Below are positions 1 through 64,000 of a stretch of DNA of 64,000 bases, piece after piece. Location of the stretch: the NCBI RefSeq assembly GCF_000421845.1, contig NZ_ATXU01000003.1, positions 186,001-250,000 on the forward strand, given 5' to 3'. The notes below the pieces were generated by a model. That model was not told where the DNA came from and did not search any database. It saw only the letters and a program-made list of their open reading frames with translations. The DNA is from Leucobacter chironomi DSM 19883 (GTDB lineage Bacteria; Actinomycetota; Actinomycetes; Actinomycetales; Microbacteriaceae). Within the stretch, counting starts at the first letter, position 1. Each line of letters opens with the position of its first letter. The translations under genes were made by a program, and so were the position numbers.

Positions 1-442
1 ATGCGCCCGGCTCCGTGAGACGCGCGAGGGGCATGCCGCTGCTGTCGAGCGATTCGAAGACCACCATGCCTGCCGACACCATCGCCCAGGCGACCGAGGC
101 GATACGCAGCAGGGCGAGTTCGAGGCATGGCTCGATCCGTTTGGCCTGTTTGCCGCGAGCGTCACGGAAGAACAGGAGGTACAGCAGGGCGCCGAGGGTG
201 AGCATGGCGGCGAGATCGCCGAGTCCCTGCCCGAGCGCGGTCGGCACGGCGACGTCGAAGCCAGGGAAGGTGAGGTAGATCTGTTCATAGGCGGCCGGCC
301 CGATGCGGAGCGTGGCGACGATCGGGGGGACGATGATCGCAAGGAGACCGAATGCCGCGATCGCCAGAGCGACGGCGGTGCGACGTGGCGAGCGCTCCCG
401 TGAGGCCTGAGCGGGCGTGGTCGTGGCCGCGCTGCTGCTCAT
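1..442 (-). CDS. CopD/CtaG-like copper membrane protein, N-terminal part (runs off the window)
   Basis: The reading frame opens with ATG at 442 and continues past base 1, so only about 147 N-terminal residues are visible. They show a short basic N-terminus, a membrane segment near residues 25-45 and two further hydrophobic stretches. The start overlaps the stop of the upstream copper-chaperone gene (ATGA), so the two are translationally coupled. In Actinobacteria such chaperones often precede CopD-type or fused CopD/CtaG proteins that handle copper at the membrane. The assignment rests on this context and on general hydrophobicity, because the conserved C-terminal part lies outside the window. 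Confidence 0.55.
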   Translation of the reverse strand, partial: MSSSAATTTPAQASRERSPRRTAVALAIAAFGLLAIIVPPIVATLRIGPAAYEQIYLTFPGFDVAVPTALGQGLGDLAAMLTLGALLYLLFFRDARGKQAKRIEPCLELALLRIASVAWAMVSAGMVVFESLDSSGMPLARLTEPGA

Positions 443-672
443 CGTGCCCGCTCGCGGATGGCGGTGAGTTCGAAGCCGGCCTCGCTGACGGCCTGCGTGA
501 GGGCGTTGGTGCTGAGGGGGTGGGCGACGTCGAGGATCACCCGGCCGGAGGTCACGTCGACGTCGACGTTCTCGACGCCGCTGAGCGCGCTGAGCACCGT
601 GGTCAACGTCTGAGCGCAGTGGCTGCAGGTCATGCCGTTGACGGTGAGCTCCTGCTTGCTGGTCACGTCCAT
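439..672 (-). CDS. heavy-metal-associated (HMA) copper chaperone, CopZ-like
   Basis: This 77-residue protein is a single HMA domain. The metal-binding motif GMTCSHC lies at residues 13-19 (Cys16, Cys19), and the remainder fits a beta-alpha-beta-beta-alpha-beta fold. Family members bind Cu(I) in the cytoplasm and pass it to copper ATPases or membrane proteins. The stop codon overlaps the start of the following membrane-protein gene. A palindrome at 705-723 overlaps the probable -10 region and matches the one in front of blaI, so BlaI-type copper-linked control is likely. Nothing looks truncated. Confidence 0.9.
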   Translation of the reverse strand: MDVTSKQELTVNGMTCSHCAQTLTTVLSALSGVENVDVDVTSGRVILDVAHPLSTNALTQAVSEAGFELTAIRERAR

Positions 673-704
673 CGCCGTCGTCCTCTCCTCGGGATACTCG
701 CTTA

Positions 705-723
705 AGACTACAAGATGTAGACG
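705..723. promoter_or_regulatory. BlaI/CopY-type operator upstream of the copper chaperone
   Basis: Two half-sites of type nnnCTACA (AGACTACA and the reverse of TGTAGACG) flank the 3-base spacer AGA. The site overlaps a TAGTCT hexamer that would serve as -10 for the minus-strand chaperone gene. The same TACA-N3-TGTA geometry recurs in front of blaI at 1987-2005. Confidence 0.6.
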
Positions 724-759
724 TACGCGAGCTTGGCGCGGGCAGCCGGCGCGACGAGG

Positions 760-1575
760 TCAGCGCAACTGTGCGGCGGCGTGCAGGCCCTGCGGGATGC
801 GGCGTCGCTGCGGGGTAGGCCAGCGTTTCCGGGTGAGGCGCTCGGCTCGGAGGGTCATGCCGACATCGTGCGTCGCGGCTGCGAGGACGATGAGTGCATT
901 CGCGAGGTGTGCGGCCCCGACTTGACGGGCGGCGGCATCGTCGGCAGCGAGCTCAATCTGCAGGCGGGTGGCGCGTTCGAGCGCTCGGCTGGCTCGGGTA
1001 CCCGGCAGGACGAGCGTGTTGAGCTGGGCAATGCGGATGGCGAGTCCGTGCTGGTGGCGCAGATGGGCGAACTCGTGGGCGAGCACGGCTTGCAACTGCG
1101 GCGGGGTGAGGAGCTGCTCCATGGCTGAGGAGACGAAGATCTCGGGACGTCTGCCGGGGACAGCATAGGCTTCGGGCGTCTCCGAGTGGAAGCGGACGAG
1201 GGTGAATCCGATGTGCTCGTCTCTCGCATAGGCGACAGCGTGGGAGTGGGAGGCCGGGCGCAGGGACTGCAGCGAGCCGGCGAAGGTGAAGGCGAAGACG
1301 AGGAAGACGCCGGAGATCCCGGCGGCGACCCAGATCACCGCTGATACGGTCACGCTGGTGGTGTGCGGGATGGTGTGCCGCAGCGACTCGACCGCGACGA
1401 TGCCGAGGGCGATGCCGGCGAGGGCGGTCGCGATGCCCACGCCGAACGACCCGAACCAGACCGTCAGCGCGGCTCTCGGGTGGAAGAGGTGCCAGCGTCC
1501 TGCGGTGAGCACGCGCGGGCAGAGCACGGCGAGCGCGAGGGCCGTGCCCAGGAGAACTAGGGCAAGGAGCAGCAC
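760..1575 (-). CDS. M56-family membrane metallopeptidase (BlaR1-like, short)
   Basis: A 271-residue integral membrane protease. Hydrophobic segments lie near residues 1-20, 35-63 and 75-101. The zinc-protease motif HEFAH is at residues 167-171, followed by further histidines. The gene lies 6 bp after the stop of a blaI-like gene, the standard pairing in which an M56 protease inactivates the BlaI repressor on a signal. Unlike classical BlaR1 there is no C-terminal penicillin-binding sensor domain, so it probably does not sense beta-lactams. The neighbouring copper chaperone suggests a metal-linked role, by inference. Confidence 0.85.
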   Translation of the reverse strand: MLLLALVLLGTALALAVLCPRVLTAGRWHLFHPRAALTVWFGSFGVGIATALAGIALGIVAVESLRHTIPHTTSVTVSAVIWVAAGISGVFLVFAFTFAGSLQSLRPASHSHAVAYARDEHIGFTLVRFHSETPEAYAVPGRRPEIFVSSAMEQLLTPPQLQAVLAHEFAHLRHQHGLAIRIAQLNTLVLPGTRASRALERATRLQIELAADDAAARQVGAAHLANALIVLAAATHDVGMTLRAERLTRKRWPTPQRRRIPQGLHAAAQLR

Positions 1576-1581
1576 GGTCGG

Positions 1582-1959
1582 TTATCCTTCGGGCTTCGCC
1601 TCGCCGAAGGCGTCCATGAGCGCGGCGACGTCGTCTTCGGCGAGATTCCCGGCGAAGGCGAGCAGGGCGGCCCGCCGGTCGGCGGCCTGCTCGAGCGCGG
1701 AGGTCATCGTCTCGCTCGCCTCCTTCTCACTTGATCGCAGCGGTCGGAAGCTGATCTTCCGGGGCGAGTCGCCGATCCGTTCGACGCGGCCTTTCCCTTC
1801 CAAGCGGGTAAGTGCCGTCATGAGCGTCGTGTAGGCCGGCACGGGTTCGCTGAACATGGTCTGCAGTTCGCGCGCGCTCACGGCGCGCTCCTGTTCGTGG
1901 AGTCGTTGCATGACCTCGTCTTCGAGACCGCCCCATTCGCGTTTGCGCACCCCGGCCAT
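1582..1959 (-). CDS. BlaI/MecI/CopY-family transcriptional repressor
   Basis: A 125-residue winged-helix protein. The N-terminal half has the family signature (WGGLEDEVMQRL, then a helix-turn-helix ending in YTTLMTALTRLEGKGRVER), and the C-terminal half is a helical dimerization region. A GAGGAGGG ribosome site precedes the ATG. Homologues bind TACA-N-TGTA palindromes and are cleaved by M56 proteases or released by copper. Matching palindromes occur before this gene and before the copper chaperone, which implies autoregulation plus control of the copper genes. Confidence 0.9.
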   Translation of the reverse strand: MAGVRKREWGGLEDEVMQRLHEQERAVSARELQTMFSEPVPAYTTLMTALTRLEGKGRVERIGDSPRKISFRPLRSSEKEASETMTSALEQAADRRAALLAFAGNLAEDDVAALMDAFGEAKPEG

Positions 1960-1986
1960 GTCGTACCCTCCTCGTCGATGATTTTT

Positions 1987-2005
1987 ACTCTACATCTCGT
2001 CGAGT
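1987..2005. promoter_or_regulatory. BlaI-type operator upstream of blaI
   Basis: ACTCTACATCTCGTCGAGT is an imperfect palindrome with 8-bp half-sites and the 3-base centre TCT. It shares the block TCTACATCT with the reverse strand of the chaperone operator and overlaps a minus-strand TAGAGT -10 candidate for blaI. Confidence 0.6.
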
Positions 2006-2012
2006 TATTGCA

Positions 2013-2040
2013 TTGTTCTCACAGCATGCAACAGTAGCCT
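2013..2040 (+). promoter_or_regulatory. promoter for a leaderless mRNA
   Basis: A -35 candidate TTGTTC (2013-2018) is separated by 16 bp from the -10 candidate TAGCCT (2035-2040). The ATG of the next gene begins six bases later and no ribosome site is present, which suggests leaderless translation. Confidence 0.5.
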
Positions 2041-2046
2041 CTGCGC

Positions 2047-2280
2047 ATGGAGAACTGGTGGGCGAACGCGCTCTGGTCGCTCACCCCGTCGGTGATCATC
2101 GGCGCCTTCTTCTGGTTCGTGATCCGCGCGATCTCTCGGGCCGATCGCACGGAGCGCCGGGTCTATAAGCAGATCGAGGCCGAGGAGCGCGCGAAAGCTG
2201 GTCTCCCGCCGAAACAGCAGCCTCCCGCGCAGTCGCCGGCGGCTGCCGAGCCCGCGCCTGTCGAAGAGACGCCGGAGTGA
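2047..2280 (+). CDS. small single-span membrane protein of unknown function
   Basis: This 77-residue protein has one membrane helix (about residues 8-28), a charged amphipathic stretch rich in Arg, Glu and Lys, and a Pro/Ala/Glu-rich tail. I do not recognise a named family. Similar short membrane proteins are common in Microbacteriaceae. It is transcribed away from blaI and apparently from a leaderless promoter (TAGCCT six bases before the ATG), which supports the chosen start. Its function cannot be inferred from sequence. Confidence 0.65.
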   Translation: MENWWANALWSLTPSVIIGAFFWFVIRAISRADRTERRVYKQIEAEERAKAGLPPKQQPPAQSPAAAEPAPVEETPE

Positions 2281-2293
2281 GCACGCTGGCCGG

Positions 2294-2674
2294 TCAGTCA
2301 GCGGTGATGCCCTCATGATGCATGGGGCACAAGCGGACGGCGTCCCCGGTGAGAGCTAGCATCTTCTCGGCTGCTGCGAGGATCGCAACGACGGCGTCGG
2401 GATGCGCGAGCGAGTACATCGAGGCCCGCCCCTCGGCTCGCGAGACGACCATGCCGGTGTCTTTCAAGCAGGCGAGATGCTTGGAGACGGTGCTCTGGGA
2501 GAGACCGAGGTGCTTCACCAGGTCGACCACGCGGTGCTCCCCGAGTTGCAGATGCTGCAGGATCACCAGTCGGGAAGGATCGCCGAGGCTATGGAAGAGG
2601 GCTGCCGCAGAGGTCAGCGCCTCGGCTTCGGCAATCGTCGGCAGCTCATGAGAACGTTCGGCTTGCATCGTCAT
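2294..2674 (-). CDS. ArsR/SmtB-family metal-responsive repressor
   Basis: A 126-residue winged-helix regulator. The core runs from about residue 23 (ALFHSLGDPSRLVILQHL) through the recognition helix (GLSQSTVSKHLACLKDTG) to the wing (SRAEGRASMYSL). Cys, Met and His residues in the tail (LCPMHHEG) could bind metal. ArsR proteins release DNA when loaded with Zn, Cd, Co or similar ions. It diverges from a CDF exporter, and repeats of CGATGTTATC in the intergenic region overlap both promoters. TAACAT lies six bases before the ATG, a leaderless arrangement. Confidence 0.9.
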   Translation of the reverse strand: MTMQAERSHELPTIAEAEALTSAAALFHSLGDPSRLVILQHLQLGEHRVVDLVKHLGLSQSTVSKHLACLKDTGMVVSRAEGRASMYSLAHPDAVVAILAAAEKMLALTGDAVRLCPMHHEGITAD

Positions 2675-2678
2675 ATCA

Positions 2679-2768
2679 CGATGTTATCTCCGAATCGGCA
2701 ATCACTCTAGGTCGGAGGCAGCCGCGACTTATTGGCGAAAGATAACATCGCCAAACGACGATGTTATC
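2679..2768. promoter_or_regulatory. ArsR operator cluster between arsR and the CDF gene
   Basis: The 10-mer CGATGTTATC occurs at 2679-2688 and 2759-2768, and as its reverse complement at 2741-2750. The latter two form an inverted repeat with an 8-bp centre just upstream of a TATAGT -10 candidate (2771-2776) for the exporter. The single site overlaps the arsR -10. The layout fits one repressor controlling both directions. Confidence 0.7.
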
Positions 2769-2817
2769 TATATAGTGAAGTGTATTGACCAGTACCGAAT
2801 GAGAACGGAGATCTCGA

Positions 2818-3759
2818 ATGGGCGCAGGACATGATCACGGCCCGGGCGTGGCCGAGGCGGGACAGCCCGGCGACTATCGCCGTAAGCTCTGGATCGCCTT
2901 CGGCATCACCGCAACGATCGTCGTCGCGCAGGCCGTGGGTTCCGTCGTCACCGGAAGCCTCGCACTGCTCACTGACACCGCGCATGCCATCACCGACGCC
3001 TCGGGGCTGCTGGTCGCGCTGATCGCGGCGACACTGATGCTGCGGCCGGCGACGTCGACGCGCACCTGGGGGTTCCGCCGGATCGAGGTGATCGCCGCGC
3101 TCGGGCAGGCGACGCTACTGCTCGTGGTCGGCTTTTACACCGCCATCGAGGGCATCCGGCGCCTATTCGAACCGCCGGAGGTGCCTGCGACCGAGCTGCT
3201 GGTCTTCGGTATCGTCGGCCTCGCCGCGAACATCACCGCCATCCTCATTCTCTCCTCGAGCCGAGGCGCAAACTTCAATATGCGCGCCGCATTCCTCGAG
3301 GTGCTCAACGACGCGCTCGGCTCCCTGGGCGTGATCGTCGCCGCCATCGTGATCGCCACCACGGGCTTCCAGCGCGCCGACGCCCTCGCCGGCCTCTTCA
3401 TCGCCGCGCTCATCGTGCCCCGCGCCTTCAAGCTGATGCGCGAGACGACGAGCGTGCTCATGGAGTTCACCCCCAAGGGCCTCAATCTCGACGAGGTGCG
3501 TGCGCACATCCTCGAGCTCGAGCACGTCAAGGATGTGCACGACCTGCACGCTTCGACGGTCGCGACCGGTCTGCCGACGATCACCGCGCATGTCGTCGTC
3601 GAGGATGAATGCTTCACCGACGGGCATGCTGCCGAAGTGCTCCATGCGGTGAAGGAGTGCGTAGCGGAGCACTTCGAGGTGTCGGTCAACCACTCGACCT
3701 TCCAGATCGAGACGGCGCACATCAGCGACGACGAGCCGGTGGGCGTCAAGCACCCATGA
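2818..3759 (+). CDS. cation diffusion facilitator (Zn/Cd/Co exporter, CzcD-like)
   Basis: A 313-residue CDF antiporter. It has a His-containing N-terminus (GAGHDHG), six membrane segments over about residues 25-210, and a cytoplasmic C-terminal domain ending near residue 300. The family metal site is visible as TDTAHAITDASG in the second membrane segment and LNDALGSLG in the fifth. CDF proteins export divalent cations in exchange for protons. The GGAG ribosome site eight bases before the ATG supports the start. Divergent arsR and shared operators indicate metal-inducible expression. Confidence 0.92.
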   Translation: MGAGHDHGPGVAEAGQPGDYRRKLWIAFGITATIVVAQAVGSVVTGSLALLTDTAHAITDASGLLVALIAATLMLRPATSTRTWGFRRIEVIAALGQATLLLVVGFYTAIEGIRRLFEPPEVPATELLVFGIVGLAANITAILILSSSRGANFNMRAAFLEVLNDALGSLGVIVAAIVIATTGFQRADALAGLFIAALIVPRAFKLMRETTSVLMEFTPKGLNLDEVRAHILELEHVKDVHDLHASTVATGLPTITAHVVVEDECFTDGHAAEVLHAVKECVAEHFEVSVNHSTFQIETAHISDDEPVGVKHP

Positions 3760-3787
3760 GCGAGTGGCGCGGGATCGGCGGCGGAGC

Positions 3788-4945
3788 ATGACGAGCGCCC
3801 CCACGACTCCGCTGCGCCGCCGCATCGAACGAAACTGGCGGCGGCTGAACGGCCCCGCCCGGGTCGCGGGGGTCGACCTCGCTCGCGGGCTCGCGGTGCT
3901 GGGCATGTTGGCGGCGCATCTGCTCTGGCTCGGCTCGCTGTCGTGGACGGAGCCGTCGACATGGGGGGCGATCGTGAACGGTCGCTCCTCGATCCTCTTC
4001 GCCACGCTCGCTGGCGTCTCGCTCGGCCTCTCCACGGGCGGCCCGAGGCCTCCGAGCGGTGCCGGGCTCGGCCGGGCGAGGCTGCGGGTGGTGATCCGGG
4101 CGCTGTTGATCTGGCTTATCGGCGTGCTGCTCATCAGCCTCGACGTACCGGCGGCGATCATCTTGCCGACTTATGCGGTCATCTTCGTCCTGGCGCTCCC
4201 CCTGCTCGCGCAGCGCGCCTCACGGCTGTTCCTCGCAGCCGCGATCGTCGTGCTCGTGGCTTCGCCCGTGGTGGTGTGGGCGAATGCCTCGCCGTGGTGG
4301 GAGAGCTACGAAGGCTGGCTCACCGGGCTCTACATCGGATGGAACTATCCGTTTCCGCTGTGGGTCGCGTTCACCCTCGCGGGCCTCGGTCTGGCGCGCG
4401 CGGGGATGTGGTCGCGGCGGGTGCAGTGGGCGGCACTCGGCCTTGGCATGTTGCTGGCGGTAGCCGGATACAGTCTCTCCCCCGGCGCGGAGTCGTCGGA
4501 GGAGTCGGCTGATCGACCGTTCCTTGAGGCCTGGTGGACGGCGGATCCGCACTCGAGCGGCGTGCTCGAGGCGATCGGGAGCGGCGGCTTCGCGATCGCG
4601 GTGATCGGCGTGTGCCTGCTGCTGTGCTCTGCCGGACGGCTGCCGTGGCTCACCTTCCCGCTCCGGGCGGTAGGGTCGATGCCGTTGACGGCCTATGTGC
4701 TGCAGATCGTGGGCTGGGCCCTCGCCTCGACGATCCTGCTCGGCTCCGCGCATGAGCATGCGTTCCGCGATCTCGACCCGTTTCTCCCGATGACGCTCGC
4801 CACGATTGTGCTCTCCGTGGTGTGGAGTCTGCTGGTCGGGCAAGGGCCGCTGGAAGCTCTGATCGGTCGGCTCTCGTCGTTCGGCGGGCCGCCTGGCTCC
4901 TCCGGGGGCAATGCGCAGCGGCGCCAGCATATCCTTGAGCCGTGA
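3788..4945 (+). CDS. multispan membrane protein, DUF1624/HGSNAT-like acyltransferase
   Basis: A membrane protein of about 385 residues with some ten hydrophobic segments. It starts with the hallmark RVAGVDLARGLAVLGMLAAH seen in DUF1624/YeiB/HGSNAT-type proteins, in which a membrane histidine is implicated in acetyl transfer. A GTG at 3764 would add eight residues; the ATG at 3788 is preferred because the extension is purely basic. It follows the CDF gene by a few bases, so cotranscription is likely. The substrate is unknown. Confidence 0.7.
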   Translation: MTSAPTTPLRRRIERNWRRLNGPARVAGVDLARGLAVLGMLAAHLLWLGSLSWTEPSTWGAIVNGRSSILFATLAGVSLGLSTGGPRPPSGAGLGRARLRVVIRALLIWLIGVLLISLDVPAAIILPTYAVIFVLALPLLAQRASRLFLAAAIVVLVASPVVVWANASPWWESYEGWLTGLYIGWNYPFPLWVAFTLAGLGLARAGMWSRRVQWAALGLGMLLAVAGYSLSPGAESSEESADRPFLEAWWTADPHSSGVLEAIGSGGFAIAVIGVCLLLCSAGRLPWLTFPLRAVGSMPLTAYVLQIVGWALASTILLGSAHEHAFRDLDPFLPMTLATIVLSVVWSLLVGQGPLEALIGRLSSFGGPPGSSGGNAQRRQHILEP

Positions 4946-4967
4946 CTGTCGACCCCGCTCTCGCCGC

Positions 4968-5324
4968 ATGATCGTCTGGTTCGGCATTGCCCAGATCGTC
5001 CTCGCCCTGCTCGCGGCGCTCGTCTGCATCCTTGAGTTCTCCCGCAAGCGAGGCCCCAACGACTACACCCTCGGCGCGACCCTGCTTGTCGGGGTGCTGC
5101 TCATCGCGCAGGTAGTCGTCGGCATCGTGCAGCCTGTCGCAGGCAATCCCGTCGTGGGGGATCCGCTCGAGTTCTGGATGTATCTCATCGTCGCGCTACT
5201 CATCCCGTTCGGTGCGGCGTTCTGGGCGCTCGTCGACCGTCGCCGCACGGCGAACCTCGTGCTGGTCGTCGTGAACTTCGCCGTCGCCGTCATGCTCTAC
5301 CGCATGATGGTGATCTGGGGATGA
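4968..5324 (+). CDS. small four-span membrane protein of unknown function
   Basis: A 118-residue hydrophobic protein with four predicted membrane helices and a short basic loop (DRRRTAN). I do not recognise a family. An upstream in-frame ATG at 4911 lies inside the preceding gene and would add 19 residues of charged, non-hydrophobic sequence, so the ATG at 4968, placed at the first membrane helix, is preferred. It directly follows the acyltransferase-like gene on the same strand. Confidence 0.6.
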   Translation: MIVWFGIAQIVLALLAALVCILEFSRKRGPNDYTLGATLLVGVLLIAQVVVGIVQPVAGNPVVGDPLEFWMYLIVALLIPFGAAFWALVDRRRTANLVLVVVNFAVAVMLYRMMVIWG

Positions 5325-5402
5325 GTGAGTTCGACGCTGACCGGCACGCCGCGCCGCGGTGACATCGCCCGCCGCCCGGCTGAGGTTTGAGAGAATGGCG
5401 GA

Positions 5403-6095
5403 ATGGCAGCTTCGCACACGGATGAGACTCGGCGTCGGCTGCTCTCCGAGTCCTACCGTCGTCTCCGACCGGATGCGCATGTGGCGTTCGTCGATGAGAG
5501 CTACGTCGTCCCCGAGGTCGCACACGGTGCACGCACGTTCTACATCGCGACCGCGTATGTGTCGCCGGTTCGACTCCATCAGCCGGTGCGTGACGATCTC
5601 GGGTCGATCGTCGGCGGAAGCTACTGGCATACGAGCGAGGCACACGCGGCGGGCGATGCGGAGACGATCCACGAGCTCTGCCGCTACCTCGCCGCAGCCG
5701 AGGAGGACGAAGCGTTCCTGTTGGCGGTGCAGTCGCCGATCGAAGATGCTCCTGGCGGCGATGAACTCGCTCGCGAGGCATGCTTGACGGCACTGCTGGG
5801 GAACCTGCACGAGGGGCAGCTGACGCCTCGGCCGTCGCTCGTCGTGGCCGAGGAGCGACGCCACCAAGGACAGCGGGCCCGTGATCTGCGGACGATCAAG
5901 ACGATGCGACAGGCGCAGGTGATCGGCCAGATGCAGGTGACCTTCACCTCACCGTCAGTGGAGCCGCTGCTGTGGGTGCCCGACATCGTGGCGTTCGCGC
6001 AGAGCCACCTTGAGCGTGGGAGCGACGCGGGCTATGCCGTGCCGCTGGCGCCGCTGCTGCGGGTCGTGCCCGTGGAAAAAAGCAACCCCCGGTAG
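5403..6095 (+). CDS. conserved hypothetical protein, possibly DUF3800-like
   Basis: A soluble 230-residue protein. Near the N-terminus (residues 27-33) it has AFVDESY, resembling the DES motif that opens DUF3800 proteins (RNase H-like fold, function unknown, often in mobile or defence contexts). The middle contains acidic and His residues but no decisive motif. A GAGAAT hexamer lies six bases before the ATG, consistent with a leaderless start. The last 20 bases are antisense to a candidate small RNA and its terminator. The family call is tentative. Confidence 0.55.
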   Translation: MAASHTDETRRRLLSESYRRLRPDAHVAFVDESYVVPEVAHGARTFYIATAYVSPVRLHQPVRDDLGSIVGGSYWHTSEAHAAGDAETIHELCRYLAAAEEDEAFLLAVQSPIEDAPGGDELAREACLTALLGNLHEGQLTPRPSLVVAEERRHQGQRARDLRTIKTMRQAQVIGQMQVTFTSPSVEPLLWVPDIVAFAQSHLERGSDAGYAVPLAPLLRVVPVEKSNPR

Positions 6096-6159
6096 CCGAA
6101 GCAAGAGACCGGGGGCCGCCGGAGCTATCGAGCGCTGGGCTGGAATGCTCCGGTTTGCA
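6076..6159 (-). ncRNA. candidate small RNA with two hairpins and an intrinsic terminator
   Basis: A minus-strand promoter (6166-6194) is followed by about 84 bases with no coding frame. The first hairpin pairs 6147-6153 with 6119-6125 (GCTCCGG and its complement). The second pairs 6108-6115 with 6086-6093 (ACCGGGGG and its complement), has GC-TTCG-GC at its tip, and is followed by a run of six T (6081-6076). I do not recognise an RNA family. The same hairpin could simply terminate the gene ending at 6214. Confidence 0.5.
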
Positions 6160-6165
6160 CTCACT

Positions 6166-6194
6166 AGTGTAGCCGCATCGTCCAGTGTAGGCAA
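6166..6194 (-). promoter_or_regulatory. sigma-70-type promoter for the candidate small RNA
   Basis: On the minus strand, TTGCCT (6194-6189) and TACACT (6171-6166) are separated by exactly 17 bp. No open reading frame starts downstream on that strand before the terminator at 6115-6076. Confidence 0.5.
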
Positions 6195-6213
6195 GACCCG
6201 GCAAGACGACAGA

Positions 6214-6429
6214 TCAGCGACGCGGAGGGCGTTTCTTCCGCCTGCCGCGCTGCTGCCATCGGCGCTTGAGCCGTGAGCCGAGCCGACGCGAGCGGTAGAC
6301 GAAGTCGTCGAGCTCCTCGCGAACGGTCGGATCCTCGCGGCTGTCGCGCGGGGGTGCGCCGGCGACACCGATGACGGCGATCAGGGCGGACATGATGAGC
6401 AGCTGCGTGATCCAGAGGGCGATCTCCAC
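6214..6429 (-). CDS. small single-span membrane protein next to SURF1
   Basis: A 71-residue protein starting at GTG with a GGAG ribosome site. It has one membrane helix at residues 4-24, an acidic middle, and a strongly basic C-terminus (RLKRRWQQRGRRKKRPPRR). No family is recognised. It lies downstream of SURF1 on the same strand, 63 bp after its stop, so it probably shares its transcript. The topology suggests a cytoplasmic basic tail. Confidence 0.5.
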   Translation of the reverse strand: MEIALWITQLLIMSALIAVIGVAGAPPRDSREDPTVREELDDFVYRSRRLGSRLKRRWQQRGRRKKRPPRR

Positions 6430-6492
6430 GCCTGCTCCTTTCGATGGCCCGGGTCGGGAAGACGCTCCGGCGCATGCGGCCGGTGGCGACCG

Positions 6493-7431
6493 CTACTGCT
6501 CGAGGAAGGCGTCTTCCTCTTCGGCGTCGGTCGTGCCGCGCCGGGCCTTGCGCGCTGCGGCTCGTCGCTGCTGCCGCAGCACGGCTTCGCTGCCCGCATT
6601 CAGACCGCGATGCTCCTGCCGGGCGGCGTAGACGACGCCGAAGGCGGCGATGAGGATGAACACATACCATTGCAGCGCGTAAGAGAGGTGCGGGCCTTCA
6701 TCGCGCTCCGGTGGCTCGGGGAGCACCCCGGTTTCGGCCTTGGGGGTTTCCCCGATGAGCATGCCGTACGCCCCGGTGTAGGCCTCATCGAAACCGCCGA
6801 TCCGGGCGATCTCGGGCAAGTTGATACTGGCGACCGTGCTGCCCTGAGCGAGGCGCCCGGCGATCTGCGGTTCACTCGCCCGAAGTCGCACGTCGACCTC
6901 GACCGGCCCGGTTGGGGCTGCAGGAATGCTGTCGAGCCAGGCGTCGCCCGCATTCGCCTCGTTGCCATTGACCGGCACCCAGCCGCGGTCGACGATGAAC
7001 ATCAACCCCTGATCGGTGCGCAGAGCTTGGAGGAGATGTGAGCCGACCCCTTCGGGGCCGGGTCGGTTGCGGGCGAGGAAGGGGTTGCCGAGGTACTCGC
7101 CGCGCACGGTGGCGGTCTGCCATTTCAGTGTGTCTTCGTCGAAGCCAGCAGGGTCGGGCACAGCGTCATCGAGCGGGATAGCTGCGGCGTCGTAGTTCTG
7201 CTCAATGCGCGCGATCTCCGCTCGGGCATCGGCTCGCCGGTCGAACTGCCAGTCAGCGAGCCAGACGCAGACGATGCAGAAGATGACGAGGAGGACGTAG
7301 TACCCGAGCCAGCGGCGCGATCGCAGGAACGACCAGCCCGGTTGCGATTGGGGCGGCTCCTGGGGTCGCTCATGTCCTCCGTGGACTGGGCCCTGCCCGG
7401 AGGTGGCGGTGTGTGTCGTCATGCCGCTCAA
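6493..7431 (-). CDS. SURF1-family cytochrome oxidase assembly protein
   Basis: A 312-residue protein with a cytoplasmic N-terminus, a first membrane helix near residues 42-62 (ending WLADWQFDRR), a long extracytoplasmic domain and a second helix near 250-270. FIVDRGWVPVN and the W-Q-F-R stretch after helix 1 are SURF1 signatures. SURF1 proteins help place heme a in terminal oxidases. The frame opens with TTG at 7431, but the ATG at 7422 is equally possible and neither has a clear ribosome site. The CtaG and cytochrome c genes nearby support an oxidase-assembly role. Confidence 0.88.
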   Translation of the reverse strand: MSGMTTHTATSGQGPVHGGHERPQEPPQSQPGWSFLRSRRWLGYYVLLVIFCIVCVWLADWQFDRRADARAEIARIEQNYDAAAIPLDDAVPDPAGFDEDTLKWQTATVRGEYLGNPFLARNRPGPEGVGSHLLQALRTDQGLMFIVDRGWVPVNGNEANAGDAWLDSIPAAPTGPVEVDVRLRASEPQIAGRLAQGSTVASINLPEIARIGGFDEAYTGAYGMLIGETPKAETGVLPEPPERDEGPHLSYALQWYVFILIAAFGVVYAARQEHRGLNAGSEAVLRQQRRAAARKARRGTTDAEEEDAFLEQ

Positions 7432-7530
7432 GGGGTGCGCAGCATGCCGGAGTCGACACGGAGTGTGAGGGCGGCAAGCATCATGCCGGTCATCCTTTCC
7501 TGAGCCGCCCGCAGCTGGGCGGCCTCGCTG

Positions 7531-8571
7531 CTACGGCAGGGAGCTGAAGCCTTCGAGTGTGATCTTCCCGACCGCCGTGCCGCTCTCGATGAGGCGATGG
7601 GCTTCGGCGACGGTCGCGGCGTCGATCTCGCCGAGCGTGCTGGTCAGCGTGCTGCGGAGCTTCCCGGCGTCGACGAGCTCGCCGACCTGTCGGAGGATCT
7701 CGCCCTGCTCGGCCAGGTCGAGGGTCTGCAAGCGAGAGCGCATGAACACGTCTTCGGGGTGCAGTGAGATGCACTTCGACTGGAACGGCTGCACGTCGAG
7801 CTCGGGGTGATCGGTGTACCCGAAGCGCCCCTGCGGGGCGAGCAGTTCGAGGATGTCGCCCTGTCTCTCCTCGGATCCCGCGGTGGAGAGCACGAAGCCG
7901 GGCGCCCCGAGGCCGAGCTCGGCCACCTGTGGGGTGAGCGGCCGGCGGTGGTCGAGGACGTGGTGGGCGCCAAGGTTCGCACACCACGCCTTCGTGACTG
8001 GGCGGCTGGCGGTGGCGATCACGGTGACGTTGGTGAGGGCGCGCAGCAGCTGAATGGCCATCGACCCGACTCCCCCGCCCCCGCCGATGATGACGACTGC
8101 GGATGCGGCTCCCGGGACGGGCCGCGTCACCTCGAGCCGGTCAAAGAGCAGCTCCCACGCGGTGAGCGCTGTCAGCGGCAGCGCCGCCGCGTGCGTGTCG
8201 CTCAGCGAGGCCGGAGCGTGAGCAGCGAGGTGGGCATCGACGATCTGGTATTCGGCGTTGCTGCCCGGCCGGTCGATCGCTCCCGCGTAGAAGACGCGGT
8301 CGCCAACGGCGAAGTGTTCAAGCAGCGGTTCGTCCTCGACGGACGCGCCGAGTCCGACGATTGTGCCAACGGCGTCGTAGCCGAGAACGCGAGGCTGCCC
8401 GGCGCGGGGTTGCTCGGTGGCGCGAATCGCACAGTCCACCGGGTTCACGGAGACAGCGTGCACCTGCACCAGCAGATCGTGTTCCTCGGCTTCGGGTATC
8501 GGCAGCTCGACGTCGCGGAGAGCCCCGTCTTCGTCGAGGGGGCCTGGGTGGGTATATCCAACGGCCTTCAT
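7531..8571 (-). CDS. zinc-binding-type alcohol dehydrogenase / quinone oxidoreductase (MDR family)
   Basis: A 346-residue medium-chain dehydrogenase/reductase. It has an N-terminal GroES-like domain (from MKAVGYTHPG) and a Rossmann NAD(P) site (IIGGGGGVGSMAIQLLRAL) near residue 160. The usual catalytic-zinc cysteine is not evident, so it more resembles the quinone-oxidoreductase branch, which reduces quinones or enones with NADPH. A longer frame begins upstream, but the ATG at 8571 has a strong AGGGG site and matches the family N-terminus. It is monocistronic between SURF1 and a peptidase gene. Confidence 0.88.
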   Translation of the reverse strand: MKAVGYTHPGPLDEDGALRDVELPIPEAEEHDLLVQVHAVSVNPVDCAIRATEQPRAGQPRVLGYDAVGTIVGLGASVEDEPLLEHFAVGDRVFYAGAIDRPGSNAEYQIVDAHLAAHAPASLSDTHAAALPLTALTAWELLFDRLEVTRPVPGAASAVVIIGGGGGVGSMAIQLLRALTNVTVIATASRPVTKAWCANLGAHHVLDHRRPLTPQVAELGLGAPGFVLSTAGSEERQGDILELLAPQGRFGYTDHPELDVQPFQSKCISLHPEDVFMRSRLQTLDLAEQGEILRQVGELVDAGKLRSTLTSTLGEIDAATVAEAHRLIESGTAVGKITLEGFSSLP

Positions 8572-8721
8572 GTTTGTCCCCTTTCCTGCATGTAGATGAG
8601 TCGTGGGCTCCGGCACGAGTGCGGCGTCACCGGTTGCGGCCTCTGCGCGCGGCACGGCATGGGGCGTCGGCGTGCCAGAGGCGGGTCTTGAGCGGATGCG
8701 GTGTCTAGAGGTGACATCGTG

Positions 8722-9924
8722 CTAGATGAACGGGGTCGGATCGATGAAGTTGCCGCCGGAGAGCACTTCGTAGTGGACATGGCAGCCGAAGCTCATCCCG
8801 GTGTTGCCGACGTAGCCGATGACAGCTCCGGCGGGCACCCATTGGCCGGAGACCACCGGCGGTGTGCCGATCTGATGCGCGAAACGGGTCTGATAGCCGT
8901 TGTCCTGGTTGAGGTAGGTCATGTATCCGCCGAAGTTGTCGACCCAACCGGCGACGGCGACGGTGCCGGAGGAGGGCGCGACGATGGGGGTGCCGCAGCC
9001 GGCTGGGAGATCGAGCCCGGTGTGACTCGGTGGTTGCCGGAAATAGGTGGAGATCCAGGAGATCGGCACCGGCTGGTACCAGCCGGCACCGCCGGGGGTA
9101 CCGCCGCCACCCCCACCGCCGCCACCTCCGCCGCTCTGTTGCTTTCTGCGCTCCTCCTCTTCGGCGCGGAGGCGTTCCTCGTAACCGGCGACCGTGTCGG
9201 TGGTCGCGTCTTTCAGAGCGGCGAGCTGCGCCTCGAGCTCACGCTGCTGCGCTTCTTGCGCGAGGAACGTAGTGCGCTGTGCGTCGAGGTTCTCAGCGGC
9301 GGTCTGGGCCAGCTGTTCGGCATCGGCTCGCAACTGATCGCGCTCCGTGCTCGCGGCGTCGGCTTGCTCGCCCAGCGAGGAAGCCGTGTTGCGGGCGAGC
9401 TCAGCACTCGCGGCGATGGTGGTGTTGCGCCGGGTGGCTTGCTCCATCATCGCGAGGCGGTTCAGCAGGGCGTCGGTGGTCGCTGCGTCGGCCTCGAAGA
9501 ACATGTCGGCACTGCGGTCGATACCGCCGGAGCGATACATCTGGCCGACGACGACCCCCGCTTGGTCTGCGGCGACGTTGGCTTCCTCACGGCTCTTGTC
9601 GGCCTTCGCTTGGAGCGTCTCAGCGCGGAGCGCGGCGTCGGCTGCTGCGGTCTCGGCGTCCTGCCAGCTCGCGTTCGCTTGTTCGGTCGCGACCCGGAGC
9701 AGCTCGAGCTCCGCCAGGCTCTGCTCGAGCAGTCCTTCGATCTCCGTGACTTTCGCGGCGGCGGCCGCCTCGTTCCGCTTCGCGGCCTGCACGTCGTCCC
9801 AGGTGGGCAGCTCGACCCCGTGGGCGGGCGTCGCCCCTCCCGAGAGGAAGAGGGCGAGGCCGACCAGGGCGGCCGCGAGAGCGCCGACGAGCCGGCGTCT
9901 CCGAACGCTTGAGGTGATATTCAT
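8722..9924 (-). CDS. secreted M23 peptidoglycan hydrolase with coiled coil
   Basis: A 400-residue exported protein. A signal peptide ends near residue 36 (TPAHG). A long Ala/Glu-rich coiled coil follows, roughly residues 45-265, then a run of eleven glycines and a C-terminal M23 zinc endopeptidase. The active-site motifs HTGLD and HVHYE are both present. Enzymes of this layout cut peptidoglycan peptides during growth or division, with the coiled coil mediating regulation. A GGAGGAG ribosome site precedes the ATG. The protein is complete. Confidence 0.9.
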   Translation of the reverse strand: MNITSSVRRRRLVGALAAALVGLALFLSGGATPAHGVELPTWDDVQAAKRNEAAAAAKVTEIEGLLEQSLAELELLRVATEQANASWQDAETAAADAALRAETLQAKADKSREEANVAADQAGVVVGQMYRSGGIDRSADMFFEADAATTDALLNRLAMMEQATRRNTTIAASAELARNTASSLGEQADAASTERDQLRADAEQLAQTAAENLDAQRTTFLAQEAQQRELEAQLAALKDATTDTVAGYEERLRAEEEERRKQQSGGGGGGGGGGGTPGGAGWYQPVPISWISTYFRQPPSHTGLDLPAGCGTPIVAPSSGTVAVAGWVDNFGGYMTYLNQDNGYQTRFAHQIGTPPVVSGQWVPAGAVIGYVGNTGMSFGCHVHYEVLSGGNFIDPTPFI

Positions 9925-9973
9925 CTGTCTGCTCCTCCTGTCTGCGGAGTGTGAACGGTCGGATCCTGGGTCT

Positions 9974-10306
9974 CTAGTCGCGAGGCCGTTTGATGAGTGC
10001 TCCGGCGATCAGGAAGACGCTGCCGGCGATGGGCTGGGCGAGGATCCAGAAGATGCCGCTGAAGTTGAACGGATAGACGGGGTTCCAGAGCACGGCGATC
10101 GCGACGAAGACTGGCACCCACCACCAGTGGCGGGCTTGCACCGCGAACCAGGCGACGATGAGCGCGAGGATAGCGATGATGAAGCGGAAGACGGTGAACC
10201 AGTCGGTGCCGATGAAGGCGACCGCGACGATGAGTAGGGCGAGTGCGATGAATCCCGGGAGCAGCGCGTTGCGCTGGTAGGACGGGGGCTGCTGTTTCTG
10301 ACTCAT
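9974..10306 (-). CDS. DUF6804-like small membrane protein
   Basis: A 110-residue protein with four closely spaced membrane helices and an aromatic-rich centre (RHWWWVPVFVAIAVLWNP). It resembles the DUF6804 family of short actinobacterial membrane proteins, whose function is unknown. Its ATG overlaps the lspA stop by four bases, so it is the last clear member of the cytochrome c/lipoprotein operon. Confidence 0.6.
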   Translation of the reverse strand: MSQKQQPPSYQRNALLPGFIALALLIVAVAFIGTDWFTVFRFIIAILALIVAWFAVQARHWWWVPVFVAIAVLWNPVYPFNFSGIFWILAQPIAGSVFLIAGALIKRPRD

Positions 10307-10944
10307 GAGTCCGTCGTTTCTGCTCGGGTGGTTACGGGACTACTGGTCGGCAGTTCGGCCTCGGCGCTCTCGACCGAATCGTCGGTATCTCGAGCGCGGG
10401 AGGCTGCGTGGAGGCGCCAAGCACCGAGGGCATAGAGCACGACGCCGGCCCCGATCGCGACGTCGGCGAGGTTGCCGATGAACAGGTGACCGTAGGCGAG
10501 GAAATCGGTGACCGCACCGCTGCCGAATCCTGGCGGGGCGAAGATGCGATCGGCGAGGTTGCCGAGGGCACCGCCAAGGATCAGCCCGATCGAGGCGGCG
10601 TAGATGCGGTACTTCGTGCGGAGGGCGGCCCGGATAAGGAGCACGGAGGCGACGATGCCGAGCAGCGTGATGAAGGGGGTGAGCTGGGCACCGATCGAGA
10701 ACGCGGCCCCGGTGTTGAAGGCGAGCTGCAGCCCGAAGAGGTCGCCGAGCACGGGGATGCGGTTCTCCGTGTCGAGGAAGTGCAAGGCGAGTTGTTTGCT
10801 GATCACGTCGACAGCGATCGTGAGGGCGGCGATGGCGCAGCTGTAGACGAACAGCAGTCGGCGGGAGGGACGGCGGCTTCGGGGCTGCGCCGACGGGCCG
10901 GTGCGCTCATCGGCGGGCGGGTCGTGCGGGAGTTCGTAGGTCAT
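10303..10944 (-). CDS. lspA: lipoprotein signal peptidase (signal peptidase II)
   Basis: A 213-residue membrane aspartyl protease with four helices. Conserved blocks are visible: FNTGAAFS, GGALGNLADR with one catalytic Asp, and FIGNLADVAI with the second. It removes signal peptides from lipid-modified prolipoproteins at the membrane. The C-terminal 40 residues are a polar extension. The start overlaps the stop of lnt (ATGA). This copy is embedded in an accessory cytochrome c operon whose ResA is a predicted lipoprotein, so it may be a dedicated second copy. Confidence 0.92.
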   Translation of the reverse strand: MTYELPHDPPADERTGPSAQPRSRRPSRRLLFVYSCAIAALTIAVDVISKQLALHFLDTENRIPVLGDLFGLQLAFNTGAAFSIGAQLTPFITLLGIVASVLLIRAALRTKYRIYAASIGLILGGALGNLADRIFAPPGFGSGAVTDFLAYGHLFIGNLADVAIGAGVVLYALGAWRLHAASRARDTDDSVESAEAELPTSSPVTTRAETTDS

Positions 10945-12602
10945 GATGCTTTCGGCGGGAGTTCGGCTGCTGCGCCGCCCTTTGCGGAGGCAGGCGCGGG
11001 CGGGAGGGAGGTCGTGCGGCTCCGTCGCTCGAGCAGGCCCAGTGCGAGGAGCCCGCCGAGCGCGGCGATGGGGATGATGAGGGTGAGGGTCGGGCCGACG
11101 AGCACGGCCGGGGTGAGCCCGGTGCGCAGTGGTACGGCGGTGACGGCGGCCGCCGGAGAATCGGCGGGTGCGCCGTCGATGATGGTGCCGTCGGGGGCGA
11201 TGATCTGGCTGGTGCCCACGGTCGATACGTTCACGACGGCACGTCCGGTCTCGATGGCGCGCATACGCGCGAACTCGAGCTGCTGCAGGTTCTCGTCAGT
11301 GCCCCGGAAGTCGGCGTTGTTGGTCTGGAAGGCGTAGAACTGCGCACCGCCTCGCACCCCGTCCCAGATCACCGAGTCGTAGATGACATCGAAGCAGATT
11401 GCGAGCCCGACTTGGATGCCGTCGACGGAGACGAGCGGCGGGTTCGTACCCGGCGTGTACTCGCGCTGGATGAGGCCGACCAGGTCGGGGACGATGCGTT
11501 CGTAGAACCACCGGTCGGGCACATATTCGCCAAAGGGCACCGGGTTCACCTTGTCATGCATCTGCTCGGCGCTGCCGGCCTCCCAGAGCATCGACGTGTT
11601 GTAGGTGTCCTCGCCTCGCGCGGTGGCCGCATTCATGAGGAGCGGGGCCTCGGCGTTTGCGACGAGCTCGTCGAGGATGCGGGCGGTGGCCGGGGTGTTC
11701 AGTGGATCGGAATCGACCCCACCCTCGGGCCACACGAGCAGATCCATCGGTTCACCGAGGAGTGCGTCGCTCGCTTGCCGCTGGGCGGCGAGCACATCGC
11801 CGGGGCTGCGCGTGTCGAAGTAGCCGGCAGGCCCATCACCCTGCACCCAACCGACGCGGAGGCTGCCCGCTGCAGTCGTGGGGAACGCCGGCACGAGCAG
11901 CAGGGCGAGGATCACCGCTGCGGGCAGCAGCTCGGCGCGTCTCCGGGGTGCGGGCCGGGCGGCCCAGTCGACGACGCACGCGCAGAGCCAGACGATGAGC
12001 AGGGTGAGGCCGGCGACGCCGACCCAGGAAGCGGCTTCGGCGAAGGGGCCACCAGCCTGGGACATGCCGATTCTGCCCCACGGGAACCCGCTGTAGGGCC
12101 AGGTTCCGAGGAGGAGCTCGCGTGCGGCCCACAGCACCGCGATGAGCACCGGGAGTAGGAATCGGCGGGTGGCGCGGCGTTCGAGGAGAGCGCCCCAGCG
12201 GTAGGCGAGGGCGATCGGGATCGCGCCGAGCGCGAAGAGCAGCGATTCGACCCCGGCGAGCGCGACCCACGGGATCGGGCCGAGGAACTGCACGACCCAC
12301 ATGAGGTGCGTGAAGTAGAACGCGGCGCCGTAGGCGAGACCCACGAGAAACGCTCCCCCGATGCTGCGGCCCATGAGCGTCCAGAGCCCGCCGGCGATGC
12401 TGAGGAAGGCGAGCGGCCACCAGCCGAGGCTCGGGAACGCGGCGTCGAGCAGCAGGCCCGAGACGGCGGCGATCGGGATCGCCGCGCCCCACGGCAGGCG
12501 ACGCACCGTGGTGGTGGTGCGCTGCTCGCGCGCACCGCGCCCGAGTGCCGTGCGGGGCACGTCGGGGTCGTCGCGCAGCGGGAGCGTGTCCGTGGTCGTC
12601 AC
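10941..12602 (-). CDS. lnt: apolipoprotein N-acyltransferase
   Basis: A 553-residue protein with several N-terminal membrane helices (about residues 40-240), an extracytoplasmic nitrilase-like domain and one C-terminal helix. The Glu-Lys-Cys catalytic set is visible in LVWPEGGVDS, HDKVNPVPFGEY and GLAICFDVIYD. Lnt adds the third acyl chain to lipoprotein N-termini. A GTG start is preceded by AGGAAGGAGG. It lies between ccsB and lspA; this pairing with lspA inside a cytochrome c gene set is unusual and suggests lipoprotein processing for the ResA-type thioredoxin. Confidence 0.92.
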   Translation of the reverse strand: MTTTDTLPLRDDPDVPRTALGRGAREQRTTTTVRRLPWGAAIPIAAVSGLLLDAAFPSLGWWPLAFLSIAGGLWTLMGRSIGGAFLVGLAYGAAFYFTHLMWVVQFLGPIPWVALAGVESLLFALGAIPIALAYRWGALLERRATRRFLLPVLIAVLWAARELLLGTWPYSGFPWGRIGMSQAGGPFAEAASWVGVAGLTLLIVWLCACVVDWAARPAPRRRAELLPAAVILALLLVPAFPTTAAGSLRVGWVQGDGPAGYFDTRSPGDVLAAQRQASDALLGEPMDLLVWPEGGVDSDPLNTPATARILDELVANAEAPLLMNAATARGEDTYNTSMLWEAGSAEQMHDKVNPVPFGEYVPDRWFYERIVPDLVGLIQREYTPGTNPPLVSVDGIQVGLAICFDVIYDSVIWDGVRGGAQFYAFQTNNADFRGTDENLQQLEFARMRAIETGRAVVNVSTVGTSQIIAPDGTIIDGAPADSPAAAVTAVPLRTGLTPAVLVGPTLTLIIPIAALGGLLALGLLERRSRTTSLPPAPASAKGGAAAELPPKAS

Positions 12603-12650
12603 AGCGGCCTCCTTCCTGGTGCTCGAATCGCGGGTGTGGTCGGGGGCGGC

Positions 12651-13658
12651 TCAGCTGACGCCGGAGTAGGCGTGCAGGCCCTGGAAGTAGAGGTTGACGA
12701 TGGTGAAGTTGAAGATCACCGTGGCGAAGCCGATGAGCGACAGCCACGCCGACTTCGTGCCGCGCCAGCCGCGGGTGGCGCGGGCGTGGATGTACCCGGC
12801 GTAGATCACCCAGATCACGAACGTCCACACCTCCTTGACGTCGAAGCCCCAATAGCGGCCCCAGGATTCGTTCGCCCAGATCGCTCCGGCGATGAGCGTG
12901 AACGTCCAGAAGATGAAGCCGAGAATCGCGAAGCGGTAGGCGAGCGTCTCGAGCACCTCGGCCTTCGGGAGCGTGCGCAGGTAGCCGCGATCCGGGGCAA
13001 CCTCTTCGCCCCCGGTGGCCTTGATCCGCTCGCGGCGTGCCTGCAGCAGCTGCATCGTCGATAGGCCCGCCGCGATCGCGAGCAGCGCGGTGGCGAGCGA
13101 GGCGACGAAGACGTGGATGATGAGCCAGATGCTCTTGAGCGGATCCATCAGCGGGGTCACTTCGACGTAGAAGGAGATCGTCGATCCACCGAGGAAGAAC
13201 ACCACCATGCCGACGATGAAGACGCCGAGGAACCGGAGGTCGTACCAGCGCAAGGCGGCGAGGTAGACGGCGACGATCAGCAGGGTGCCGATGAGGGCGA
13301 ACTCGTACATATTCGCCCACGGCACCCGTTCGGCCGCGATCCCGCGCGTGACCGTGGCGGCGAGATGGAGCGCGAAGCCGAGGGCGGTGAACGCGATACC
13401 GAGGCGCGCGAAGTAGCGCCGTGACCGTTCGGCACCGGGCACGCGGAGGCTCCCCTCCCCTCCCCCGTTCTGCGGGGAGGCTGCGGGGCCTCCGGCCGCG
13501 CCGACGAGCGCGGCCTCCCGCTGTTTGATGGGTGCGGCCGAGGCGCGCTGCGAGAGGTCGTAGGCGAAGGCGAGGAACGCAAGGACGTAGATCGTGATCG
13601 CTGACCAGACGGCGAGCACGGAGAACTCGTCGAGCGCGGCCTGCAGTTGCAGATCCAT
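12651..13658 (-). CDS. ccsB: cytochrome c biogenesis protein CcsB/CcsA (heme handling)
   Basis: A 335-residue membrane protein with about eight helices. The tryptophan-rich heme motif typical of CcsA/ResC is visible in WANESWGRYWGFDVKEVW (near residues 275-293), with flanking conserved His residues. With ResB it forms the System II heme exporter and cytochrome c synthase. Its ATG starts two bases after the dsbA-like stop. A Pro/Gly-rich cytoplasmic loop near residues 45-70 is variable in the family. Confidence 0.93.
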   Translation of the reverse strand: MDLQLQAALDEFSVLAVWSAITIYVLAFLAFAYDLSQRASAAPIKQREAALVGAAGGPAASPQNGGGEGSLRVPGAERSRRYFARLGIAFTALGFALHLAATVTRGIAAERVPWANMYEFALIGTLLIVAVYLAALRWYDLRFLGVFIVGMVVFFLGGSTISFYVEVTPLMDPLKSIWLIIHVFVASLATALLAIAAGLSTMQLLQARRERIKATGGEEVAPDRGYLRTLPKAEVLETLAYRFAILGFIFWTFTLIAGAIWANESWGRYWGFDVKEVWTFVIWVIYAGYIHARATRGWRGTKSAWLSLIGFATVIFNFTIVNLYFQGLHAYSGVS

Positions 13659-13660
13659 GG

Positions 13661-14401
13661 CTACTCCTTGCTCTCCGCGATCGCCGCGTCGAGGGCGTCG
13701 GTGATGTCGGTGACGGTCTGGGGTTGCAGCAGCTCACCGTTCAGGAAGAACGTCGGGGTGCCGCGCACGCCGAGCGACATGCCGGCGTTGTGGTCTTCTT
13801 CGACCCTCGCTTGGGTTGCAGGGTCGGCGACGGCCGCATCGAAGGCGTCCATGTCGAGTCCGAGCTCCTCGGCGTAGCCGCGGATCTTGTCGGCCTGCGA
13901 GTCTTGCTGCTCCGCCCATTCGGACTGCGACTCGAAGAGCTTCTGGTACATCTCCTCGAACTTGCCCTGCTGCGACGCGGCCTCGACCGCGATGGCGGCG
14001 TTCATGGAGTTCGTGTGGTTGGTGATGAAGTAGCGGGCGACATAGGTGATCTGCCCGTCGTACTGTTTGCGGATCTCCTCGATCACCGGGTAGACGGCGC
14101 CGCAGGCCTCGCATTCGAAGTCGAGGAACTCGACGAGCACGGGTGCACCCTCGCCGGCGTCGTCGAGGACGTGCGAGTTCTCCTGCACGAGCGGCACTTC
14201 GCTCTGCGTGGGGGTTCCGCCGCCCGTTCCGCCGCTGTTCGACGCCTCGCCGGGCGCCTGGACTTCGGGCCGGTTGAGCACCGAGATGAGGATCAGGATG
14301 AGCGCGATGAGCAGCACGGCGGGAATGGCGATGAGTGCCGCCTTCTGCGAGGTGCTCAGCTTCTTGTTCGGTTTCTGCACGGTGTGCGGGGGCCAGTTCA
14401 T
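13661..14401 (-). CDS. DsbA-type membrane-anchored thiol oxidoreductase
   Basis: A 246-residue protein with one N-terminal membrane anchor (about residues 20-43), a Ser/Gly/Thr linker and an extracytoplasmic thioredoxin-fold domain. The redox motif CEAC is at Cys97 and Cys100, and the cis-proline loop appears as GVRGTPTFFLNG. It probably controls the disulfide state of apocytochromes or other exported proteins. It overlaps resB by four bases within the operon. Confidence 0.9.
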   Translation of the reverse strand: MNWPPHTVQKPNKKLSTSQKAALIAIPAVLLIALILILISVLNRPEVQAPGEASNSGGTGGGTPTQSEVPLVQENSHVLDDAGEGAPVLVEFLDFECEACGAVYPVIEEIRKQYDGQITYVARYFITNHTNSMNAAIAVEAASQQGKFEEMYQKLFESQSEWAEQQDSQADKIRGYAEELGLDMDAFDAAVADPATQARVEEDHNAGMSLGVRGTPTFFLNGELLQPQTVTDITDALDAAIAESKE

Positions 14402-16119
14402 GGGGTTCCCTTCTTGAAAAGCGGTGACGGTAGTTGCTCGGCGATGGCCGAGAGGTGGCTGGTGCGGAACTGTTCGACGGCGCGCTCGAGGCCTGGATCC
14501 TCACCGCGGGCGAGGCCGGCGTACTCGATCTTGACCTTGCGGCCGCCGACGACTGGTCGGGTGAGGGTGGCTTTCACCCAGAGCCGACGGCGCGGCACGA
14601 GGAGGCCGGTGATGAGGCCGACCGTGGCGAGGATGGAGAAGACAAGCACCCAGGTGGCGCCGGTGTCGCGCTGGATCTGCAGCGAGACGAAGCGCTTGAT
14701 CGACTCTTCGGCGCCCTCGGTGACGGTGAGATCCTCGAAGGTGATAGTTCCCATCCCGTTCGGGAGGTCGGCGGTGTCGCCGGGGGTGAGCTCGATCGAG
14801 TCGATACCGGTGTCGCCGCCGGTGATCTGGGTCATCGATTGGGTGTCGAGCTGGTACACCGAGCGCGGAGTGCCGTCGTCAATGCCGAGGTCTCCTGTGA
14901 ACACGTTGAACGTCATCATCGGGTTGTAGAGGTCGGGGAACACCGAGTAGTAGGCGCCGGTGTCCAAGGTGCTCTGCGTCGGGTACAGGAAGCCGATGAG
15001 CCCGACCTGCTCAGGCAGACCGTCGGGGACTTTGATCACGCCGAGCGAGGTCATCGCGGAATCCTGCGGGAGGAAGGGCTGGGGTTCCTGGTAGACGACG
15101 TCTCCGGCGGCGTTGCGGATCGTGATCATCGGCGCGTAGCCGTTACCGAGGAGGTAGATGCGGTCGCCGTTCACCTCGATCGGTGCGTTCACCCGCACGG
15201 TCTCGGCACGGGTGTCGTCGTCCCCGGCCTCTCGGATGGAGAGGTGGGCAGCGAAGTTGCCTGCCTGCCCCGCACCGGGCTTCCCAGGGTCGACGTACTC
15301 GACGTCGAAGCTGTCGAGGCTCAGTGCGTAGGGGGTGAGTGAGCTTCGGTCGAAGTACCGTCCTGGCGAGAACGAGGAGTAGGCGCTCTCGCTGTTCACG
15401 AAGGTGGTGCCTTGGACGATGACGCGATCGCCGGTGTAGTTGAGGCCGGTGCTCAGCAGCACGGTCACGAGGATCCCGACGAGTGCCGAGTGGAAGACGA
15501 GGTTGCCGGTTTCGCGCAGGTAACCGCGTTCGGCGGATACCGACCAGGAAGTCGCGCTGTCGTAGCGGGCGGTGCGGTATCCGCGGCGTCGCAGCTCGCT
15601 CTCGGCGATCGCGATGGCCTGGGCGACGTCGGCTTCGGAGGTGCGATCATCGACGAGTTGCAGATCGTTGGAGGAATAGCCGACCATGCGCTGCAGCCGG
15701 GCCGGGGTCTTCGGCGCCGGCGCGCGGAGCGCTTTCGCATGATGCTTGATCCGCGGGATGATGCAGCCGATGAGGGAGACGAACAGCAGCAGGTAGATGG
15801 CCGAGAACCAGGCCGAGCTGTAGACGTCGAACAGCTGCAGTTTGTCGATGGTGGGGGCGAGCTCGGGGTTGTCGTCGAAGTACTTCACGACGCCGTTGGG
15901 GTCGGCTTGGCGCTGTGGGAAGAGCGAGCCGGGGATCGCGGCAATCGCCATGAGCAGGAGCAGGATGAGCGCGGTGCGCATGCTCGTGAGCTGCCGCCAC
16001 CCCCATCGGAGCCAGCCCTGCCACCCGAGGCCGACGTCGCCGCTGCCGCGTTCGGTGGAGTCGACGTGATCGCTTGGGCGTGCGGGGAGTGTATCGTTCT
16101 CAGAGCGGGAGCTGGACAT
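14398..16119 (-). CDS. resB: cytochrome c biogenesis protein ResB (Ccs1)
   Basis: A 573-residue System II component. Three hydrophobic segments lie in the N-terminal 230 residues, a large extracytoplasmic domain occupies roughly 250-490, and a final helix lies near 495-515 (WVLVFSILATVGLITGLLVP). ResB partners CcsB to deliver and attach heme to apocytochrome c. The start overlaps the end of ccdA by 20 bases. The length is normal for actinobacterial members. Confidence 0.93.
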   Translation of the reverse strand: MSSSRSENDTLPARPSDHVDSTERGSGDVGLGWQGWLRWGWRQLTSMRTALILLLLMAIAAIPGSLFPQRQADPNGVVKYFDDNPELAPTIDKLQLFDVYSSAWFSAIYLLLFVSLIGCIIPRIKHHAKALRAPAPKTPARLQRMVGYSSNDLQLVDDRTSEADVAQAIAIAESELRRRGYRTARYDSATSWSVSAERGYLRETGNLVFHSALVGILVTVLLSTGLNYTGDRVIVQGTTFVNSESAYSSFSPGRYFDRSSLTPYALSLDSFDVEYVDPGKPGAGQAGNFAAHLSIREAGDDDTRAETVRVNAPIEVNGDRIYLLGNGYAPMITIRNAAGDVVYQEPQPFLPQDSAMTSLGVIKVPDGLPEQVGLIGFLYPTQSTLDTGAYYSVFPDLYNPMMTFNVFTGDLGIDDGTPRSVYQLDTQSMTQITGGDTGIDSIELTPGDTADLPNGMGTITFEDLTVTEGAEESIKRFVSLQIQRDTGATWVLVFSILATVGLITGLLVPRRRLWVKATLTRPVVGGRKVKIEYAGLARGEDPGLERAVEQFRTSHLSAIAEQLPSPLFKKGTP

Positions 16120-16864
16120 TCGCCATCACCCCCTGCAGGGAGGACATGAGGCGCGTCCAGAGCCCGCTTACCATGAGCAGGCCGAGCACGACGAGGACAA
16201 CTCCGCCGGCGATGTTGATGGCGCGGATGTGACGCCGCAGGAACGACATCGAGCGGGTGGCCCAGCCGAGCCCGAGGGCGAGCAGCAGGAACGGGATACC
16301 GAGGCCGAGCGAGTAGGCGACGCCGAGCAGCCCCGCACGGACGGGGTCGCCGAGGTTCCACGACACGGAGATGATCGCGGCGAGGGTGGGCCCGATGCAC
16401 GGTGTCCAGCCGATACCGAGGGCGAGACCGAGCAGTGGCGCCCCGGCGAGGCCCAGGCGTGAGCGGAAGCGGGGTCGGACAGTGCGCTGCATCTTGCGGA
16501 AGACCCCGACGAAGGCGAGCCCCATGACGATCACGACGACGCCGAGGATACGGGTGGCGATGTCGGCATAGGCGAGGAAGACCTGGCCGAAGACACCTCC
16601 GAGCACGGTGACAGTGACGAACACGATGGAGAATCCGGCGATGAACAGGAGAACACCCAGGAGCAGGCGGCGGCGCTGTGCGGTGGTGCCGCGGGCAGGT
16701 GCAAAGCTCGGCTCGACGGGGGCGACGGCGGAGCCAAGGTAGCCGAAGTAACCGGGTACGAGCGGAAGCACGCAGGGGGAGGCGAAGGAGACGAAGCCGG
16801 CGAGTGCGGCGATGAGCACACCCGCCCAGAGTGCGCCGTCGAAAACGAGATCGCTCGGGTTCAT
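16100..16864 (-). CDS. ccdA: thiol-disulfide transporter CcdA/DsbD-type
   Basis: A 254-residue membrane protein with six helices. Characteristic cysteine-containing blocks are visible: GFVSFASPCVLPLVPGY near residues 24-40 and GWTPCIGPTLAAI near 150-162. CcdA passes electrons from cytoplasmic thioredoxin across the membrane to ResA. It overlaps the resA stop by four bases. Nothing appears truncated. Confidence 0.94.
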   Translation of the reverse strand: MNPSDLVFDGALWAGVLIAALAGFVSFASPCVLPLVPGYFGYLGSAVAPVEPSFAPARGTTAQRRRLLLGVLLFIAGFSIVFVTVTVLGGVFGQVFLAYADIATRILGVVVIVMGLAFVGVFRKMQRTVRPRFRSRLGLAGAPLLGLALGIGWTPCIGPTLAAIISVSWNLGDPVRAGLLGVAYSLGLGIPFLLLALGLGWATRSMSFLRRHIRAINIAGGVVLVVLGLLMVSGLWTRLMSSLQGVMANVQLPL

Positions 16865-17490
16865 GGCGTCTCCGCGAGTGCGTCGGCGACGAGCGTGTCG
16901 AGGATGGAGGCGGACTCGAGTTGCCCGATGATGCGGGCCGCGACGCGCCCCTCGCGGTCGAGCACGAGCGTGGTGGGCGTGGCCTGGATCGGGGTGACGC
17001 CGGCGAAGGCCTGCTTGACGCGGCCGTCGTTCACATCGATGATGCTCGGGTAGGTGATGCCGTTCTCTTCGGCGAAGGCGACGGCGGTTGCGGGCTGGTC
17101 GTAGATGTTCACACCGAGGAACCCGACGCCCTCATCCTGGTAGTTCAGCCAGACCTCCTCGAGCATGGGGGCCTCGATGATGCAGGGGCCGCAGGCGGCG
17201 TACCAGAAGTTCACGACGTACACCTCTCCGGCGTAGTCGTCGCTGGAAACCGGGTCGCCGTATTCGGTGGTGCCGCTGAAGCTCACGGCGGCGCCACGCT
17301 CGTCGACCGGAATCTCGACGATGCGGCCATCAGAAGTGCCGCTTCGTTCACTGCCCTGCTGGTACTGTTCCGACATCGGCGCGGCGGCTGTGCAGCCGAT
17401 CAGCCCAATGCTGATTGCGGCGGTCGCTACGAGTGCGGTCAGCAGCAGGTACGTCGGTTTGGACGTCCTCAAGTTCCTGGTTCTCCTCAT
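16861..17490 (-). CDS. resA: ResA/TlpA-like thioredoxin lipoprotein
   Basis: A 209-residue protein with a lipoprotein signal: basic N-terminus, hydrophobic core and lipobox LIGC with the lipid-accepting Cys33. The thioredoxin domain has the redox pair in WYAACGPC (Cys100, Cys103) and a TPTTLVLD cis-proline loop. ResA keeps the heme-binding cysteines of apocytochrome c reduced, using electrons from CcdA. It is the first gene of the cytochrome c operon. The lipobox gives a plausible substrate for the LspA and Lnt encoded downstream. Confidence 0.92.
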   Translation of the reverse strand: MRRTRNLRTSKPTYLLLTALVATAAISIGLIGCTAAAPMSEQYQQGSERSGTSDGRIVEIPVDERGAAVSFSGTTEYGDPVSSDDYAGEVYVVNFWYAACGPCIIEAPMLEEVWLNYQDEGVGFLGVNIYDQPATAVAFAEENGITYPSIIDVNDGRVKQAFAGVTPIQATPTTLVLDREGRVAARIIGQLESASILDTLVADALAETP

Positions 17491-17563
17491 TCCTCAACGC
17501 GTGGTCGCGGGCATGGCGGACGTGCCGGCCCGTTCCTGCCTCAGGGGGCAGCGTGAGGGGCGC

Positions 17564-18001
17564 TTAAATGCGCAGGAGGCTGAGGTCGTGCAGGCCGAAG
17601 CGATGCCTGCCGCGATGATTGAACGCTGCAGTTGCGGCGATCGGAGCGATCTGGGGGCGCTGGCGTTGGAACCGCATCTGCCTGCAGCGGAGCGCGAAGA
17701 CGATCAGGATCGCCAAGGCAAAGCCGCAGAGTATCCCGAGCAGGCAGGTGACAACACCGATCAGGATGTCGTCGCTGGCGGTGGTCTCCCCCACGGTGTC
17801 GGCGAAGTGTCCCACTGCGGCGTCGAAGGAGGTGGCTGCGACCGTGTTCGAGGCGGCCGCCGGCGCGGAGAAGCCGACATCATCGGCGTGGGAGACGCCC
17901 CACAAGCCCACGACGGTGACGATTGCGGCGAGGAGCAGCGTCGCGGCTCTCATCGTGAATCGTCGCCGCGTGATGCGGGCACTGCGGGGAACTGAGGACA
18001 C
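17564..18001 (-). CDS. small membrane protein, DUF6153-like, leaderless GTG start
   Basis: A 145-residue protein with a hydrophobic segment near residues 19-40 (LLLAAIVTVVGLWGVSHA), a polar middle, a second helix with two Cys (VVTCLLGILCGFALAILIVF) and a basic tail. It resembles the loose DUF6153 group of actinobacterial membrane proteins; function unknown. GTG at 18001 is chosen because TATAAT lies exactly six bases upstream, indicating a leaderless mRNA. An internal ATG at 17953 is the alternative and would still keep the first helix. Confidence 0.5.
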   Translation of the reverse strand: MSSVPRSARITRRRFTMRAATLLLAAIVTVVGLWGVSHADDVGFSAPAAASNTVAATSFDAAVGHFADTVGETTASDDILIGVVTCLLGILCGFALAILIVFALRCRQMRFQRQRPQIAPIAATAAFNHRGRHRFGLHDLSLLRI

Positions 18002-18007
18002 ACCCCG

Positions 18008-18013
18008 ATTATA
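18008..18013 (-). promoter_or_regulatory. consensus -10 (TATAAT) of a leaderless promoter
   Basis: A perfect TATAAT lies on the minus strand with the sequence CGGGGT separating it from the GTG at 18001. No good -35 is seen 16-18 bp upstream. Confidence 0.5.
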
Positions 18014-18069
18014 CCGAGCGGGTTCAAGGCGATCATGGGAGTGGACTGACGCGCACGGCATACTGCACC

Positions 18070-18447
18070 CTATTGAAGAGCGATGAGCAGGCTGAGCAGG
18101 CCCATCACGAAGGTGTAGGGAGCGAGCGTCATCTTCTCGTCTTTGCTCTTGGAGAGCAGGCTGAGGATCACACTGAACCCGAGGTGAGCGACGATGAGCC
18201 ACATCACCCAGAAGCTGAACTCCCCGGGCAGCACAGCGATGGTGCCGCTGCGATCGAGGGCGATGAAAGCGATGAAGGCGTAGCGGAGCACAGCGGAGAT
18301 CGCGCCGAGGCGGAGGTTGAGCGGGAGCGTGATGTGTTCCCCGCCCCACGCGTACTTGCCGAGCGGTGCACCGGCAGCCAGGGCGATCTGGAAGATGGCC
18401 AGCACGCCGAGCATCGCGGTGAGCGCGAAGATCAGGATCGTCGCCAT
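18070..18447 (-). CDS. four-span membrane protein of unknown function, coupled to ctaG
   Basis: A 125-residue hydrophobic protein with four predicted helices and a short charged loop (LSKSKDEKM). I do not recognise the family. The ATG at 18447 overlaps the stop of the upstream ctaG-like gene (ATGA), so it is translationally coupled and likely works with it. The longer frame that runs through ctaG on this strand is a shadow. Confidence 0.7.
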   Translation of the reverse strand: MATILIFALTAMLGVLAIFQIALAAGAPLGKYAWGGEHITLPLNLRLGAISAVLRYAFIAFIALDRSGTIAVLPGEFSFWVMWLIVAHLGFSVILSLLSKSKDEKMTLAPYTFVMGLLSLLIALQ

Positions 18448-19367
18448 CACTGCTCCTTTCCGAACTTCGCGGCGAGGTAGGCGTTGTAGGCGTCGAGTTC
18501 CGCGTCCTCTTGAGCTTCTCGACGTTTCGCTTGCCGCAGATCGCTCGTGCGCCACTTGGAAATGGTGACGATGAGCACGATGATCAGCGGCAGCTCGCCG
18601 TATGACCAGATCAGGCCGCCAGCGATGGCCTGGTCGAGAGCGCGGCTGATCCCCCACGCTTCGGGGTCGGTGGCGTACCAGCGGAACATGGGCTCGGTGC
18701 TGCGCAGCAGCACGAGCCCGAAGATCGCGTGGATCTGGATCTCGAGGAGCACGTCGACGATGCGTACCACGAACGATGGGGCGCGCGGCAACGGGTCGAG
18801 TGACCACAGCGGAGCGCCACCGATCATGCCGAAGGCGAGGAACAGGGTGAGCAGGATGAGATGCCCGGACGGGAGCTCGAGGAACCAGCTCAGGGTGTCG
18901 GTGAAGTACAGGGTGGGGAAGGCGACGACGGCGATGACGATCACGGTGGCCGGGTGCAGGAGCACCTGGGCGGTGCGCGAGCGGTAGGCGCTGAGCGCGG
19001 CGCGCATCACCGGCCGCCCGAGTCCCCGGCGCGGCGTCGCGCGCAGGAGCAGACGGCCGGGAGAGCCCATGAGCAGGAACGGGGGTGCGACGACCATGAG
19101 CGTGATCTGCTGGAAGAGCAGCACCGAGACGAGTTCCTCGGCGTAGGCGTTCGCGCGCAGTCCGGTGGCCGCGAACCAGAGGAGGCAGCCGACGGTGAAC
19201 AGCAGCGTCGAACCGACGCCCCATCGTTTTCCCCGTACCCAGAGGGAGATCGCCCCGGTCAGGTAGATGGAGAGGCAGACGACGGCGAGCCAGGCGAGCG
19301 GCGACATGCTGCGCAAATCGAACTGGAAGAGGTCGCCGAGCTCGAGGCTGGCCATCGCGGGGTACAC
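18447..19367 (-). CDS. ctaG: CtaG-type (caa3_CtaG) cytochrome c oxidase assembly protein
   Basis: A 306-residue membrane protein with about seven helices. Segments such as ELVSVLLFQQITLMVVAPPFLLMGSP and the His-containing helix near LEIQIHAIFGLVL match the CtaG_caa3 family, required for copper insertion or assembly of aa3/caa3 oxidases. A GTG opens the frame and ATG five codons later is the alternative start. It fits the SURF1, ResABC and copper-chaperone context as an oxidase-assembly factor. Confidence 0.88.
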   Translation of the reverse strand: MYPAMASLELGDLFQFDLRSMSPLAWLAVVCLSIYLTGAISLWVRGKRWGVGSTLLFTVGCLLWFAATGLRANAYAEELVSVLLFQQITLMVVAPPFLLMGSPGRLLLRATPRRGLGRPVMRAALSAYRSRTAQVLLHPATVIVIAVVAFPTLYFTDTLSWFLELPSGHLILLTLFLAFGMIGGAPLWSLDPLPRAPSFVVRIVDVLLEIQIHAIFGLVLLRSTEPMFRWYATDPEAWGISRALDQAIAGGLIWSYGELPLIIVLIVTISKWRTSDLRQAKRREAQEDAELDAYNAYLAAKFGKEQ

Positions 19368-19417
19368 GGTCGGGGGTTGTCCTTACTGACGCTGGCGAGT
19401 GCTCGCCGGGGAGGGGG

Positions 19418-20332
19418 CTACTTCGAGTTCGCGGCGATGAACGGCAGCGGGTCGACGGGCTCATCTTCGACGCGCACCACCAGGTGCAGGTGGTTGCCGA
19501 AGGACATCCCGGTGGTTCCGACGAGTCCGGCTTGGTCGTCTCCCTGAACGGTTTGGCCAACCTGCCAGGAGTGGGAGTTCTCCTGCATATGGCAGTACCG
19601 GCTGATGACCTCTTGACCGGCAACCTGGTGCTGGACTTTCAGCGAGAAGCCGCAGCCGTCGGAGGCCCAGCCAGCCTCAGTGATCACGCCGTCACCGACG
19701 ATGCGGATCGGAGTGCCGCCGGCAGCGGCCATGTCTTGTGCGTCGTGGAAGCCTGCGACTGGTGCGGAGCGGTATCCGAAGCCATCGGTGAGCGGCACCT
19801 CTTGGGCGAAGGGGTACTGCAATGTGGTGTCGGTGAGGCCGCTGACGGTCACTGCCCCACCGCTCAGCCCGATCTCGGGCGCGATCGCAGTCGGGGAGAC
19901 CGAGAGCTCGTCGAGCAGCGTCGGAGTGTCGGTTGTGCCTCCCGTGACGAAGGCCTGCTGTCGGCTCGCGAAGACGGGGGTATCGGCGGTCGCGGCGCTG
20001 GTCGCAGGGAAGACGGTACCCGCCACGAGTACGGTGACGCTCGCGAGCGCCGTACTGCCAGCGACGAAGCTGCGCAGTTGTGAGCGTCGCCGTGCCGTGC
20101 CGGTCTCGGGTTCCGTTCCGCCCCCGGTCGGCGTCTCCTCGGCGGCAGGCCGCTCGCTGACGGGCTGCGCCGGGAGATCGGTGTATGGCACCGTGGACGG
20201 TGCTGCGGCTGCATGCTTGGATCGGCGGGGCCGAGCCGAGTCGTCGGTCGAGCGTTCGTCTGTATCAGTGGGTTCGATCCAGGTGCTCCGCCTCGGCCCC
20301 GCCGATTCCTCGGCGTGCCGACGCCGCCTCAA
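19418..20332 (-). CDS. membrane-anchored M23 peptidoglycan hydrolase
   Basis: A 304-residue protein with a long cytoplasmic, charged and Pro-rich N-terminus (about residues 1-85), one membrane segment near 88-110, and a C-terminal M23 domain. Zinc-site motifs appear as HDAQD and NHLHLVV. It probably cleaves cell-wall peptides. The TTG start at 20332 overlaps the stop of a 38-residue membrane peptide gene (TTGA), giving coupled translation. Confidence 0.85.
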   Translation of the reverse strand: MRRRRHAEESAGPRRSTWIEPTDTDERSTDDSARPRRSKHAAAAPSTVPYTDLPAQPVSERPAAEETPTGGGTEPETGTARRRSQLRSFVAGSTALASVTVLVAGTVFPATSAATADTPVFASRQQAFVTGGTTDTPTLLDELSVSPTAIAPEIGLSGGAVTVSGLTDTTLQYPFAQEVPLTDGFGYRSAPVAGFHDAQDMAAAGGTPIRIVGDGVITEAGWASDGCGFSLKVQHQVAGQEVISRYCHMQENSHSWQVGQTVQGDDQAGLVGTTGMSFGNHLHLVVRVEDEPVDPLPFIAANSK

Positions 20333-20445
20333 AAGACGACTCCGAGGACGAAGAACGAGACGACGGCGAAACAGATGCTCAGGAGCACGGTGCCGAAGAC
20401 GAAGAGGAAGTGTTTAGCTTTGATCGGTGAATCTGTGGAGTTCAA
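20329..20445 (-). CDS. 38-residue single-span membrane peptide coupled to M23 hydrolase
   Basis: The TTG at 20445 has a GGAG site about eight bases upstream. The product is a short polar N-terminus followed by one strong hydrophobic helix (FLFVFGTVLLSICFAVVSFF). Its TGA overlaps the TTG of the following hydrolase. Coupling plus a coherent membrane helix argue that it is real. It might regulate or anchor the hydrolase, which is inference. Confidence 0.55.
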   Translation of the reverse strand: MNSTDSPIKAKHFLFVFGTVLLSICFAVVSFFVLGVVF

Positions 20446-20630
20446 ACTGCTGGCTCCTGATCGGGGGCGCTCGTGCGCCCGAGTGATGTTCGAGAGTGCG
20501 CAATGCCGGAAGGCGTGCCGATGTCAGCGCTTTTGCAGGGGCCGGCGAAGCTCTCAGAGGGAACGTGGTGCCGGTTGGAGGCACACGGAGCTTCGCGGGC
20601 TATCCCCGTGCACGGGTTTCCCGGTGGAGA

Positions 20631-21059
20631 TCAGGTTCGCGAGATCGAGTGAAGGAGCAGCAATGGCTGCGGGCGGGCGGGTGCGCGCGGCAGGGCGACC
20701 GCCCATTCGCGGATCCTGCCGAGCCGCAGCTGTAGCCACGGTCGCCGGGTGAAGAGCACGACCAGCATCAGAGTGGCGAGCATGGTGAGCATGCAGATCG
20801 CGATGAGATCGAGGTGCCAGCTCTGCACGCTGCCGTGGGCGGCGTGCTCGCCCCCCTCGACGAGCGTGACGGTCGAGGCTGTTGAGGGGGTGGTCGCACT
20901 GGTGCTCGCCGAGGCCTCGGCGATTACCGGCACGCTGCTGAGTTCGGCGCTGTGCGCGCGCAGTCCGACGAGACCGAGGATGACGAAGGCGCCGACCCAG
21001 ACGAGGGTCAGGATCGCACGCCGCGATAGCGGTCGTCGCGATGCAACGCGTGCACTCAT
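20631..21059 (-). CDS. small membrane protein, DUF6153-like
   Basis: A 142-residue protein with a basic N-terminus, a first helix near residues 14-32 (AILTLVWVGAFVILGLVGL), a Ser/Thr/Ala-rich extracytoplasmic stretch, and a second helix containing Cys (LDLIAICMLTMLATLMLVVLF). The layout matches the protein encoded at 17564-18001. The longer frame extending upstream is decayed ATPase sequence, so the ATG at 21059 is chosen. Function unknown. Confidence 0.55.
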   Translation of the reverse strand: MSARVASRRPLSRRAILTLVWVGAFVILGLVGLRAHSAELSSVPVIAEASASTSATTPSTASTVTLVEGGEHAAHGSVQSWHLDLIAICMLTMLATLMLVVLFTRRPWLQLRLGRIREWAVALPRAPARPQPLLLLHSISRT

Positions 21060-21074
21060 CACTCCATAACCTCC

Positions 21075-21090
21075 ATTGTCATGTAACAAT
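21075..21090. promoter_or_regulatory. palindromic operator candidate
   Basis: ATTGTCATGTAACAAT has ATTGT/ACAAT arms around a 6-bp centre. It sits 16 bases before the start of the small membrane protein at 21059. The regulator is not known. Confidence 0.35.
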
Positions 21091-21129
21091 TTAGCATCGG
21101 AACCTGAGGTCAGCCAGGGGATGCTACTG

Positions 21130-22540
21130 CGTGTGGGCGTACGTCGGCGCTTTTGCCAGTGTCGGCGCGGCTCCGCATGCCAGGGCTGATCCTGCCGCAC
21201 CCACTGGTATGGGGCAGGGACGCCGTTGAGGATCACGAGCGCTACGCGAGTTTGAGAACGTGCACGACTCCGGGTTACCCGAGTGCACAGAACAGCACGA
21301 GGGGACAATCACGATGTAGAGGGCTAGGGCTATATTCCGGATAACGATGCGCCGGCCCCGCTGAGCTGGCACAAGGTTCTGCGGAATGAAGACTGAATCG
21401 TGACGGCTATTGGCAACGCCAGCAGACTCAATGGCAGCCGCGGAACCTTGACGCTCATCGCGACGGTCACCGGAGCGAGCGCCGGGACGTCGTAAAAACC
21501 ATCGCCGACTATCACCGTGGGATCAGCGGCGACGAGGGCGCTGATGGCATGGCCTTGTCTGCGGGGACCGCCCGGCGTGCATACTCAAGATGCCGGAGTC
21601 GGCCGCCAGAGCCTGTGCAGTGCAATCGTGGCCACCGGTGAGCATGATCGAGAGATCCCGTCTCCTGCAGCATTTGGATCGTCTCAGCCAATCCCGCGCA
21701 CGCAACTCGTCGCGAACCTCGATGAGATTGGGGAGTTCCCAATCGGCTTCGATCACGACGATGATCATACCCTGCTCGGCAAGCTACTCGGTGGCGAGTC
21801 GGTCCTTACCGGGATCAACCCAGCGGACAATACTGATTCGGATCCTCTGGCAGGAGGCGGTGCCGGTGATTCCGCGCTACGGCTCATCCTACTAAGCATC
21901 TCGCCTGGTCGCCGCATCGGGCACGGTCACGACGGCGGGTGCATGCTGGATGATTCGAGTGCGTTGGCGAAGCCGATCACCTCGCGTTCGGCGCATTCGA
22001 AGCTCACGACTTCGACGACTTGGGGTTAGTTGCGGGTAAGTGCGCCTTTACCGTTGAGGGCCACGGTGCGGATCGTACCCAGCTCTTCGAACTCCTGACG
22101 GAGCTTGGGCACATTTCAGTGCTTGGAGGCGGAGCCGATCGCGCCCTTCACGGTGGCGGAGACGGTGTTCACAGGCGCCCACGGAGAAGCGGCGATGATG
22201 AGTACGGTCGGCACGAGCAGCTTGGCGCCTCGGTCGGTGAGCTTGGCACGTTCCCACTCGTGGGCGTGCATTCGGTCGATAAGGGTCCGATGTGCGTGAG
22301 CGAGTCTTCTCGGCCATAGGCGGTGGACTTGATGAACAGCACGCAGGACCTGTCGACAGCGATTGCCGTAGCCACATCCCCTCCCCCAGACCGGGATGGA
22401 CTCCCTCGTGATAGCAGAGGCGTCGATACTGAATGTGCCGTCGAAAGCAGTACCGCCGATGGCGTCTCCTTCTCGAGCCTTGATGATGAAGATCCCGACG
22501 TTGCAGCGCTGATGCTCTTCGGGAACACGTTCCAAGCACT
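21130..22540 (-). pseudogene. decayed heavy-metal P-type ATPase
   Basis: Frame by frame, fragments of a P1B-type ATPase can be read in the correct order on the minus strand. They are an actuator-domain piece (IDASAITRESIPV, normally TGES), a phosphorylation site reading ALNGKGALTRN (normally DKTGTLT) near 22022-22063, an N-domain piece ending SSSMHPP, a hinge piece reading SIMLTGGHDCTAQALA (normally TGDN), then VGDGFYDVPALAP (normally GDGxNDAPAL) and a C-terminal membrane piece RRIVIRNIALALYIVIV. Stops and frameshifts separate them, and each catalytic motif is altered. It is non-functional and probably once exported a metal handled by this island. Confidence 0.85.
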
Positions 22541-22610
22541 CGACGCTCTGGTCTGGGTAATGCGGTCAGTTCAGAATCGAGTGGATAGATCGCGTCAAGG
22601 CGCCGGGTAG

Positions 22611-22958
22611 CGCAAGCCCTCGGGCATTTGGTTACTCACCGAACCCCAATCCTCGGTCGCATCGCTGCGCAGCGCCCTCCGCACCGACCAGCACCGAGTA
22701 CTCACCAATCTGCTTCGTCCTGGCACCGTACAGTATGGCGCAGCCGCGCGGATCGACCCGAACGGCAGCCTTCGGATCACCACCGAGTACGGAACCGAGG
22801 GCTTCGACCTCGTTGCGATCGTCGACGGCACCCGCTGCCGGAGCCGGGCAGCGACCTGCTTTGACACGAGATTCCATGAAGCGGGGTACTTCTACTATGG
22901 CGCGGCATTCCCGGCAGCCCCGTCGCGCTGCACTGAGCAACCGGAGAGACCTATGTAG
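22611..22958 (+). pseudogene. C-terminal fragment of an unknown protein
   Basis: After a TAG at 22608-22610 an open frame of about 115 codons runs to a TAG at 22956-22958, with protein-like composition (for example LRITTEYGTEGFDLVAIVDG) but no plausible start codon. It resembles the C-terminal part of a secreted or lipoprotein-like protein, and I do not recognise it. It sits between the decayed ATPase and the mobile element's adhesin, so it may be debris at the element boundary. Confidence 0.4.
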
Positions 22959-23052
22959 TGCTCGTCCAAGTCCTACCGGTGCAGTGTGCGCACCTGACTA
23001 GTAGCTGTTGCCGTTCTGACGACGGCGGACACAATCAATAAGGAGATCCCAC

Positions 23053-25695
23053 TTGTCTGCTCACATTCTCGTACCACCCGACAAATCACCGCTGCCCGGC
23101 CGCGTTGTCTCAAGCGTTGCGACGACCCTCACAATCCTGCTGATGTTACTTGGCAGCCTGTTCTTCCCGGCAGCCCCGGCGCAGGCCGCGACCCTGGGCG
23201 TCGGGTATGGCAATCAGGATCTCTGGCTCGGTTCCTTCTCGTCGCATGGCCGTCAGGCGTACTGCATGGATCTCGACGCGCTCGCCCCGTGGGGCAACAC
23301 GCAACACCCGGAGCTGAAGACCACGCTCGACAGCCTCAGCGCGACCGAGCTCGCCCGCCTGAACTACGTACTCGGGCGGTGGGGTGAGAGCAACGATCCA
23401 AACATCACCTCCGCCGTCCAGCTATACGTCTGGGATATCGCCGACCGCGGCAACTACTCCGCACCCGGCGGAGACGGGCAGTTCGTCACCCGGGCACCCG
23501 GGAACATGCAGGCCACGATCCTGTCGCACCTCACCACGATGCGGAGCGAGTCGGCGGCGAACGCCGTCGCGAACCCGTCGGTGTCGATGTCGATCACGAT
23601 GACCGACCAGTACCAGGGGCAGCTCAAAGTCCAGGCGAACCCCACGAGCGCAACCGGCACCGTTACGCTCACCAACGCCAACTTCACGAACGGCAGCACC
23701 TCCGCGACACTCGGTGTCGGGACACATGAGATCGTCGGTATCCCACCCGAGGGCGCACCGGACTATCAGATCACCGCGAGCCTCAAGGCTCCGTCGCTTG
23801 GGTACGGGGCTGGCGTGGACCTGTTCTACACTCCGGGCGAGCAACGCATCCTCGGCGCGGCCTCGTTCGAGCCGCTGTTCGCCTCTGCGCAGTCAGCGGT
23901 GATTCCGTTGGACTTCCGGCCGGTGATCGAGACGGTCGTGGATGCGAAGTTCGTGCAGGCAGGCGACGTATTCTCCGACAAGCTGAACGTCACGGTGACG
24001 AAGCACTCCTGGATCAAGGTGAACGGTATCCCGGTGCCGGTGCTCGCCGAAGGCACCCTCTACGGGCCGTTCGACGCGCAGCCGGTCGAAGCGAACGCAC
24101 CGCCAGAGGGCGCGCCCGTGCTCGGGACCGAGTCGCTGACGCTCACGCACCCCGGGAACTACGTGTCGCCGGGCACGCTCACGGCCCCGGAGTCGGGGTT
24201 CTACACGTGGGTGTGGAGGATCGACAAGACCAAGCAGGGTGCGAACGCGAAGTACCTCACCGATTCCTTCACGGATCGGTTCGGGCGGGTGGCCGAGACC
24301 TCGGTCACGCCGTTCCAGCCGGAGGCGGTATCGAAGGCGAACGGCAAGCTCGTGAAGCCCGGCGACCGGGTGACGGATACGATCACGGTCTCCTCGACCA
24401 ATGGCGCCTGGCTGAAGCACAACGGCGAGCCGATCCCGGTCGTCTTCGAGGGCACCGCCTACCAGGCACCCGGAACCCTCCCGCCGGTGCAGGGTGCGGA
24501 GGCGCCGGCGGGTGCGGTGCCGATCGGCACCGTCACGGTAACCGCGCCCGGGCCCGGTGAGTACGAGTCGCCCGAGGTGGAGTTGCCGGATGCGGGGTTC
24601 GTGGCCTGGGTGTGGCAGGTGAAGAAGGCGTCGCAGCCGGAGTGGGTGCGCCCGTACATCGCCGCCGATTGGCAGGACGAGTACGGCATCAACATCGAAT
24701 CGCACTCCGTCAGGTGGCCGCTCACGATCACCTCGGAAGTCCGCGAATACAACGTCCACAAGAACGGGCGCGCGTTCGACCGGATCACCGTCTCTGGGTT
24801 CCCGGAGAATCACCCCGAGTTCACAGGTGACGGCTACTGGGGGCCCGACGAGCAGGAGATCGAGCACACCGTCTACGGCCCCTTCCAGACCGATGCGGAG
24901 CTCACCGACGATCTCGATCTGTCGGATGCCCCGGTGCTCACGCGGATCACGACGCCCGCGAAGAACGGGGTCTACGACATCGGCTACACCAATGAGGACC
25001 GCATCCAGCCGACCGAGGCCGGCTACTACGTCATCGTCACGCGGTTCGCGGGCGACGACCGCGTGCAGCCCTTCACGAGCTCGCCGACGGATATCTGGGA
25101 GCGGTTCTACGTTCCCGATGACGAGCAGCCGGTGTCGGTCATCACGCAGGCCACCCCCGTCGCGGGGGTCGGTGAGGAGTTCGACGATACCGCACTCGTG
25201 CAGGGGACGAAGATCCCCGACGGCGCGTACCTCGTGTTCCGCGCCTACGGCCCCCACGACCCCGACGCCGAGCCGGTCTGCGAGGTGCCGTTCTTCACCT
25301 CCGAGAAGATCGCCGTCACCCAGGCTGGCATCTACCGCTCCGGGAAGACGAGCGTCGACCGTGCCGGGCACGTCTACTGGGTCGAAACCCTCTACGACGC
25401 CACGGGCAAGGTCATCGCGGAAGGGAAATGCGGTGCACCGGGTGAGACGACGGTCGTGACCGAGACGCCGCAAGAGGTGCCGCCGACGCCGGAGCAGCCG
25501 GAGCTTCCGGAGACGCCGTCCGAGCTGGCTACGACTGGGGGCGGGTTCCCGTGGCTGATCGCCGCCGGCGGCCTGGTCGCGCTCCTCGCGGCCGGAGTGA
25601 CGCTGTGGTTCGGGCGCAGGCTCGCGCTCCACCGGGAGCGAGGCGGAGACAGCGGAGAGGAGGACACCGGTATCGAAGACCTCATGAACCAGTAA
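23053..25695 (+). CDS. sortase-anchored surface adhesin with putative thioester domain
   Basis: An 880-residue secreted protein. A signal peptide ends at AQA (residue 45). The N-terminal domain has YCMD with Cys71 and AVQLYVWD with Gln123, resembling the Cys-Gln pair of TQXA/thioester adhesin domains. A middle region (about 280-800) carries related beta-sandwich modules, each ending in aromatic strings such as FYTWVWRIDK and FVAWVWQVKK. The C-terminus has a Pro/Glu stretch, the sorting motif LATTG, a membrane helix and a charged tail. The TTG start has AAGGAG upstream. It probably mediates contact with other cells or surfaces for the element. Confidence 0.8.
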   Translation: MSAHILVPPDKSPLPGRVVSSVATTLTILLMLLGSLFFPAAPAQAATLGVGYGNQDLWLGSFSSHGRQAYCMDLDALAPWGNTQHPELKTTLDSLSATELARLNYVLGRWGESNDPNITSAVQLYVWDIADRGNYSAPGGDGQFVTRAPGNMQATILSHLTTMRSESAANAVANPSVSMSITMTDQYQGQLKVQANPTSATGTVTLTNANFTNGSTSATLGVGTHEIVGIPPEGAPDYQITASLKAPSLGYGAGVDLFYTPGEQRILGAASFEPLFASAQSAVIPLDFRPVIETVVDAKFVQAGDVFSDKLNVTVTKHSWIKVNGIPVPVLAEGTLYGPFDAQPVEANAPPEGAPVLGTESLTLTHPGNYVSPGTLTAPESGFYTWVWRIDKTKQGANAKYLTDSFTDRFGRVAETSVTPFQPEAVSKANGKLVKPGDRVTDTITVSSTNGAWLKHNGEPIPVVFEGTAYQAPGTLPPVQGAEAPAGAVPIGTVTVTAPGPGEYESPEVELPDAGFVAWVWQVKKASQPEWVRPYIAADWQDEYGINIESHSVRWPLTITSEVREYNVHKNGRAFDRITVSGFPENHPEFTGDGYWGPDEQEIEHTVYGPFQTDAELTDDLDLSDAPVLTRITTPAKNGVYDIGYTNEDRIQPTEAGYYVIVTRFAGDDRVQPFTSSPTDIWERFYVPDDEQPVSVITQATPVAGVGEEFDDTALVQGTKIPDGAYLVFRAYGPHDPDAEPVCEVPFFTSEKIAVTQAGIYRSGKTSVDRAGHVYWVETLYDATGKVIAEGKCGAPGETTVVTETPQEVPPTPEQPELPETPSELATTGGGFPWLIAAGGLVALLAAGVTLWFGRRLALHRERGGDSGEEDTGIEDLMNQ

Positions 25696-25713
25696 CCCCA
25701 GCACCCCCATGCT

Positions 25714-25758
25714 GGGCGGGGCGCAGACCATTCCCCAGGGTCTGCGCCCCGCCCTTTT
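25714..25758 (+). terminator. intrinsic terminator after the adhesin gene
   Basis: A 16-bp GC-rich stem (25714-25729 with 25739-25754) closes a loop of about nine bases and is followed by TTTT. It lies 19 bp after the stop codon. Confidence 0.85.
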
Positions 25759-25815
25759 CGCGTGTCCGCCTGGCGCACCTGTCCTCTGACAGTGACGGCG
25801 GTGCAGGAGGCGGTA

Positions 25816-26823
25816 ATGAGCGAGTACACGGCAGACACGATCGCGCGGATCACGCTCGCCGTGCTCACCGAGCCCGGTGATCCGGTCACCGGGCAGCTCG
25901 TGCAGGCCATCGGCGTCACGGAGACGCTCGCGTTGATCCGCGACCCAGGCGCAGCGATCCCGTCACAGGTCGACCCTGTGGCCGGGGTGAGGTGGCGGCA
26001 GCAGGCCGCCTCGTTGCAGAAGGACGCGCTCACCGATGAGTTGATCGGCCTGACCGAGCGCCACGGCCTGCGCATCCTCACCCCGCACCGCCCCGGCTGG
26101 CCCACAGCCCTCGCAGACCTCGGCCACGCCGCACCGCTGGCGCTGTGGGCGAAGGGCAACCCGGAACTGCTCACCGCCTCGCTCTCGTCCCGGGTGACGA
26201 TCACCGGCGCCCGCGCCGCCACCGGCTATGGGGTGCAGGTCACTCGTGAGTTCGCGTGGCAGCTCGCAGCGTCGCCGCGCATCCTCGTCTCGGGCGGCGC
26301 CTACGGCATCGACGCCGAAGCCCACCGCGCCGCCCTCACTGCGCGTTCGGCATCTACGATCGCGGTGCTCGCGGGTGGCCTGGATCGGCCGTATCCGCAG
26401 GCGCACGATGACCTGTTCCGCCGCATCACCGATCAGGGTGGCCTCCTCCTTTCCGAGGCCGCGCCAGGATATGCGCCGACGAAGGGCCGGTTCGAGGCAC
26501 GTTCGCGTCTGCTCGCTGCCCTCTCCGCCGCGACGGTGATCCCGGAAGCCGGGGCACGGTCGGGAAGCCTCCGGGTCGCGGTCGCCGCCTACGAACTCGG
26601 CCGCCAGCTCGGCGCGATCCCTGGGCCGATCACCTCCGCGAACTCAGCCGGCTGCCACCGGCTCCTCGCCGAAGGCCTCGCAGAAGTCACCACGAGCGTC
26701 GGAGATGTCGAAGCGATGCTCGACCCGACGCCAGCGGCGTACCAGCTCCCGCCGGCATATCAGTCGGCCGCCCGCCGCACCGCCCCAGACCCAGGCCGCG
26801 GCGCGGGCCGGCCAGCGCTCTGA
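25816..26823 (+). CDS. DprA-like DNA-processing protein (element-encoded)
   Basis: A 335-residue protein whose central Rossmann-like domain matches DprA/Smf: VTITGARAATGYG, ILVSGGAYGIDAEAHRAAL, TIAVLAGGLDRPYP, GLLLSEAAPG and the terminal block GAIPGPITSANSAGCHRLL. DprA binds single-stranded DNA and loads RecA. On mobile elements it may protect incoming single strands. The ATG at 25816 has GGAGG upstream; an earlier in-frame start at 25762 overlaps the terminator region's tail and adds sequence not typical of the family. Confidence 0.88.
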   Translation: MSEYTADTIARITLAVLTEPGDPVTGQLVQAIGVTETLALIRDPGAAIPSQVDPVAGVRWRQQAASLQKDALTDELIGLTERHGLRILTPHRPGWPTALADLGHAAPLALWAKGNPELLTASLSSRVTITGARAATGYGVQVTREFAWQLAASPRILVSGGAYGIDAEAHRAALTARSASTIAVLAGGLDRPYPQAHDDLFRRITDQGGLLLSEAAPGYAPTKGRFEARSRLLAALSAATVIPEAGARSGSLRVAVAAYELGRQLGAIPGPITSANSAGCHRLLAEGLAEVTTSVGDVEAMLDPTPAAYQLPPAYQSAARRTAPDPGRGAGRPAL

Positions 26824-26942
26824 ACCCCGGCGCTCATCACTGCCATCCACGTCGCGCCGTCCTGGGTGTGTGTCTTCCGGCCCGATGGCACCCCTTGCCT
26901 CGGGCCGATCTCTGCCTGCCCGTCTTATGAAGGAGACCCTGT

Positions 26943-27476
26943 ATGTCGAAGCGTGATCGCTCGAACCCTGCTGATCCGTCCGTGGTGATGGTGCGCATCG
27001 TCGTCGCCGAGGACGGCACCCTGGCCGTCACGGTCGACGGGGCGCCGTTTCTGCCGCCGGAGTTCTCCCCGCCGTGGCGGCGGGGATCGTTCCCGGCGAT
27101 CGTGGACGCGATCCGCGAGCAGACCGACTGCACGATCCGCGTCGACGTCATCGAAACCGACGGCCGCACGATGACCGACTTCTACACCCCGCGCCCGCGC
27201 CGCACCCCACAACCAGAGGCGCAGCCGGTGCAACAGGTTCCGCCCGTGGCCGCGGTGCCGGTGCCGGTGGTGCCGCGTCTGGTGCAGTTCGCGGGGTCGG
27301 GGATGGTGCCGGGCGAGGATGTCGCGGTCGCGATCGTCATCGCGCACACCGAGACAGGGCCCGACGGCATCGCCCGCGCCCTGATCGATTCCCGCTACCT
27401 CGACCACGCGCCCACCAATGAAGTGATTCTCCTCGGCCGGATCTCTGCCACCGTCTGCATCGGGGCACCGCAGTGA
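26943..27476 (+). CDS. hypothetical protein of a conjugative element
   Basis: A 177-residue soluble protein with an N-terminal domain (about residues 1-80), a Pro/Val/Gln linker near 85-112 and a second small domain. I do not recognise a family. Its stop overlaps the GTG of the coupling-protein gene (GTGA), so the two are cotranslated. A GGAG site precedes the ATG. The position suggests a partner of the coupling ATPase, which is inference. Confidence 0.7.
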   Translation: MSKRDRSNPADPSVVMVRIVVAEDGTLAVTVDGAPFLPPEFSPPWRRGSFPAIVDAIREQTDCTIRVDVIETDGRTMTDFYTPRPRRTPQPEAQPVQQVPPVAAVPVPVVPRLVQFAGSGMVPGEDVAVAIVIAHTETGPDGIARALIDSRYLDHAPTNEVILLGRISATVCIGAPQ

Positions 27477-29305
27477 CCTCCCCGATCCGCCCGACGGGGA
27501 GCCTCGGCGACGAACTCACCAACGCCGCCCTCGTAGGGCTCGCCACCCTCGCCGTCATCGCGGTGATCCTCCGGGCTGCGGGCAGTGTCACCGCGTTCCT
27601 CACCGGCACCCCGCAACCCGATACCGGGTTCGGCGCCGGGGCCGGGGTGCTCCTGCACCCCGGCGCCCCTGGCGCCGCACTCGGCGCGCCGGGCCTGAAC
27701 CCGGTCGTGTACTGGGTCATCGCCGGCACCATGATCTTCACCGCCGGGGCTGCGGCCTGGCGGGGGTGGACGGCGATCCGGCAGCACGGCCGCCGGCAGG
27801 CGATGGACCCGTACCGGATCGCCGGGATCGCCACCCGCGCCGAAGTCGCGAAAGCGGGATCTCCGCGCGCGCTCCTGGCTCGGGCGGGGAACCTGCGCCC
27901 GTCGCTCGAGAACCCTGAGCCTTCAGAGGTCGGGTACCGGCTCGGGGTGTCGCGCGGGGTCGAGGTGTGGGCGTCGGTCGAAGACTCGATCCTGCTGATC
28001 GGGCCGCCCCGCTCCGGGAAGGGCGTGCACATCGTCATCAACTCGATCCTCACCGCCCCCGGCGCGGTCGTCACCACGTCCACTCGTCCGGACAACGTGA
28101 CCGCCACGATCCGGGCCAGGGAGAAGGTGGGGCCGGTGGCGGTGTTCGATCCGCAGCACCTCGCCGACGGCATCCCCGCCGGGCTCCGCTGGTCGCCCGT
28201 CAGAGGCTGCACCGATCCCCTCACCGCGATGATTCGCGCCGCAGGGCTCGCCTCCGCCACCGGGCTCGGGAAAGGCGGGGTCGAGGGCGGAGACTTCTGG
28301 GAAGCGAAAACCCGTGTTGCGCTCCAATGTCTGCTCCACGCCGCCGCCCTCGACCAGCGGCAGCCCGCCGACCTGTTCCGGTGGACGCTCGACCCCGCAG
28401 CCGCCGGCGACGCCGTATCGATCCTCGCCACCCACCCGCAAGCCGCGGGCGGGTGGGCGGAGGCGTTGCAGGCGATGATCGACGCGGACCCGCGTACCAG
28501 GGATTCGATCTGGCAGGGCGTCTCCCTCGCCCTCGCCGCCCTCGCCGACCCCCGCGTGCTCGATGCCGTCACCCCCGGCCCCGACGAGGTATTCAACCCC
28601 GAAGACTTCCTCGCGAAGAAGGGCACCCTGTACCTGCTGGCGACCGCGGCCGGGGCGAACAACAGCGCCCCGCTGGTCGCAGCGCTCATCGAAGACGTAG
28701 TCGAGGCAGCCCGCCGCCTCGCCGCACGCTCCGCAGGCGCACGACTCGATCCGCCCCTGCTGCTCTGCTTGGACGAGGTCGCGAACCTCAGCCCGTTGCC
28801 GTCGTTGCCGACGCTCATGGCCGAAGGCGGCGGCACAGGGATCACGACCATGCCGGTCTTGCAGTCGCTTGCGCAGGCGCGGGAGCAGTGGTCGGAGCAC
28901 GCGGCCTCCGCGATCTGGGATGCCGCGATCGTGAAGATCGTCCTCGGCGGCGCCTCCAACAGCCGCGACCTCCAAGACCTCTCAACCCTGATTGGGGAAC
29001 GCGATGAGATCACCGACTCCACCACCGTCGGCGACCACGGCACCCGCTCCGCGCAACGCTCGATCCGCCGCGTACCGATCATGCCGCCCGACGCGATCCG
29101 CCGACTCCCGTTCGGCACCGGCCTCGTGCTGCTGCGCGCGGCACCGCCGATCGTGGCACGCCTGCGCTCCTGGAACCAGCGCGCCGACGGGAAACAACTC
29201 GTAGCCGACCGCCGCGCGGTCGAAGCAAAACTCCATTACCGGCAGGCCAACACCCAGCCGGGCGCGGACGATCCGTCAGGCAGAGAAGGTGCACCTGTTT
29301 CGTAG
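27473..29305 (+). CDS. TraD/VirD4-type conjugative coupling ATPase
   Basis: A 610-residue protein. Membrane segments lie near residues 17-43 and 80-101 (VVYWVIAGTMIFTAGAAAW). The Walker A motif GPPRSGKG is near residues 178-185, Walker B is LLLCLDEVANL near 422-432, and the motif TGITTMPVLQSLAQARE follows. Family members bring DNA-relaxase complexes to a type IV secretion channel. No channel or relaxase genes accompany it, so it either serves a helper system or is a remnant. The GTG start overlaps the upstream stop. Confidence 0.9.
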   Translation: MTSPIRPTGSLGDELTNAALVGLATLAVIAVILRAAGSVTAFLTGTPQPDTGFGAGAGVLLHPGAPGAALGAPGLNPVVYWVIAGTMIFTAGAAAWRGWTAIRQHGRRQAMDPYRIAGIATRAEVAKAGSPRALLARAGNLRPSLENPEPSEVGYRLGVSRGVEVWASVEDSILLIGPPRSGKGVHIVINSILTAPGAVVTTSTRPDNVTATIRAREKVGPVAVFDPQHLADGIPAGLRWSPVRGCTDPLTAMIRAAGLASATGLGKGGVEGGDFWEAKTRVALQCLLHAAALDQRQPADLFRWTLDPAAAGDAVSILATHPQAAGGWAEALQAMIDADPRTRDSIWQGVSLALAALADPRVLDAVTPGPDEVFNPEDFLAKKGTLYLLATAAGANNSAPLVAALIEDVVEAARRLAARSAGARLDPPLLLCLDEVANLSPLPSLPTLMAEGGGTGITTMPVLQSLAQAREQWSEHAASAIWDAAIVKIVLGGASNSRDLQDLSTLIGERDEITDSTTVGDHGTRSAQRSIRRVPIMPPDAIRRLPFGTGLVLLRAAPPIVARLRSWNQRADGKQLVADRRAVEAKLHYRQANTQPGADDPSGREGAPVS

Positions 29306-29344
29306 AGCCGTGATGGGCGCGGCCGTGAAGCAGGAGGCGAAATC

Positions 29345-29788
29345 GTGTCGATCCCGACCAAGACCTCGTTGTCAGGGTTCATCGCAACCACCCCGCATCC
29401 CTCTTCCACGAAGAGCGGGGTGCCGCGCATGTTCGCCCGCGTGGGCAAGCCCCGCTACCGGCGTGAGGAGGACGGCACATTCACGGAGCTCGAACCCTCG
29501 TTCCATGACCTCGTCGCGTTCGGGGAGAGCGCCGTGCGCGCACTGTCGACGCTGCAGAAGCACGACAACTTCGTCGCCGAGGGGCGCGTGAATCGCCGAA
29601 CCATCGAGCGAGACGGTGTGCCGACCGAGATCGAGCAGTTCATCGTCTCGAAGATCGGCCCCGACGCCGCCCGCACCACCTTCACGATGGATCGCAGCCA
29701 GCGCGCCAGCCGAACCGTCGAACGCACCAGCACCGCTGCCCGAGGCACTGAGCGGAGCACGTCGCCGGTGTTCGCCAGGGCCATGTGA
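29345..29788 (+). CDS. SSB-like OB-fold protein
   Basis: A 147-residue protein with an OB-fold resembling single-stranded DNA-binding proteins: MFARVGKPRYRREEDGTFTE, FHDLVAFGESAVRALSTLQKHDNFVAEGRV and a following strand. The C-terminal third is Arg/Ser/Thr-rich and lacks the acidic tip of housekeeping SSB. Such proteins may coat transferred strands. A GGAGG site precedes the GTG start. It lies between the coupling ATPase and the DUF4913 gene. Confidence 0.75.
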   Translation: MSIPTKTSLSGFIATTPHPSSTKSGVPRMFARVGKPRYRREEDGTFTELEPSFHDLVAFGESAVRALSTLQKHDNFVAEGRVNRRTIERDGVPTEIEQFIVSKIGPDAARTTFTMDRSQRASRTVERTSTAARGTERSTSPVFARAM

Positions 29789-29808
29789 ACCGGGAAGGGG
29801 ACCCCGCC

Positions 29809-30402
29809 ATGAACATCGACGCGCCCGCCGACGAGGAAGGCTTCGACCCCGAAGAACTCGAGGAGGAGGACGACGGCACTGACCCGCTCAGCACTGTCTC
29901 TCTGCCGATCACCCCGAAGCCGATCAACTGGCATCTCCTGCGCTCGCACGAAGCCGAACAAGAATGGCTCGATCTGAACCAGTGGGTGAACCAGCTCCGC
30001 GAGACCTATGGGCTGCCCGCGTCGGTAGTGCCGCCGTTCTGGCATCGGCATCCCGAACTCGTCTGGGAGCTCTCTGCGCTGCACACGCATTGGCTGTGCA
30101 GCTACGACCCCGAACAGGACGGGTCGGGGCCGATCGCGTGGCACACCGATTTCGCGCTCGCCCGCGAACGGCTCCGCGAATGGGTGGCCACCTGCGGCAC
30201 CCGCCTGGATCGCGACCGGCCAACTCGGCAGACCACCTGGCCTGGTGAGGTTGCGCAGGCACCGATTGAGGATGAGGTAATCCCGGATCGGGACGCTGAC
30301 TTCATCACGTTCGTCTCTGCCGACGCCGCCCGTCGCGCCCAGATCGAAGAGGAAACGATCGCCGCCGCGGTCGCGGCCGCAAAGGGTTCGAAGTCTCAAT
30401 GA
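29809..30402 (+). CDS. DUF4913-family protein
   Basis: A protein of about 197 residues with an acidic N-terminus (EEGFDPEELEEEDDG) and a central DUF4913-like region: WLDLNQWVNQLRETYGLP, PPFWHRHPELVWELSALHTHW and a terminal part rich in Arg and Asp. DUF4913 is common on actinobacterial plasmids and conjugative elements; function unknown. An in-frame GTG at 29785 overlaps the previous stop, but the ATG at 29809 with GGGGA upstream is preferred. Confidence 0.8.
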   Translation: MNIDAPADEEGFDPEELEEEDDGTDPLSTVSLPITPKPINWHLLRSHEAEQEWLDLNQWVNQLRETYGLPASVVPPFWHRHPELVWELSALHTHWLCSYDPEQDGSGPIAWHTDFALARERLREWVATCGTRLDRDRPTRQTTWPGEVAQAPIEDEVIPDRDADFITFVSADAARRAQIEEETIAAAVAAAKGSKSQ

Positions 30403-30440
30403 TCCCGGCCGGCACCCGTGGTTGGACTCCCGGCCAACAC

Positions 30441-30480
30441 GAAAGGGAGGAACGTCCGCCAGGACCGTTCCTCCCTTTTC
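30441..30480. terminator. bidirectional terminator between DUF4913 and excisionase genes
   Basis: The inverted repeat GAAAGGGAGGAACG (30441-30454) and CGTTCCTCCCTTTTC (30466-30480) has A/T-rich outer ends on both strands and separates two convergent genes. Confidence 0.8.
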
Positions 30481-30484
30481 ACTT

Positions 30485-30691
30485 CTATCGCGTCGATGGA
30501 ATCTCGACCAGCAATCGTTCTTCCAGCTCCTTCATGTCGACTCGGATCAGGCGTCCCACACGGTACCCAGTAACCGTGCCGTCCGAGATCCGCCGGCGTA
30601 GCGTCTTCACGGACACCCCGAATCTCACCGCGGCCTCTGCCAACGGGACCAGGTTCTCGACGGGCACTTTTGTTCGAGATTGACGAACCAT
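30485..30691 (-). CDS. excisionase / HTH_17 (MerR-like) DNA-binding protein
   Basis: A 68-residue protein consisting of one winged helix: LVPLAEAAVRFGVSVKTLRR followed by RISDGTVTGYRVGRLIRV. This is the usual form of small excisionases next to tyrosine integrases, where they bend DNA at att sites to favour excision. It starts 53 bp before the integrase stop side and shares its orientation. Confidence 0.85.
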   Translation of the reverse strand: MVRQSRTKVPVENLVPLAEAAVRFGVSVKTLRRRISDGTVTGYRVGRLIRVDMKELEERLLVEIPSTR

Positions 30692-30743
30692 GTCAACACC
30701 TCTCCTTCTCTGTCGTCACATGGGTTCATCCCATAGGTGCCCT

Positions 30744-32057
30744 TCACGAATCCCGGGCCGCACCGCTACTACCGTTCTCAGGCAGTGCGGAGGTGATGGC
30801 AGCCTCGACACGGCGACTCATTCGACAGGCGAGTTCTCGATCTCTCGTCATCGTGGCGTGCTGGTATCGCAACACGATCCTCATATCCGAGTGCCCGCCC
30901 CGACGCATCAGCTCAGCCAACGTGGCACCCTCTTGAGCGAACAGCGTCAGACCGGTGTGGCGCAGATCGTGGAAGCGAAACCTTGGGGGCAGCCCAGCGA
31001 CGTTGTCACGGACGTCACCCCAGATGAACCCCCAGCGAGTGTTGGAAAGGGGCATGCTTCCGCGAGGGCTTGCCGGCACCAAGGGCGCTTTGGCCTCCGG
31101 CGCGACGCGCGACAGAAGGTGCTCGCGCAGGCGATCAACCATCAGATCTGGGACGCTGAGCGATCGCTTGCCTGCGTCGCTCTTCAGATCTGTGTAGTCC
31201 CCGGTGTTCGCGTTCAGCTGTCGACGTACGTGCAGCGTGGCGCTCCCGTCTGGGTACCATTCAACGTCTCGGCGTTGGAGTCCGAGGCACTCGCCTCGCC
31301 GCAACTGGCACCACGCGGCCAGCAGCACCATGATCGACCACTCAGGGGGTGCCGCCGCATACAAAGCTTCAACCTGTTCGGGTGCGATCACGTCCTCGCT
31401 GGCATCGTGGTCGGCATCGTGTCGCACCGGCTCTTGACGTGGAATCGAGACGTTCGGAGCCGCAGGAGTGATGCCGTCCCGTGCCGCCTGTCGCAAGATC
31501 ATCATCAATACGATCAAGACCGGACGCGTGACGCCGTTGAACTTCGACCTCGGATTCAACGGCGATGGGATCTTGTCGAGGCGTTCTGTCATGACGCGAA
31601 TCCGGGCCTCGTCGATGTCACGGATTGGAGTGTTCTCGAACTCTGGCACCAGATAGCCCGTGACTTTGCTCTGGTAAGAGCGGACGGTGCCGACGGCACG
31701 CTTCTTACCGCTGCGGTTCGGCTCCGTGCGGATCATTGCAAGCCAACGCTCCGAGTACTCCGAGAACCCGACCGCGCGCGCCTGATCCGCAGCTGCTTCC
31801 GCGCGACGACGTGCAGCCACTGCGGACGGAGGCTGCCAGTCGCCGCGAGCAATCTTCGTGTGAGCGCCTGCGAGCCAGGTGCGAGCATCCGTCTTGGTAA
31901 GGAACGTCAGCGGTTTGTCGTCGTCGGTTCGCGCAGTGTAAATCTCCCCGTCAGGCGCCGGATAGCGAGCCTGCCATCGCCCCGAAGGGAGCTTTCGCAG
32001 GCTTCCCCAGGTCTCACGCTTTGTAGTTGGCCTCTTCTGCTCCGTGACGCTCATCAT
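30744..32057 (-). CDS. tyrosine-type site-specific integrase
   Basis: A 437-residue recombinase. An N-terminal arm-binding domain (about residues 15-75) and a SAM-like core-binding domain precede the catalytic domain. Catalytic residues appear in CQLRRGECLGL (Arg), FHDLRHTGLTLF (His-x-x-Arg), RRGGHSDMRIVLRYQHAT (His, then the nucleophilic Tyr). GGGAGGG before ATGATG supports the start at 32057 or 32054; a GTG at 32102 is a poorer choice. The promoter region contains repeated CGTGCCAC sites likely bound by this enzyme. Confidence 0.93.
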   Translation of the reverse strand: MMSVTEQKRPTTKRETWGSLRKLPSGRWQARYPAPDGEIYTARTDDDKPLTFLTKTDARTWLAGAHTKIARGDWQPPSAVAARRRAEAAADQARAVGFSEYSERWLAMIRTEPNRSGKKRAVGTVRSYQSKVTGYLVPEFENTPIRDIDEARIRVMTERLDKIPSPLNPRSKFNGVTRPVLIVLMMILRQAARDGITPAAPNVSIPRQEPVRHDADHDASEDVIAPEQVEALYAAAPPEWSIMVLLAAWCQLRRGECLGLQRRDVEWYPDGSATLHVRRQLNANTGDYTDLKSDAGKRSLSVPDLMVDRLREHLLSRVAPEAKAPLVPASPRGSMPLSNTRWGFIWGDVRDNVAGLPPRFRFHDLRHTGLTLFAQEGATLAELMRRGGHSDMRIVLRYQHATMTRDRELACRMSRRVEAAITSALPENGSSGAARDS

Positions 32058-32094
32058 GCCCTCCCGTGGCCGCAAACGGACTGTTGCGGACGGT

Positions 32095-32282
32095 CGTGCC
32101 ACTTCGTGCCACTAGGCACCTGGATCAGCCCAGATCCGCATGATTCTGCGGTTCCGAGCGAGCCTGAAACGTCCTCGCTGGCACGTTGTGGCACGGCCTC
32201 GGTGACCTCTCGAACCTGCTTTCCGTCCGGGAACCCACCCCGCTCTGGTCTGGCAGGTGCGCCCGTGCCACCTCCGTGCCAC
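32095..32282. promoter_or_regulatory. putative integrase arm-type binding sites (three pairs)
   Basis: CGTGCCAC occurs at 32095-32102, 32105-32112, 32264-32271 and 32275-32282. Its reverse complement GTGGCACG lies at 32188-32195, with a one-mismatch copy at 32178-32185. Sites within a pair are 10-11 bp apart, and pair centres (about 32103, 32187, 32273) are about 85 bp apart. The 362-bp gap from integrase to nrdF otherwise shows only the terminator at 32343-32382. Confidence 0.55.
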
Positions 32283-32342
32283 TCCGACTGGATACTGATG
32301 TGCATTTCCGTCCTCCTCTGTTCATCAGGAGGTGGCATGAAA

Positions 32343-32382
32343 AGAGGCCCGGAACTGCAGAATCCTGCAGTTCCGGGCCTCT
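32343..32382 (-). terminator. terminator of nrdF, possible integration target
   Basis: A perfect 18-bp inverted repeat (32343-32360 with 32365-32382) around the loop AATC lies 37 bp beyond the nrdF stop. On the minus strand it is followed by TTTCATGCC. It marks the junction between core nrd genes and the mobile element. Confidence 0.75.
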
Positions 32383-32418
32383 CATCAGCCCTCACGGGCC
32401 TGGGGCTACATCAACGAC

Positions 32419-33513
<1,095 letters not shown>

Positions 33514-35655
33514 TCACAGCATGCAGCTCACGCACTGCTCGAGCTCGGTGCCCTCGAGCGCGAGCTGACGCAAGCGGATGTAGTAGATCGTCTTGATGCC
33601 CTTGCGCCACGCGTAGATCTGCGCCTTGTTGATGTCGCGCGTCGACGCGGTGTCCTTGAAGAACAGGGTGAGCGACAGGCCCTGATCGACGTGCTGCGTG
33701 GCCGCGGCGTAGGTGTCGATGATCTTCTCGGCGCCGATCTCGTAGGCGTCCTCGTAGTATTCGAGGTTCTCGTTCGTGAGGTACGGAGCCGGGTAGTACA
33801 CGCGGCCCAGCTTGCCTTCCTTGCGGATCTCGATCTTCGACGCGATCGGGTGGATCGACGAGGTGGAGTTGTTGATGTAGGAGATCGAGCCGGTCGGCGG
33901 CACCGCCTGGAGGTTCTGGTTGTAGATGCCGTGCTGCTGCACGCTCGCCTTGAGCTCGCGCCAGTCGTCCTGCGTGGGGATCGTCACGCCGGCGTCGGCG
34001 AAGAGCGCGCGCACGCGCTCGGTCTCGGGCGCCCACACGGCGTCGGTGTACTTGTCGAAGAACTCGCCCGACGCGTACTTCGAGTCGGCGAAGCCCTCGA
34101 AGGTGGTGCCGCGCTCGATCGCGATGGCGTTCGAGGCGCGCAGCGCATGGAACAGGATCGTGTAGAAGTAGATGTTCGTGAAGTCGATGCCCTCTTCGCT
34201 GCCGTAGTGCACGTGCTCGCGCGCGAGGTAGCCGTGGAGGTTCATCTGGCCGAGGCCGATGGCGTGCGACTTGTCATTGCCGTCCTCGACGGAGCGCACC
34301 GAGGTGATGTGGCTCATGTCGCTCACCGCGGAGAGGGCGCGGATCGCGAGCTCGACGCTCTCGCCGAAGTTCTCGCCGTCCATCATCTTCGCGATGTTCA
34401 TCGAGCCGAGGTTGCAGCTGATGTCCTTGCCGATGTGGTCGTAGCTGAGATCCTCGTTGTAAGTGGTCGGGGTGTTGACCTGGAGGATCTCCGAGCAGAG
34501 GTTCGACATGTTGATGCGGCCCTTGATCGGGTTCGCCCGGTTCACCGTGTCCTCGAACACGATGTAGGGGTAGCCCGACTCGAACTGCAGCTCGGCGATG
34601 GTCTGGAAGAAGTGGCGTGCGCTGATCTTCGTCTTCTTGATGCGCGCGTCGTCGACCATCTCGTGGTACTTCTCCGAGACGGAGATGTCGCCGAAGGGCA
34701 CACCGTAGACCTTCTCGACGTCGTAGGGCGAGAAGAGGTACATGTCCTCGTTCTTCTTCGCGAGCTCGAAGGTGATGTCGGGGATGACGACGCCGAGGGA
34801 GAGGGTCTTGATGCGGATCTTCTCGTCGGCGTTCTCGCGCTTCGTGTCGAGGAACTTCATGATGTCGGGGTGGTGCGCCGAGAGGTACACCGCACCCGCG
34901 CCCTGACGCGCGCCGAGCTGATTCGCGTAGCTGAAGCTGTCTTCGAGGAGCTTCATCACGGGGATGATGCCGGAGGACTGGTTCTCGATCTTCTTGATCG
35001 GGGCGCCGGCCTCGCGGATGTTCGAGAGGAGGAGCGCGACTCCGCCGCCTCGCTTGGAGAGCTGCAGCGAGGAGTTGATGCCGCGTGAGATCGACTCCAT
35101 GTTGTCCTCGATGCGGAGGAGGAAGCAGGAGACGAGTTCGCCTCGCTGCGCCTTGCCGAGGTTGAGGAAGGTCGGGGTCGCCGGCTGGAAGCGACCGGAG
35201 ATGATCTCGCGCACGATGCCGCGCGCCAGCTCCTCGTCGCCGCGGGCGAGGCCGAGGGCGACCATCACGACGCGATCCTCGAAGCGCTCCAGGTAGCGCT
35301 TGCCGTCGAACGTCTTCAGTGCGTACGAGGTGAAGAACTTGAACGCCCCGAGGAAGGTCGGGAAGCGGAACTTCATGCCGTAGGCCTCGTCGCGCAGCGC
35401 CTCGATGAAGTCGAGCGAGTACTGCTCGATGAGCTCGCGCTCGTAGTAGTCGTTGTCGAGGAGGTAGCGCATCCGCTCCTCGAAGGAGTGGAAGAACACC
35501 GTGTTCTGGTTCACGTGCTGCAGGAAGTACTGGCGCGCGGCTTCCCGATCCTTGTCGAACTGGATCTTGCCGTCGGCGTCGTAGAGGTTGAGCATCGCGT
35601 TGAGCGAGTGGTAATCCATCTCGCTGATCTTCGACGACTCGTGACCGGCTTCCAT
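33514..35655 (-). CDS. nrdE: class Ib ribonucleotide reductase alpha subunit
   Basis: A 713-residue catalytic subunit, normal length for NrdE. The nucleotide-binding and active-site Cys blocks are visible ([22 protein letters not shown]), as are the [17 protein letters not shown] stretch and the C-terminal redox pair CVSCML. It reduces ribonucleoside diphosphates with electrons from NrdH. The ATG at 35655 overlaps the nrdI stop (ATGA), which fixes the start; the longer upstream frame is inside nrdI. Confidence 0.96.
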
Positions 35656-36083
35656 CACTGCGCCTCCGGCGGCAGTGGCTGTTCCTGCAGAGCCCAAAAC
35701 TTTTCCAATCCTTCGTGGACGGCGGTGACGTCGTCCGGGGTTCCAAAGAGTTCGAATCGATAGAGGAAAGGCACGTGGCACTTCCGGGCGATGATGTCGC
35801 CCGCGATTCCGTAGGCCTCACCGAAGTTGGTGTTGCCCGCCGCCATCACGCCCCGCAGCAGCTTGCGGTTGCGCTCGTCGTTCAGAAAGCGGATCACCTG
35901 CTTGGGAACGGCCCGCGTCTCGGGGCCGCCGCCATAGGTGGGGACGAGCAGCACGTAGGGCTCGGTGGCCACGAGCGGTTCGTCGCGCGAATGGAGGGGG
36001 ATGCGCAGTGCCGGGCGTCCGAGCTTCTGCACGAAGCGGTGCGTATTGCCCGACACGCTGGAGAAGTACACCAGGTCGGTCAT
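35655..36083 (-). CDS. nrdI: flavodoxin-like ribonucleotide reductase maturase
   Basis: A 142-residue flavodoxin-fold protein: [18 protein letters not shown] binds the FMN phosphate, and [10 protein letters not shown] and [19 protein letters not shown] line the flavin. NrdI supplies oxidant for assembling the manganese cofactor of NrdF. GGAGGTGACGAGC precedes the ATG at 36083. It is coupled to nrdE by a four-base overlap. Confidence 0.95.
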
Positions 36084-36134
36084 GCTCGTCACCTCCGCGC
36101 GAACCCCCGTGGGCTGTGAAGCCCCCTCGCTGCT

Positions 36135-36184
36135 GAACCGCCGCCGCGGGCCGGGCCTACGGGCCCCGCCCGCCGCAGCGGTTC
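36135..36184. repeat. long GC-rich hairpin between nrdH and nrdI
   Basis: An inverted repeat of about 23 bp with a few mismatches (36135-36157 against 36161-36184) lies in the 171-bp gap between nrdH and nrdI. It may attenuate transcription or protect the nrdH message. No T-run follows. Confidence 0.5.
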
Positions 36185-36254
36185 GAAATGATGTCAGTGC
36201 GGTCGAGCCGATCACGAGCACTCCCCCGCTCGATGCCGACTCGGCCCGGATCGC

Positions 36255-36488
36255 CTACGCGAGGCGGCCGGCGAGCTCCGAGATCTTGTCGGGGCGGAAG
36301 CCCGACCAGTGCTCGTCGTCGGTCACCACCACGGGAGCCTGCAGGTAGCCGAGCTCCTTCACCGTTTCCAGCGCGGCCTCGTCCTGCGAGAGGTCGAGCA
36401 CGTCGTACTCGATCCCCTTGCTGTCGAGCGCCCGGTAGGTCGCCGTGCACTGCACGCACGACGGCTTGGTGTACACCGTGATGGCCAT
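36255..36488 (-). CDS. nrdH: glutaredoxin-like electron donor NrdH
   Basis: A 77-residue thioredoxin-fold protein with the redox motif CVQC near residues 11-14 and the NrdH-type C-terminal block WSGFRPDKI. It reduces NrdE. The ATG at 36488 follows a GGAAGAGGGG site; an in-frame start 18 bases upstream is less likely. It is first in the nrdHIEF group and its promoter carries NrdR boxes. Confidence 0.95.
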   Translation of the reverse strand: MAITVYTKPSCVQCTATYRALDSKGIEYDVLDLSQDEAALETVKELGYLQAPVVVTDDEHWSGFRPDKISELAGRLA

Positions 36489-36527
36489 TTCACGCCCCTC
36501 TTCCAAAACTCAGTCGCCCCATCCGGG

Positions 36528-36575
36528 GCACTACATATAGTGAACCACACCCGCGCCGACCACAAGATGCAGTAG
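36528..36575 (-). promoter_or_regulatory. nrdR box: tandem NrdR boxes in the nrdH promoter
   Basis: The first box is the palindrome CACTACATATAGTG (36529-36542), which also provides an AT-rich -10. A weaker second box, CACAAGATGCAGTAG, lies at about 36561-36575. The spacing of about 32 bp, three helical turns, matches typical tandem NrdR sites that repress nrd genes when dATP is abundant. Confidence 0.8.
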
Positions 36576-36664
36576 TTACAACGCTGTAGTTTTCCACTTT
36601 ATTTCCACCGAGCGCCAGCGCATCTGGGGAGAACTTTCGGCGGAGTTCCGCCCCTCTCAGGCGG

Positions 36665-36673
36665 TTATCCACA
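36665..36673 (+). promoter_or_regulatory. perfect DnaA box upstream of nrdH
   Basis: TTATCCACA matches the DnaA 9-mer exactly, 177 bp upstream of the nrdH start. The 297-bp gap from 36488 to 36785 also holds the NrdR boxes and several weaker TTTCCAC-like motifs, and no gene. Confidence 0.5.
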
Positions 36674-36784
36674 AGCCGCGAGGCGCGGAAGTTTTTTCCC
36701 ACACACCCCCGCCCCGGCGTGTCGCACCGCACCCTCGCGACCGCCTCCCGGAGCCGTCGCACGACCGCCCCGGCGGGCTTCGAT

Positions 36785-37165
36785 TCAGAGTGCGATCGGC
36801 CACAGCAGCTCCCTTCCGTCGGGCTGGAACCAGCGCAGCACCAGCATCGCGTCGGCCGACGCGGCAGCCGCGGATCCGGTCGCGCCGCGCACCACGACCC
36901 GCAGCCGCTCCTCCGGGTAGACGGTGCGAGGCAGCGACAGCCCCAGCATGCCGTCGCCCGCGAGAGCGAAGCGCACCGAATGCAGCGGCCCGTGACCGCA
37001 CTGCTCGACCTCGATCACCCCGCTCACCGAACGCGCGATCACCCGCCACGGCACCTCGACGGCGCCGCCCGCCTCTGCGCGCACCGTCGGCACGGCGTGC
37101 CGAGTCGACGACGGCCGACCCCGAGGGGGCGGCTGCAGCCGGGTGCTCAAACGGAAGGGGGTCAT
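36785..37165 (-). CDS. hypothetical protein, leaderless start
   Basis: A soluble 126-residue protein with a Pro/Arg-rich N-terminus and a predominantly beta C-terminal part (GVIEVEQCGHGPLHSVRFAL, LRVVVRGATG). I do not recognise a family. TAGCGT lies exactly six bases before the ATG, as at several other genes here, which supports the gene and its start. Confidence 0.6.
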   Translation of the reverse strand: MTPFRLSTRLQPPPRGRPSSTRHAVPTVRAEAGGAVEVPWRVIARSVSGVIEVEQCGHGPLHSVRFALAGDGMLGLSLPRTVYPEERLRVVVRGATGSAAAASADAMLVLRWFQPDGRELLWPIAL

Positions 37166-37267
37166 GTCCTCACGCTAGGCCGTACCACTGACATTGACGG
37201 ACTGCGCGCGTGGTGCCACGCCTCGATGACCTCGCCCGCGCCCTCTCCCCCGACGGCACCGATCCGC

Positions 37268-37726
37268 TTACACGTGGTGGTAGGGCCTTCCGGCGGCGAT
37301 CTCCTGTGCGCGATAGACCTGCTCGGCGAGGATCAGGCGCACGAGCTGATGCGGGAAGACGAGCTTCGACAGGCTCCACACGAAGTCGGCGCGCTCACGC
37401 ACGCGATCCGCCACCCCGTACGCGCCCCCGATCGCCACCGTCACCGGCCGGCCCGCCGCGAACGCGCCCTGCAGCGTCGCGGCGAGCGCCGGCGAGTCGA
37501 CGTTGCGGCCGCGCTCATCGAGCAGCACGAGGAACGCGTCGCGATCCACCTTCGCGAGGATGCGCTCCGATTCCTCGGCCCGCGCCGCATCCCCCTCGCG
37601 CGAGGAATGGGGCAGCAGCTGCCAGCTCACATCGAAGGGCTTGCGGAGGCGCTTCTCGTAGCGGTCAATGCCCTCCGCGACCCACGCCTCGTGCTTCTTG
37701 CCCACCGCGAGCACCCGCACCGTCAT
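37268..37726 (-). CDS. rlmH: 23S rRNA pseudouridine-1915 N3-methyltransferase
   Basis: A 152-residue SPOUT methyltransferase. FLVLLDERGRNVDSPALA, VTVAIGGAYGVADRVRERAD and LSKLVFPHQLVRLILAEQVYRA are the diagnostic RlmH blocks forming the SAM knot, and the YHHV end is typical. It modifies helix 69 of 23S rRNA. Its start overlaps the aminotransferase stop by four bases. Confidence 0.95.
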   Translation of the reverse strand: MTVRVLAVGKKHEAWVAEGIDRYEKRLRKPFDVSWQLLPHSSREGDAARAEESERILAKVDRDAFLVLLDERGRNVDSPALAATLQGAFAAGRPVTVAIGGAYGVADRVRERADFVWSLSKLVFPHQLVRLILAEQVYRAQEIAAGRPYHHV

Positions 37727-38949
37727 CGTGCGCGCCTCGTCTCGAGATGATCGGCGATGCGCCCGATCGCCTCGGTGAGCACCGGCACCGGCGGCAGCGT
37801 CACGAAGCGCAGGTGATCGGGAGTGGGCAGGTTGAAGCCGCGCCCGTTGGTGACGAGCACCCGGGTTGCGCGCAGCAGCTCGATCACGAACTGCTGGTCG
37901 TCATCGATCGGATACACCTCGGGGTCGAGTCGGGGGAAGAGATAGAGCGCGCCGCCCGGCCGCTCGCAGCTCACACCGGGGATCTCCGTCAGCAGCCGAT
38001 GAGCGACATCGCGCTGCTCCCTGAGCCGACCCCCGGGCGCGCAGAGCTCGGCGACGCCCGACCAGTTCGACTCGGCCGCGAGCGCGATCGGGATCGCGTG
38101 CTGCGCGGGCACGCTCGCGCACATGCGCATGTTCGCGAGCAGGGTGAGCCCCTCGAGGAAATCGTGCGCGGCCGTGCGGTCGCCTGAGACGGCCACCCAG
38201 CCCGAGCGGTAGCCCGCGATGCGCTGCGCCTTCGACAACCCGCTGAACGTGAGGCAGAGCGTGTCACGCACGTGCAGCGCGGCGTGCTCGTGCACAGCGC
38301 CGTCGTACAGGATGCGCTCGTAGATCTCATCGGCCATCAGCACGAGGCCGTGCCGTTCGGCGAGCGCCGCGAAACCGCGCACCAGTTCGGCCGAGTAGAC
38401 GGCGCCCGTGGGGTTGTTCGGGTTGATGAGCACGATGCCCGTGGTGCGCGGGGTGATGAGGCGCTCGATCGCCTCGAGATCCGGCATCCACCCGTTCGAC
38501 TCATCACAGGGGTAGTGCACGGCGAGGCCGCCCGAGAGCGTCACCTGCGCCGTCCACAGCGGGTAGTCGGGGGCCGGCACGAGAATCTCATCGCCGTCGT
38601 CGACGAGGGCCTGCAGCACGAGCGAGATCATCTCGCTCACGCCGTTGCCGATGAACACGTCGTCGGGGCCGACACCCGCAACGCCCTCCTCAGCGTAGAA
38701 GCGGGCGACGGCCTCGCGGGCGGCGAGGATGCCGCGGGAGTCGCTGTAGCCCTGAGCGGTGGGCAGGATCCGCCGCAGCTCCTCCACGATCTCGGGCGGC
38801 GCCTCGAAGCCGAAGGGGGCAGGGTTACCGATGTTGAGCTTGAGGATCTCGTGCCCCTCGCGCTCGAGGCGCTCGGCCTCCTGCAGGATCGGGCCGCGCA
38901 CGTCGTAGCGCACCCCCGCCAACTTGCTGGACTGGGTGATGGGGCGCAC
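37723..38949 (-). CDS. PLP-dependent aminotransferase, AlaA/AlaT-like
   Basis: A 408-residue class I aminotransferase. Landmarks are KLNIGNPAPFGFEAP, GYSDSRGILAAREAVA, VPAPDYPLWTAQ, INPNNPTGAVYS, and FSGLSKAQRIAGYRSGW with the PLP lysine. This pattern fits alanine aminotransferases of the AlaA group, which link pyruvate and glutamate to alanine. A GTG start lies six bases after TAGGAT, indicating a leaderless mRNA. It is coupled to rlmH. Confidence 0.9.
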   Translation of the reverse strand: MRPITQSSKLAGVRYDVRGPILQEAERLEREGHEILKLNIGNPAPFGFEAPPEIVEELRRILPTAQGYSDSRGILAAREAVARFYAEEGVAGVGPDDVFIGNGVSEMISLVLQALVDDGDEILVPAPDYPLWTAQVTLSGGLAVHYPCDESNGWMPDLEAIERLITPRTTGIVLINPNNPTGAVYSAELVRGFAALAERHGLVLMADEIYERILYDGAVHEHAALHVRDTLCLTFSGLSKAQRIAGYRSGWVAVSGDRTAAHDFLEGLTLLANMRMCASVPAQHAIPIALAAESNWSGVAELCAPGGRLREQRDVAHRLLTEIPGVSCERPGGALYLFPRLDPEVYPIDDDQQFVIELLRATRVLVTNGRGFNLPTPDHLRFVTLPPVPVLTEAIGRIADHLETRRAR

Positions 38950-39032
38950 GCGAAGATCCTACTCCCGGTCGGCGCCGCTGCGCGGAGAACCCCGCGCAGG
39001 CTCCAGGCTGCCCCACCGGGGAACCCGGCGTC

Positions 39033-39086
39033 GAAAGGCGGGTTTCGCATGGTGGATCGCCGATCCGCATGCGAAATCCGCCTTTC
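39033..39086. repeat. 54-bp palindromic intergenic element
   Basis: A 19-bp arm (39033-39051) pairs with 39068-39086 with one mismatch. The centre is itself a small palindrome (GGATC-GCC-GATCC). It lies between divergent-end neighbours in a 230-bp gap that also contains GC-rich direct repeats around GAGCTCGCGGGG. No gene is seen there. Confidence 0.6.
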
Positions 39087-39181
39087 GGCGGAGCGACACG
39101 GGGGGCAGGGCTCGCGGGGTAGGGCAAGGGCAGAGCTCGCGGGGCAGGGTGGGGGCGCCCGGATGCCGCACCCAAGCCCCC

Positions 39182-41056
39182 TCAGCTCTGCTGCGCGTAG
39201 AGTTCGGCGTAGGCGCCGTCGCGCAGCAGCAGTTCGTGGTGCGTGCCCTGTTCGAGGATGCGGCCGCCGCCGACCACGTAGATGCGGTCGGCGTCGACGA
39301 CCGTGGAGAGCCGGTGGGCGATCGCGATCGTGGTGCGTCCGCTGCGCGCGTCGTCGAGGGCGCGCTGCACGGCCCGCTCGTTCACGGTGTCGAGCGCACT
39401 GGTCGCCTCGTCGAGCACGAGCACCCGCGGGTTCTTGAGCAGCACTCGGGCGATGGCGATGCGCTGCTTCTCGCCGCCGGACAGCCGGTAGCCGCGCTCC
39501 CCCACAACGGTGTCGTAGCCGTCGGCGAAGCCGGCGATGGTGTCGTGGATGTTGGCGAGCCTCGCGGCCGCCTCCAGTTCCTGCTGCGACGCGTCGGGTT
39601 TCGCGTAGCGCAGGTTCGCGGCGACGGAGGCGTGGAAGAGGTAGGGCTCCTGCGTCACTACGCCGATGCGGTCGACGAGGGCCTCGTGGCGCAGCTCGCG
39701 CACGTCGTCGCCCGCGTAGCGCACGGTGCCGGCGCTCGCGTCGTAGAGGCGCGGGATCAGTGAACCGATCGTGGTCTTGCCCGATCCCGAGGCGCCCACG
39801 AAGGCCACGAACTCGCCCGGTTCCACGTGAAACGTCACCCCGTCGAGCGTGGGCCGCTGCTGCGCCCCGGCGTCGGGGTACCGGAACGAGACCCCGTCGA
39901 ACTCCACCCGGCCCGCTCGGCCGGGGGCGTCCGACGGTTCGCGGGCGTCGGGGGCATCGGTGATCGCGGGATCGAGGTCGAGGTACTCGAAGATTCGCGC
40001 GAAGAGCGCCTTCGAGGTCTGGAGGTCGAGCGCGATGCGCATGAGCGCCATGAGCGGGAAGAGCAGTCGCGACTGCACCGTGGTGAACGCGACGATGGTG
40101 CCGGCCGTGATGCCGGGATCGAAGCCCTCGCCCTGCCCGCGAGCGATGATCCACCCCGACACCAGGTAGACGATCGCGGGCACGGCCGAGAGGAACACCT
40201 GCACGAGCGCGAAGAACACCTGGCCGCTCATGGTCTGCCGCACCTGCAGCTCGATCTGCCTGCGGTTCTCGGCGGCGTAGCGCTCGGTCTCGGCGCGCTG
40301 CCGCGAGTAGGTCTTCGCGAGCAGCACGCCCGAGACCGAGAGGGCCTCCTGCGTGATGGCCGTCATCTCGGACAGCGACTCCTGGGTGCGGCCCGCGATG
40401 CGGGCGCGAACCTGCCCCACGCGGCGCTGCGCGATCACGAGGATCGGCATCAGCACGACCGCGATGAGGGTGAGCTGCCAGCTGAGCAGCAGCATCGCGA
40501 CCGCCGCCGCGATCACCGTGACGGTGTTGCCGATGATGTTCGCGACGGTGTTGGTGAGCACGTTGGCGACGCCGCCCACGTCGTTCTGCAGACGCGACTG
40601 GATCACGCCCGTCTTGGTGCGGGTGAAGAAGCCGAGCTCCATCGACTGCAGGTGCGCGAACAGCCGCACCCGCAGGTCGCCCATCACGCGGTTGCCCACG
40701 CGCGCGGTGAAGAGCGTCTGCACGATGCCGATCGCCGACGACAGCACGAAGGCCGCGATCATGCCCGCTACCAGCCAGGACAGCAGCTCGAGATTCGGCG
40801 CCCCGTCTGGCGGGAACAGGCCGTCGTCGAACACGCGCTGCGTGAGGAGCGGCGGCAGGATGCCGAGCGCCGCGGAGATCAGCACCAGCACGATGATCAC
40901 CGCGAGCTGCCAGCGGTACGGCGAGAAGAGCGCCGCGATGCGCGGACCGAGACCCGGGATCTGCGGGGCCGCCTCGTTGATCTCGCGCTGGCGCGCCGCG
41001 TCGCCGGCGGACACGCGCGACCCGCGCCCGCCTCCCATGCCACCGCCCATACTCAT
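39182..41056 (-). CDS. ABC exporter, fused permease and ATPase
   Basis: A 624-residue half-transporter. A Gly-rich N-terminus precedes six membrane helices (about residues 55-350), then an ATPase domain with Walker A GASGSGKTT, signature LSGGEKQRIAIARVL, Walker B VLVLDEATSAL and the His switch IAIAHRLSTV. Such exporters homodimerize to move lipids or drugs out; the substrate is not predictable. TAGTCT lies seven bases before the ATG at 41056, so translation is probably leaderless. Confidence 0.92.
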   Translation of the reverse strand: MSMGGGMGGGRGSRVSAGDAARQREINEAAPQIPGLGPRIAALFSPYRWQLAVIIVLVLISAALGILPPLLTQRVFDDGLFPPDGAPNLELLSWLVAGMIAAFVLSSAIGIVQTLFTARVGNRVMGDLRVRLFAHLQSMELGFFTRTKTGVIQSRLQNDVGGVANVLTNTVANIIGNTVTVIAAAVAMLLLSWQLTLIAVVLMPILVIAQRRVGQVRARIAGRTQESLSEMTAITQEALSVSGVLLAKTYSRQRAETERYAAENRRQIELQVRQTMSGQVFFALVQVFLSAVPAIVYLVSGWIIARGQGEGFDPGITAGTIVAFTTVQSRLLFPLMALMRIALDLQTSKALFARIFEYLDLDPAITDAPDAREPSDAPGRAGRVEFDGVSFRYPDAGAQQRPTLDGVTFHVEPGEFVAFVGASGSGKTTIGSLIPRLYDASAGTVRYAGDDVRELRHEALVDRIGVVTQEPYLFHASVAANLRYAKPDASQQELEAAARLANIHDTIAGFADGYDTVVGERGYRLSGGEKQRIAIARVLLKNPRVLVLDEATSALDTVNERAVQRALDDARSGRTTIAIAHRLSTVVDADRIYVVGGGRILEQGTHHELLLRDGAYAELYAQQS

Positions 41057-41183
41057 GGTTCGGAGACTACCCGCAACCACCGACATTCACGCGGCGCGTC
41101 CGCTGCCGGCGGAGCCGCGGGGAGGCGCAGCGGCCGCGGGAAAGCACAGCGGCCGCGGGAGACGCAGCAGCCGTGCGCCGCCG

Positions 41184-43178
41184 CTACGGCCCGCACTCGA
41201 CGAGCGCGTCGACCGGCAGCCAGGTCGACGTCGTGCCCGATCCCCCGCTCCAGAAGCCCGGAGTCTGCACGCGGAGCTCGATCACGCCCGCCTGACCGGT
41301 GTTGTAGTCGTCGACCGATACGGGCGGGAAATCCAGCGAGAACGTCGCCGACCAGGTGTGCGGGGCCCACAGCCCGGCACGCGCGAGAAGACCGTGCCAG
41401 GTGAGCCACGGGTAGCGCAGATCCGACGCGCCATCGAGCAGCGGATCGACGATCGGCGTGGTGACCCCGAGCAGGCGGTGCCGCGCAAAGACCACCCCAT
41501 ACTCGGAGAGCGCACCGTCGAGGCGCACGGTGCCCGGCTGGTCGCCGGGAATCGCCGCGCAGAGCCCGGTCACACTGATCCCGGAGACGACCTTGGGCCC
41601 CGTTCCGCCGCACTGCACGAGCGCAACGCCCAGCCAGGGACCGGCGGAGGCGCCCGCGACAAGACGCGCCTCGAGAGCAGCCGCCCCTCCGACAAGGGCA
41701 TCGAGCCCGGACACCGCACCCGACGACCAGTGCCGGTCGCCCCCGGTCACCGCGGTCGTCGTGCCGCCGCCCAGCTCAGCGGGGAAGCGCAGCTCCACCG
41801 AGCCCGGCACATTCGACCGCCCCGAGATGACGTACTGCCCCGCGTCGACGTCGGGAGTGAAGCACTCGACCCCGGGGAGCAGGCCGGCCGGCTGCGGGCC
41901 GGTCGGATCCGTCGGATCGACCGGCTGCTCGGGATCGACGGGCGCCGGCGCCGGCGAACCCGGAACTCCGTCGCCGGGCTTCGTCTGCGGCGCCGCAACC
42001 GTCGACTCCGTGCGCGGCTCCCGAGCGGGACGCGGATCCGCCGGCACGACCGCCGCCGCCTCATCCGCCTGCTGTCCGCCTGCGTCGGCTGCGGCAGCGA
42101 GGTCTCCGGACCGGTCGGCGGCTTCAGACCCCGACTCCCCCGAAGGCGCGGCCTCGACCGGAGCCGTCGATTCCACTCCGCCGCTCGCCAGGGAGTTCAC
42201 GAGGAGCACACCGCCGACCGCGGCCGCGGCGAGCGCCGCTGTAGCGACCACGGCGATCGAGGCGACCACCACTCCGCCGAGACCGCCCGCGCCCCCCGAC
42301 GATCCGCCCGCGGAGCCCCCGGCACCCGCGCCGCCAGACCCCGCAGCACCGCCACCGCTCACGGCCGCGGCGGCCGCGGCGGCCGAGACGCCCGACCCGG
42401 CCCCGAGCGTCGCCGCGAACGCGGCCGCGGATCCGCCGCCGAGCACCACCACCGAGAGCACGAGGGCGAGCTGACGATTGAGCACCGTGAACTCGGCAGC
42501 CACCGCGGTGCACGCATCGCAGCCGTCGAGATGCGCCCCGACCTCGCGGCTCTGCTTGGCCGGCAGCTTGCCGCGCTGGTAGCTCTGCAGACGACGGCGC
42601 ACGGTGCGGCAGGCGACGTCGGCGAGCTCCATGTCTGCGTGCTCCTCGACCCACGCCGACTGCAGCCCCTCCCTCGCGCGCGCGGCGAGTGCAGAGACGC
42701 CGTTCGCCGAGATGCCGAGCAGCGGCGCCGCCTCCCGCGGCGGCAGGCCCTCGACGACGGTGTACCAGAGCACCGCCCGCCAGCGCTCGGGCAACGACGC
42801 GAAGGCCCGGGCCGCAGACTCGCGATCGAAGGCCGCCTCCTCGCCTGGCGCCTCCCCGGCGAGGTCCGGCGTCGTCTCGAGATCGGCGACGGCGTGCTCC
42901 GGCGATCGGTAGGCGTCCACCGCGAGCGAGGAGATCACCCGGTAGAGGTACGGGCGGAACGCGCCGGTGGGCCCGCGTCCGTCGCGCACGAGCTCGAAGA
43001 TCTTCAGGTACGCCCCGGCGACGAGATCGTCGGCATCGAGCGAGGGCGCGATATTGCGGGCGGCCGCGAGCCCGGGAAGACGATGCCGTCGCCACAGCTC
43101 GGCGAACGCCCCGTCGTCACCGTCACGACTGAGCGCGAGCAGCTCGGAATCCGAGCGCACTCGCCAATGATCGCTCAC
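41184..43178 (-). CDS. ECF sigma factor fused to zinc finger, membrane helices and ectodomain
   Basis: A 664-residue multidomain protein. Residues about 8-90 are sigma region 2 (SELLALSRDGDDGAFAELW; LDADDLVAGAYLKIFELV). About 125-175 is region 4 (LPERWRAVLWYTVVEGLPPR; ISANGVSALAARAREGL). A HxxxCxxC anti-sigma-like zinc motif follows (His216, Cys220, Cys223). Two helices (about 237-256 and 302-327) flank a Gly/Ala/Ser-rich segment. A Pro/Ala-rich linker then leads to an exported beta-rich domain of about 220 residues. GTG at 43178 is chosen as the start; in-frame GTG codons adjoin it. It diverges from a giant surface-protein gene, which it probably controls. Confidence 0.8.
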   Translation of the reverse strand: MSDHWRVRSDSELLALSRDGDDGAFAELWRRHRLPGLAAARNIAPSLDADDLVAGAYLKIFELVRDGRGPTGAFRPYLYRVISSLAVDAYRSPEHAVADLETTPDLAGEAPGEEAAFDRESAARAFASLPERWRAVLWYTVVEGLPPREAAPLLGISANGVSALAARAREGLQSAWVEEHADMELADVACRTVRRRLQSYQRGKLPAKQSREVGAHLDGCDACTAVAAEFTVLNRQLALVLSVVVLGGGSAAAFAATLGAGSGVSAAAAAAAVSGGGAAGSGGAGAGGSAGGSSGGAGGLGGVVVASIAVVATAALAAAAVGGVLLVNSLASGGVESTAPVEAAPSGESGSEAADRSGDLAAAADAGGQQADEAAAVVPADPRPAREPRTESTVAAPQTKPGDGVPGSPAPAPVDPEQPVDPTDPTGPQPAGLLPGVECFTPDVDAGQYVISGRSNVPGSVELRFPAELGGGTTTAVTGGDRHWSSGAVSGLDALVGGAAALEARLVAGASAGPWLGVALVQCGGTGPKVVSGISVTGLCAAIPGDQPGTVRLDGALSEYGVVFARHRLLGVTTPIVDPLLDGASDLRYPWLTWHGLLARAGLWAPHTWSATFSLDFPPVSVDDYNTGQAGVIELRVQTPGFWSGGSGTTSTWLPVDALVECGP

Positions 43179-43336
43179 CACCACAAGCCCCCGCTGGTTG
43201 CGGATCCGCGACGTATTCCCATCGCCGCGCACCCAGATAAGCCCCCGCGCGCCATGTACGGCGCCCGGGTTCCCCCTCATCGATTATCCGCGCAACGCCC
43301 TGGAAATCCACTCCAGACGACAACCGAAAAAAATTC

Positions 43337-43366
43337 TGTCAACCGCGCGTCACGATTCGAGGTCAT
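43337..43366 (+). promoter_or_regulatory. candidate ECF-type promoter in the divergent 306-bp gap
   Basis: TGTCAACC (43337-43344), a 16-bp spacer and GGTCAT (43361-43366) resemble TGTC/GTC-type ECF promoters upstream of the surface-protein gene. This is weak, pattern-only evidence; the rest of the 43178-43484 gap shows nothing I can assign. Confidence 0.25.
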
Positions 43367-43483
43367 CTCCGTCTTCTCTGTGCCCGGCTTCTGCGCTGCT
43401 TCCCCCAGAAGTATTCCCAAGCGCAGGAGTCGGGCTTCGAGCGCAGAGGTGCGCTCGAACCGTACCGAAGGGGGACACAAGGT

Positions 43484-46400
43484 ATGCGAGTCACAGCGCT
43501 CGGATGGACGGATCGGGATCGGCCGAAGGGGCGACGCGCGATGCGCGTGCTCGCGGGGGCGCTCTCGGCGCTGCTGTTCGGCGGCACTCTCGCAGTGGGC
43601 GGGCAGGTGCTGCCGGCGACCGCGGCGGAGGGGGCCTCGATCCTCATCAGCAAGACGGTGAACGGGGAGAAAGAGGTACGCGACCTGCGGCCCGGCGACT
43701 CCGTCACCTACCGTGTCGAGTTCCTCGCGAACGACGAAGACGCCGACGGCCCGGCGATCGTCGTCGACGCGCTGCCCGCCGCATTCGCGGGATGGCGGAT
43801 CAGCGACCTCGGTGCGAGCTTCAACAACCAGCGCACCGGTGTGACCCTCGACCTCCCGGGCATCGCCGCAGGCGACTCCCCCGCCCAGCCCCTGAGCGGC
43901 ACCCTCCCGAGCGACCCCGCGGAGCTGCGGATCACCGTCGGCGTCGCGCTGCCGGTGCAGGCGGGGACCGGCAACACCGCGGGCACCGGCCTGCCGACCG
44001 GCGCCCAGGGCGTGCTCGAATACACGATCACCGTTCCGGAGGGCCTCGCCCCGAACGACCCGGTGCTCCGAACCGACCTCACGAACACCGCGACCATCAC
44101 CGCGAAATCGGGTGCGAAGCCGCTCGAGGCCTCGTCGAGCGCGATCATCGAGGTCGACAACCCCATCGTGATCGACGTCGCACCGGCGAAGAGCTGGAGC
44201 CCGGCCGCGCAGAGCTACGAGCCCGGAGCCGCCTCGACCGTCACCATCGGTGCGACCCAGGCCTCGAACGTTCCCGCCAGTGCGCTCCGACTGCAGGATC
44301 CCGCCGATCCGGCGCTCGCACCCGAGGGGGCGAGCGCGCTGCCCGCAGGCAACCCCTTCAACTTCGTCGACTTCGCCGGCTTCACCGCTCCCGCGGACCC
44401 GACGAGCGCCCGCCCCGACGGTGCCGACAGCACCGCCGTCGAGGTCTACCGCCTCAGCGGCGGAAGCTGGAACTGGGTGGCGTGGACCCCGACGATCCCG
44501 AACTCCGACATCGCGGGCGTGCGCACCTCCTACACCGCCGCCGGAGCGACCATCCTTCCCGGCGCCTCGGCGTCGCAGGCCTTCTCCGTGACGCAGCGCG
44601 CCACGAACCGCAGCACCGGCGCGACCGTGTCGACCGGCTGGACGGCGACGAACACCGTGCTCGCCACGGTCGAGGCCCCCGATCAGCCGCCGGTCTCGAA
44701 GCCGACGCAGGCCGGGTTCGAGGTGGCGCCCGAAGCGATCTCGGTCGACGCCCAGAAGCGCTTCTACCCCCTCCCCGGCGGCTCCGAGACCACCGCGCTC
44801 GCCGACGTCACCGCGGGCGAAGCGGTGGGTGTCGTACTCCGCGCCATCAACCCCGAAGCACCCCGGAGCACCACCCTCGACACGCTGACGATCGCCGAGC
44901 CCGGCACGGGCTCCGATCCGCTGTTCCTGGGCTCCGATCTCGTCTTCGCCGGCTTCGACAACAGCGATCTCGACGCGATCTGGCCGGAGGGCGCAACCTC
45001 CGCCGAGCTCACCTGGCTCCACGACGGCGGCCCGACCACCATCCCGCTGACGAGGGGCGACCCGCTGCCCGCCCCGCCCGCCGGCACGACCATCACCGGC
45101 TTCTCCCTCACCTACGCGGGGAAGATCGCGACGAACACCGCCGCCGAGGTGCGCTACCGCATCCAGACGAACTCCGACGAGGCCTTCGTCGCCCCCGGCG
45201 CGCGCACCCAGCCGCTGCCGAACGTCATCGAGGTCTCCGGCACCAAGACCGGACTCCCCGACGCGACCGAAGAGGCCAGCGCGACGCTCGCGCTCGTCGC
45301 CCCTCGGATCGACGTCACCATCGACAAGCGCGTCGGCCCCGGAACCGTGCTCCCCGGCCAGAACGTCGTCGTGCAGCTCGACACCTCTGCCGCCACCGGC
45401 GGCGGTCGCACCAAGCCCACCACGATCACCGTCGAGGATGCGTGGAGCGGCGTCAGCACCTTCTGGGACGCCTTCGACGCGACGCAGATCCTCCCCCCGA
45501 TCAGCCGGCCGGTGAACACGACCGAGCCCGCGACCCAGGCCACGCTCGAGATCTACACCCGCGACGCAAGCGGCAACTGGGCGACGACCCCGCTCGTCAC
45601 CAACCCCCCGGAGAACGAGGCGTATCCGCTCCCCGCCGGCATCACCGGCGTGCGCTTCGTGTACACCAACAGCAACGGGCTCTCGCAGAAGACCTACGTG
45701 AAGCCCAACCTGTCGTTCACCGCCCGTTCGACGTTGCGGAGCGACGCCTCCAAGCCGACCGCGACCGACTTCCTCACGGCAGAGCGCTACACGAACGTCG
45801 CCTCCGCGACCGGCACCGGTGAACTCGACAGCCGCGTCGTCACCGGAACCGACGACGACACTGAGATCGTCGGCGTGCGCGGCACGCAGGACAACGGGCC
45901 GGCACCCGGCACCGGCATGTGGGCATCCAAAGCCTGGGCCGATGACGTGCTCACCTCGCAGTCGGGGGCCCGCACCTCGACCACGCAGCGCTGGGCCGCC
46001 ACCGAGTCCGGCTACAGCACGGTCGTGCTCCAGGATCCGTCCGCACCCACCGCGAGCGGCGCAGGCACCGTGTTCGAGGCGTTCAACCTCACCCATGTGC
46101 GCCCGATCCGCACGAGCGGATCCGCCGGATCCGGCACCGTCGACCCCCGGCTCGCCTGGGATCTCGTCACCGACGTGCAGCTCTACAACGGCAGCGACTG
46201 GGTGAGCGTGACCCCGATCCCCGGCGGCAGCTGGATGAACGCCACCGGCTTCACCGGCTACACCCTCACGCCCGAGCAGCAGCTCAGCACGCTGGGCGTG
46301 CGCCTCGTGCTCGCCGAGAACACGGCAGCGCGCGAGGCCGCATTCGCGAACGGCGACCTCACCGCGCCGAAGGCCGGCACCGGCGTCTCCGCTTCGGCCG

Positions 46401-49400
46401 ACATCCGCGCCTTCCGTCTCGACTGGCAGCTCCGCGAACGCGCACGCACCGCCGACGGCTCGGTGAAGTGGGTGAAGCAGCACGACACGACCTTCAACTG
46501 CGTCGGCGCCGCCGACGGCTGCGTCGAGAACGTCTTCGCCGCAACCGGGATCCACAGCGACTCGACCTCGGACACGGTCACCGCGGCGGACACGATCCAA
46601 GTGCTCGACGGCACGACGAACGTGGACCTCGTGAAGCAGGTGCAGCCCATCGACTCCGCGACCGGCGCCCCCACCGGCACGCCCGCGGACGACATCGAGA
46701 TGACCGTTCCGAACCCCGGCGAGCTCACCGCGGCCGACTACCCGCGCGCCCGCTACACGCTCACGGCGTCGAACGCCTCGACCGCGCCCACGGGCGCGAG
46801 GGACGCCATGCGGCTCGCGAAGATCCGCATCGCCGACACCCGGCGGCCCGACGCCCCCGTCGCGATCGACCAGAGCCAGTTCGCGGGCCGCGACTACGGC
46901 GCCGAGGTGCGCGGCGCGGGCAATCACTTCGACGTCTTCACCCTCACCGGGGTGAGCTACGGCACGCTGCCCGCCTTCATCGACACCACGGACAGCGAGG
47001 TGGAGGTGTGGCTCTACGACGGCACCGCCGCCGGCACCCGGGAAGTGTTCACGCTCCGGCAGGTGCTCGACGGGGATCCCGCGTTCACGGCCCTGCTGCC
47101 CGACGTGATCGGCATCGCGACCACGTTCTCAGGCACCGACCCCGAGGAGAACGGCAACCGCATCACCGTGGGCAGCGAGCTCGTCATGCACCTCGACGTG
47201 CAGTTGCGCGAGCAGTCGCGACTCACCGGCCTCCCGGTCGAGGGCGGCGATCTCGACTCCGTGGTGAGCGTGCCGAACCTCGCGGTCGCCCGCGGCTCGG
47301 ACGCCGTGATCGCACCCGGAACGCAGCCGAGCGACACCGCCCAGGCCGCCGTCGACCTGCGGAAGGCCGCAGTGCGGGTCGATCTGCAGAAGACAGTCGC
47401 CGTGCAGCACGGCGCGACGAGCGACGACACGATCATCGAGGCCTCGCCCTCCGACCCGGTGCACGTGGCGCTCACCGCGACCCCGAACGGCTCCACCGCA
47501 CCGCTGAACACGCTGCGCATCGAGGACGACACCGCGTCGTTCTGGCAGCGCTTCGAGTTCGTGTCGTTCGGCACGGTCACCTCCCCCCGGGACGCCGACA
47601 CCTCGGCGCTGCAGGTGCGGGTCGACGGCGTCTGGACGGCGTACGACGGCTTCACCGGGGATCCGGCGACGATCACGGGCGTCGCGGTCGACTTCTCGCG
47701 TGCGGCAGGGAACGGGCTGTTCCCGCAGGGCGCGACCTCGTGGAATGCGTCGTGGGGCACCGCCGCACTCGGCTTCACCGTGCGCCTGCGCACGGGCGTC
47801 GCGGTCGACTGGACCGGCGACAGCGAGCAGAACATCGCGATCGCCGTCGCAGACAATCACGAGTTCGGCGACGCAGAAGCCGACGCAGACGCCGAAGTGG
47901 GCTTCGGGCCCGGCACGCACACGCTCAGGGTGAGCAAACGCGCCCCGAACGACACCGGCACCCACCAGGTCGAGCCGCTCGTGCACATGCCCTGGCAGCT
48001 CGTCTTCACGAACACCGGCACGGGCTACCTGCCCATCGTGAACGTCACCGACACTCTCCCGGCCACGCTCGACTGGGACGGCGAACAGCCGACCTTCACG
48101 AGCACGCCCGGCGCGAGCGGGGCGACTGGTCTGAGTGCCACCCCCTCGGATGTCGCGATCACGCGCTCCGACGACGGCAGGTCGCTGGTGTTCACCTGGC
48201 CCGCGGGCGCCCGCATGGCTCCCGGCGAGACGATGACCATCGGGCTCGGGCTCGCGCTCCAGCCGGTCCCCACCGGCACCCAGGCGCAGAACACCGTCAC
48301 CGTCGAGACCGGCGTGCCGCTCGCCGCGTGCCAGCAGCCGAACGACTTCGGGCAGCAGCCGCCCGCCCCGGTCGAGGCGTACCGCTGCTCGAACACGAAC
48401 TTCGTGCAGCCGCGCGCGGGGACCGTCGTCGGATCGGCGAAGACGGTGAACGGCGAGTACGTCGACACCCTCGGCGAGAATCTCGTGCACGGCGCGCTCA
48501 ACGTGCGCACCGGCGAGGAGTGCCTGCCGGCCGCCTACCGGCCCATCGGCTCCGACTACACGCGCAACCCCTGCGCGTCGTACACGGCGGTGGGGGCGAC
48601 CGACACCTGGAAGCTGCAGCACTTCAACACCGGCACGAACCCGCTCGCACGGATGACGATCGTCGACATGATGCCGACGATCGGCGACAAGATGCTCGCG
48701 GGCGGCGCCGAGCGCGGCTCGACCTTCCGGCCCGTGCTCGTCGGCGAGAGCGCCTCGGACATCTTCCGCTTCAGCGGTTTGCCGGCGGGCGCGACACCGG
48801 CCATCGAGGTGACGGTGAACGCCGCCGCCTGCGTGGGCGAGGTGCCGGGCAGCTCGCTGTGGGTGGCGGATCCCACCTGCTCCGACACCGCGACGAACCC
48901 GGCGAACGTGTGGACGCCCATCGATGCCTACACCGGAGACATCGCCGACATCGCGGGCATCCGCGTGAACATCGACATGACCGCGGCGCCGCTCGCACCC
49001 GGCGGTGACGTCACCCTCGAGTTCGAGACGGTGAACCGCGTCGTCGACCCCGCAGAGCAGGGCCTCCGCCCGACGCTCGAGCAGTTCGCAACCCCGCAGT
49101 TCGCCTGGAACCAGAACGGCGTGATCGCATGGGACACCTCGGGGAACCGGGTGAATCTGCCCTCGACCCCGCAGCGCGCGGGCGTCACGGTGAAGACGGC
49201 CCCGCTCGTCATCTCGAAGGAGGTCGCCGGCGACGGTGCGGCGCACGCGCCCGAGGAGTTCCCCGTCGAGCTCTCGTGCACCGTGCCGAGCGGCGTCGCG
49301 GATCCCGCTCGCATCGCGCTCGACCTGGGCGACGCGGCGACAGTGATCGTGCCGAAGAACGGCTCGGCGACCGTGCCGGGACTGCCCATCGGAGCCGACT

Positions 49401-50062
49401 GCACGGCCGCAGAAGCCGGAGAGCTCGGCGCGCACGGCGAGACCGGGCGCTCGATCGAGGCGCAGCCCGGGGTCTCCCCGGCGACGGACGGGCTGAGCGC
49501 CGAGCTGCGCATCCGGGAGCAGGAGGACGGTGAGACGCAGCTGCGACTCAGCAACACCTACACCCTCGGCGGCATCGTCGTGGAGAAGTCGGTGCTCAGC
49601 GCCGACGAGCATCCGGTGGGAGCAGAGCACCGATCGGAGCGGTACGCGTTCGAGCTGGTCTGCGAGGCCCGCGGCCTGAACGAGCCGATCACGAAGCGGT
49701 TCACCCTCAGCGCCGGCGAGCGGCACGCCGAGACCGGGCTGCCCGAGGGCGCGCGCTGCACGCTCACCGAGACCGGAGACGGCAACGCGAAGGCGACCTC
49801 CATCACGATCGCAGGCGAGGAGAGCGCCGGCACGAGCCGTGACGGGATCGTGGTCGCAGCCGGCGGCGCGACGGTGCTCGTCTCGAACGTGTTCGACGGC
49901 GTGCCCCCGGCCCCGCCGGCCCCGCCGGCCCCGGGCGGGCACGATCCGCTCTCGACCACGGGTGGCGAGCTCTGGGGCCTCATCGCCGCCATGATCGCGC
50001 TCATCGCAGCGGGCGGCGGGCTCGTGCTCGCCGATCGACGCCGGAAGCGGATCGACGCCTGA
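43484..50062 (+). CDS. giant sortase-anchored surface protein with DUF11/DUF5979-like repeats
   Basis: A 2192-residue exported protein. A signal peptide ends near LPATAAEG (about residue 48). Many beta-sandwich modules follow, each starting with phrases like SKTVNGE, DKRVGPG or QKTVAVQ and ending in asparagine/threonine-rich strands, as in DUF11-type domains. Two DUF5979-like domains lie at about 1890-2130 (PLVISKEVAG; GGIVVEKSVLS). A Pro/Ala linker, the sorting motif LSTTG, a membrane helix and RRRKRIDA end the protein. A stronger signal-peptide start at ATG 43541 is the alternative. It is likely an adhesin or fibrillar wall protein. Confidence 0.88.
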   Translation: MRVTALGWTDRDRPKGRRAMRVLAGALSALLFGGTLAVGGQVLPATAAEGASILISKTVNGEKEVRDLRPGDSVTYRVEFLANDEDADGPAIVVDALPAAFAGWRISDLGASFNNQRTGVTLDLPGIAAGDSPAQPLSGTLPSDPAELRITVGVALPVQAGTGNTAGTGLPTGAQGVLEYTITVPEGLAPNDPVLRTDLTNTATITAKSGAKPLEASSSAIIEVDNPIVIDVAPAKSWSPAAQSYEPGAASTVTIGATQASNVPASALRLQDPADPALAPEGASALPAGNPFNFVDFAGFTAPADPTSARPDGADSTAVEVYRLSGGSWNWVAWTPTIPNSDIAGVRTSYTAAGATILPGASASQAFSVTQRATNRSTGATVSTGWTATNTVLATVEAPDQPPVSKPTQAGFEVAPEAISVDAQKRFYPLPGGSETTALADVTAGEAVGVVLRAINPEAPRSTTLDTLTIAEPGTGSDPLFLGSDLVFAGFDNSDLDAIWPEGATSAELTWLHDGGPTTIPLTRGDPLPAPPAGTTITGFSLTYAGKIATNTAAEVRYRIQTNSDEAFVAPGARTQPLPNVIEVSGTKTGLPDATEEASATLALVAPRIDVTIDKRVGPGTVLPGQNVVVQLDTSAATGGGRTKPTTITVEDAWSGVSTFWDAFDATQILPPISRPVNTTEPATQATLEIYTRDASGNWATTPLVTNPPENEAYPLPAGITGVRFVYTNSNGLSQKTYVKPNLSFTARSTLRSDASKPTATDFLTAERYTNVASATGTGELDSRVVTGTDDDTEIVGVRGTQDNGPAPGTGMWASKAWADDVLTSQSGARTSTTQRWAATESGYSTVVLQDPSAPTASGAGTVFEAFNLTHVRPIRTSGSAGSGTVDPRLAWDLVTDVQLYNGSDWVSVTPIPGGSWMNATGFTGYTLTPEQQLSTLGVRLVLAENTAAREAAFANGDLTAPKAGTGVSASADIRAFRLDWQLRERARTADGSVKWVKQHDTTFNCVGAADGCVENVFAATGIHSDSTSDTVTAADTIQVLDGTTNVDLVKQVQPIDSATGAPTGTPADDIEMTVPNPGELTAADYPRARYTLTASNASTAPTGARDAMRLAKIRIADTRRPDAPVAIDQSQFAGRDYGAEVRGAGNHFDVFTLTGVSYGTLPAFIDTTDSEVEVWLYDGTAAGTREVFTLRQVLDGDPAFTALLPDVIGIATTFSGTDPEENGNRITVGSELVMHLDVQLREQSRLTGLPVEGGDLDSVVSVPNLAVARGSDAVIAPGTQPSDTAQAAVDLRKAAVRVDLQKTVAVQHGATSDDTIIEASPSDPVHVALTATPNGSTAPLNTLRIEDDTASFWQRFEFVSFGTVTSPRDADTSALQVRVDGVWTAYDGFTGDPATITGVAVDFSRAAGNGLFPQGATSWNASWGTAALGFTVRLRTGVAVDWTGDSEQNIAIAVADNHEFGDAEADADAEVGFGPGTHTLRVSKRAPNDTGTHQVEPLVHMPWQLVFTNTGTGYLPIVNVTDTLPATLDWDGEQPTFTSTPGASGATGLSATPSDVAITRSDDGRSLVFTWPAGARMAPGETMTIGLGLALQPVPTGTQAQNTVTVETGVPLAACQQPNDFGQQPPAPVEAYRCSNTNFVQPRAGTVVGSAKTVNGEYVDTLGENLVHGALNVRTGEECLPAAYRPIGSDYTRNPCASYTAVGATDTWKLQHFNTGTNPLARMTIVDMMPTIGDKMLAGGAERGSTFRPVLVGESASDIFRFSGLPAGATPAIEVTVNAAACVGEVPGSSLWVADPTCSDTATNPANVWTPIDAYTGDIADIAGIRVNIDMTAAPLAPGGDVTLEFETVNRVVDPAEQGLRPTLEQFATPQFAWNQNGVIAWDTSGNRVNLPSTPQRAGVTVKTAPLVISKEVAGDGAAHAPEEFPVELSCTVPSGVADPARIALDLGDAATVIVPKNGSATVPGLPIGADCTAAEAGELGAHGETGRSIEAQPGVSPATDGLSAELRIREQEDGETQLRLSNTYTLGGIVVEKSVLSADEHPVGAEHRSERYAFELVCEARGLNEPITKRFTLSAGERHAETGLPEGARCTLTETGDGNAKATSITIAGEESAGTSRDGIVVAAGGATVLVSNVFDGVPPAPPAPPAPGGHDPLSTTGGELWGLIAAMIALIAAGGGLVLADRRRKRIDA

Positions 50063-50079
50063 GTCGGCTCCCAGACGTC

Positions 50080-50116
50080 GCAGCGGCGGTCGCCCTCAAC
50101 GGGCGGCCGCCGCTGC
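50080..50116 (+). terminator. terminator after the giant surface protein
   Basis: A 16-bp stem with one mismatch (50080-50095 with 50101-50116) closes on the loop TCAAC. No strong T-run follows. Confidence 0.65.
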
Positions 50117-50191
50117 GGCGTTACGGGGTGGCGGGTCGGGGACCGCGGTGCGGATCCGCCCCGGCATTTCCTGCTCTCCCGCTGCTCCCGG

Positions 50192-50503
50192 TTACTTCTC
50201 GGTGCCCTCGATCGCGCGCTCGAGCCGGGTGAGCTTCGCATCGAGCTCGCCCTCGTAGCCGGGGCGGATGTCGGCCTTCACCACGAGCGACACCCGCGAT
50301 CCGAAGGGCATCACCGCCTCGGTGGCGCGCTTGACGACGTCGAAGACCTCGTCCCACTCCCCCTCGATCTCGGTGAACATGCTGCTGGTGCGGTGCGGCA
50401 GGCCCGAGGCGCGCACCACCTTCACCGCCTCGGCGACGGCGTCGGAGACGGAGTCACCAGGCTGCGGGCCGCCGCTCGGTGCGACGGAGAATGCGACGAT
50501 CAT
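50192..50503 (-). CDS. thiamine-binding protein, MTH1187/YkoF-like
   Basis: A 103-residue protein with the two ferredoxin-like halves of the MTH1187/YkoF family (MIVAFSVAPSG; TSSMFTEIEGEWDEVFDVVKRA; RVSLVVKADIRPG). These proteins bind thiamine or its precursors. The ATG at 50503 has GGAAGGAAG upstream; the longer frame is an artefact. No thiamine transport or biosynthesis gene lies next to it. Confidence 0.85.
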   Translation of the reverse strand: MIVAFSVAPSGGPQPGDSVSDAVAEAVKVVRASGLPHRTSSMFTEIEGEWDEVFDVVKRATEAVMPFGSRVSLVVKADIRPGYEGELDAKLTRLERAIEGTEK

Positions 50504-50600
50504 GCGCGATCTTCCTTCCGGTTGGGGTTCGGGCGGGCGAACGGCCCACCCCGGCGAGTATCCCAGGACGCGCCCGAACGGGCACGCAGGGGCTTCCGAC

Positions 50601-52100
50601 TCACTCCGCGGGAGCTGCGGCCTGCTGCGCGTTCTTCGGGCGCCTCGCGAACAGCAGCGAGATGATCGCACCGACCACGATCACGCCCATCGGCATGAGG
50701 ATCGACTCGGCCATCGCAGCCGTGAAGCCGCCCTGCAGCGCGTCGGGCAGCGCACCGGATCCGCCGCCGACACTGCCCGCCGCGTCGGCGGCCTCGGACC
50801 CGAGATGGGCCGCGATCCGCGATCCCATGAAGGCGGCCATCGCAGCCGAACCCAGCACCGCACCGATCTGGCGGCTCGTGTTGTAGACGCCGGAGCCGGC
50901 GCCCGCGAGATCCTGCGCGAGCCCGAAGGTGGTGATCGATGCGAGCGGGCCCCACATGAACGCGTTGCCGAGGCCGAGCACCGCACTCGGGATCAGCAGC
51001 AGCCAGAGCGACACCTCGGGGCGGGCCATGAGCGCGTAGCTCGCCAGGCCGGCGGCGACGAGCAGCAGGCCGAGCACGGGCAGACGGCGCGGATCGCGGC
51101 GGTCGATGAGCAGCCCGACGGGGCGCGCCAGCACGATCGACAGCACCGCCATCGGCACCATCATCAGCGCCGACTGCGTGGGCGTGAGCCCGCGCACCAG
51201 CTGCAGGTAGAACATGAGCGGCAGCGACATGCCGGTGACCGAGAAGCCGACCGTCACGATCACCGCCGAGCCGACCGAGAAGTTGCGGTCGCGGAAGATC
51301 TGCAACGGGATCAGCGGTTCGCCGCGCTGCACCCGCTGCCACAGCACGAACAGCGCAAGCACCACGACACCCGCGATGATGAGGCCCCACACGGTGATCG
51401 GGCCCCAGATCGTGCCCCACTCGAAGCTCTCGCCCTCCTGGATGCCGAACACGAGCAGGAACATGCCGAGCGCGCTCAGCAGCACCCCGAGCCAGTCGAA
51501 ACGGTGCGCGTTGGTGGGCAGCACCGGCACGAAGCGCAGAGCGAGCACGAAGGCGATGACGCCGACGGGCACATTGATGAAGAAGATCCACTCCCAGCCC
51601 CAGGCATCGACGAGGAAACCGCCGAGGATCGGGCCCACCAGCGTCGCGACACCGGCCGTGACGCCCCAGACCGCCATCGCCGAGCCCCGCTCGAGCGGGG
51701 GGAAGATGCGCGTGATCACGGCCATGGTCTGCGGCGTCATGAGCGCCGCGCCGAGGCCCTGGAACACGCGGGCCGCGATGAGGGTCTCGATGCCGCCGGC
51801 CAGGCCGCATGCCAGCGACGACAGCGTGAAGACCGTCAGACCCACGAGGTAGATGCGGCGCGGGCCGAAGCGATCGCCGAGACGGCCCGTGATGAGCAGC
51901 GGCACGGCGTAGGCGAGCAGGTAAGCGCTCGTGGCCCACAGCGTCGCCACCATCGTGGTGTCGAGGCCCCGCATGATCGAGGGGTTCGCGACCGACACGA
52001 TCGTGGTGTCGACGAGGATCATGAAGAAGCCGAGCACCAGAGACCACAGGGCCGGCCACGGCCTGATCTCGGGGTGGTTCGAGGAGTGGGTGCTGTTCAC
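50601..52100 (-). CDS. DHA2-family MFS drug efflux transporter (EmrB/QacA-like)
   Basis: A 499-residue, 14-helix major facilitator. The start is PWPALWSLVLGFFMILVDTT, motif A is GRLGDRFGPRR, and motif C-like GVTAGVATLVGPILGG lies in helix 5, as in drug/proton antiporters. The GTG start at 52100 lies six bases after TAGTCT. It probably exports antimicrobial compounds; substrate unknown. No regulator gene adjoins it. Confidence 0.9.
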   Translation of the reverse strand: MNSTHSSNHPEIRPWPALWSLVLGFFMILVDTTIVSVANPSIMRGLDTTMVATLWATSAYLLAYAVPLLITGRLGDRFGPRRIYLVGLTVFTLSSLACGLAGGIETLIAARVFQGLGAALMTPQTMAVITRIFPPLERGSAMAVWGVTAGVATLVGPILGGFLVDAWGWEWIFFINVPVGVIAFVLALRFVPVLPTNAHRFDWLGVLLSALGMFLLVFGIQEGESFEWGTIWGPITVWGLIIAGVVVLALFVLWQRVQRGEPLIPLQIFRDRNFSVGSAVIVTVGFSVTGMSLPLMFYLQLVRGLTPTQSALMMVPMAVLSIVLARPVGLLIDRRDPRRLPVLGLLLVAAGLASYALMARPEVSLWLLLIPSAVLGLGNAFMWGPLASITTFGLAQDLAGAGSGVYNTSRQIGAVLGSAAMAAFMGSRIAAHLGSEAADAAGSVGGGSGALPDALQGGFTAAMAESILMPMGVIVVGAIISLLFARRPKNAQQAAAPAE

Positions 52101-52229
52101 CCGGCAAGACTACTCCCGACCCCTGACACGGATGGGAGGGGCGGATCGCGGCCCTCGATCGGGGTGCTCGCCCCGGGGCGGATCGAGTCGGGGGTGGGCG
52201 CCGCGGCCGGCGTTCGGTAGCGTCGAGGC

Positions 52230-53078
52230 ATGACTGCTGGCGCACCCCTCCCCGCCCCGCGGATCCCGATCGCCCCGGGCGTCGAGATGCCGCAGCTCGG
52301 CTACGGCCTGTACAAGGTGCCGGCCGACGACGCCGAGCGCTTGGTGGGGCTCGCCCTCGCCGCCGGGTACCGCCACCTCGACGGCGCCGCGTTCTACGGC
52401 AACGAGGCGGGGGTGGGGCGCGGGATCCGCGATGCCCTCGACGCCGGCCTCGACCGCGGAGAGCTCTTCGTCACCAGCAAGGTGTGGAACACCGAGCAGG
52501 GGTACGACCGCACCCTGCGCGCCTTCGATCGCACGCTCGCCGATCTGGGCCTCGAACAGCTCGATCTCTTCCTCATCCACTGGCCCTGCGCGGCCCGGGG
52601 TCTGTTCGTCGAGACGTATCGCGCGCTCGAACGGCTGCGCGCGGAGGGCCGGGTGCGAGCGATCGGCGTGAGCAACTTCCAGATCCCGCACCTGCAGCGG
52701 CTACTCGACGAGACCGGGACGGTGCCGGCCGTCAACCAGGTCGAGCTGCATCCCTGGTTGCAGCAGCGCCAGCTGCGCGAGTTCCACGCCGAGCACGGGA
52801 TCACCACGGAGGCGTGGTCACCGCTCGCCCGGGGGCGTCTGCTCGACGACCCGGTGCTCGCACAGCTCGCGCGGGATCGCGGAGTCTCGGTCGCGCAACT
52901 CGCGATCCGCTGGCACCTGCAGATCGGCAACGTCGTGATCCCGAAGGCCAGCAGTGCCGCCCGGATCGCCGACAACGGCGACGTGTTCGGCTTCGAGCTC
53001 GATGCCCCGGCGATGGAGACGATCGCGGGACTGGATCGCGGCTTCCGCAGCGGATCCCACCCCGACGAGGTGAACTGA
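52230..53078 (+). CDS. aldo/keto reductase
   Basis: A 282-residue TIM-barrel oxidoreductase. The catalytic tetrad is visible: Asp51 and Tyr56 in HLDGAAFYGNE, Lys84 in VTSKVWN, His117 in LIHWPC. The NADPH-binding IPKASSAARIADN lies near residues 235-247. It reduces aldehydes or ketones with NADPH. TAGCGT lies six bases before the ATG, a leaderless arrangement. A hexanucleotide array and a 64-bp palindrome follow the gene. Confidence 0.93.
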   Translation: MTAGAPLPAPRIPIAPGVEMPQLGYGLYKVPADDAERLVGLALAAGYRHLDGAAFYGNEAGVGRGIRDALDAGLDRGELFVTSKVWNTEQGYDRTLRAFDRTLADLGLEQLDLFLIHWPCAARGLFVETYRALERLRAEGRVRAIGVSNFQIPHLQRLLDETGTVPAVNQVELHPWLQQRQLREFHAEHGITTEAWSPLARGRLLDDPVLAQLARDRGVSVAQLAIRWHLQIGNVVIPKASSAARIADNGDVFGFELDAPAMETIAGLDRGFRSGSHPDEVN

Positions 53079-53097
53079 GGCCGGATACTCAGAGCAG

Positions 53098-53153
<56 letters not shown>

Positions 53154-53158
53154 AAAAA

Positions 53159-53222
53159 TATGGGATCTGCCGAAGATATGGGATTCAAGGTCGAATCGGT
53201 CATATCCTCGGCAGATCCCATA
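53159..53222. repeat. 64-bp palindromic element, copy 1
   Basis: Arms 53159-53180 and 53201-53222 pair over 22 bp with one mismatch, ending in TATGGGATCTGCCG and its complement. The centre contains GATTC/GAATC. It lies between convergent genes and could serve as a terminator. A second 64-bp copy lies at 61907-61970. Confidence 0.85.
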
Positions 53223-53254
53223 CGGATCGCCGCCAGGCCCGTCGTGGGCGGGGA

Positions 53255-54382
53255 CTACCCCTTGATGGCCTCGCTGAGCTTGACCTTGGCCCCCGTGCGC
53301 AGGATCGAGTTGCTGTAGATGCGCGCACCGATCCAGAGCACGATCGCGATCGAGACGAGCAGCACGCCCAGTGAGAGCAGCGGCTCCCACCACTCGGCGG
53401 TGCCGAGGTACAGGCGCATCGGCATGCCGATGGGGGCCGAGAACGGCACGTAGCTCATGATCGCGAGCGCCTGCGGGTTGTCGTTGAAGAAGATGATCGC
53501 GAAGTAGGGCAGCATCACCAGCCACATCACGGGGCTCACCGCCGAGGCCACGTCCTCCTGCCGCGACACGAGCGTCGCCAGCGCGGCGTACATCGTCGCG
53601 AGCAGCACGAAGCCGAACGCGAAGAGGATGCCGAACCAGATGAGCGAGGTGCCGAGTTCGCCGAGCAGCAGATCCTGCCCCGTCGCCAGCATGCCGACCG
53701 ACGCCACCGCCACGATCGCCACGACCTGGGCGAGCGCGAGGATGCTGTTGCCGAGGATCTTGCCCGCGAGCATGGTGCGGGCCGAGACGGTCGCGAGCAG
53801 GATCTCGACGATCCGGGTCTGCTTCTCCTCGACCACGCTCTGCGCGATCGTGGTGCCGAAGGTGATCGCGCTCATCATGAACACGACGCCGAAGGCGATC
53901 GCGATGATGTAGGCGAGCGCGGGGTTATCGGTGGTGGGAGCCAGCAGCTCGACGGAGGGCGACGCCGAGAGCGCGCTCAGCACGTCCGTCGGGGGGCTGT
54001 CCTTCGCGAGCACCGTGAGGTCGACCGCGGTGTCCCCGCCGGGCACGACCGCCGCGTCCACCTCGCCGTCGAGCACCAGCTGCTCGGCGGCGGCGCGATC
54101 CTGCGCCTCCGTCACCTCGAAGCCGTGCCCCGCGAACGGCTGCAGCGCCGTCGACGCCTCGCCGACCGCGGCGACCTTCGTCGGGCCGCCGAGCCCGCCC
54201 GTGTTCGCCATGAACCCGCTGAACAGCACGCCGGCGAGCACGAGCAGCAGCAGCACACCGCTCGAGACCAGGAACGCCTTGCTGCGGAGCTTGGTGGTGA
54301 TTTCGCGCTCGGCGACGAGCCAGGCGCCCTGCGCGCCGCCGATCGGGCGGGACGCGGCGCGGGTCTGAGTCTGCGTGGTCAT
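53255..54382 (-). CDS. ABC-2-type transporter permease, NatB-like
   Basis: A 375-residue permease. One helix near residues 38-60 is followed by a large extracytoplasmic domain (about 65-170), then five or six helices. The block AQSVVEEKQTRIVEILLATVSARTMLAGKILG is diagnostic of NatB/ABC-2 permeases. Its ATG overlaps the stop of the ATPase gene. The pair probably exports a small molecule, ion or lipid. Confidence 0.9.
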   Translation of the reverse strand: MTTQTQTRAASRPIGGAQGAWLVAEREITTKLRSKAFLVSSGVLLLLVLAGVLFSGFMANTGGLGGPTKVAAVGEASTALQPFAGHGFEVTEAQDRAAAEQLVLDGEVDAAVVPGGDTAVDLTVLAKDSPPTDVLSALSASPSVELLAPTTDNPALAYIIAIAFGVVFMMSAITFGTTIAQSVVEEKQTRIVEILLATVSARTMLAGKILGNSILALAQVVAIVAVASVGMLATGQDLLLGELGTSLIWFGILFAFGFVLLATMYAALATLVSRQEDVASAVSPVMWLVMLPYFAIIFFNDNPQALAIMSYVPFSAPIGMPMRLYLGTAEWWEPLLSLGVLLVSIAIVLWIGARIYSNSILRTGAKVKLSEAIKG

Positions 54383-55284
54383 TGCACGACCTCCTTGAAG
54401 ATCTGGGCGAGAGTCGGGGTGACGGGGCCGAAGCGGCGCACGGCGGACTCCGCCGAGTTGCGCTCGACGGCGCGCACGAGCACGGACTGCGCGGCGCCGT
54501 CGGTGTCGGCCTGGAAGCGGGCGAAGCCGCCGTCGAGGTGGGTGACCGAGACGCCGGGCTGCTCGCGTACCCAGCCGGCGTCGGCGGCGGCGCCCGCGAG
54601 CTCGATCTCGAACTCGCGCCCCGAGTGCTGGGCGCGCAGGTCTTCGCGGGATCCGGACGCGAGAATACGGCCGTCCCCGATCACCACGACGTCGTCGCAG
54701 AGGCGTTCGACGATGTCGAGCTGGTGCGACGAGAAGAGCACGGGCGCCCCCTGCGCGGCGTAGTCGCGCAGCACGCCGAGCACCACCTCGACCGCGATCG
54801 GGTCGAGGCCCGAGAACGGCTCGTCGAGCACGAGCGCGATGGGCTCGTGCACGAGCGCCGCCGCGATCTGCGCGCGCTGCTGGTTGCCGAGGGAGAGGCT
54901 CTCGAGGGTGTCTCCCGCCCGTTCGCCGAGGCCGAGGCGCTCGACGAGACCGCTCGCGGAGGCCTTCGCGGCGGCGGCGCTCATGCCGTGCAGCCGGCCG
55001 AGGTACACGAGCTGCTCGAGCACCTTCATCTTGGGGTAGAGGCCCCGCTCCTCTGGCATGTACCCGAAGCGGGCGCGGTCCGCCGCGGTGATCGGGCTGC
55101 CCTCGAGGGTCACCCTCCCGCTGTCGGCCGCGAGCACCCCGAGGATGATGCGCATGGTGGTGGTCTTCCCCGCGCCGTTGCCGCCGACGAAGCCGGTCAT
55201 GCGACCGCCCTCGACGCCGAAGCTCACGTCGCTGAGCACTCTGCGCTCCCCGAAACTGCGGGAGACGCCTGCGATCTCGATCAT
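54379..55284 (-). CDS. ABC transporter ATP-binding protein, NatA-like
   Basis: A 301-residue ATPase. Walker A is GGNGAGKTTTMRIILG, the Q-loop region is GYMPEERGLYPKM, the signature is LSLGNQQRAQIA, and Walker B is LVLDEPFSGLDPI. A C-terminal extension is typical of this subfamily. It is coupled to the permease and divergent from a two-component system across 133 bp, which suggests the kinase pair regulates it. Confidence 0.93.
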   Translation of the reverse strand: MIEIAGVSRSFGERRVLSDVSFGVEGGRMTGFVGGNGAGKTTTMRIILGVLAADSGRVTLEGSPITAADRARFGYMPEERGLYPKMKVLEQLVYLGRLHGMSAAAAKASASGLVERLGLGERAGDTLESLSLGNQQRAQIAAALVHEPIALVLDEPFSGLDPIAVEVVLGVLRDYAAQGAPVLFSSHQLDIVERLCDDVVVIGDGRILASGSREDLRAQHSGREFEIELAGAAADAGWVREQPGVSVTHLDGGFARFQADTDGAAQSVLVRAVERNSAESAVRRFGPVTPTLAQIFKEVVQ

Positions 55285-55416
55285 CTCGTCTCGTTCCTTT
55301 CCCTAGCTGTCTCCACGCTACGGGCGACCTCCGGCATCGCGCCTCCCCCGCGGGGCGGAACGGTCTCCCTCCGGCGGTGGAGGTGGAATGTCGGAGGCTC
55401 CCCCTACCCTGGAAAC

Positions 55417-56937
55417 ATGACGGACTACAGCGCGGCAGCATGGGTACGACCCCAGCCGAGTCCCGCAAGCCTGCGCGGCGACGTCGGGCTCGCGATCCTG
55501 CTCGCGGTCGCAGCGCTCACCACCTCGCTGCTCTACCAGCGCACAGGCCTCATCTCCGAGCCCGCGGAGCCGTGGGTGTGGGCGCTCGGCCTCGGGCTCA
55601 CGACGCTGCCGCTCGCCGTGCGGCGGCGCTACCCGGTGCCCGTCGCCGCAGCGGTGTCGATCGGCTTCTTCGTCTGCGGCCAGTTCGCCGTGCCCGAGAT
55701 CCTCATCGTCAACATCTGCCTCTTCATCGCGCTGTACACGGTGGGCGCCTGGGAACCGCGGCGCGCGCTCTCCGTCTGGACGCGGATCGTGATCGGCGGC
55801 GCGCTCATCGCGTGGCTGGTGCTGTCACTCATCATCTCCTCTTCCGACACCGACGCATTCCCGGGGCTGTCGCGCTCCGGGCTGTTCTCCGCCTACGCCA
55901 CCTTCGCGGTGATCCAGCTCATCACCAACCTCATGTACTTCGGCGGGGCCTTCTACTTCGGCGAGCGCTCGTGGCGAGCGGCCCGCACCCAGGCGCGACT
56001 CGAGGCGCAGGGCCGCGAGCTCGAGCTCGAGCGGCAGACGAGCGCCACACAGGCGGTGGCCCTCGACAGGCTCGGCATCGCCCGCGAGCTGCACGACGTG
56101 GTCGCGCACCACGTCTCGGTCATGGGCATCCAGGCCGCCGCGGCGCGGCGCAGCATCGAACGGGATCCCGCCCGCGCCGCTGCCGCGCTGGAAGTGGTCG
56201 AGCAGAGCGCCCACACCGCCGTCGAAGAGCTGCGGCGGCTCGTGCACACCCTGCGCACGCCCGAGGCCGAGGGGGCGTCGAGCACCGTCGGCATCGCCCA
56301 GCTCGCCACGCTCGTCGCGGAGTCGCAAAGCGCAGGCGTGCCCACCACGCTCATCGTGGCGGGCGAGCCGCGCCCGCTGCCGATGCTCGTCGACGTGGCC
56401 CTCTACCGCGTAGTGCAGGAGGCCCTCACCAATGTGCGCAAGCACGCGGGCCGCGGCGCCTCGGCCGAGGTGCGGCTGCGCTTCGAGCAGCAGGCGGTCG
56501 AGGTCGAGGTGAGCGACGATGGCGTGCGCCAGCGGGCCGGCGCACCGTCAGAGGGATCGGGGCTCGGATTGCGGGGGATGCGGGAGCGGATCGGCGCGGT
56601 CGGCGGCACCGTGCAGGCGGGCCGGCGCGAGCCCGGCGCCGGCTCGGAGGCCGGCGGCTTCCTGGTGCGGGCGGCGGTGCCGAATGTCGGCAGGAGTGCC
56701 GTCGGGAGCGCCGTCGGGAACGACTTCACGAGCGCCGAAGCTGCAGCGCAGCCCGTTCCGGAGACCGGATCAGGTGCCGGAACCGGAACAAGCGCCGGAG
56801 GTGCCGGAGGACGCACAGGCATCGACACCAGCACCAGCATCAGTGCCAGTGCCAGTGCCAGTGCCAGTGCCAGTGCCAGTGCCAGTGCCAGCACGGTGCC
56901 GACGCCGGTCGCCGAAGGATCGGAAGTGCGCTCGTGA
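55417..56937 (+). CDS. NarL-type sensor histidine kinase with (Ser-Ala) repeat tail
   Basis: A 506-residue kinase. About five membrane helices span residues 22-180, a short coiled coil follows, then HisKA_3 with the phospho-His226 in ARELHDVVAHHVSVMG, and the ATPase domain (QEALTNVRKHAG; GSGLGLRGMRERI). The C-terminal 80 residues are low complexity and include a Ser-Ala run encoded by eight AGTGCC repeats. TACCCT lies six bases before the ATG. Its stop overlaps the regulator start (GTGA). Confidence 0.9.
   Translation: MTDYSAAAWVRPQPSPASLRGDVGLAILLAVAALTTSLLYQRTGLISEPAEPWVWALGLGLTTLPLAVRRRYPVPVAAAVSIGFFVCGQFAVPEILIVNICLFIALYTVGAWEPRRALSVWTRIVIGGALIAWLVLSLIISSSDTDAFPGLSRSGLFSAYATFAVIQLITNLMYFGGAFYFGERSWRAARTQARLEAQGRELELERQTSATQAVALDRLGIARELHDVVAHHVSVMGIQAAAARRSIERDPARAAAALEVVEQSAHTAVEELRRLVHTLRTPEAEGASSTVGIAQLATLVAESQSAGVPTTLIVAGEPRPLPMLVDVALYRVVQEALTNVRKHAGRGASAEVRLRFEQQAVEVEVSDDGVRQRAGAPSEGSGLGLRGMRERIGAVGGTVQAGRREPGAGSEAGGFLVRAAVPNVGRSAVGSAVGNDFTSAEAAAQPVPETGSGAGTGTSAGGAGGRTGIDTSTSISASASASASASASASASTVPTPVAEGSEVRS
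56842..56889. repeat. in-frame hexanucleotide array (AGTGCC) in the kinase gene
   Basis: There are eight perfect copies of AGTGCC encoding Ser-Ala dipeptides near the kinase C-terminus. Copy-number change would alter length without shifting frame. Confidence 0.9.
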
Positions 56938-57695
56938 TCCGGGTTCTGCTCGTCGACGATCAGGCGCTGGTGCGCTCGGGCTTCCGCATCATCCTCGAGA
57001 CGGAGCCCGATATCGAGGTGGTCGGCGAGGCCTCGAACGGGGTCGAGGCCATCGAGCTCGCGGCCGCCCTCTCCCCCGATGTGATCTGCATGGACGTCGA
57101 GATGCCCGAGCTGAACGGCATCGAGGCCGCACGGCGCATCCTCGGCAGCCCCAGCGCAGAGGGTCCGCCCGTGCTGATCCTCACCACCTTCGGGCACGAC
57201 GCCTACCTCTTCGACGCGCTCGCGGCGGGCGTCAGCGGCTTCCTGCTCAAGACCTCGCGCGCGGAACAGCTCATCGACGCCGTTCGCACGCTCGCGGCCG
57301 GCCAGGCACTGCTCGGCGCGGATGTGACGCGAGCCGTGATCGAGCGCATCTCAGGCGGGGCATCCGCCCCGTCCGTGTCCGCACCGAGCGCCGCCGGGCC
57401 GCTCACCACCCGCGCGGGTGCCCCTGACCCCGGGGCGACGCCCGACACCGCGGGCGAACCCGACGCCGCTGCCGCGCTCGACCGCGCCGGGCTCACCGAG
57501 CGCGAGCGCGAGGTGCTGGCGCTCATGGCCGAGGGTCGATCGAACGCCGAGATCGCGAGCGAGCTCTTCCTCGGCGAGGCGACCATCAAGACCCACGTCT
57601 CGAACGTGCTGCAGAAGCTCAGCGTGCGCGACCGCATTCAGGCCGTCGTCTGGGCGCACACGCAGGGCGTCGCACAGACCCGGCGCCCCGCCTGA
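56934..57695 (+). CDS. NarL/LuxR-type response regulator
   Basis: A 253-residue regulator. The receiver domain has phospho-Asp54 in ICMDVEMPELNG and a Lys in FLLKTS. The C-terminal LuxR helix-turn-helix is GLTEREREVLALMAEGRSNAEIA. Between them is an unusually long, Pro/Ala/Thr-rich linker of about 45 residues (from about 142). The GTG start overlaps the kinase stop. It probably controls the divergent NatAB-like genes. Confidence 0.92.
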   Translation: MIRVLLVDDQALVRSGFRIILETEPDIEVVGEASNGVEAIELAAALSPDVICMDVEMPELNGIEAARRILGSPSAEGPPVLILTTFGHDAYLFDALAAGVSGFLLKTSRAEQLIDAVRTLAAGQALLGADVTRAVIERISGGASAPSVSAPSAAGPLTTRAGAPDPGATPDTAGEPDAAAALDRAGLTEREREVLALMAEGRSNAEIASELFLGEATIKTHVSNVLQKLSVRDRIQAVVWAHTQGVAQTRRPA

Positions 57696-57744
57696 CCCTC
57701 CCGCGTCCGCGGGCGCGGAAGGTCCCGGAGCGATGCCCCGGCAC

Positions 57745-58095
57745 TCAGGGGCGCTGCGCCCCCGGCAGGCACTCCCGCACTTCGACCCAGGTGTCGAGCT
57801 CGCCCGCGAGCTGGGCGGCGAGCTCCTCGGCGCGGGCCCGATCCGCCACCCGCACCACCCACAGGCGCCGCAGCGGCTTGCCCGCCTCGTTGTACCAGCC
57901 GTCGCGATGTTCGCCGCCCGGGCCGATCACCGCGGCCCGGGTGTCGCTGTCGAGGGTCTCGGTCCACTCGAGTTCGGATCGGGTGAGCAACTCGTCCTCG
58001 AAGCGCGCGAGGAATCCGACGACCTCCTCGATCCACTCCGGGGTGCGCTGCAGCAACTCGGACTCGCGGCGGTGCAGCAGAAGCATGAAACGCAT
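57745..58095 (-). CDS. YCII-related protein (DGPF domain)
   Basis: A 116-residue single-domain protein beginning MRFMLLLHRRESE, with GGEHRDGWYNEAGKPLRRLWVVRVADRARAEELA as a family-like core split over strands. YCII proteins are small alpha-beta dimers, some with hydrolase-like activity; their role is often unknown. GAGGAGGG precedes the ATG. Confidence 0.8.
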   Translation of the reverse strand: MRFMLLLHRRESELLQRTPEWIEEVVGFLARFEDELLTRSELEWTETLDSDTRAAVIGPGGEHRDGWYNEAGKPLRRLWVVRVADRARAEELAAQLAGELDTWVEVRECLPGAQRP

Positions 58096-58197
58096 GGTGC
58101 CCTCCTCGCCCGGCGATCGCGCGGCGGATCGGCCGCCTCGCGTCCCGGTACAGCCATCGTGACACAGGCCGCACGCGATCGAAACCGGCGGATCCGC

Positions 58198-58833
58198 TCA
58201 GTGCCGCGCGGGGGTCTCCCGATCGCGGGTCTCGCGCACCCGCGCCTCGATGCCGGCGATGAGGAGGTCGATGCCGCGGTCGAACACTCGTCGGTTGCGC
58301 TCGCTGCCCGAGGGGTGCTCCCGGATCAGCCGTGCGAGGATGCCGCCTGCGCGTTCGGGATCGAGGATCTCGTCAGGCGAGAGCGCGTCGAGCGTCACCC
58401 CGAAGGTGAACGCGTCGATCACCTCGATGGTGGTGAGGATCTCATCGTCGGGCAGCCCTGCTTCGACGAGCGCCTCGGTGAGCACGCGGTAGACGCTGAG
58501 CACGTCCGGCTCGTCGATGACGACGGTGAGCATGAGCTGCAGGACCCGCGGATGGTCGGCGTACATGCGCCAGGTGAGTTCGATCTCCTGGCGGATCTTC
58601 CGGCGCCAGTCGCTCGCATCGGGGAGCGGCCTGATGTACTGCGCGACGAGCACCTGGCGCATGGCCTGGATCACGCCCTCGCGCCCGGCGACGTGGTGGT
58701 AGAGGGAGGAGACGCTCACGCCGAGGCGGCGCGCGAGCGGCACGAGCTGCAGTTCCTGGCCGTCCTCGACCAGATCGATGGCGGCGCGACCGATGATCTC
58801 GCGGCTCAGTCGCGCGGTACGGGGTCTCGCCAC
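58198..58833 (-). CDS. TetR-family repressor
   Basis: A 211-residue regulator. The N-terminal helix-turn-helix is LSREIIGRAAIDLVEDG followed by LARRLGVSVSSLYHHVAGRE. The C-terminal domain resembles TetR_C ligand pockets (LTWRMYADHPRVLQLML). A GTG start follows AGGAGG. It diverges from an MFS gene, with a perfect 19-bp palindrome between them. Confidence 0.92.
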   Translation of the reverse strand: MARPRTARLSREIIGRAAIDLVEDGQELQLVPLARRLGVSVSSLYHHVAGREGVIQAMRQVLVAQYIRPLPDASDWRRKIRQEIELTWRMYADHPRVLQLMLTVVIDEPDVLSVYRVLTEALVEAGLPDDEILTTIEVIDAFTFGVTLDALSPDEILDPERAGGILARLIREHPSGSERNRRVFDRGIDLLIAGIEARVRETRDRETPARH

Positions 58834-58894
58834 GGAGCCTCCTTTCGCATTCCTGCTTGACAGATCCTCCCACAGGAGCCAGCATGTTCACGTT

Positions 58895-58913
58895 AACCGA
58901 AATCATTTCGGTT
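58895..58913. promoter_or_regulatory. TetR operator between repressor and MFS genes
   Basis: AACCGAAATCATTTCGGTT is a perfect palindrome with 9-bp arms around one base. It lies in the 111-bp divergent gap, a typical TetR binding site. Confidence 0.8.
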
Positions 58914-58944
58914 TTCCCGCCAGAGCCGCCGGAGAAGAGAGCCC

Positions 58945-60183
58945 GTGAATACGCACACCGCCACCCCCATCGCCGACCCCCGCTTTCCGTTGACGCTGCG
59001 CAACGGCAGCGCGACCTTCCTCATCGCGCTCGCCAGCCTGATGATGGCGAACCTCGCACCCTTCATCATGACCGCGCTCGGCGCGCTCGGATTCGACATC
59101 ATCGAGAGCGGCAACGTGCTCACCTGGGCCCTGCTGGCCTCCGCAGTCGTCGGCCTCGCCACCGCCCGCCTCGCCTCCGGGCGCGCCCGCCGCCCCCTGG
59201 CCATGGCCGGTCTCGCCCTCGCAGTGGTCGCCTTCACCGCCGCGGCCCTCGTGCCCTCGCCCGCGATCACCGTGACGGGCCTCATCGTCGGCGGCGCCGG
59301 CGTCGGCGCCGCGATCTCCACCTCGGGCGCCGCGATCGCGGCCCTCCGGAACCCCAACCGCGTGGCGGCCACCAGCGGCCTCGTCAACCGCGTGCTCATC
59401 ACGATCGTGCTGGCCGCGATCCCGATCCTCGGCATCACGCAGGGCAGCGTCTTCGGCGCCCTCGCCCTCATCTCGCTCGTCGGCCTGGCCCTCGCCGCCT
59501 GGCTGCCCGACTCCCCCGAGCACGCCGAACCGGCCGACGTGACCACCAGCCTGCAGATCGCCGAGCCGCGGCGCATCACCGTCGCCGGCATCGTGATCCT
59601 GCTGGTCTTCCCCCTCTGGGGCACGAGCGAGGACGCGATCTGGACCATGGCGCCCGCGCTCGGCGCGGCGGTCGGCCTCGGCGAGCAGCCGCTCGGATTC
59701 GCCCTGAGCCTCGCCGCGGCCGGCGGCATCGTCGGCATGCTGATCGTCACCGTGCTCGGCAACCGCATCGGCCGGGCGGTGCCGCTCGCCATCGCACTCG
59801 CCATCGGCGGCGCCCTCAAGATCTGGATCGGCTTCGCCGCCGACCCCGCCCTGCTCGCCGCGCTCATCATCGCCGTGAACACGGTCTACGCCTTCGCGTT
59901 CACGCTCTACGTCGCGACGGCCGCAGGACTCGACGCCCGCGGCCGCTGGTCCGGGCCGCTGCTGGGCGCCTACCTCGTCGGTTCGAGCTTCGCCCCGCTC
60001 ATCGGCGGCGCGTTCATCGAGTGGTTCGGTGTTCCCGTCTTCACCCTCATCACCGGCCTCATCAGCTTCGCCGTGATCATCCCGACGGTCGTCATCGCGC
60101 GGATCTCGGTCGGCGCGGAGCGCGCACTCGCGCGATCCGCCGCAGCCGAATCCCCCGCACCGGCCGTCCAGGCCGAGGCCTGA
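58945..60183 (+). CDS. MFS transporter controlled by TetR
   Basis: A 412-residue, 12-helix major facilitator with a Pro/Ala tail. The second half opens at RRITVAGIVILLVFPLWGTSE. Motif A is poorly conserved (TARLASGRARRPL). The GTG start is preceded by GAAGAGAG. The TetR and operator next to it imply ligand-induced efflux; the substrate is unknown. Confidence 0.85.
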   Translation: MNTHTATPIADPRFPLTLRNGSATFLIALASLMMANLAPFIMTALGALGFDIIESGNVLTWALLASAVVGLATARLASGRARRPLAMAGLALAVVAFTAAALVPSPAITVTGLIVGGAGVGAAISTSGAAIAALRNPNRVAATSGLVNRVLITIVLAAIPILGITQGSVFGALALISLVGLALAAWLPDSPEHAEPADVTTSLQIAEPRRITVAGIVILLVFPLWGTSEDAIWTMAPALGAAVGLGEQPLGFALSLAAAGGIVGMLIVTVLGNRIGRAVPLAIALAIGGALKIWIGFAADPALLAALIIAVNTVYAFAFTLYVATAAGLDARGRWSGPLLGAYLVGSSFAPLIGGAFIEWFGVPVFTLITGLISFAVIIPTVVIARISVGAERALARSAAAESPAPAVQAEA

Positions 60184-60246
60184 GCCCGCAGTGCCCAGCG
60201 GCTACGATCGACAGCATCCCCCCTCCACCCACGAAAGCGAGCACCC

Positions 60247-61887
60247 TTGACTGCCACCACCACGATCTACCGCAACGCGTCGGTCTTCACCGGCGACGCC
60301 TCCGTCGCTCCCCGTGAGAGCTTCGCGGTGCGCGAGGGCCGGATCCTCGCGGCAGGCGACCTCGACGCGGTGCGCCTGGCCGCCGGAGCCGCCGAGGAGG
60401 TCGACCTGGGCGGCGCGCTCGTGACGCCCGGGGTGATCGAGGGCCACTCCCACATGCTCATGCTGGGCGAGTCGCTGACGAAGGTGCAGTTGCGCGACGC
60501 GAAGACGGTCGCCGAGGTGCAGGAGCGTCTCACCGCCGCCCGGGCCGCCAGCCCCGACGCACCGCGCGTGCTGGGCACCAGCTGGCTGTTCGACATCTTC
60601 GAGGAGGGCGAGCGCCCCACCGCCGCCGTGCTCGACGCCGCGGTGCCCGATGTGCCGGTGATTCTCGACGCGAACGACCTGCACTCGGTCTGGGCCAACA
60701 CCGCCGCCCTGGAGGCGATGGGCATCACCCGCGAGACCCCCGACCCGGTGGGCGGCGAGATCGTGCGCGACGAGAACGGCGACGCGACCGGCTTCCTCAT
60801 CGAGACGGCGGCGGTGCAGTACGCGTGGGGCTACCTCGACGAGGTCACCACCGATGCGGATCGCGATCGCTTCCTCGCCGCCGCCTTCGCCGCGTACCTC
60901 GAGACGGGTGTCACCGGAGCCACCGAGATGTCGTTCGGCCACGCCGACCTCGCGACCTACCGCCGCCTGCTCGACCGCGACGGCCGCCTGCCCTTCCCCG
61001 TGAACGCGCACTGGATGCTGACCGCGACCGGCGACCTCGCGTCCGACCTCGCGCAGATCGACGAGGTCGCCCGCATCCGCGACGAGGTCGCCGCGCAGTA
61101 CGGCGACGAGTGGCTGCGCATCGCGGGCGTCAAGTTCATCCTCGACGGCGTGATCGACGCCTGCACCGCGGCGATGCGCGCGCCCTACGCGAACGGCGAG
61201 CTGCCGGGGCCGATCTGGGAGCGCGAGTTCGCGCTGCCGACCGCGGTCGCGGCCGACGCCGCGGGCCTGCAGCTCGCGCTGCACGCGATCGGCGACGAGG
61301 CGAGCACGATCGCGCTCGACATGGTGCAGGAGTGCATCCGGGTGAACGGCCCGCGCGCGGATCGCCGCCCGCGCGTCGAGCACCTCGAGTCGGTGGCCGA
61401 CGACACCATCGCCCGCATGGCGGCCCTCGGCGTGACCGCGTCGATGCAGCCGGTGCACTGCGACCCCGCCGTGCTCGACAACTGGCAGGCCGTGCTCGGC
61501 GACGAGCGCGCGCACACGGGCTTCCCGTGGCACAAGTTCCGCGATGCGGGCGTGCTGCTCGCGCTCGGCACCGACGCGCCCACCGCTCCCCACGAGGCGC
61601 CGAACAACCTCTTCATCGCGCTCACCGCGAAGTCGGCGCTGGATCGCAGCCGCGAGGCCTATCAGCCGCAGCGCGTGTTCACCCCTGCCGACGCCCTCGA
61701 AGCGCTCACGCTCGGCACGGCGACCGCGACGCGCCGGGAGGGCGAGGCGGGACGCATCGCAGCCGGCTACCGCGCGACCGTGGTGGTGTGGTCGGCGAAC
61801 GCGCTGGCCGACGCCCCCGAAGCGCTGCTCGATACCGAAGCCGCGCTCACCATGGTCGACGGCGAGGTCGTGCACCGCAAGGCGTAA
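60247..61887 (+). CDS. amidohydrolase, YtcJ-like
   Basis: A 546-residue metal-dependent hydrolase. The metal site is seen in VTPGVIEGHSHMLML near residue 73, with further His in LHAIGDEAS and RVEHLE, and the closing TDAPTAPHE and LTLGTATATR blocks. YtcJ/LAF3-type amidohydrolases act on amide or related bonds in varied substrates. The TTG start at 60247 is preceded by AAAGCGAG. It follows the MFS gene by 63 bp, possibly as its substrate's degrader. Confidence 0.88.
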   Translation: MTATTTIYRNASVFTGDASVAPRESFAVREGRILAAGDLDAVRLAAGAAEEVDLGGALVTPGVIEGHSHMLMLGESLTKVQLRDAKTVAEVQERLTAARAASPDAPRVLGTSWLFDIFEEGERPTAAVLDAAVPDVPVILDANDLHSVWANTAALEAMGITRETPDPVGGEIVRDENGDATGFLIETAAVQYAWGYLDEVTTDADRDRFLAAAFAAYLETGVTGATEMSFGHADLATYRRLLDRDGRLPFPVNAHWMLTATGDLASDLAQIDEVARIRDEVAAQYGDEWLRIAGVKFILDGVIDACTAAMRAPYANGELPGPIWEREFALPTAVAADAAGLQLALHAIGDEASTIALDMVQECIRVNGPRADRRPRVEHLESVADDTIARMAALGVTASMQPVHCDPAVLDNWQAVLGDERAHTGFPWHKFRDAGVLLALGTDAPTAPHEAPNNLFIALTAKSALDRSREAYQPQRVFTPADALEALTLGTATATRREGEAGRIAAGYRATVVVWSANALADAPEALLDTEAALTMVDGEVVHRKA

Positions 61888-61906
61888 CCCTACGCCTCGC
61901 CTTCGG

Positions 61907-61970
61907 TATGGGATCTGCCGTTCCGATGCCCGATCCGGCCCGGATCGGCATCGGAACGGCAGATCCCATA
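61907..61970. repeat. 64-bp palindromic element, copy 2
   Basis: Perfect 24-bp arms (61907-61930 with 61947-61970) enclose a further palindromic centre (GATCCGG-C-CCGGATC). The outer 14 bases match copy 1 exactly, and both copies are followed three bases later by ATCGCCGCC. It lies 20 bp after the amidohydrolase stop. Confidence 0.85.
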
Positions 61971-62039
61971 TCTATCGCCGCCGCCCCACGGCGCACACCC
62001 GCCCTGGTGCCGCTCAGCCCGGCCCACCAGAATGAGTGC

Positions 62040-62906
62040 ATGACCGAAGCACACGGGTACACCGAGTTCAGCTACACCGACGCGCACGGCATCGAGATCG
62101 CCGCGTACGAGTGGGCCGCGGACGAACCCATCGGCGCGGTGCAGATCGCGCACGGCGTCGGCGAGCACGCCAAGCGCTACGACGCGTTCGCCCGCGCCCT
62201 CACCGGAGCAGGCTTCACCGTCTACGCCGACGACCACCGCGGGCACGGCGAGACCGGGCGCCGGCAGCACGAGGGCGACCTGTCGAAGCTCGGCCGCCTC
62301 GGACCCGGCGGCCTGCGCGCGGCGGAGGCCGCGATCCTGCAGCTCACCGGGATCATCCGCGAACGGCACCCGGGCCTGCCGCTCGTGATGTTCGCCCACT
62401 CCTGGGGATCGCTGATGGCGCAGCGCATTCTGAACGAGCACCCGCGGGCCTGGGACGCTCTGGTGCTCTCCGGCTCGGCGTTCCGCACCTTCAAGCACAT
62501 GGAGAGCGGCGATCTCAACGCGAAGTGGAAGACCGAGGGCGCCAACGGCTTCGAGTGGCTGAGCCGCGACGCCGAGACCGCGCAGACCTTCATCGCCGAC
62601 GAACTCTGCTTCGGCGCCGACATCGCGCGACTCTTCGGCGTGGCCGACTCGCTGCGTCTGTTCGGCAAGCCGGGGCCCGGGATCCCGGGCGACCTGCCGA
62701 TCCTCATCGTGTCGGGGGCCGAGGACCCCCTCACCCGAGGCGACGGCCTGCGCCAGCTCGCGGACGCCTACCGCAGGCGGGGCGTGCGCGACGTCACCGT
62801 GAAGATCTACCCCGATGCACGGCACGAGACGCTCAACGAGACCAACCGTGACGAGGTCTACTCGGATCTCATCACCTGGGTGGTGGACCGCGTCGCAGCG
62901 GAGTAG
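62040..62906 (+). CDS. alpha/beta hydrolase, monoacylglycerol lipase/lysophospholipase-like
   Basis: A 288-residue Hydrolase_4 protein. The nucleophile Ser121 lies in MFAHSWGSL, the acid is probably in VSGAEDPLTRG, and the His is in YPDARHETLNE. ADDHRGHGETG near residues 63-73 is typical of lysophospholipases. The ATG at 62040 is fixed by the family N-terminus; the longer frame is antisense-like extension through the previous gene. Confidence 0.9.
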   Translation: MTEAHGYTEFSYTDAHGIEIAAYEWAADEPIGAVQIAHGVGEHAKRYDAFARALTGAGFTVYADDHRGHGETGRRQHEGDLSKLGRLGPGGLRAAEAAILQLTGIIRERHPGLPLVMFAHSWGSLMAQRILNEHPRAWDALVLSGSAFRTFKHMESGDLNAKWKTEGANGFEWLSRDAETAQTFIADELCFGADIARLFGVADSLRLFGKPGPGIPGDLPILIVSGAEDPLTRGDGLRQLADAYRRRGVRDVTVKIYPDARHETLNETNRDEVYSDLITWVVDRVAAE

Positions 62907-62941
62907 TGCGGCGCGCACGACTGTGGGCGTACGCTGAGACC

Positions 62942-63997
62942 ATGAGCATGCACGGTGAGTACAAAGTTCCCGGCGGCAAGCTGGTGGTCGTCGACTTCGA
63001 CGTGGTCGGAGGGCGCATCAGCGGCTTCAAGCTCTCGGGGGATTTCTTTCTCGAACCCGACGACGCGCTCGAATGCATCAACGGCGCCGTCGAAGGGCTG
63101 AACCCGTCGAGCACGATCGAGGAGTTCGCCGAGGCGATCCGCGCCGCGTTGCCCACCGAAGTGCATCTGCTCGGATTCACGCCCGGATCCGTGGGCGTGG
63201 CGATCCGGCGCGCCATCACCGGGGCCGCGCACTGGCGCGACTACGACTGGCAGATCCTGCACGAGCCGCCCGTGGCCCCCGTGCTGAACGCGGCGCTCGA
63301 CGAGGTGCTCACGGCCGCTGTCGGCGAGGGGCTGCGCGGCCCCACGCTGCGCATCTGGGAGTGGAACGCGCCCGCCGTCTTCATCGGCAGCTTCCAGTCG
63401 GTGAAGAACGAGGTCGACGAGGAGCAGGCCGCCGCGCACGGCGCCCAGATCGTGCGCCGCATCTCGGGCGGCGGCGCAATGTACATGGCCCCCGAGGCGT
63501 GCATCACCTACGCGCTGTACGTGCCGGGCGAGTTGGTGCGCGGCATGAGCTTCGCCGACTCCTACGCCTACCTCGACGAGTGGGTGCTGGAGGCGCTGCA
63601 GGCGCTCGGCATCGACGCGCACTACAAGCCCCTCAACGACATCACGAGCCCCCAGGGCAAGATCGGCGGGGCGGCCCAGAAGCGGTTGGGGTCCGGTGCG
63701 GTGCTGCACCACGTCACGATGGCCTACGACATGGACCCGGCGGTGATGACGCAGGTGCTGCGGATCGGGCGCGAGAAGCTCTCCGACAAAGGCACCACGA
63801 GCGCGCAGAAGCGGGTGGATCCGCTGCGCAGTCAGACCGGGCTGAGCCGCGAGGAGATCATCGAGAAGATGGTCGAGGTGTTCAAGCAGCGGCACGGCGG
63901 CAGCGACGGCGAGGTCACCGAGGGCGAGTGGGACGCGGCGGAGCGGCTGGTCGAGCAGAAGTTTCTCACGGAGGGGTGGATCCGGCGCGTGCCCTGA
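62942..63997 (+). CDS. lplA: lipoate-protein ligase A with N-terminal accessory domain
   Basis: A 351-residue protein. Residues about 1-90 form the small lipoate-ligase accessory domain (VPGGKLVVVDFDVVGGRISG), which in E. coli LplA is C-terminal. The catalytic domain follows: VFIGSFQSVKNEVDEEQA, IVRRISGGGAMY, and DITSPQGKIGGAAQKRL with the lysine that contacts lipoyl-AMP. It attaches lipoate to dehydrogenase complexes. TACGCT lies six bases before the ATG at 62942. The gene is complete. Confidence 0.92.
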   Translation: MSMHGEYKVPGGKLVVVDFDVVGGRISGFKLSGDFFLEPDDALECINGAVEGLNPSSTIEEFAEAIRAALPTEVHLLGFTPGSVGVAIRRAITGAAHWRDYDWQILHEPPVAPVLNAALDEVLTAAVGEGLRGPTLRIWEWNAPAVFIGSFQSVKNEVDEEQAAAHGAQIVRRISGGGAMYMAPEACITYALYVPGELVRGMSFADSYAYLDEWVLEALQALGIDAHYKPLNDITSPQGKIGGAAQKRLGSGAVLHHVTMAYDMDPAVMTQVLRIGREKLSDKGTTSAQKRVDPLRSQTGLSREEIIEKMVEVFKQRHGGSDGEVTEGEWDAAERLVEQKFLTEGWIRRVP

Positions 63998-64000
63998 GGT

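Follow-up and report, generated by a model that had tools for sequence, protein, structure and literature searches.

A fused ECF sigma factor and its divergent cell-wall-anchored neighbour in Leucobacter chironomi: a candidate one-polypeptide signalling unit

How would a sigma factor work when it is built into one chain with an anti-sigma domain, a membrane anchor and a domain outside the cell, and which gene would it serve? This question is raised by one open reading frame of Leucobacter chironomi DSM 19883. We analyzed the stretch of 64,000 nucleotides that contains it (contig NZ_ATXU01000003.1, positions 186,001 to 250,000), further called the window. Coordinates refer to the window unless a locus (L number) is given. 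An earlier description made from the letters of the DNA, the sequence-only reading, had proposed for this frame ECF sigma regions 2 and 4, a HxxxCxxC zinc motif, two membrane helices and an extracytoplasmic domain of a kind that it did not recognise.

The fused protein and its membrane topology

The frame and its predicted parts are listed below with the evidence for each.

41184..43178, minus strand: fused ECF sigma, zinc anti-sigma, membrane and ectodomain protein, 664 aa (open reading frame, Pfam, orthologues)
42903..43076, minus strand: Sigma-70 region 2, residues 35-92 (Pfam PF04542 Sigma70_r2, 25.2 bits, cut-off 24)
42669..42818, minus strand: Sigma-70 region 4, residues 121-170 (Pfam PF08281 Sigma70_r4_2, 30.9 bits, cut-off 25.7)
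42510..42611, minus strand: zf-HC2 zinc anti-sigma domain, residues 190-223 (Pfam PF13490, 31.7 bits, cut-off 22.2)
42414..42470, minus strand: hydrophobic segment 1, residues approximately 237-255 (hydropathy; helix 221-245 in the AF2 model)
42216..42272, minus strand: membrane helix, residues approximately 303-321 (hydropathy; low confidence in the AF2 model)
41883..42215, minus strand: acidic Pro-rich linker, residues 322-432 (sequence; low AF2 confidence)
41187..41882, minus strand: ectodomain, residues 433-664, two Ig-like beta domains with Cys 439/523 and 540/662 (alignment, model)

We observed one continuous frame with both sigma regions above the Pfam cut-offs, as the sequence-only reading had it, and NCBIfam TIGR02937 (ECF sigma) scored 55 bits against a cut-off of 42.9. 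The protein of 664 aa begins with GTG at 43178; with the in-frame ATG at 43280 as its start, the length would be 698 aa. The zinc motif was found as well. It is the HLDGCDAC at the end of the zf-HC2 domain (residues 216-223), and its H216, C220 and C223 are invariant in 16 aligned Leucobacter proteins. The Hx3Cx2C motif of zinc anti-sigma domains, as defined in the excerpted text of PMC7406223, lies here across helices 2 and 3 and is succeeded by a further helix, which is the arrangement of class I. In the AF2 model of the full-length protein, which is of low quality beyond the sigma and anti-sigma domains (pTM 0.30), the predicted anti-sigma helices are residues 188-201, 207-219 and 221-245. 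Past residue 223 no Pfam family matched at E up to 1, a range in which the HMMER filters drop most matches above E of approximately 0.1.

A sequencing error that joined two genes is practically excluded, since the same fusion is present in many independent genomes. The fusion is common to a Leucobacter clade of 27 rows, window included (support 100), in a tree of 113 fused proteins selected by our rules (quick method, SH-aLRT values only), and it is also found in other Microbacteriaceae. Thus the sigma factor and the anti-sigma domain are indeed parts of a single protein.

Two hydrophobic segments are present where two membrane helices had been proposed. Two crossings are doubtful, because the sigma part must be cytoplasmic and an even number of crossings would return the C-terminus to the cytoplasm. 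Zinc anti-sigma domains possess a fourth helix, and hydrophobic segment 1 is probably the end of this helix and not a membrane crossing. We read it in this way because the AF2 model shows residues 221-245 as one helix, continuous with the anti-sigma domain, and because in four paralogues (L113_8, L107_9, L112_6 and L115_5) a short stretch containing Lys/Arg separates the first hydrophobic stretch from a single membrane helix. Segment 2 (residues 303-321) would be the sole crossing. In 175 proteins we counted 124 K/R and 153 D/E in the loop, and 143 and 486, respectively, in the 40 residues past the second segment.

Export of the C-terminal part is supported by the ectodomain cysteines (439, 523, 540 and 662 in the window protein), by the acidic Pro-rich linker, by a weakly modelled Ig-like fold and by two relatives that carry a pilin domain and a sorting signal; the extracytoplasmic domain proposed earlier stands as a prediction. 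Its last beta domain is conserved in the Leucobacter clade. Among the 16 aligned proteins C439, W609, E634, S651, W653 and C662 are invariant, and an extra upstream beta domain is present only in the window protein, L145 and L146. An alternative alignment places the first cysteine of the orthologues on residue 540 instead of 439, where it is present in most, not all, rows. Which of the two is matched depends on the alignment, because the window protein has two domains and most orthologues have one.

The domain proved as difficult to recognise as the sequence-only reading had found it. Structure prediction from 17 sequences gave a mostly beta model (pLDDT 69, pTM 0.54), and Foldseek against the PDB returned generic Ig and beta-sandwich matches (best E 2e-4, TM approximately 0.26), the second being the SiiE adhesin. 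We rejected naming a family by fold, as the Foldseek matches are too weak and the mean pLDDT of the model is 69. No Pfam family of carbohydrate-binding modules matched the window ectodomain at E up to 1. Derivation of the ectodomain from the neighbouring surface protein was also rejected: a BLAST search of the partner set with residues 381-664 gave a best E of 0.23, and the window's own partner was absent at E up to 10, which means no sequence likeness. Relatives differ in this part. The genus relative L178 has Big_6 Ig domains, Big_6 is matched below its cut-off by two plasmid members from Arthrobacter, and a ricin-type lectin domain is present in one from a Streptomyces plasmid.

The surface-protein neighbour, its promoter and its leader

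The region next to the fused sigma gene contains the following features, read on the opposite strand.

43484..50062, plus strand: giant surface protein, 2192 aa, with signal peptide, DUF5979 and LSTTG sorting signal (open reading frame, Pfam, NCBIfam)
43348..43375, plus strand: predicted ECF-type promoter of the surface gene, CGTCAC-N16-CGTCTT (conserved block, matrix, spacer test)
43382..43435, plus strand: leader hairpin 1, 16-bp stem with compensatory changes (covariation)
43436..43459, plus strand: leader hairpin 2 (TTCGAGCGC..GCGCTCGAA), predicted (structure prediction)

The giant surface gene is divergent from the fused sigma gene. Its product has a signal peptide, an LxxTG signal, a hydrophobic stretch and a positive tail, the marks of a sortase-anchored protein in a rule of our own; NF058582 scored 25.1 bits, just below its cut-off of 27. 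The genome encodes two sortases and one M50 (site-2) protease. The M50 control was positive in 14/14 genomes, so the presence of M50 is unspecific. In L145, the closest relative, two frames of 1191 and 1122 aa (L145:11262-17847, plus strand) take the place of the one surface gene, owing either to a real lesion or to an assembly fault.

We quantitated the neighbourhoods in a sample of 150 family and 54 genus genomes, which gave 80 and 60 loci and, by a rule on length and hydropathy, 113 fused proteins. Sigma genes missed by the simple gene finder (e.g. L147, L160, L171, L176) stand outside the linkage counts and the tree, and the near copies L157/L161, L167/L168 and L156/L159 were retained in the counts. 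Sortase-type proteins were found in 39/218, 19/207, 8/193 and 4/179 cases at distances of one to four genes, respectively, and in 1/168, 1/144, 2/123, 1/78 and 0/30 cases at distances of five to nine (5/543 in sum). Fused sigmas thus adjoin sortase-anchored proteins far above background. Such a protein lies within three genes in 32/44 members of the genus set, being directly adjacent in 27/44, and in 20/69 of the family set, the window included. The proposal that homologues would always lie beside a large sortase-anchored protein was therefore right as to often and wrong as to always; the latter is rejected by these counts and by the loci past the promoter. On the tree the surface label changes 21 times, against a mean of 37.5 in shuffles (0/500 shuffles as low), and starred branches force at least 12 changes. 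Therefore the pairing was gained or lost on many occasions.

A search of a plasmid collection returned 47 records, from which nine regions were examined, seven of them annotated. Pilin or sortase-dependent surface genes lie beside the fused sigma in 3/7 annotated regions (Arthrobacter alpinus, Streptomyces sp. NBC_00334 and Paenarthrobacter sp. OM7). The four remaining annotated regions, all from Streptomyces plasmids, have no pilin or sortase-dependent surface gene beside the fused sigma. In the two unannotated regions the gene finder flagged no surface gene, and in one of these (L288) it missed the sigma gene itself.

Alternatively, the protein might sense polysaccharide or the state of the envelope, as a classic ECF52 factor would, and govern a broad regulon, with the surface gene as only one target or a passenger. 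For this reading, 49/69 relatives of the family set have no sortase protein within three genes, many relatives adjoin metabolic or transport genes, one plasmid member carries the lectin domain mentioned above, and SCO4117 of the same architecture is described in the excerpted text of PMC5826349 as a pleiotropic regulator. We nevertheless consider such a sensor unlikely, as no carbohydrate-binding family matched the window ectodomain and, as presented below, the genome holds few copies of the promoter motif and one strong match of the leader hairpin, which suggests a narrow regulon.

The intergenic regions of orthologues share a conserved block. A motif matrix, trained on 12 loci picked for showing this block, was run over 2.675 Mb on both strands and gave 28 matches of at least 25 bits: the 12 training loci, 15/21 held-out loci (two of these successes being near copies, L168 of L167 and L159 of L156) and L079. 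The last one, the sole such match outside orthologue loci, itself lies upstream of a fused sigma. The 6/21 held-out loci under 25 bits were L170, L171, L172, L173, L174 and L176, with scores of 20.0 bits for L173, 22.3 for L174 and 15.4 for L176.

The spacer is fixed. The 113 upstream regions of fused sigmas (350 bp at most) contained 34 matches to the pattern CGTCAY-Nk-CGTSTY at k = 16 (11 sense and 23 divergent), and no match at k = 10-15 or 17-22. Among the divergent ones 11/23 are the motif-discovery loci; the other 12 and all 11 sense matches are independent. With a slightly looser pattern the sense motif was present before the fused sigma gene in 15/112 regions, compared with 39/2451 regions upstream of other genes, a comparison set that includes some divergent partners. 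The pattern search in the genus-set regions found no motif copy reading into the sigma gene. In L150 the motif is located 113 nt before the surface gene and approximately 1.7 kb from the sigma; therefore the motif there goes with the surface gene. The strict motif occurs four times in the genome (2.96 Mb), one of these being the window copy, and the backward control has none. Within the window alone there were four matches with up to one mismatch against 4.96 expected, which is not significant. The motif alone is not rare within one window, and the case for the promoter rests on conservation. A copy (CGTCAT-N16-CGTCTT) was also seen in another order, beside a fused sigma of Nonomuraea and reading away from it (L293:4931, minus strand).

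Leader hairpin 1 begins six nucleotides past the -10 hexamer. We aligned 22 of 27 extracted leaders, with L157 and L161 omitted as near copies of L158, and L163, L079 and L174 omitted because no matching hairpin was seen in them. Changes on both sides occurred in 14/16 stem pairs. Paired cells amounted to 96.2%, compared with 83.4% in shuffles (0/500 as high), and sliding of the partner strand lowered pairing to 35-53% (maximum 53.0%). RNA is favoured over a DNA palindrome because G-U pairs are common. The covariance model had one strong match in the genome (63.9 bits, E 2.5e-9). Run on 56 sources, of which only the window had been used in building, it found L157, L161, L168, L171 and L176; there was no match at E below 0.01 in L163, L170, L172, L173 and L174. 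No Rfam family fits positions 43150-43600, the best being mraW with 20.1 bits against a gathering score of 50. Second stems are predicted in the window and in several orthologues. Inspection by eye suggested a possible pairing, within 43395-43475, between the C-rich loop of the hairpin (TTCCCCC) and AAGGGGGA, the G-rich ribosome-binding site ahead of 43484. The leader hairpin may serve the stability of a long mRNA or the control of translation. Neither the conserved divergent promoter nor the leader hairpin was part of the sequence-only reading.

Together, linkage, promoter and leader strongly suggest, at the level of sequence, that the fused sigma controls the neighbouring surface gene. It could be asked whether another sigma factor reads the conserved promoter while the fused protein controls something else, given at least two further extended ECFs in the genome. 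We find this very improbable: the motif with its fixed spacing stands next to fused-sigma genes across the family, partly in an autoregulatory position, and once near the fused sigma of Nonomuraea. We infer that the fused sigma, and not another, reads the motif.

Exchange of partners and a sigma with a pilin end

We compared the genes that come next after promoter and hairpin in 33 loci, with the place set from the CGTCAC block in L170 and L172 and from the hairpin match in L171. A surface protein with a sorting signal was next in 18/33, window included. In four further loci (L145, L155, L148 and L168) the surface gene is broken into pieces, interrupted, or runs off the available sequence. L174 has a 304-aa LANTG protein after the promoter, L173 a 1414-aa secreted protein with no sorting signal, L149 a beta-helix protein, and the gene in L153 is unclear. 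A BrkB-like gene is next in 2/33 loci (L156 and L159). A pyrimidine nucleoside phosphorylase is next in 5/33, by Pfam in L154, L162, L165 and L169 and by a like sequence in L160. These phosphorylase loci have the same promoter and hairpin, and the gene there may be a captured target or the arrangement a relic of a lost surface gene.

The partners in L145, L146, L148, L150, L155, L157, L158, L161 and L164 match that of the window (56-82% identity). No match to the surface protein of the window was found at E 1e-3 in L149, L151, L152, L163, L166, L167, L168, L170, L172 and L175; L147, L171, L173, L174 and L176 were left out of this comparison. As the promoter is followed by surface proteins of several kinds, or by other genes, the regulatory module stays and the partner changes or is lost.

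In the genome of L. chironomi (2.96 Mb, 27 contigs) there are five Sigma70_r2 matches, three of which are seen to be C-terminally extended: the window protein (664 aa), one on contig 11 (398 aa) and one on contig 2 (429 aa). The first base of the contig 11 paralogue (L113:9540-10736, plus strand) is the last base of a gene for a surface protein (LSVTG). In two other Leucobacter genomes the matches to the fused sigma numbered 22 (G198) and 17 (G160) at E up to 0.001, not all of them confirmed as fused, a large expansion.

One group of relatives carries a surface-protein domain in the sigma chain itself.

L112:8691-10448 and L115:8705-10462, minus strand: sigma chain with a SpaA domain and an LSMTG sorting signal at its C-terminal end (Pfam, sequence)

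These two loci come from two species of one genus (g51). Sigma regions, Hx3Cx2C, one membrane helix, SpaA and LSMTG are all in a single frame; SpaA scored 27.1 and 26.1 bits against a cut-off of 23.1, and sigma regions 2 and 4 are under the Pfam cut-offs in this pair (19.5 and 23.2 bits in L112). A pilin gene follows directly downstream, and over 147 residues the sigma chain shares 56% identity with this pilin (E 4e-51). The tree groups both sigmas with the contig 11 paralogue, which is 45% identical to the L112 sigma over residues 16-354 and has no SpaA end. The whole architecture was found in only these two of 398 family genomes (E up to 1e-36). Judged from its sorting signal, the pilin-ended sigma may itself be a sortase substrate.

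This suggests a tentative idea, that the ectodomain is a checkpoint of display: the sigma would carry a part that copies or imitates the surface protein under its control, and the state of surface assembly, be it export, sortase linkage or pilus growth, would decide on the release of the sigma. We regard it as possible and rather doubtful. In the window it draws solely on linkage, the ectodomain having no sequence likeness to the partner.

The proposed signalling unit and known systems

We consider it probable that the window encodes a one-polypeptide ECF signalling unit which switches on the divergent surface gene through a CGTCAY-N16-CGTSTY promoter. At rest, sigma regions 2 and 4 would be clamped by the anti-sigma domain, while the anchor would keep the whole chain membrane-bound. 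Some event at the ectodomain would then lead to a first cut outside and then to a cut by the site-2 protease of the genome, by which the sigma piece would be freed. This piece would bring RNA polymerase to the promoter in the shared intergenic region, and the divergent gene of the cell-wall-anchored protein would be transcribed into an mRNA beginning with the strong conserved hairpin. The signal is likely to be the state of the cell surface or the display of the surface protein, because the sigma stays coupled to a surface gene while partners are exchanged.

The sequence-only reading had left two options, that a fused sigma acts from the membrane or that it is released by proteolysis, and we agree that these are the options. 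A sigma that stays tethered could recruit RNA polymerase at the membrane and couple transcription to export, and in the window sigma and target do lie side by side. We hold this to be quite unlikely, as the conserved anti-sigma motif implies an inhibition that has to be lifted, a site-2 protease is present in the genome, and both IutY (PMC8999054) and the truncation of SCO4117 (PMC5826349), in the excerpted text of these papers, point to processing. Release by proteolysis therefore remains our preferred reading.

The fused architecture itself is already known, and the relatives of the window protein are, as had been suggested, actinobacterial ECFs with C-terminal extensions. The excerpted text of PMC8999054 describes ECF48, ECF52 and ECF53 with fused zinc and membrane extensions that are expected to work by proteolysis; ECF48 and ECF53, compared by description only, share with the window protein a C-terminal zinc domain and one to two membrane helices. 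ECF52 is described as exclusive to Actinobacteria, and its studied member is SCO4117 of Streptomyces coelicolor (PMC5826349, excerpted text). In both SCO4117 and the window protein one chain holds an ECF sigma domain, pfam13490, a transmembrane region, a Pro-rich extension and an outside domain. The window protein differs in its Ig-like C-terminal domain, in which no carbohydrate-binding module was matched, and in its divergent sortase-anchored neighbour; we do not file it under ECF52 because no carbohydrate-binding feature was found in it. The motif CGTCAY-N16-CGTSTY also differs from the putative CSGYN-17-SRHA of SCO4117, and according to the same excerpt the ECF52 promoter is unsettled (PMC5826349).

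Two other systems are comparable in part. IutY of Pseudomonas putida (ECF243) likewise has sigma and membrane anti-sigma in a single chain, and unlike the window protein it serves Gram-negative siderophore signalling. To our knowledge, IutY has no zinc domain and no sortase partner. In the excerpted text of PMC8999054 it is the only one-chain tethered ECF sigma with experimentally worked-out activation, in which proteolysis by Prc and RseP releases the sigma.

SigI/RsgI systems of Clostridium thermocellum resemble the window in that a membrane protein with an outside sensing domain controls a sigma. They have separate sigma and anti-sigma genes and carbohydrate-binding ectodomains. They regulate surface machinery (PMC10766802, excerpted text), and RsgI undergoes autoproteolysis (cited within PMC10766802).

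In the literature searched, mostly abstracts, we did not find the coupling to surface genes, the N16 motif, the leader hairpin or the pilin-ended sigma; an earlier mention may have escaped us. With its fixed-spacer promoter motif, its putative target gene and its structured leader, the locus makes signal, cleavage and target directly testable. If the proposed unit is true, Gram-positive bacteria would gain a self-contained tuning of surface proteins and pili, in which the regulator is kept while the surface protein is swapped.
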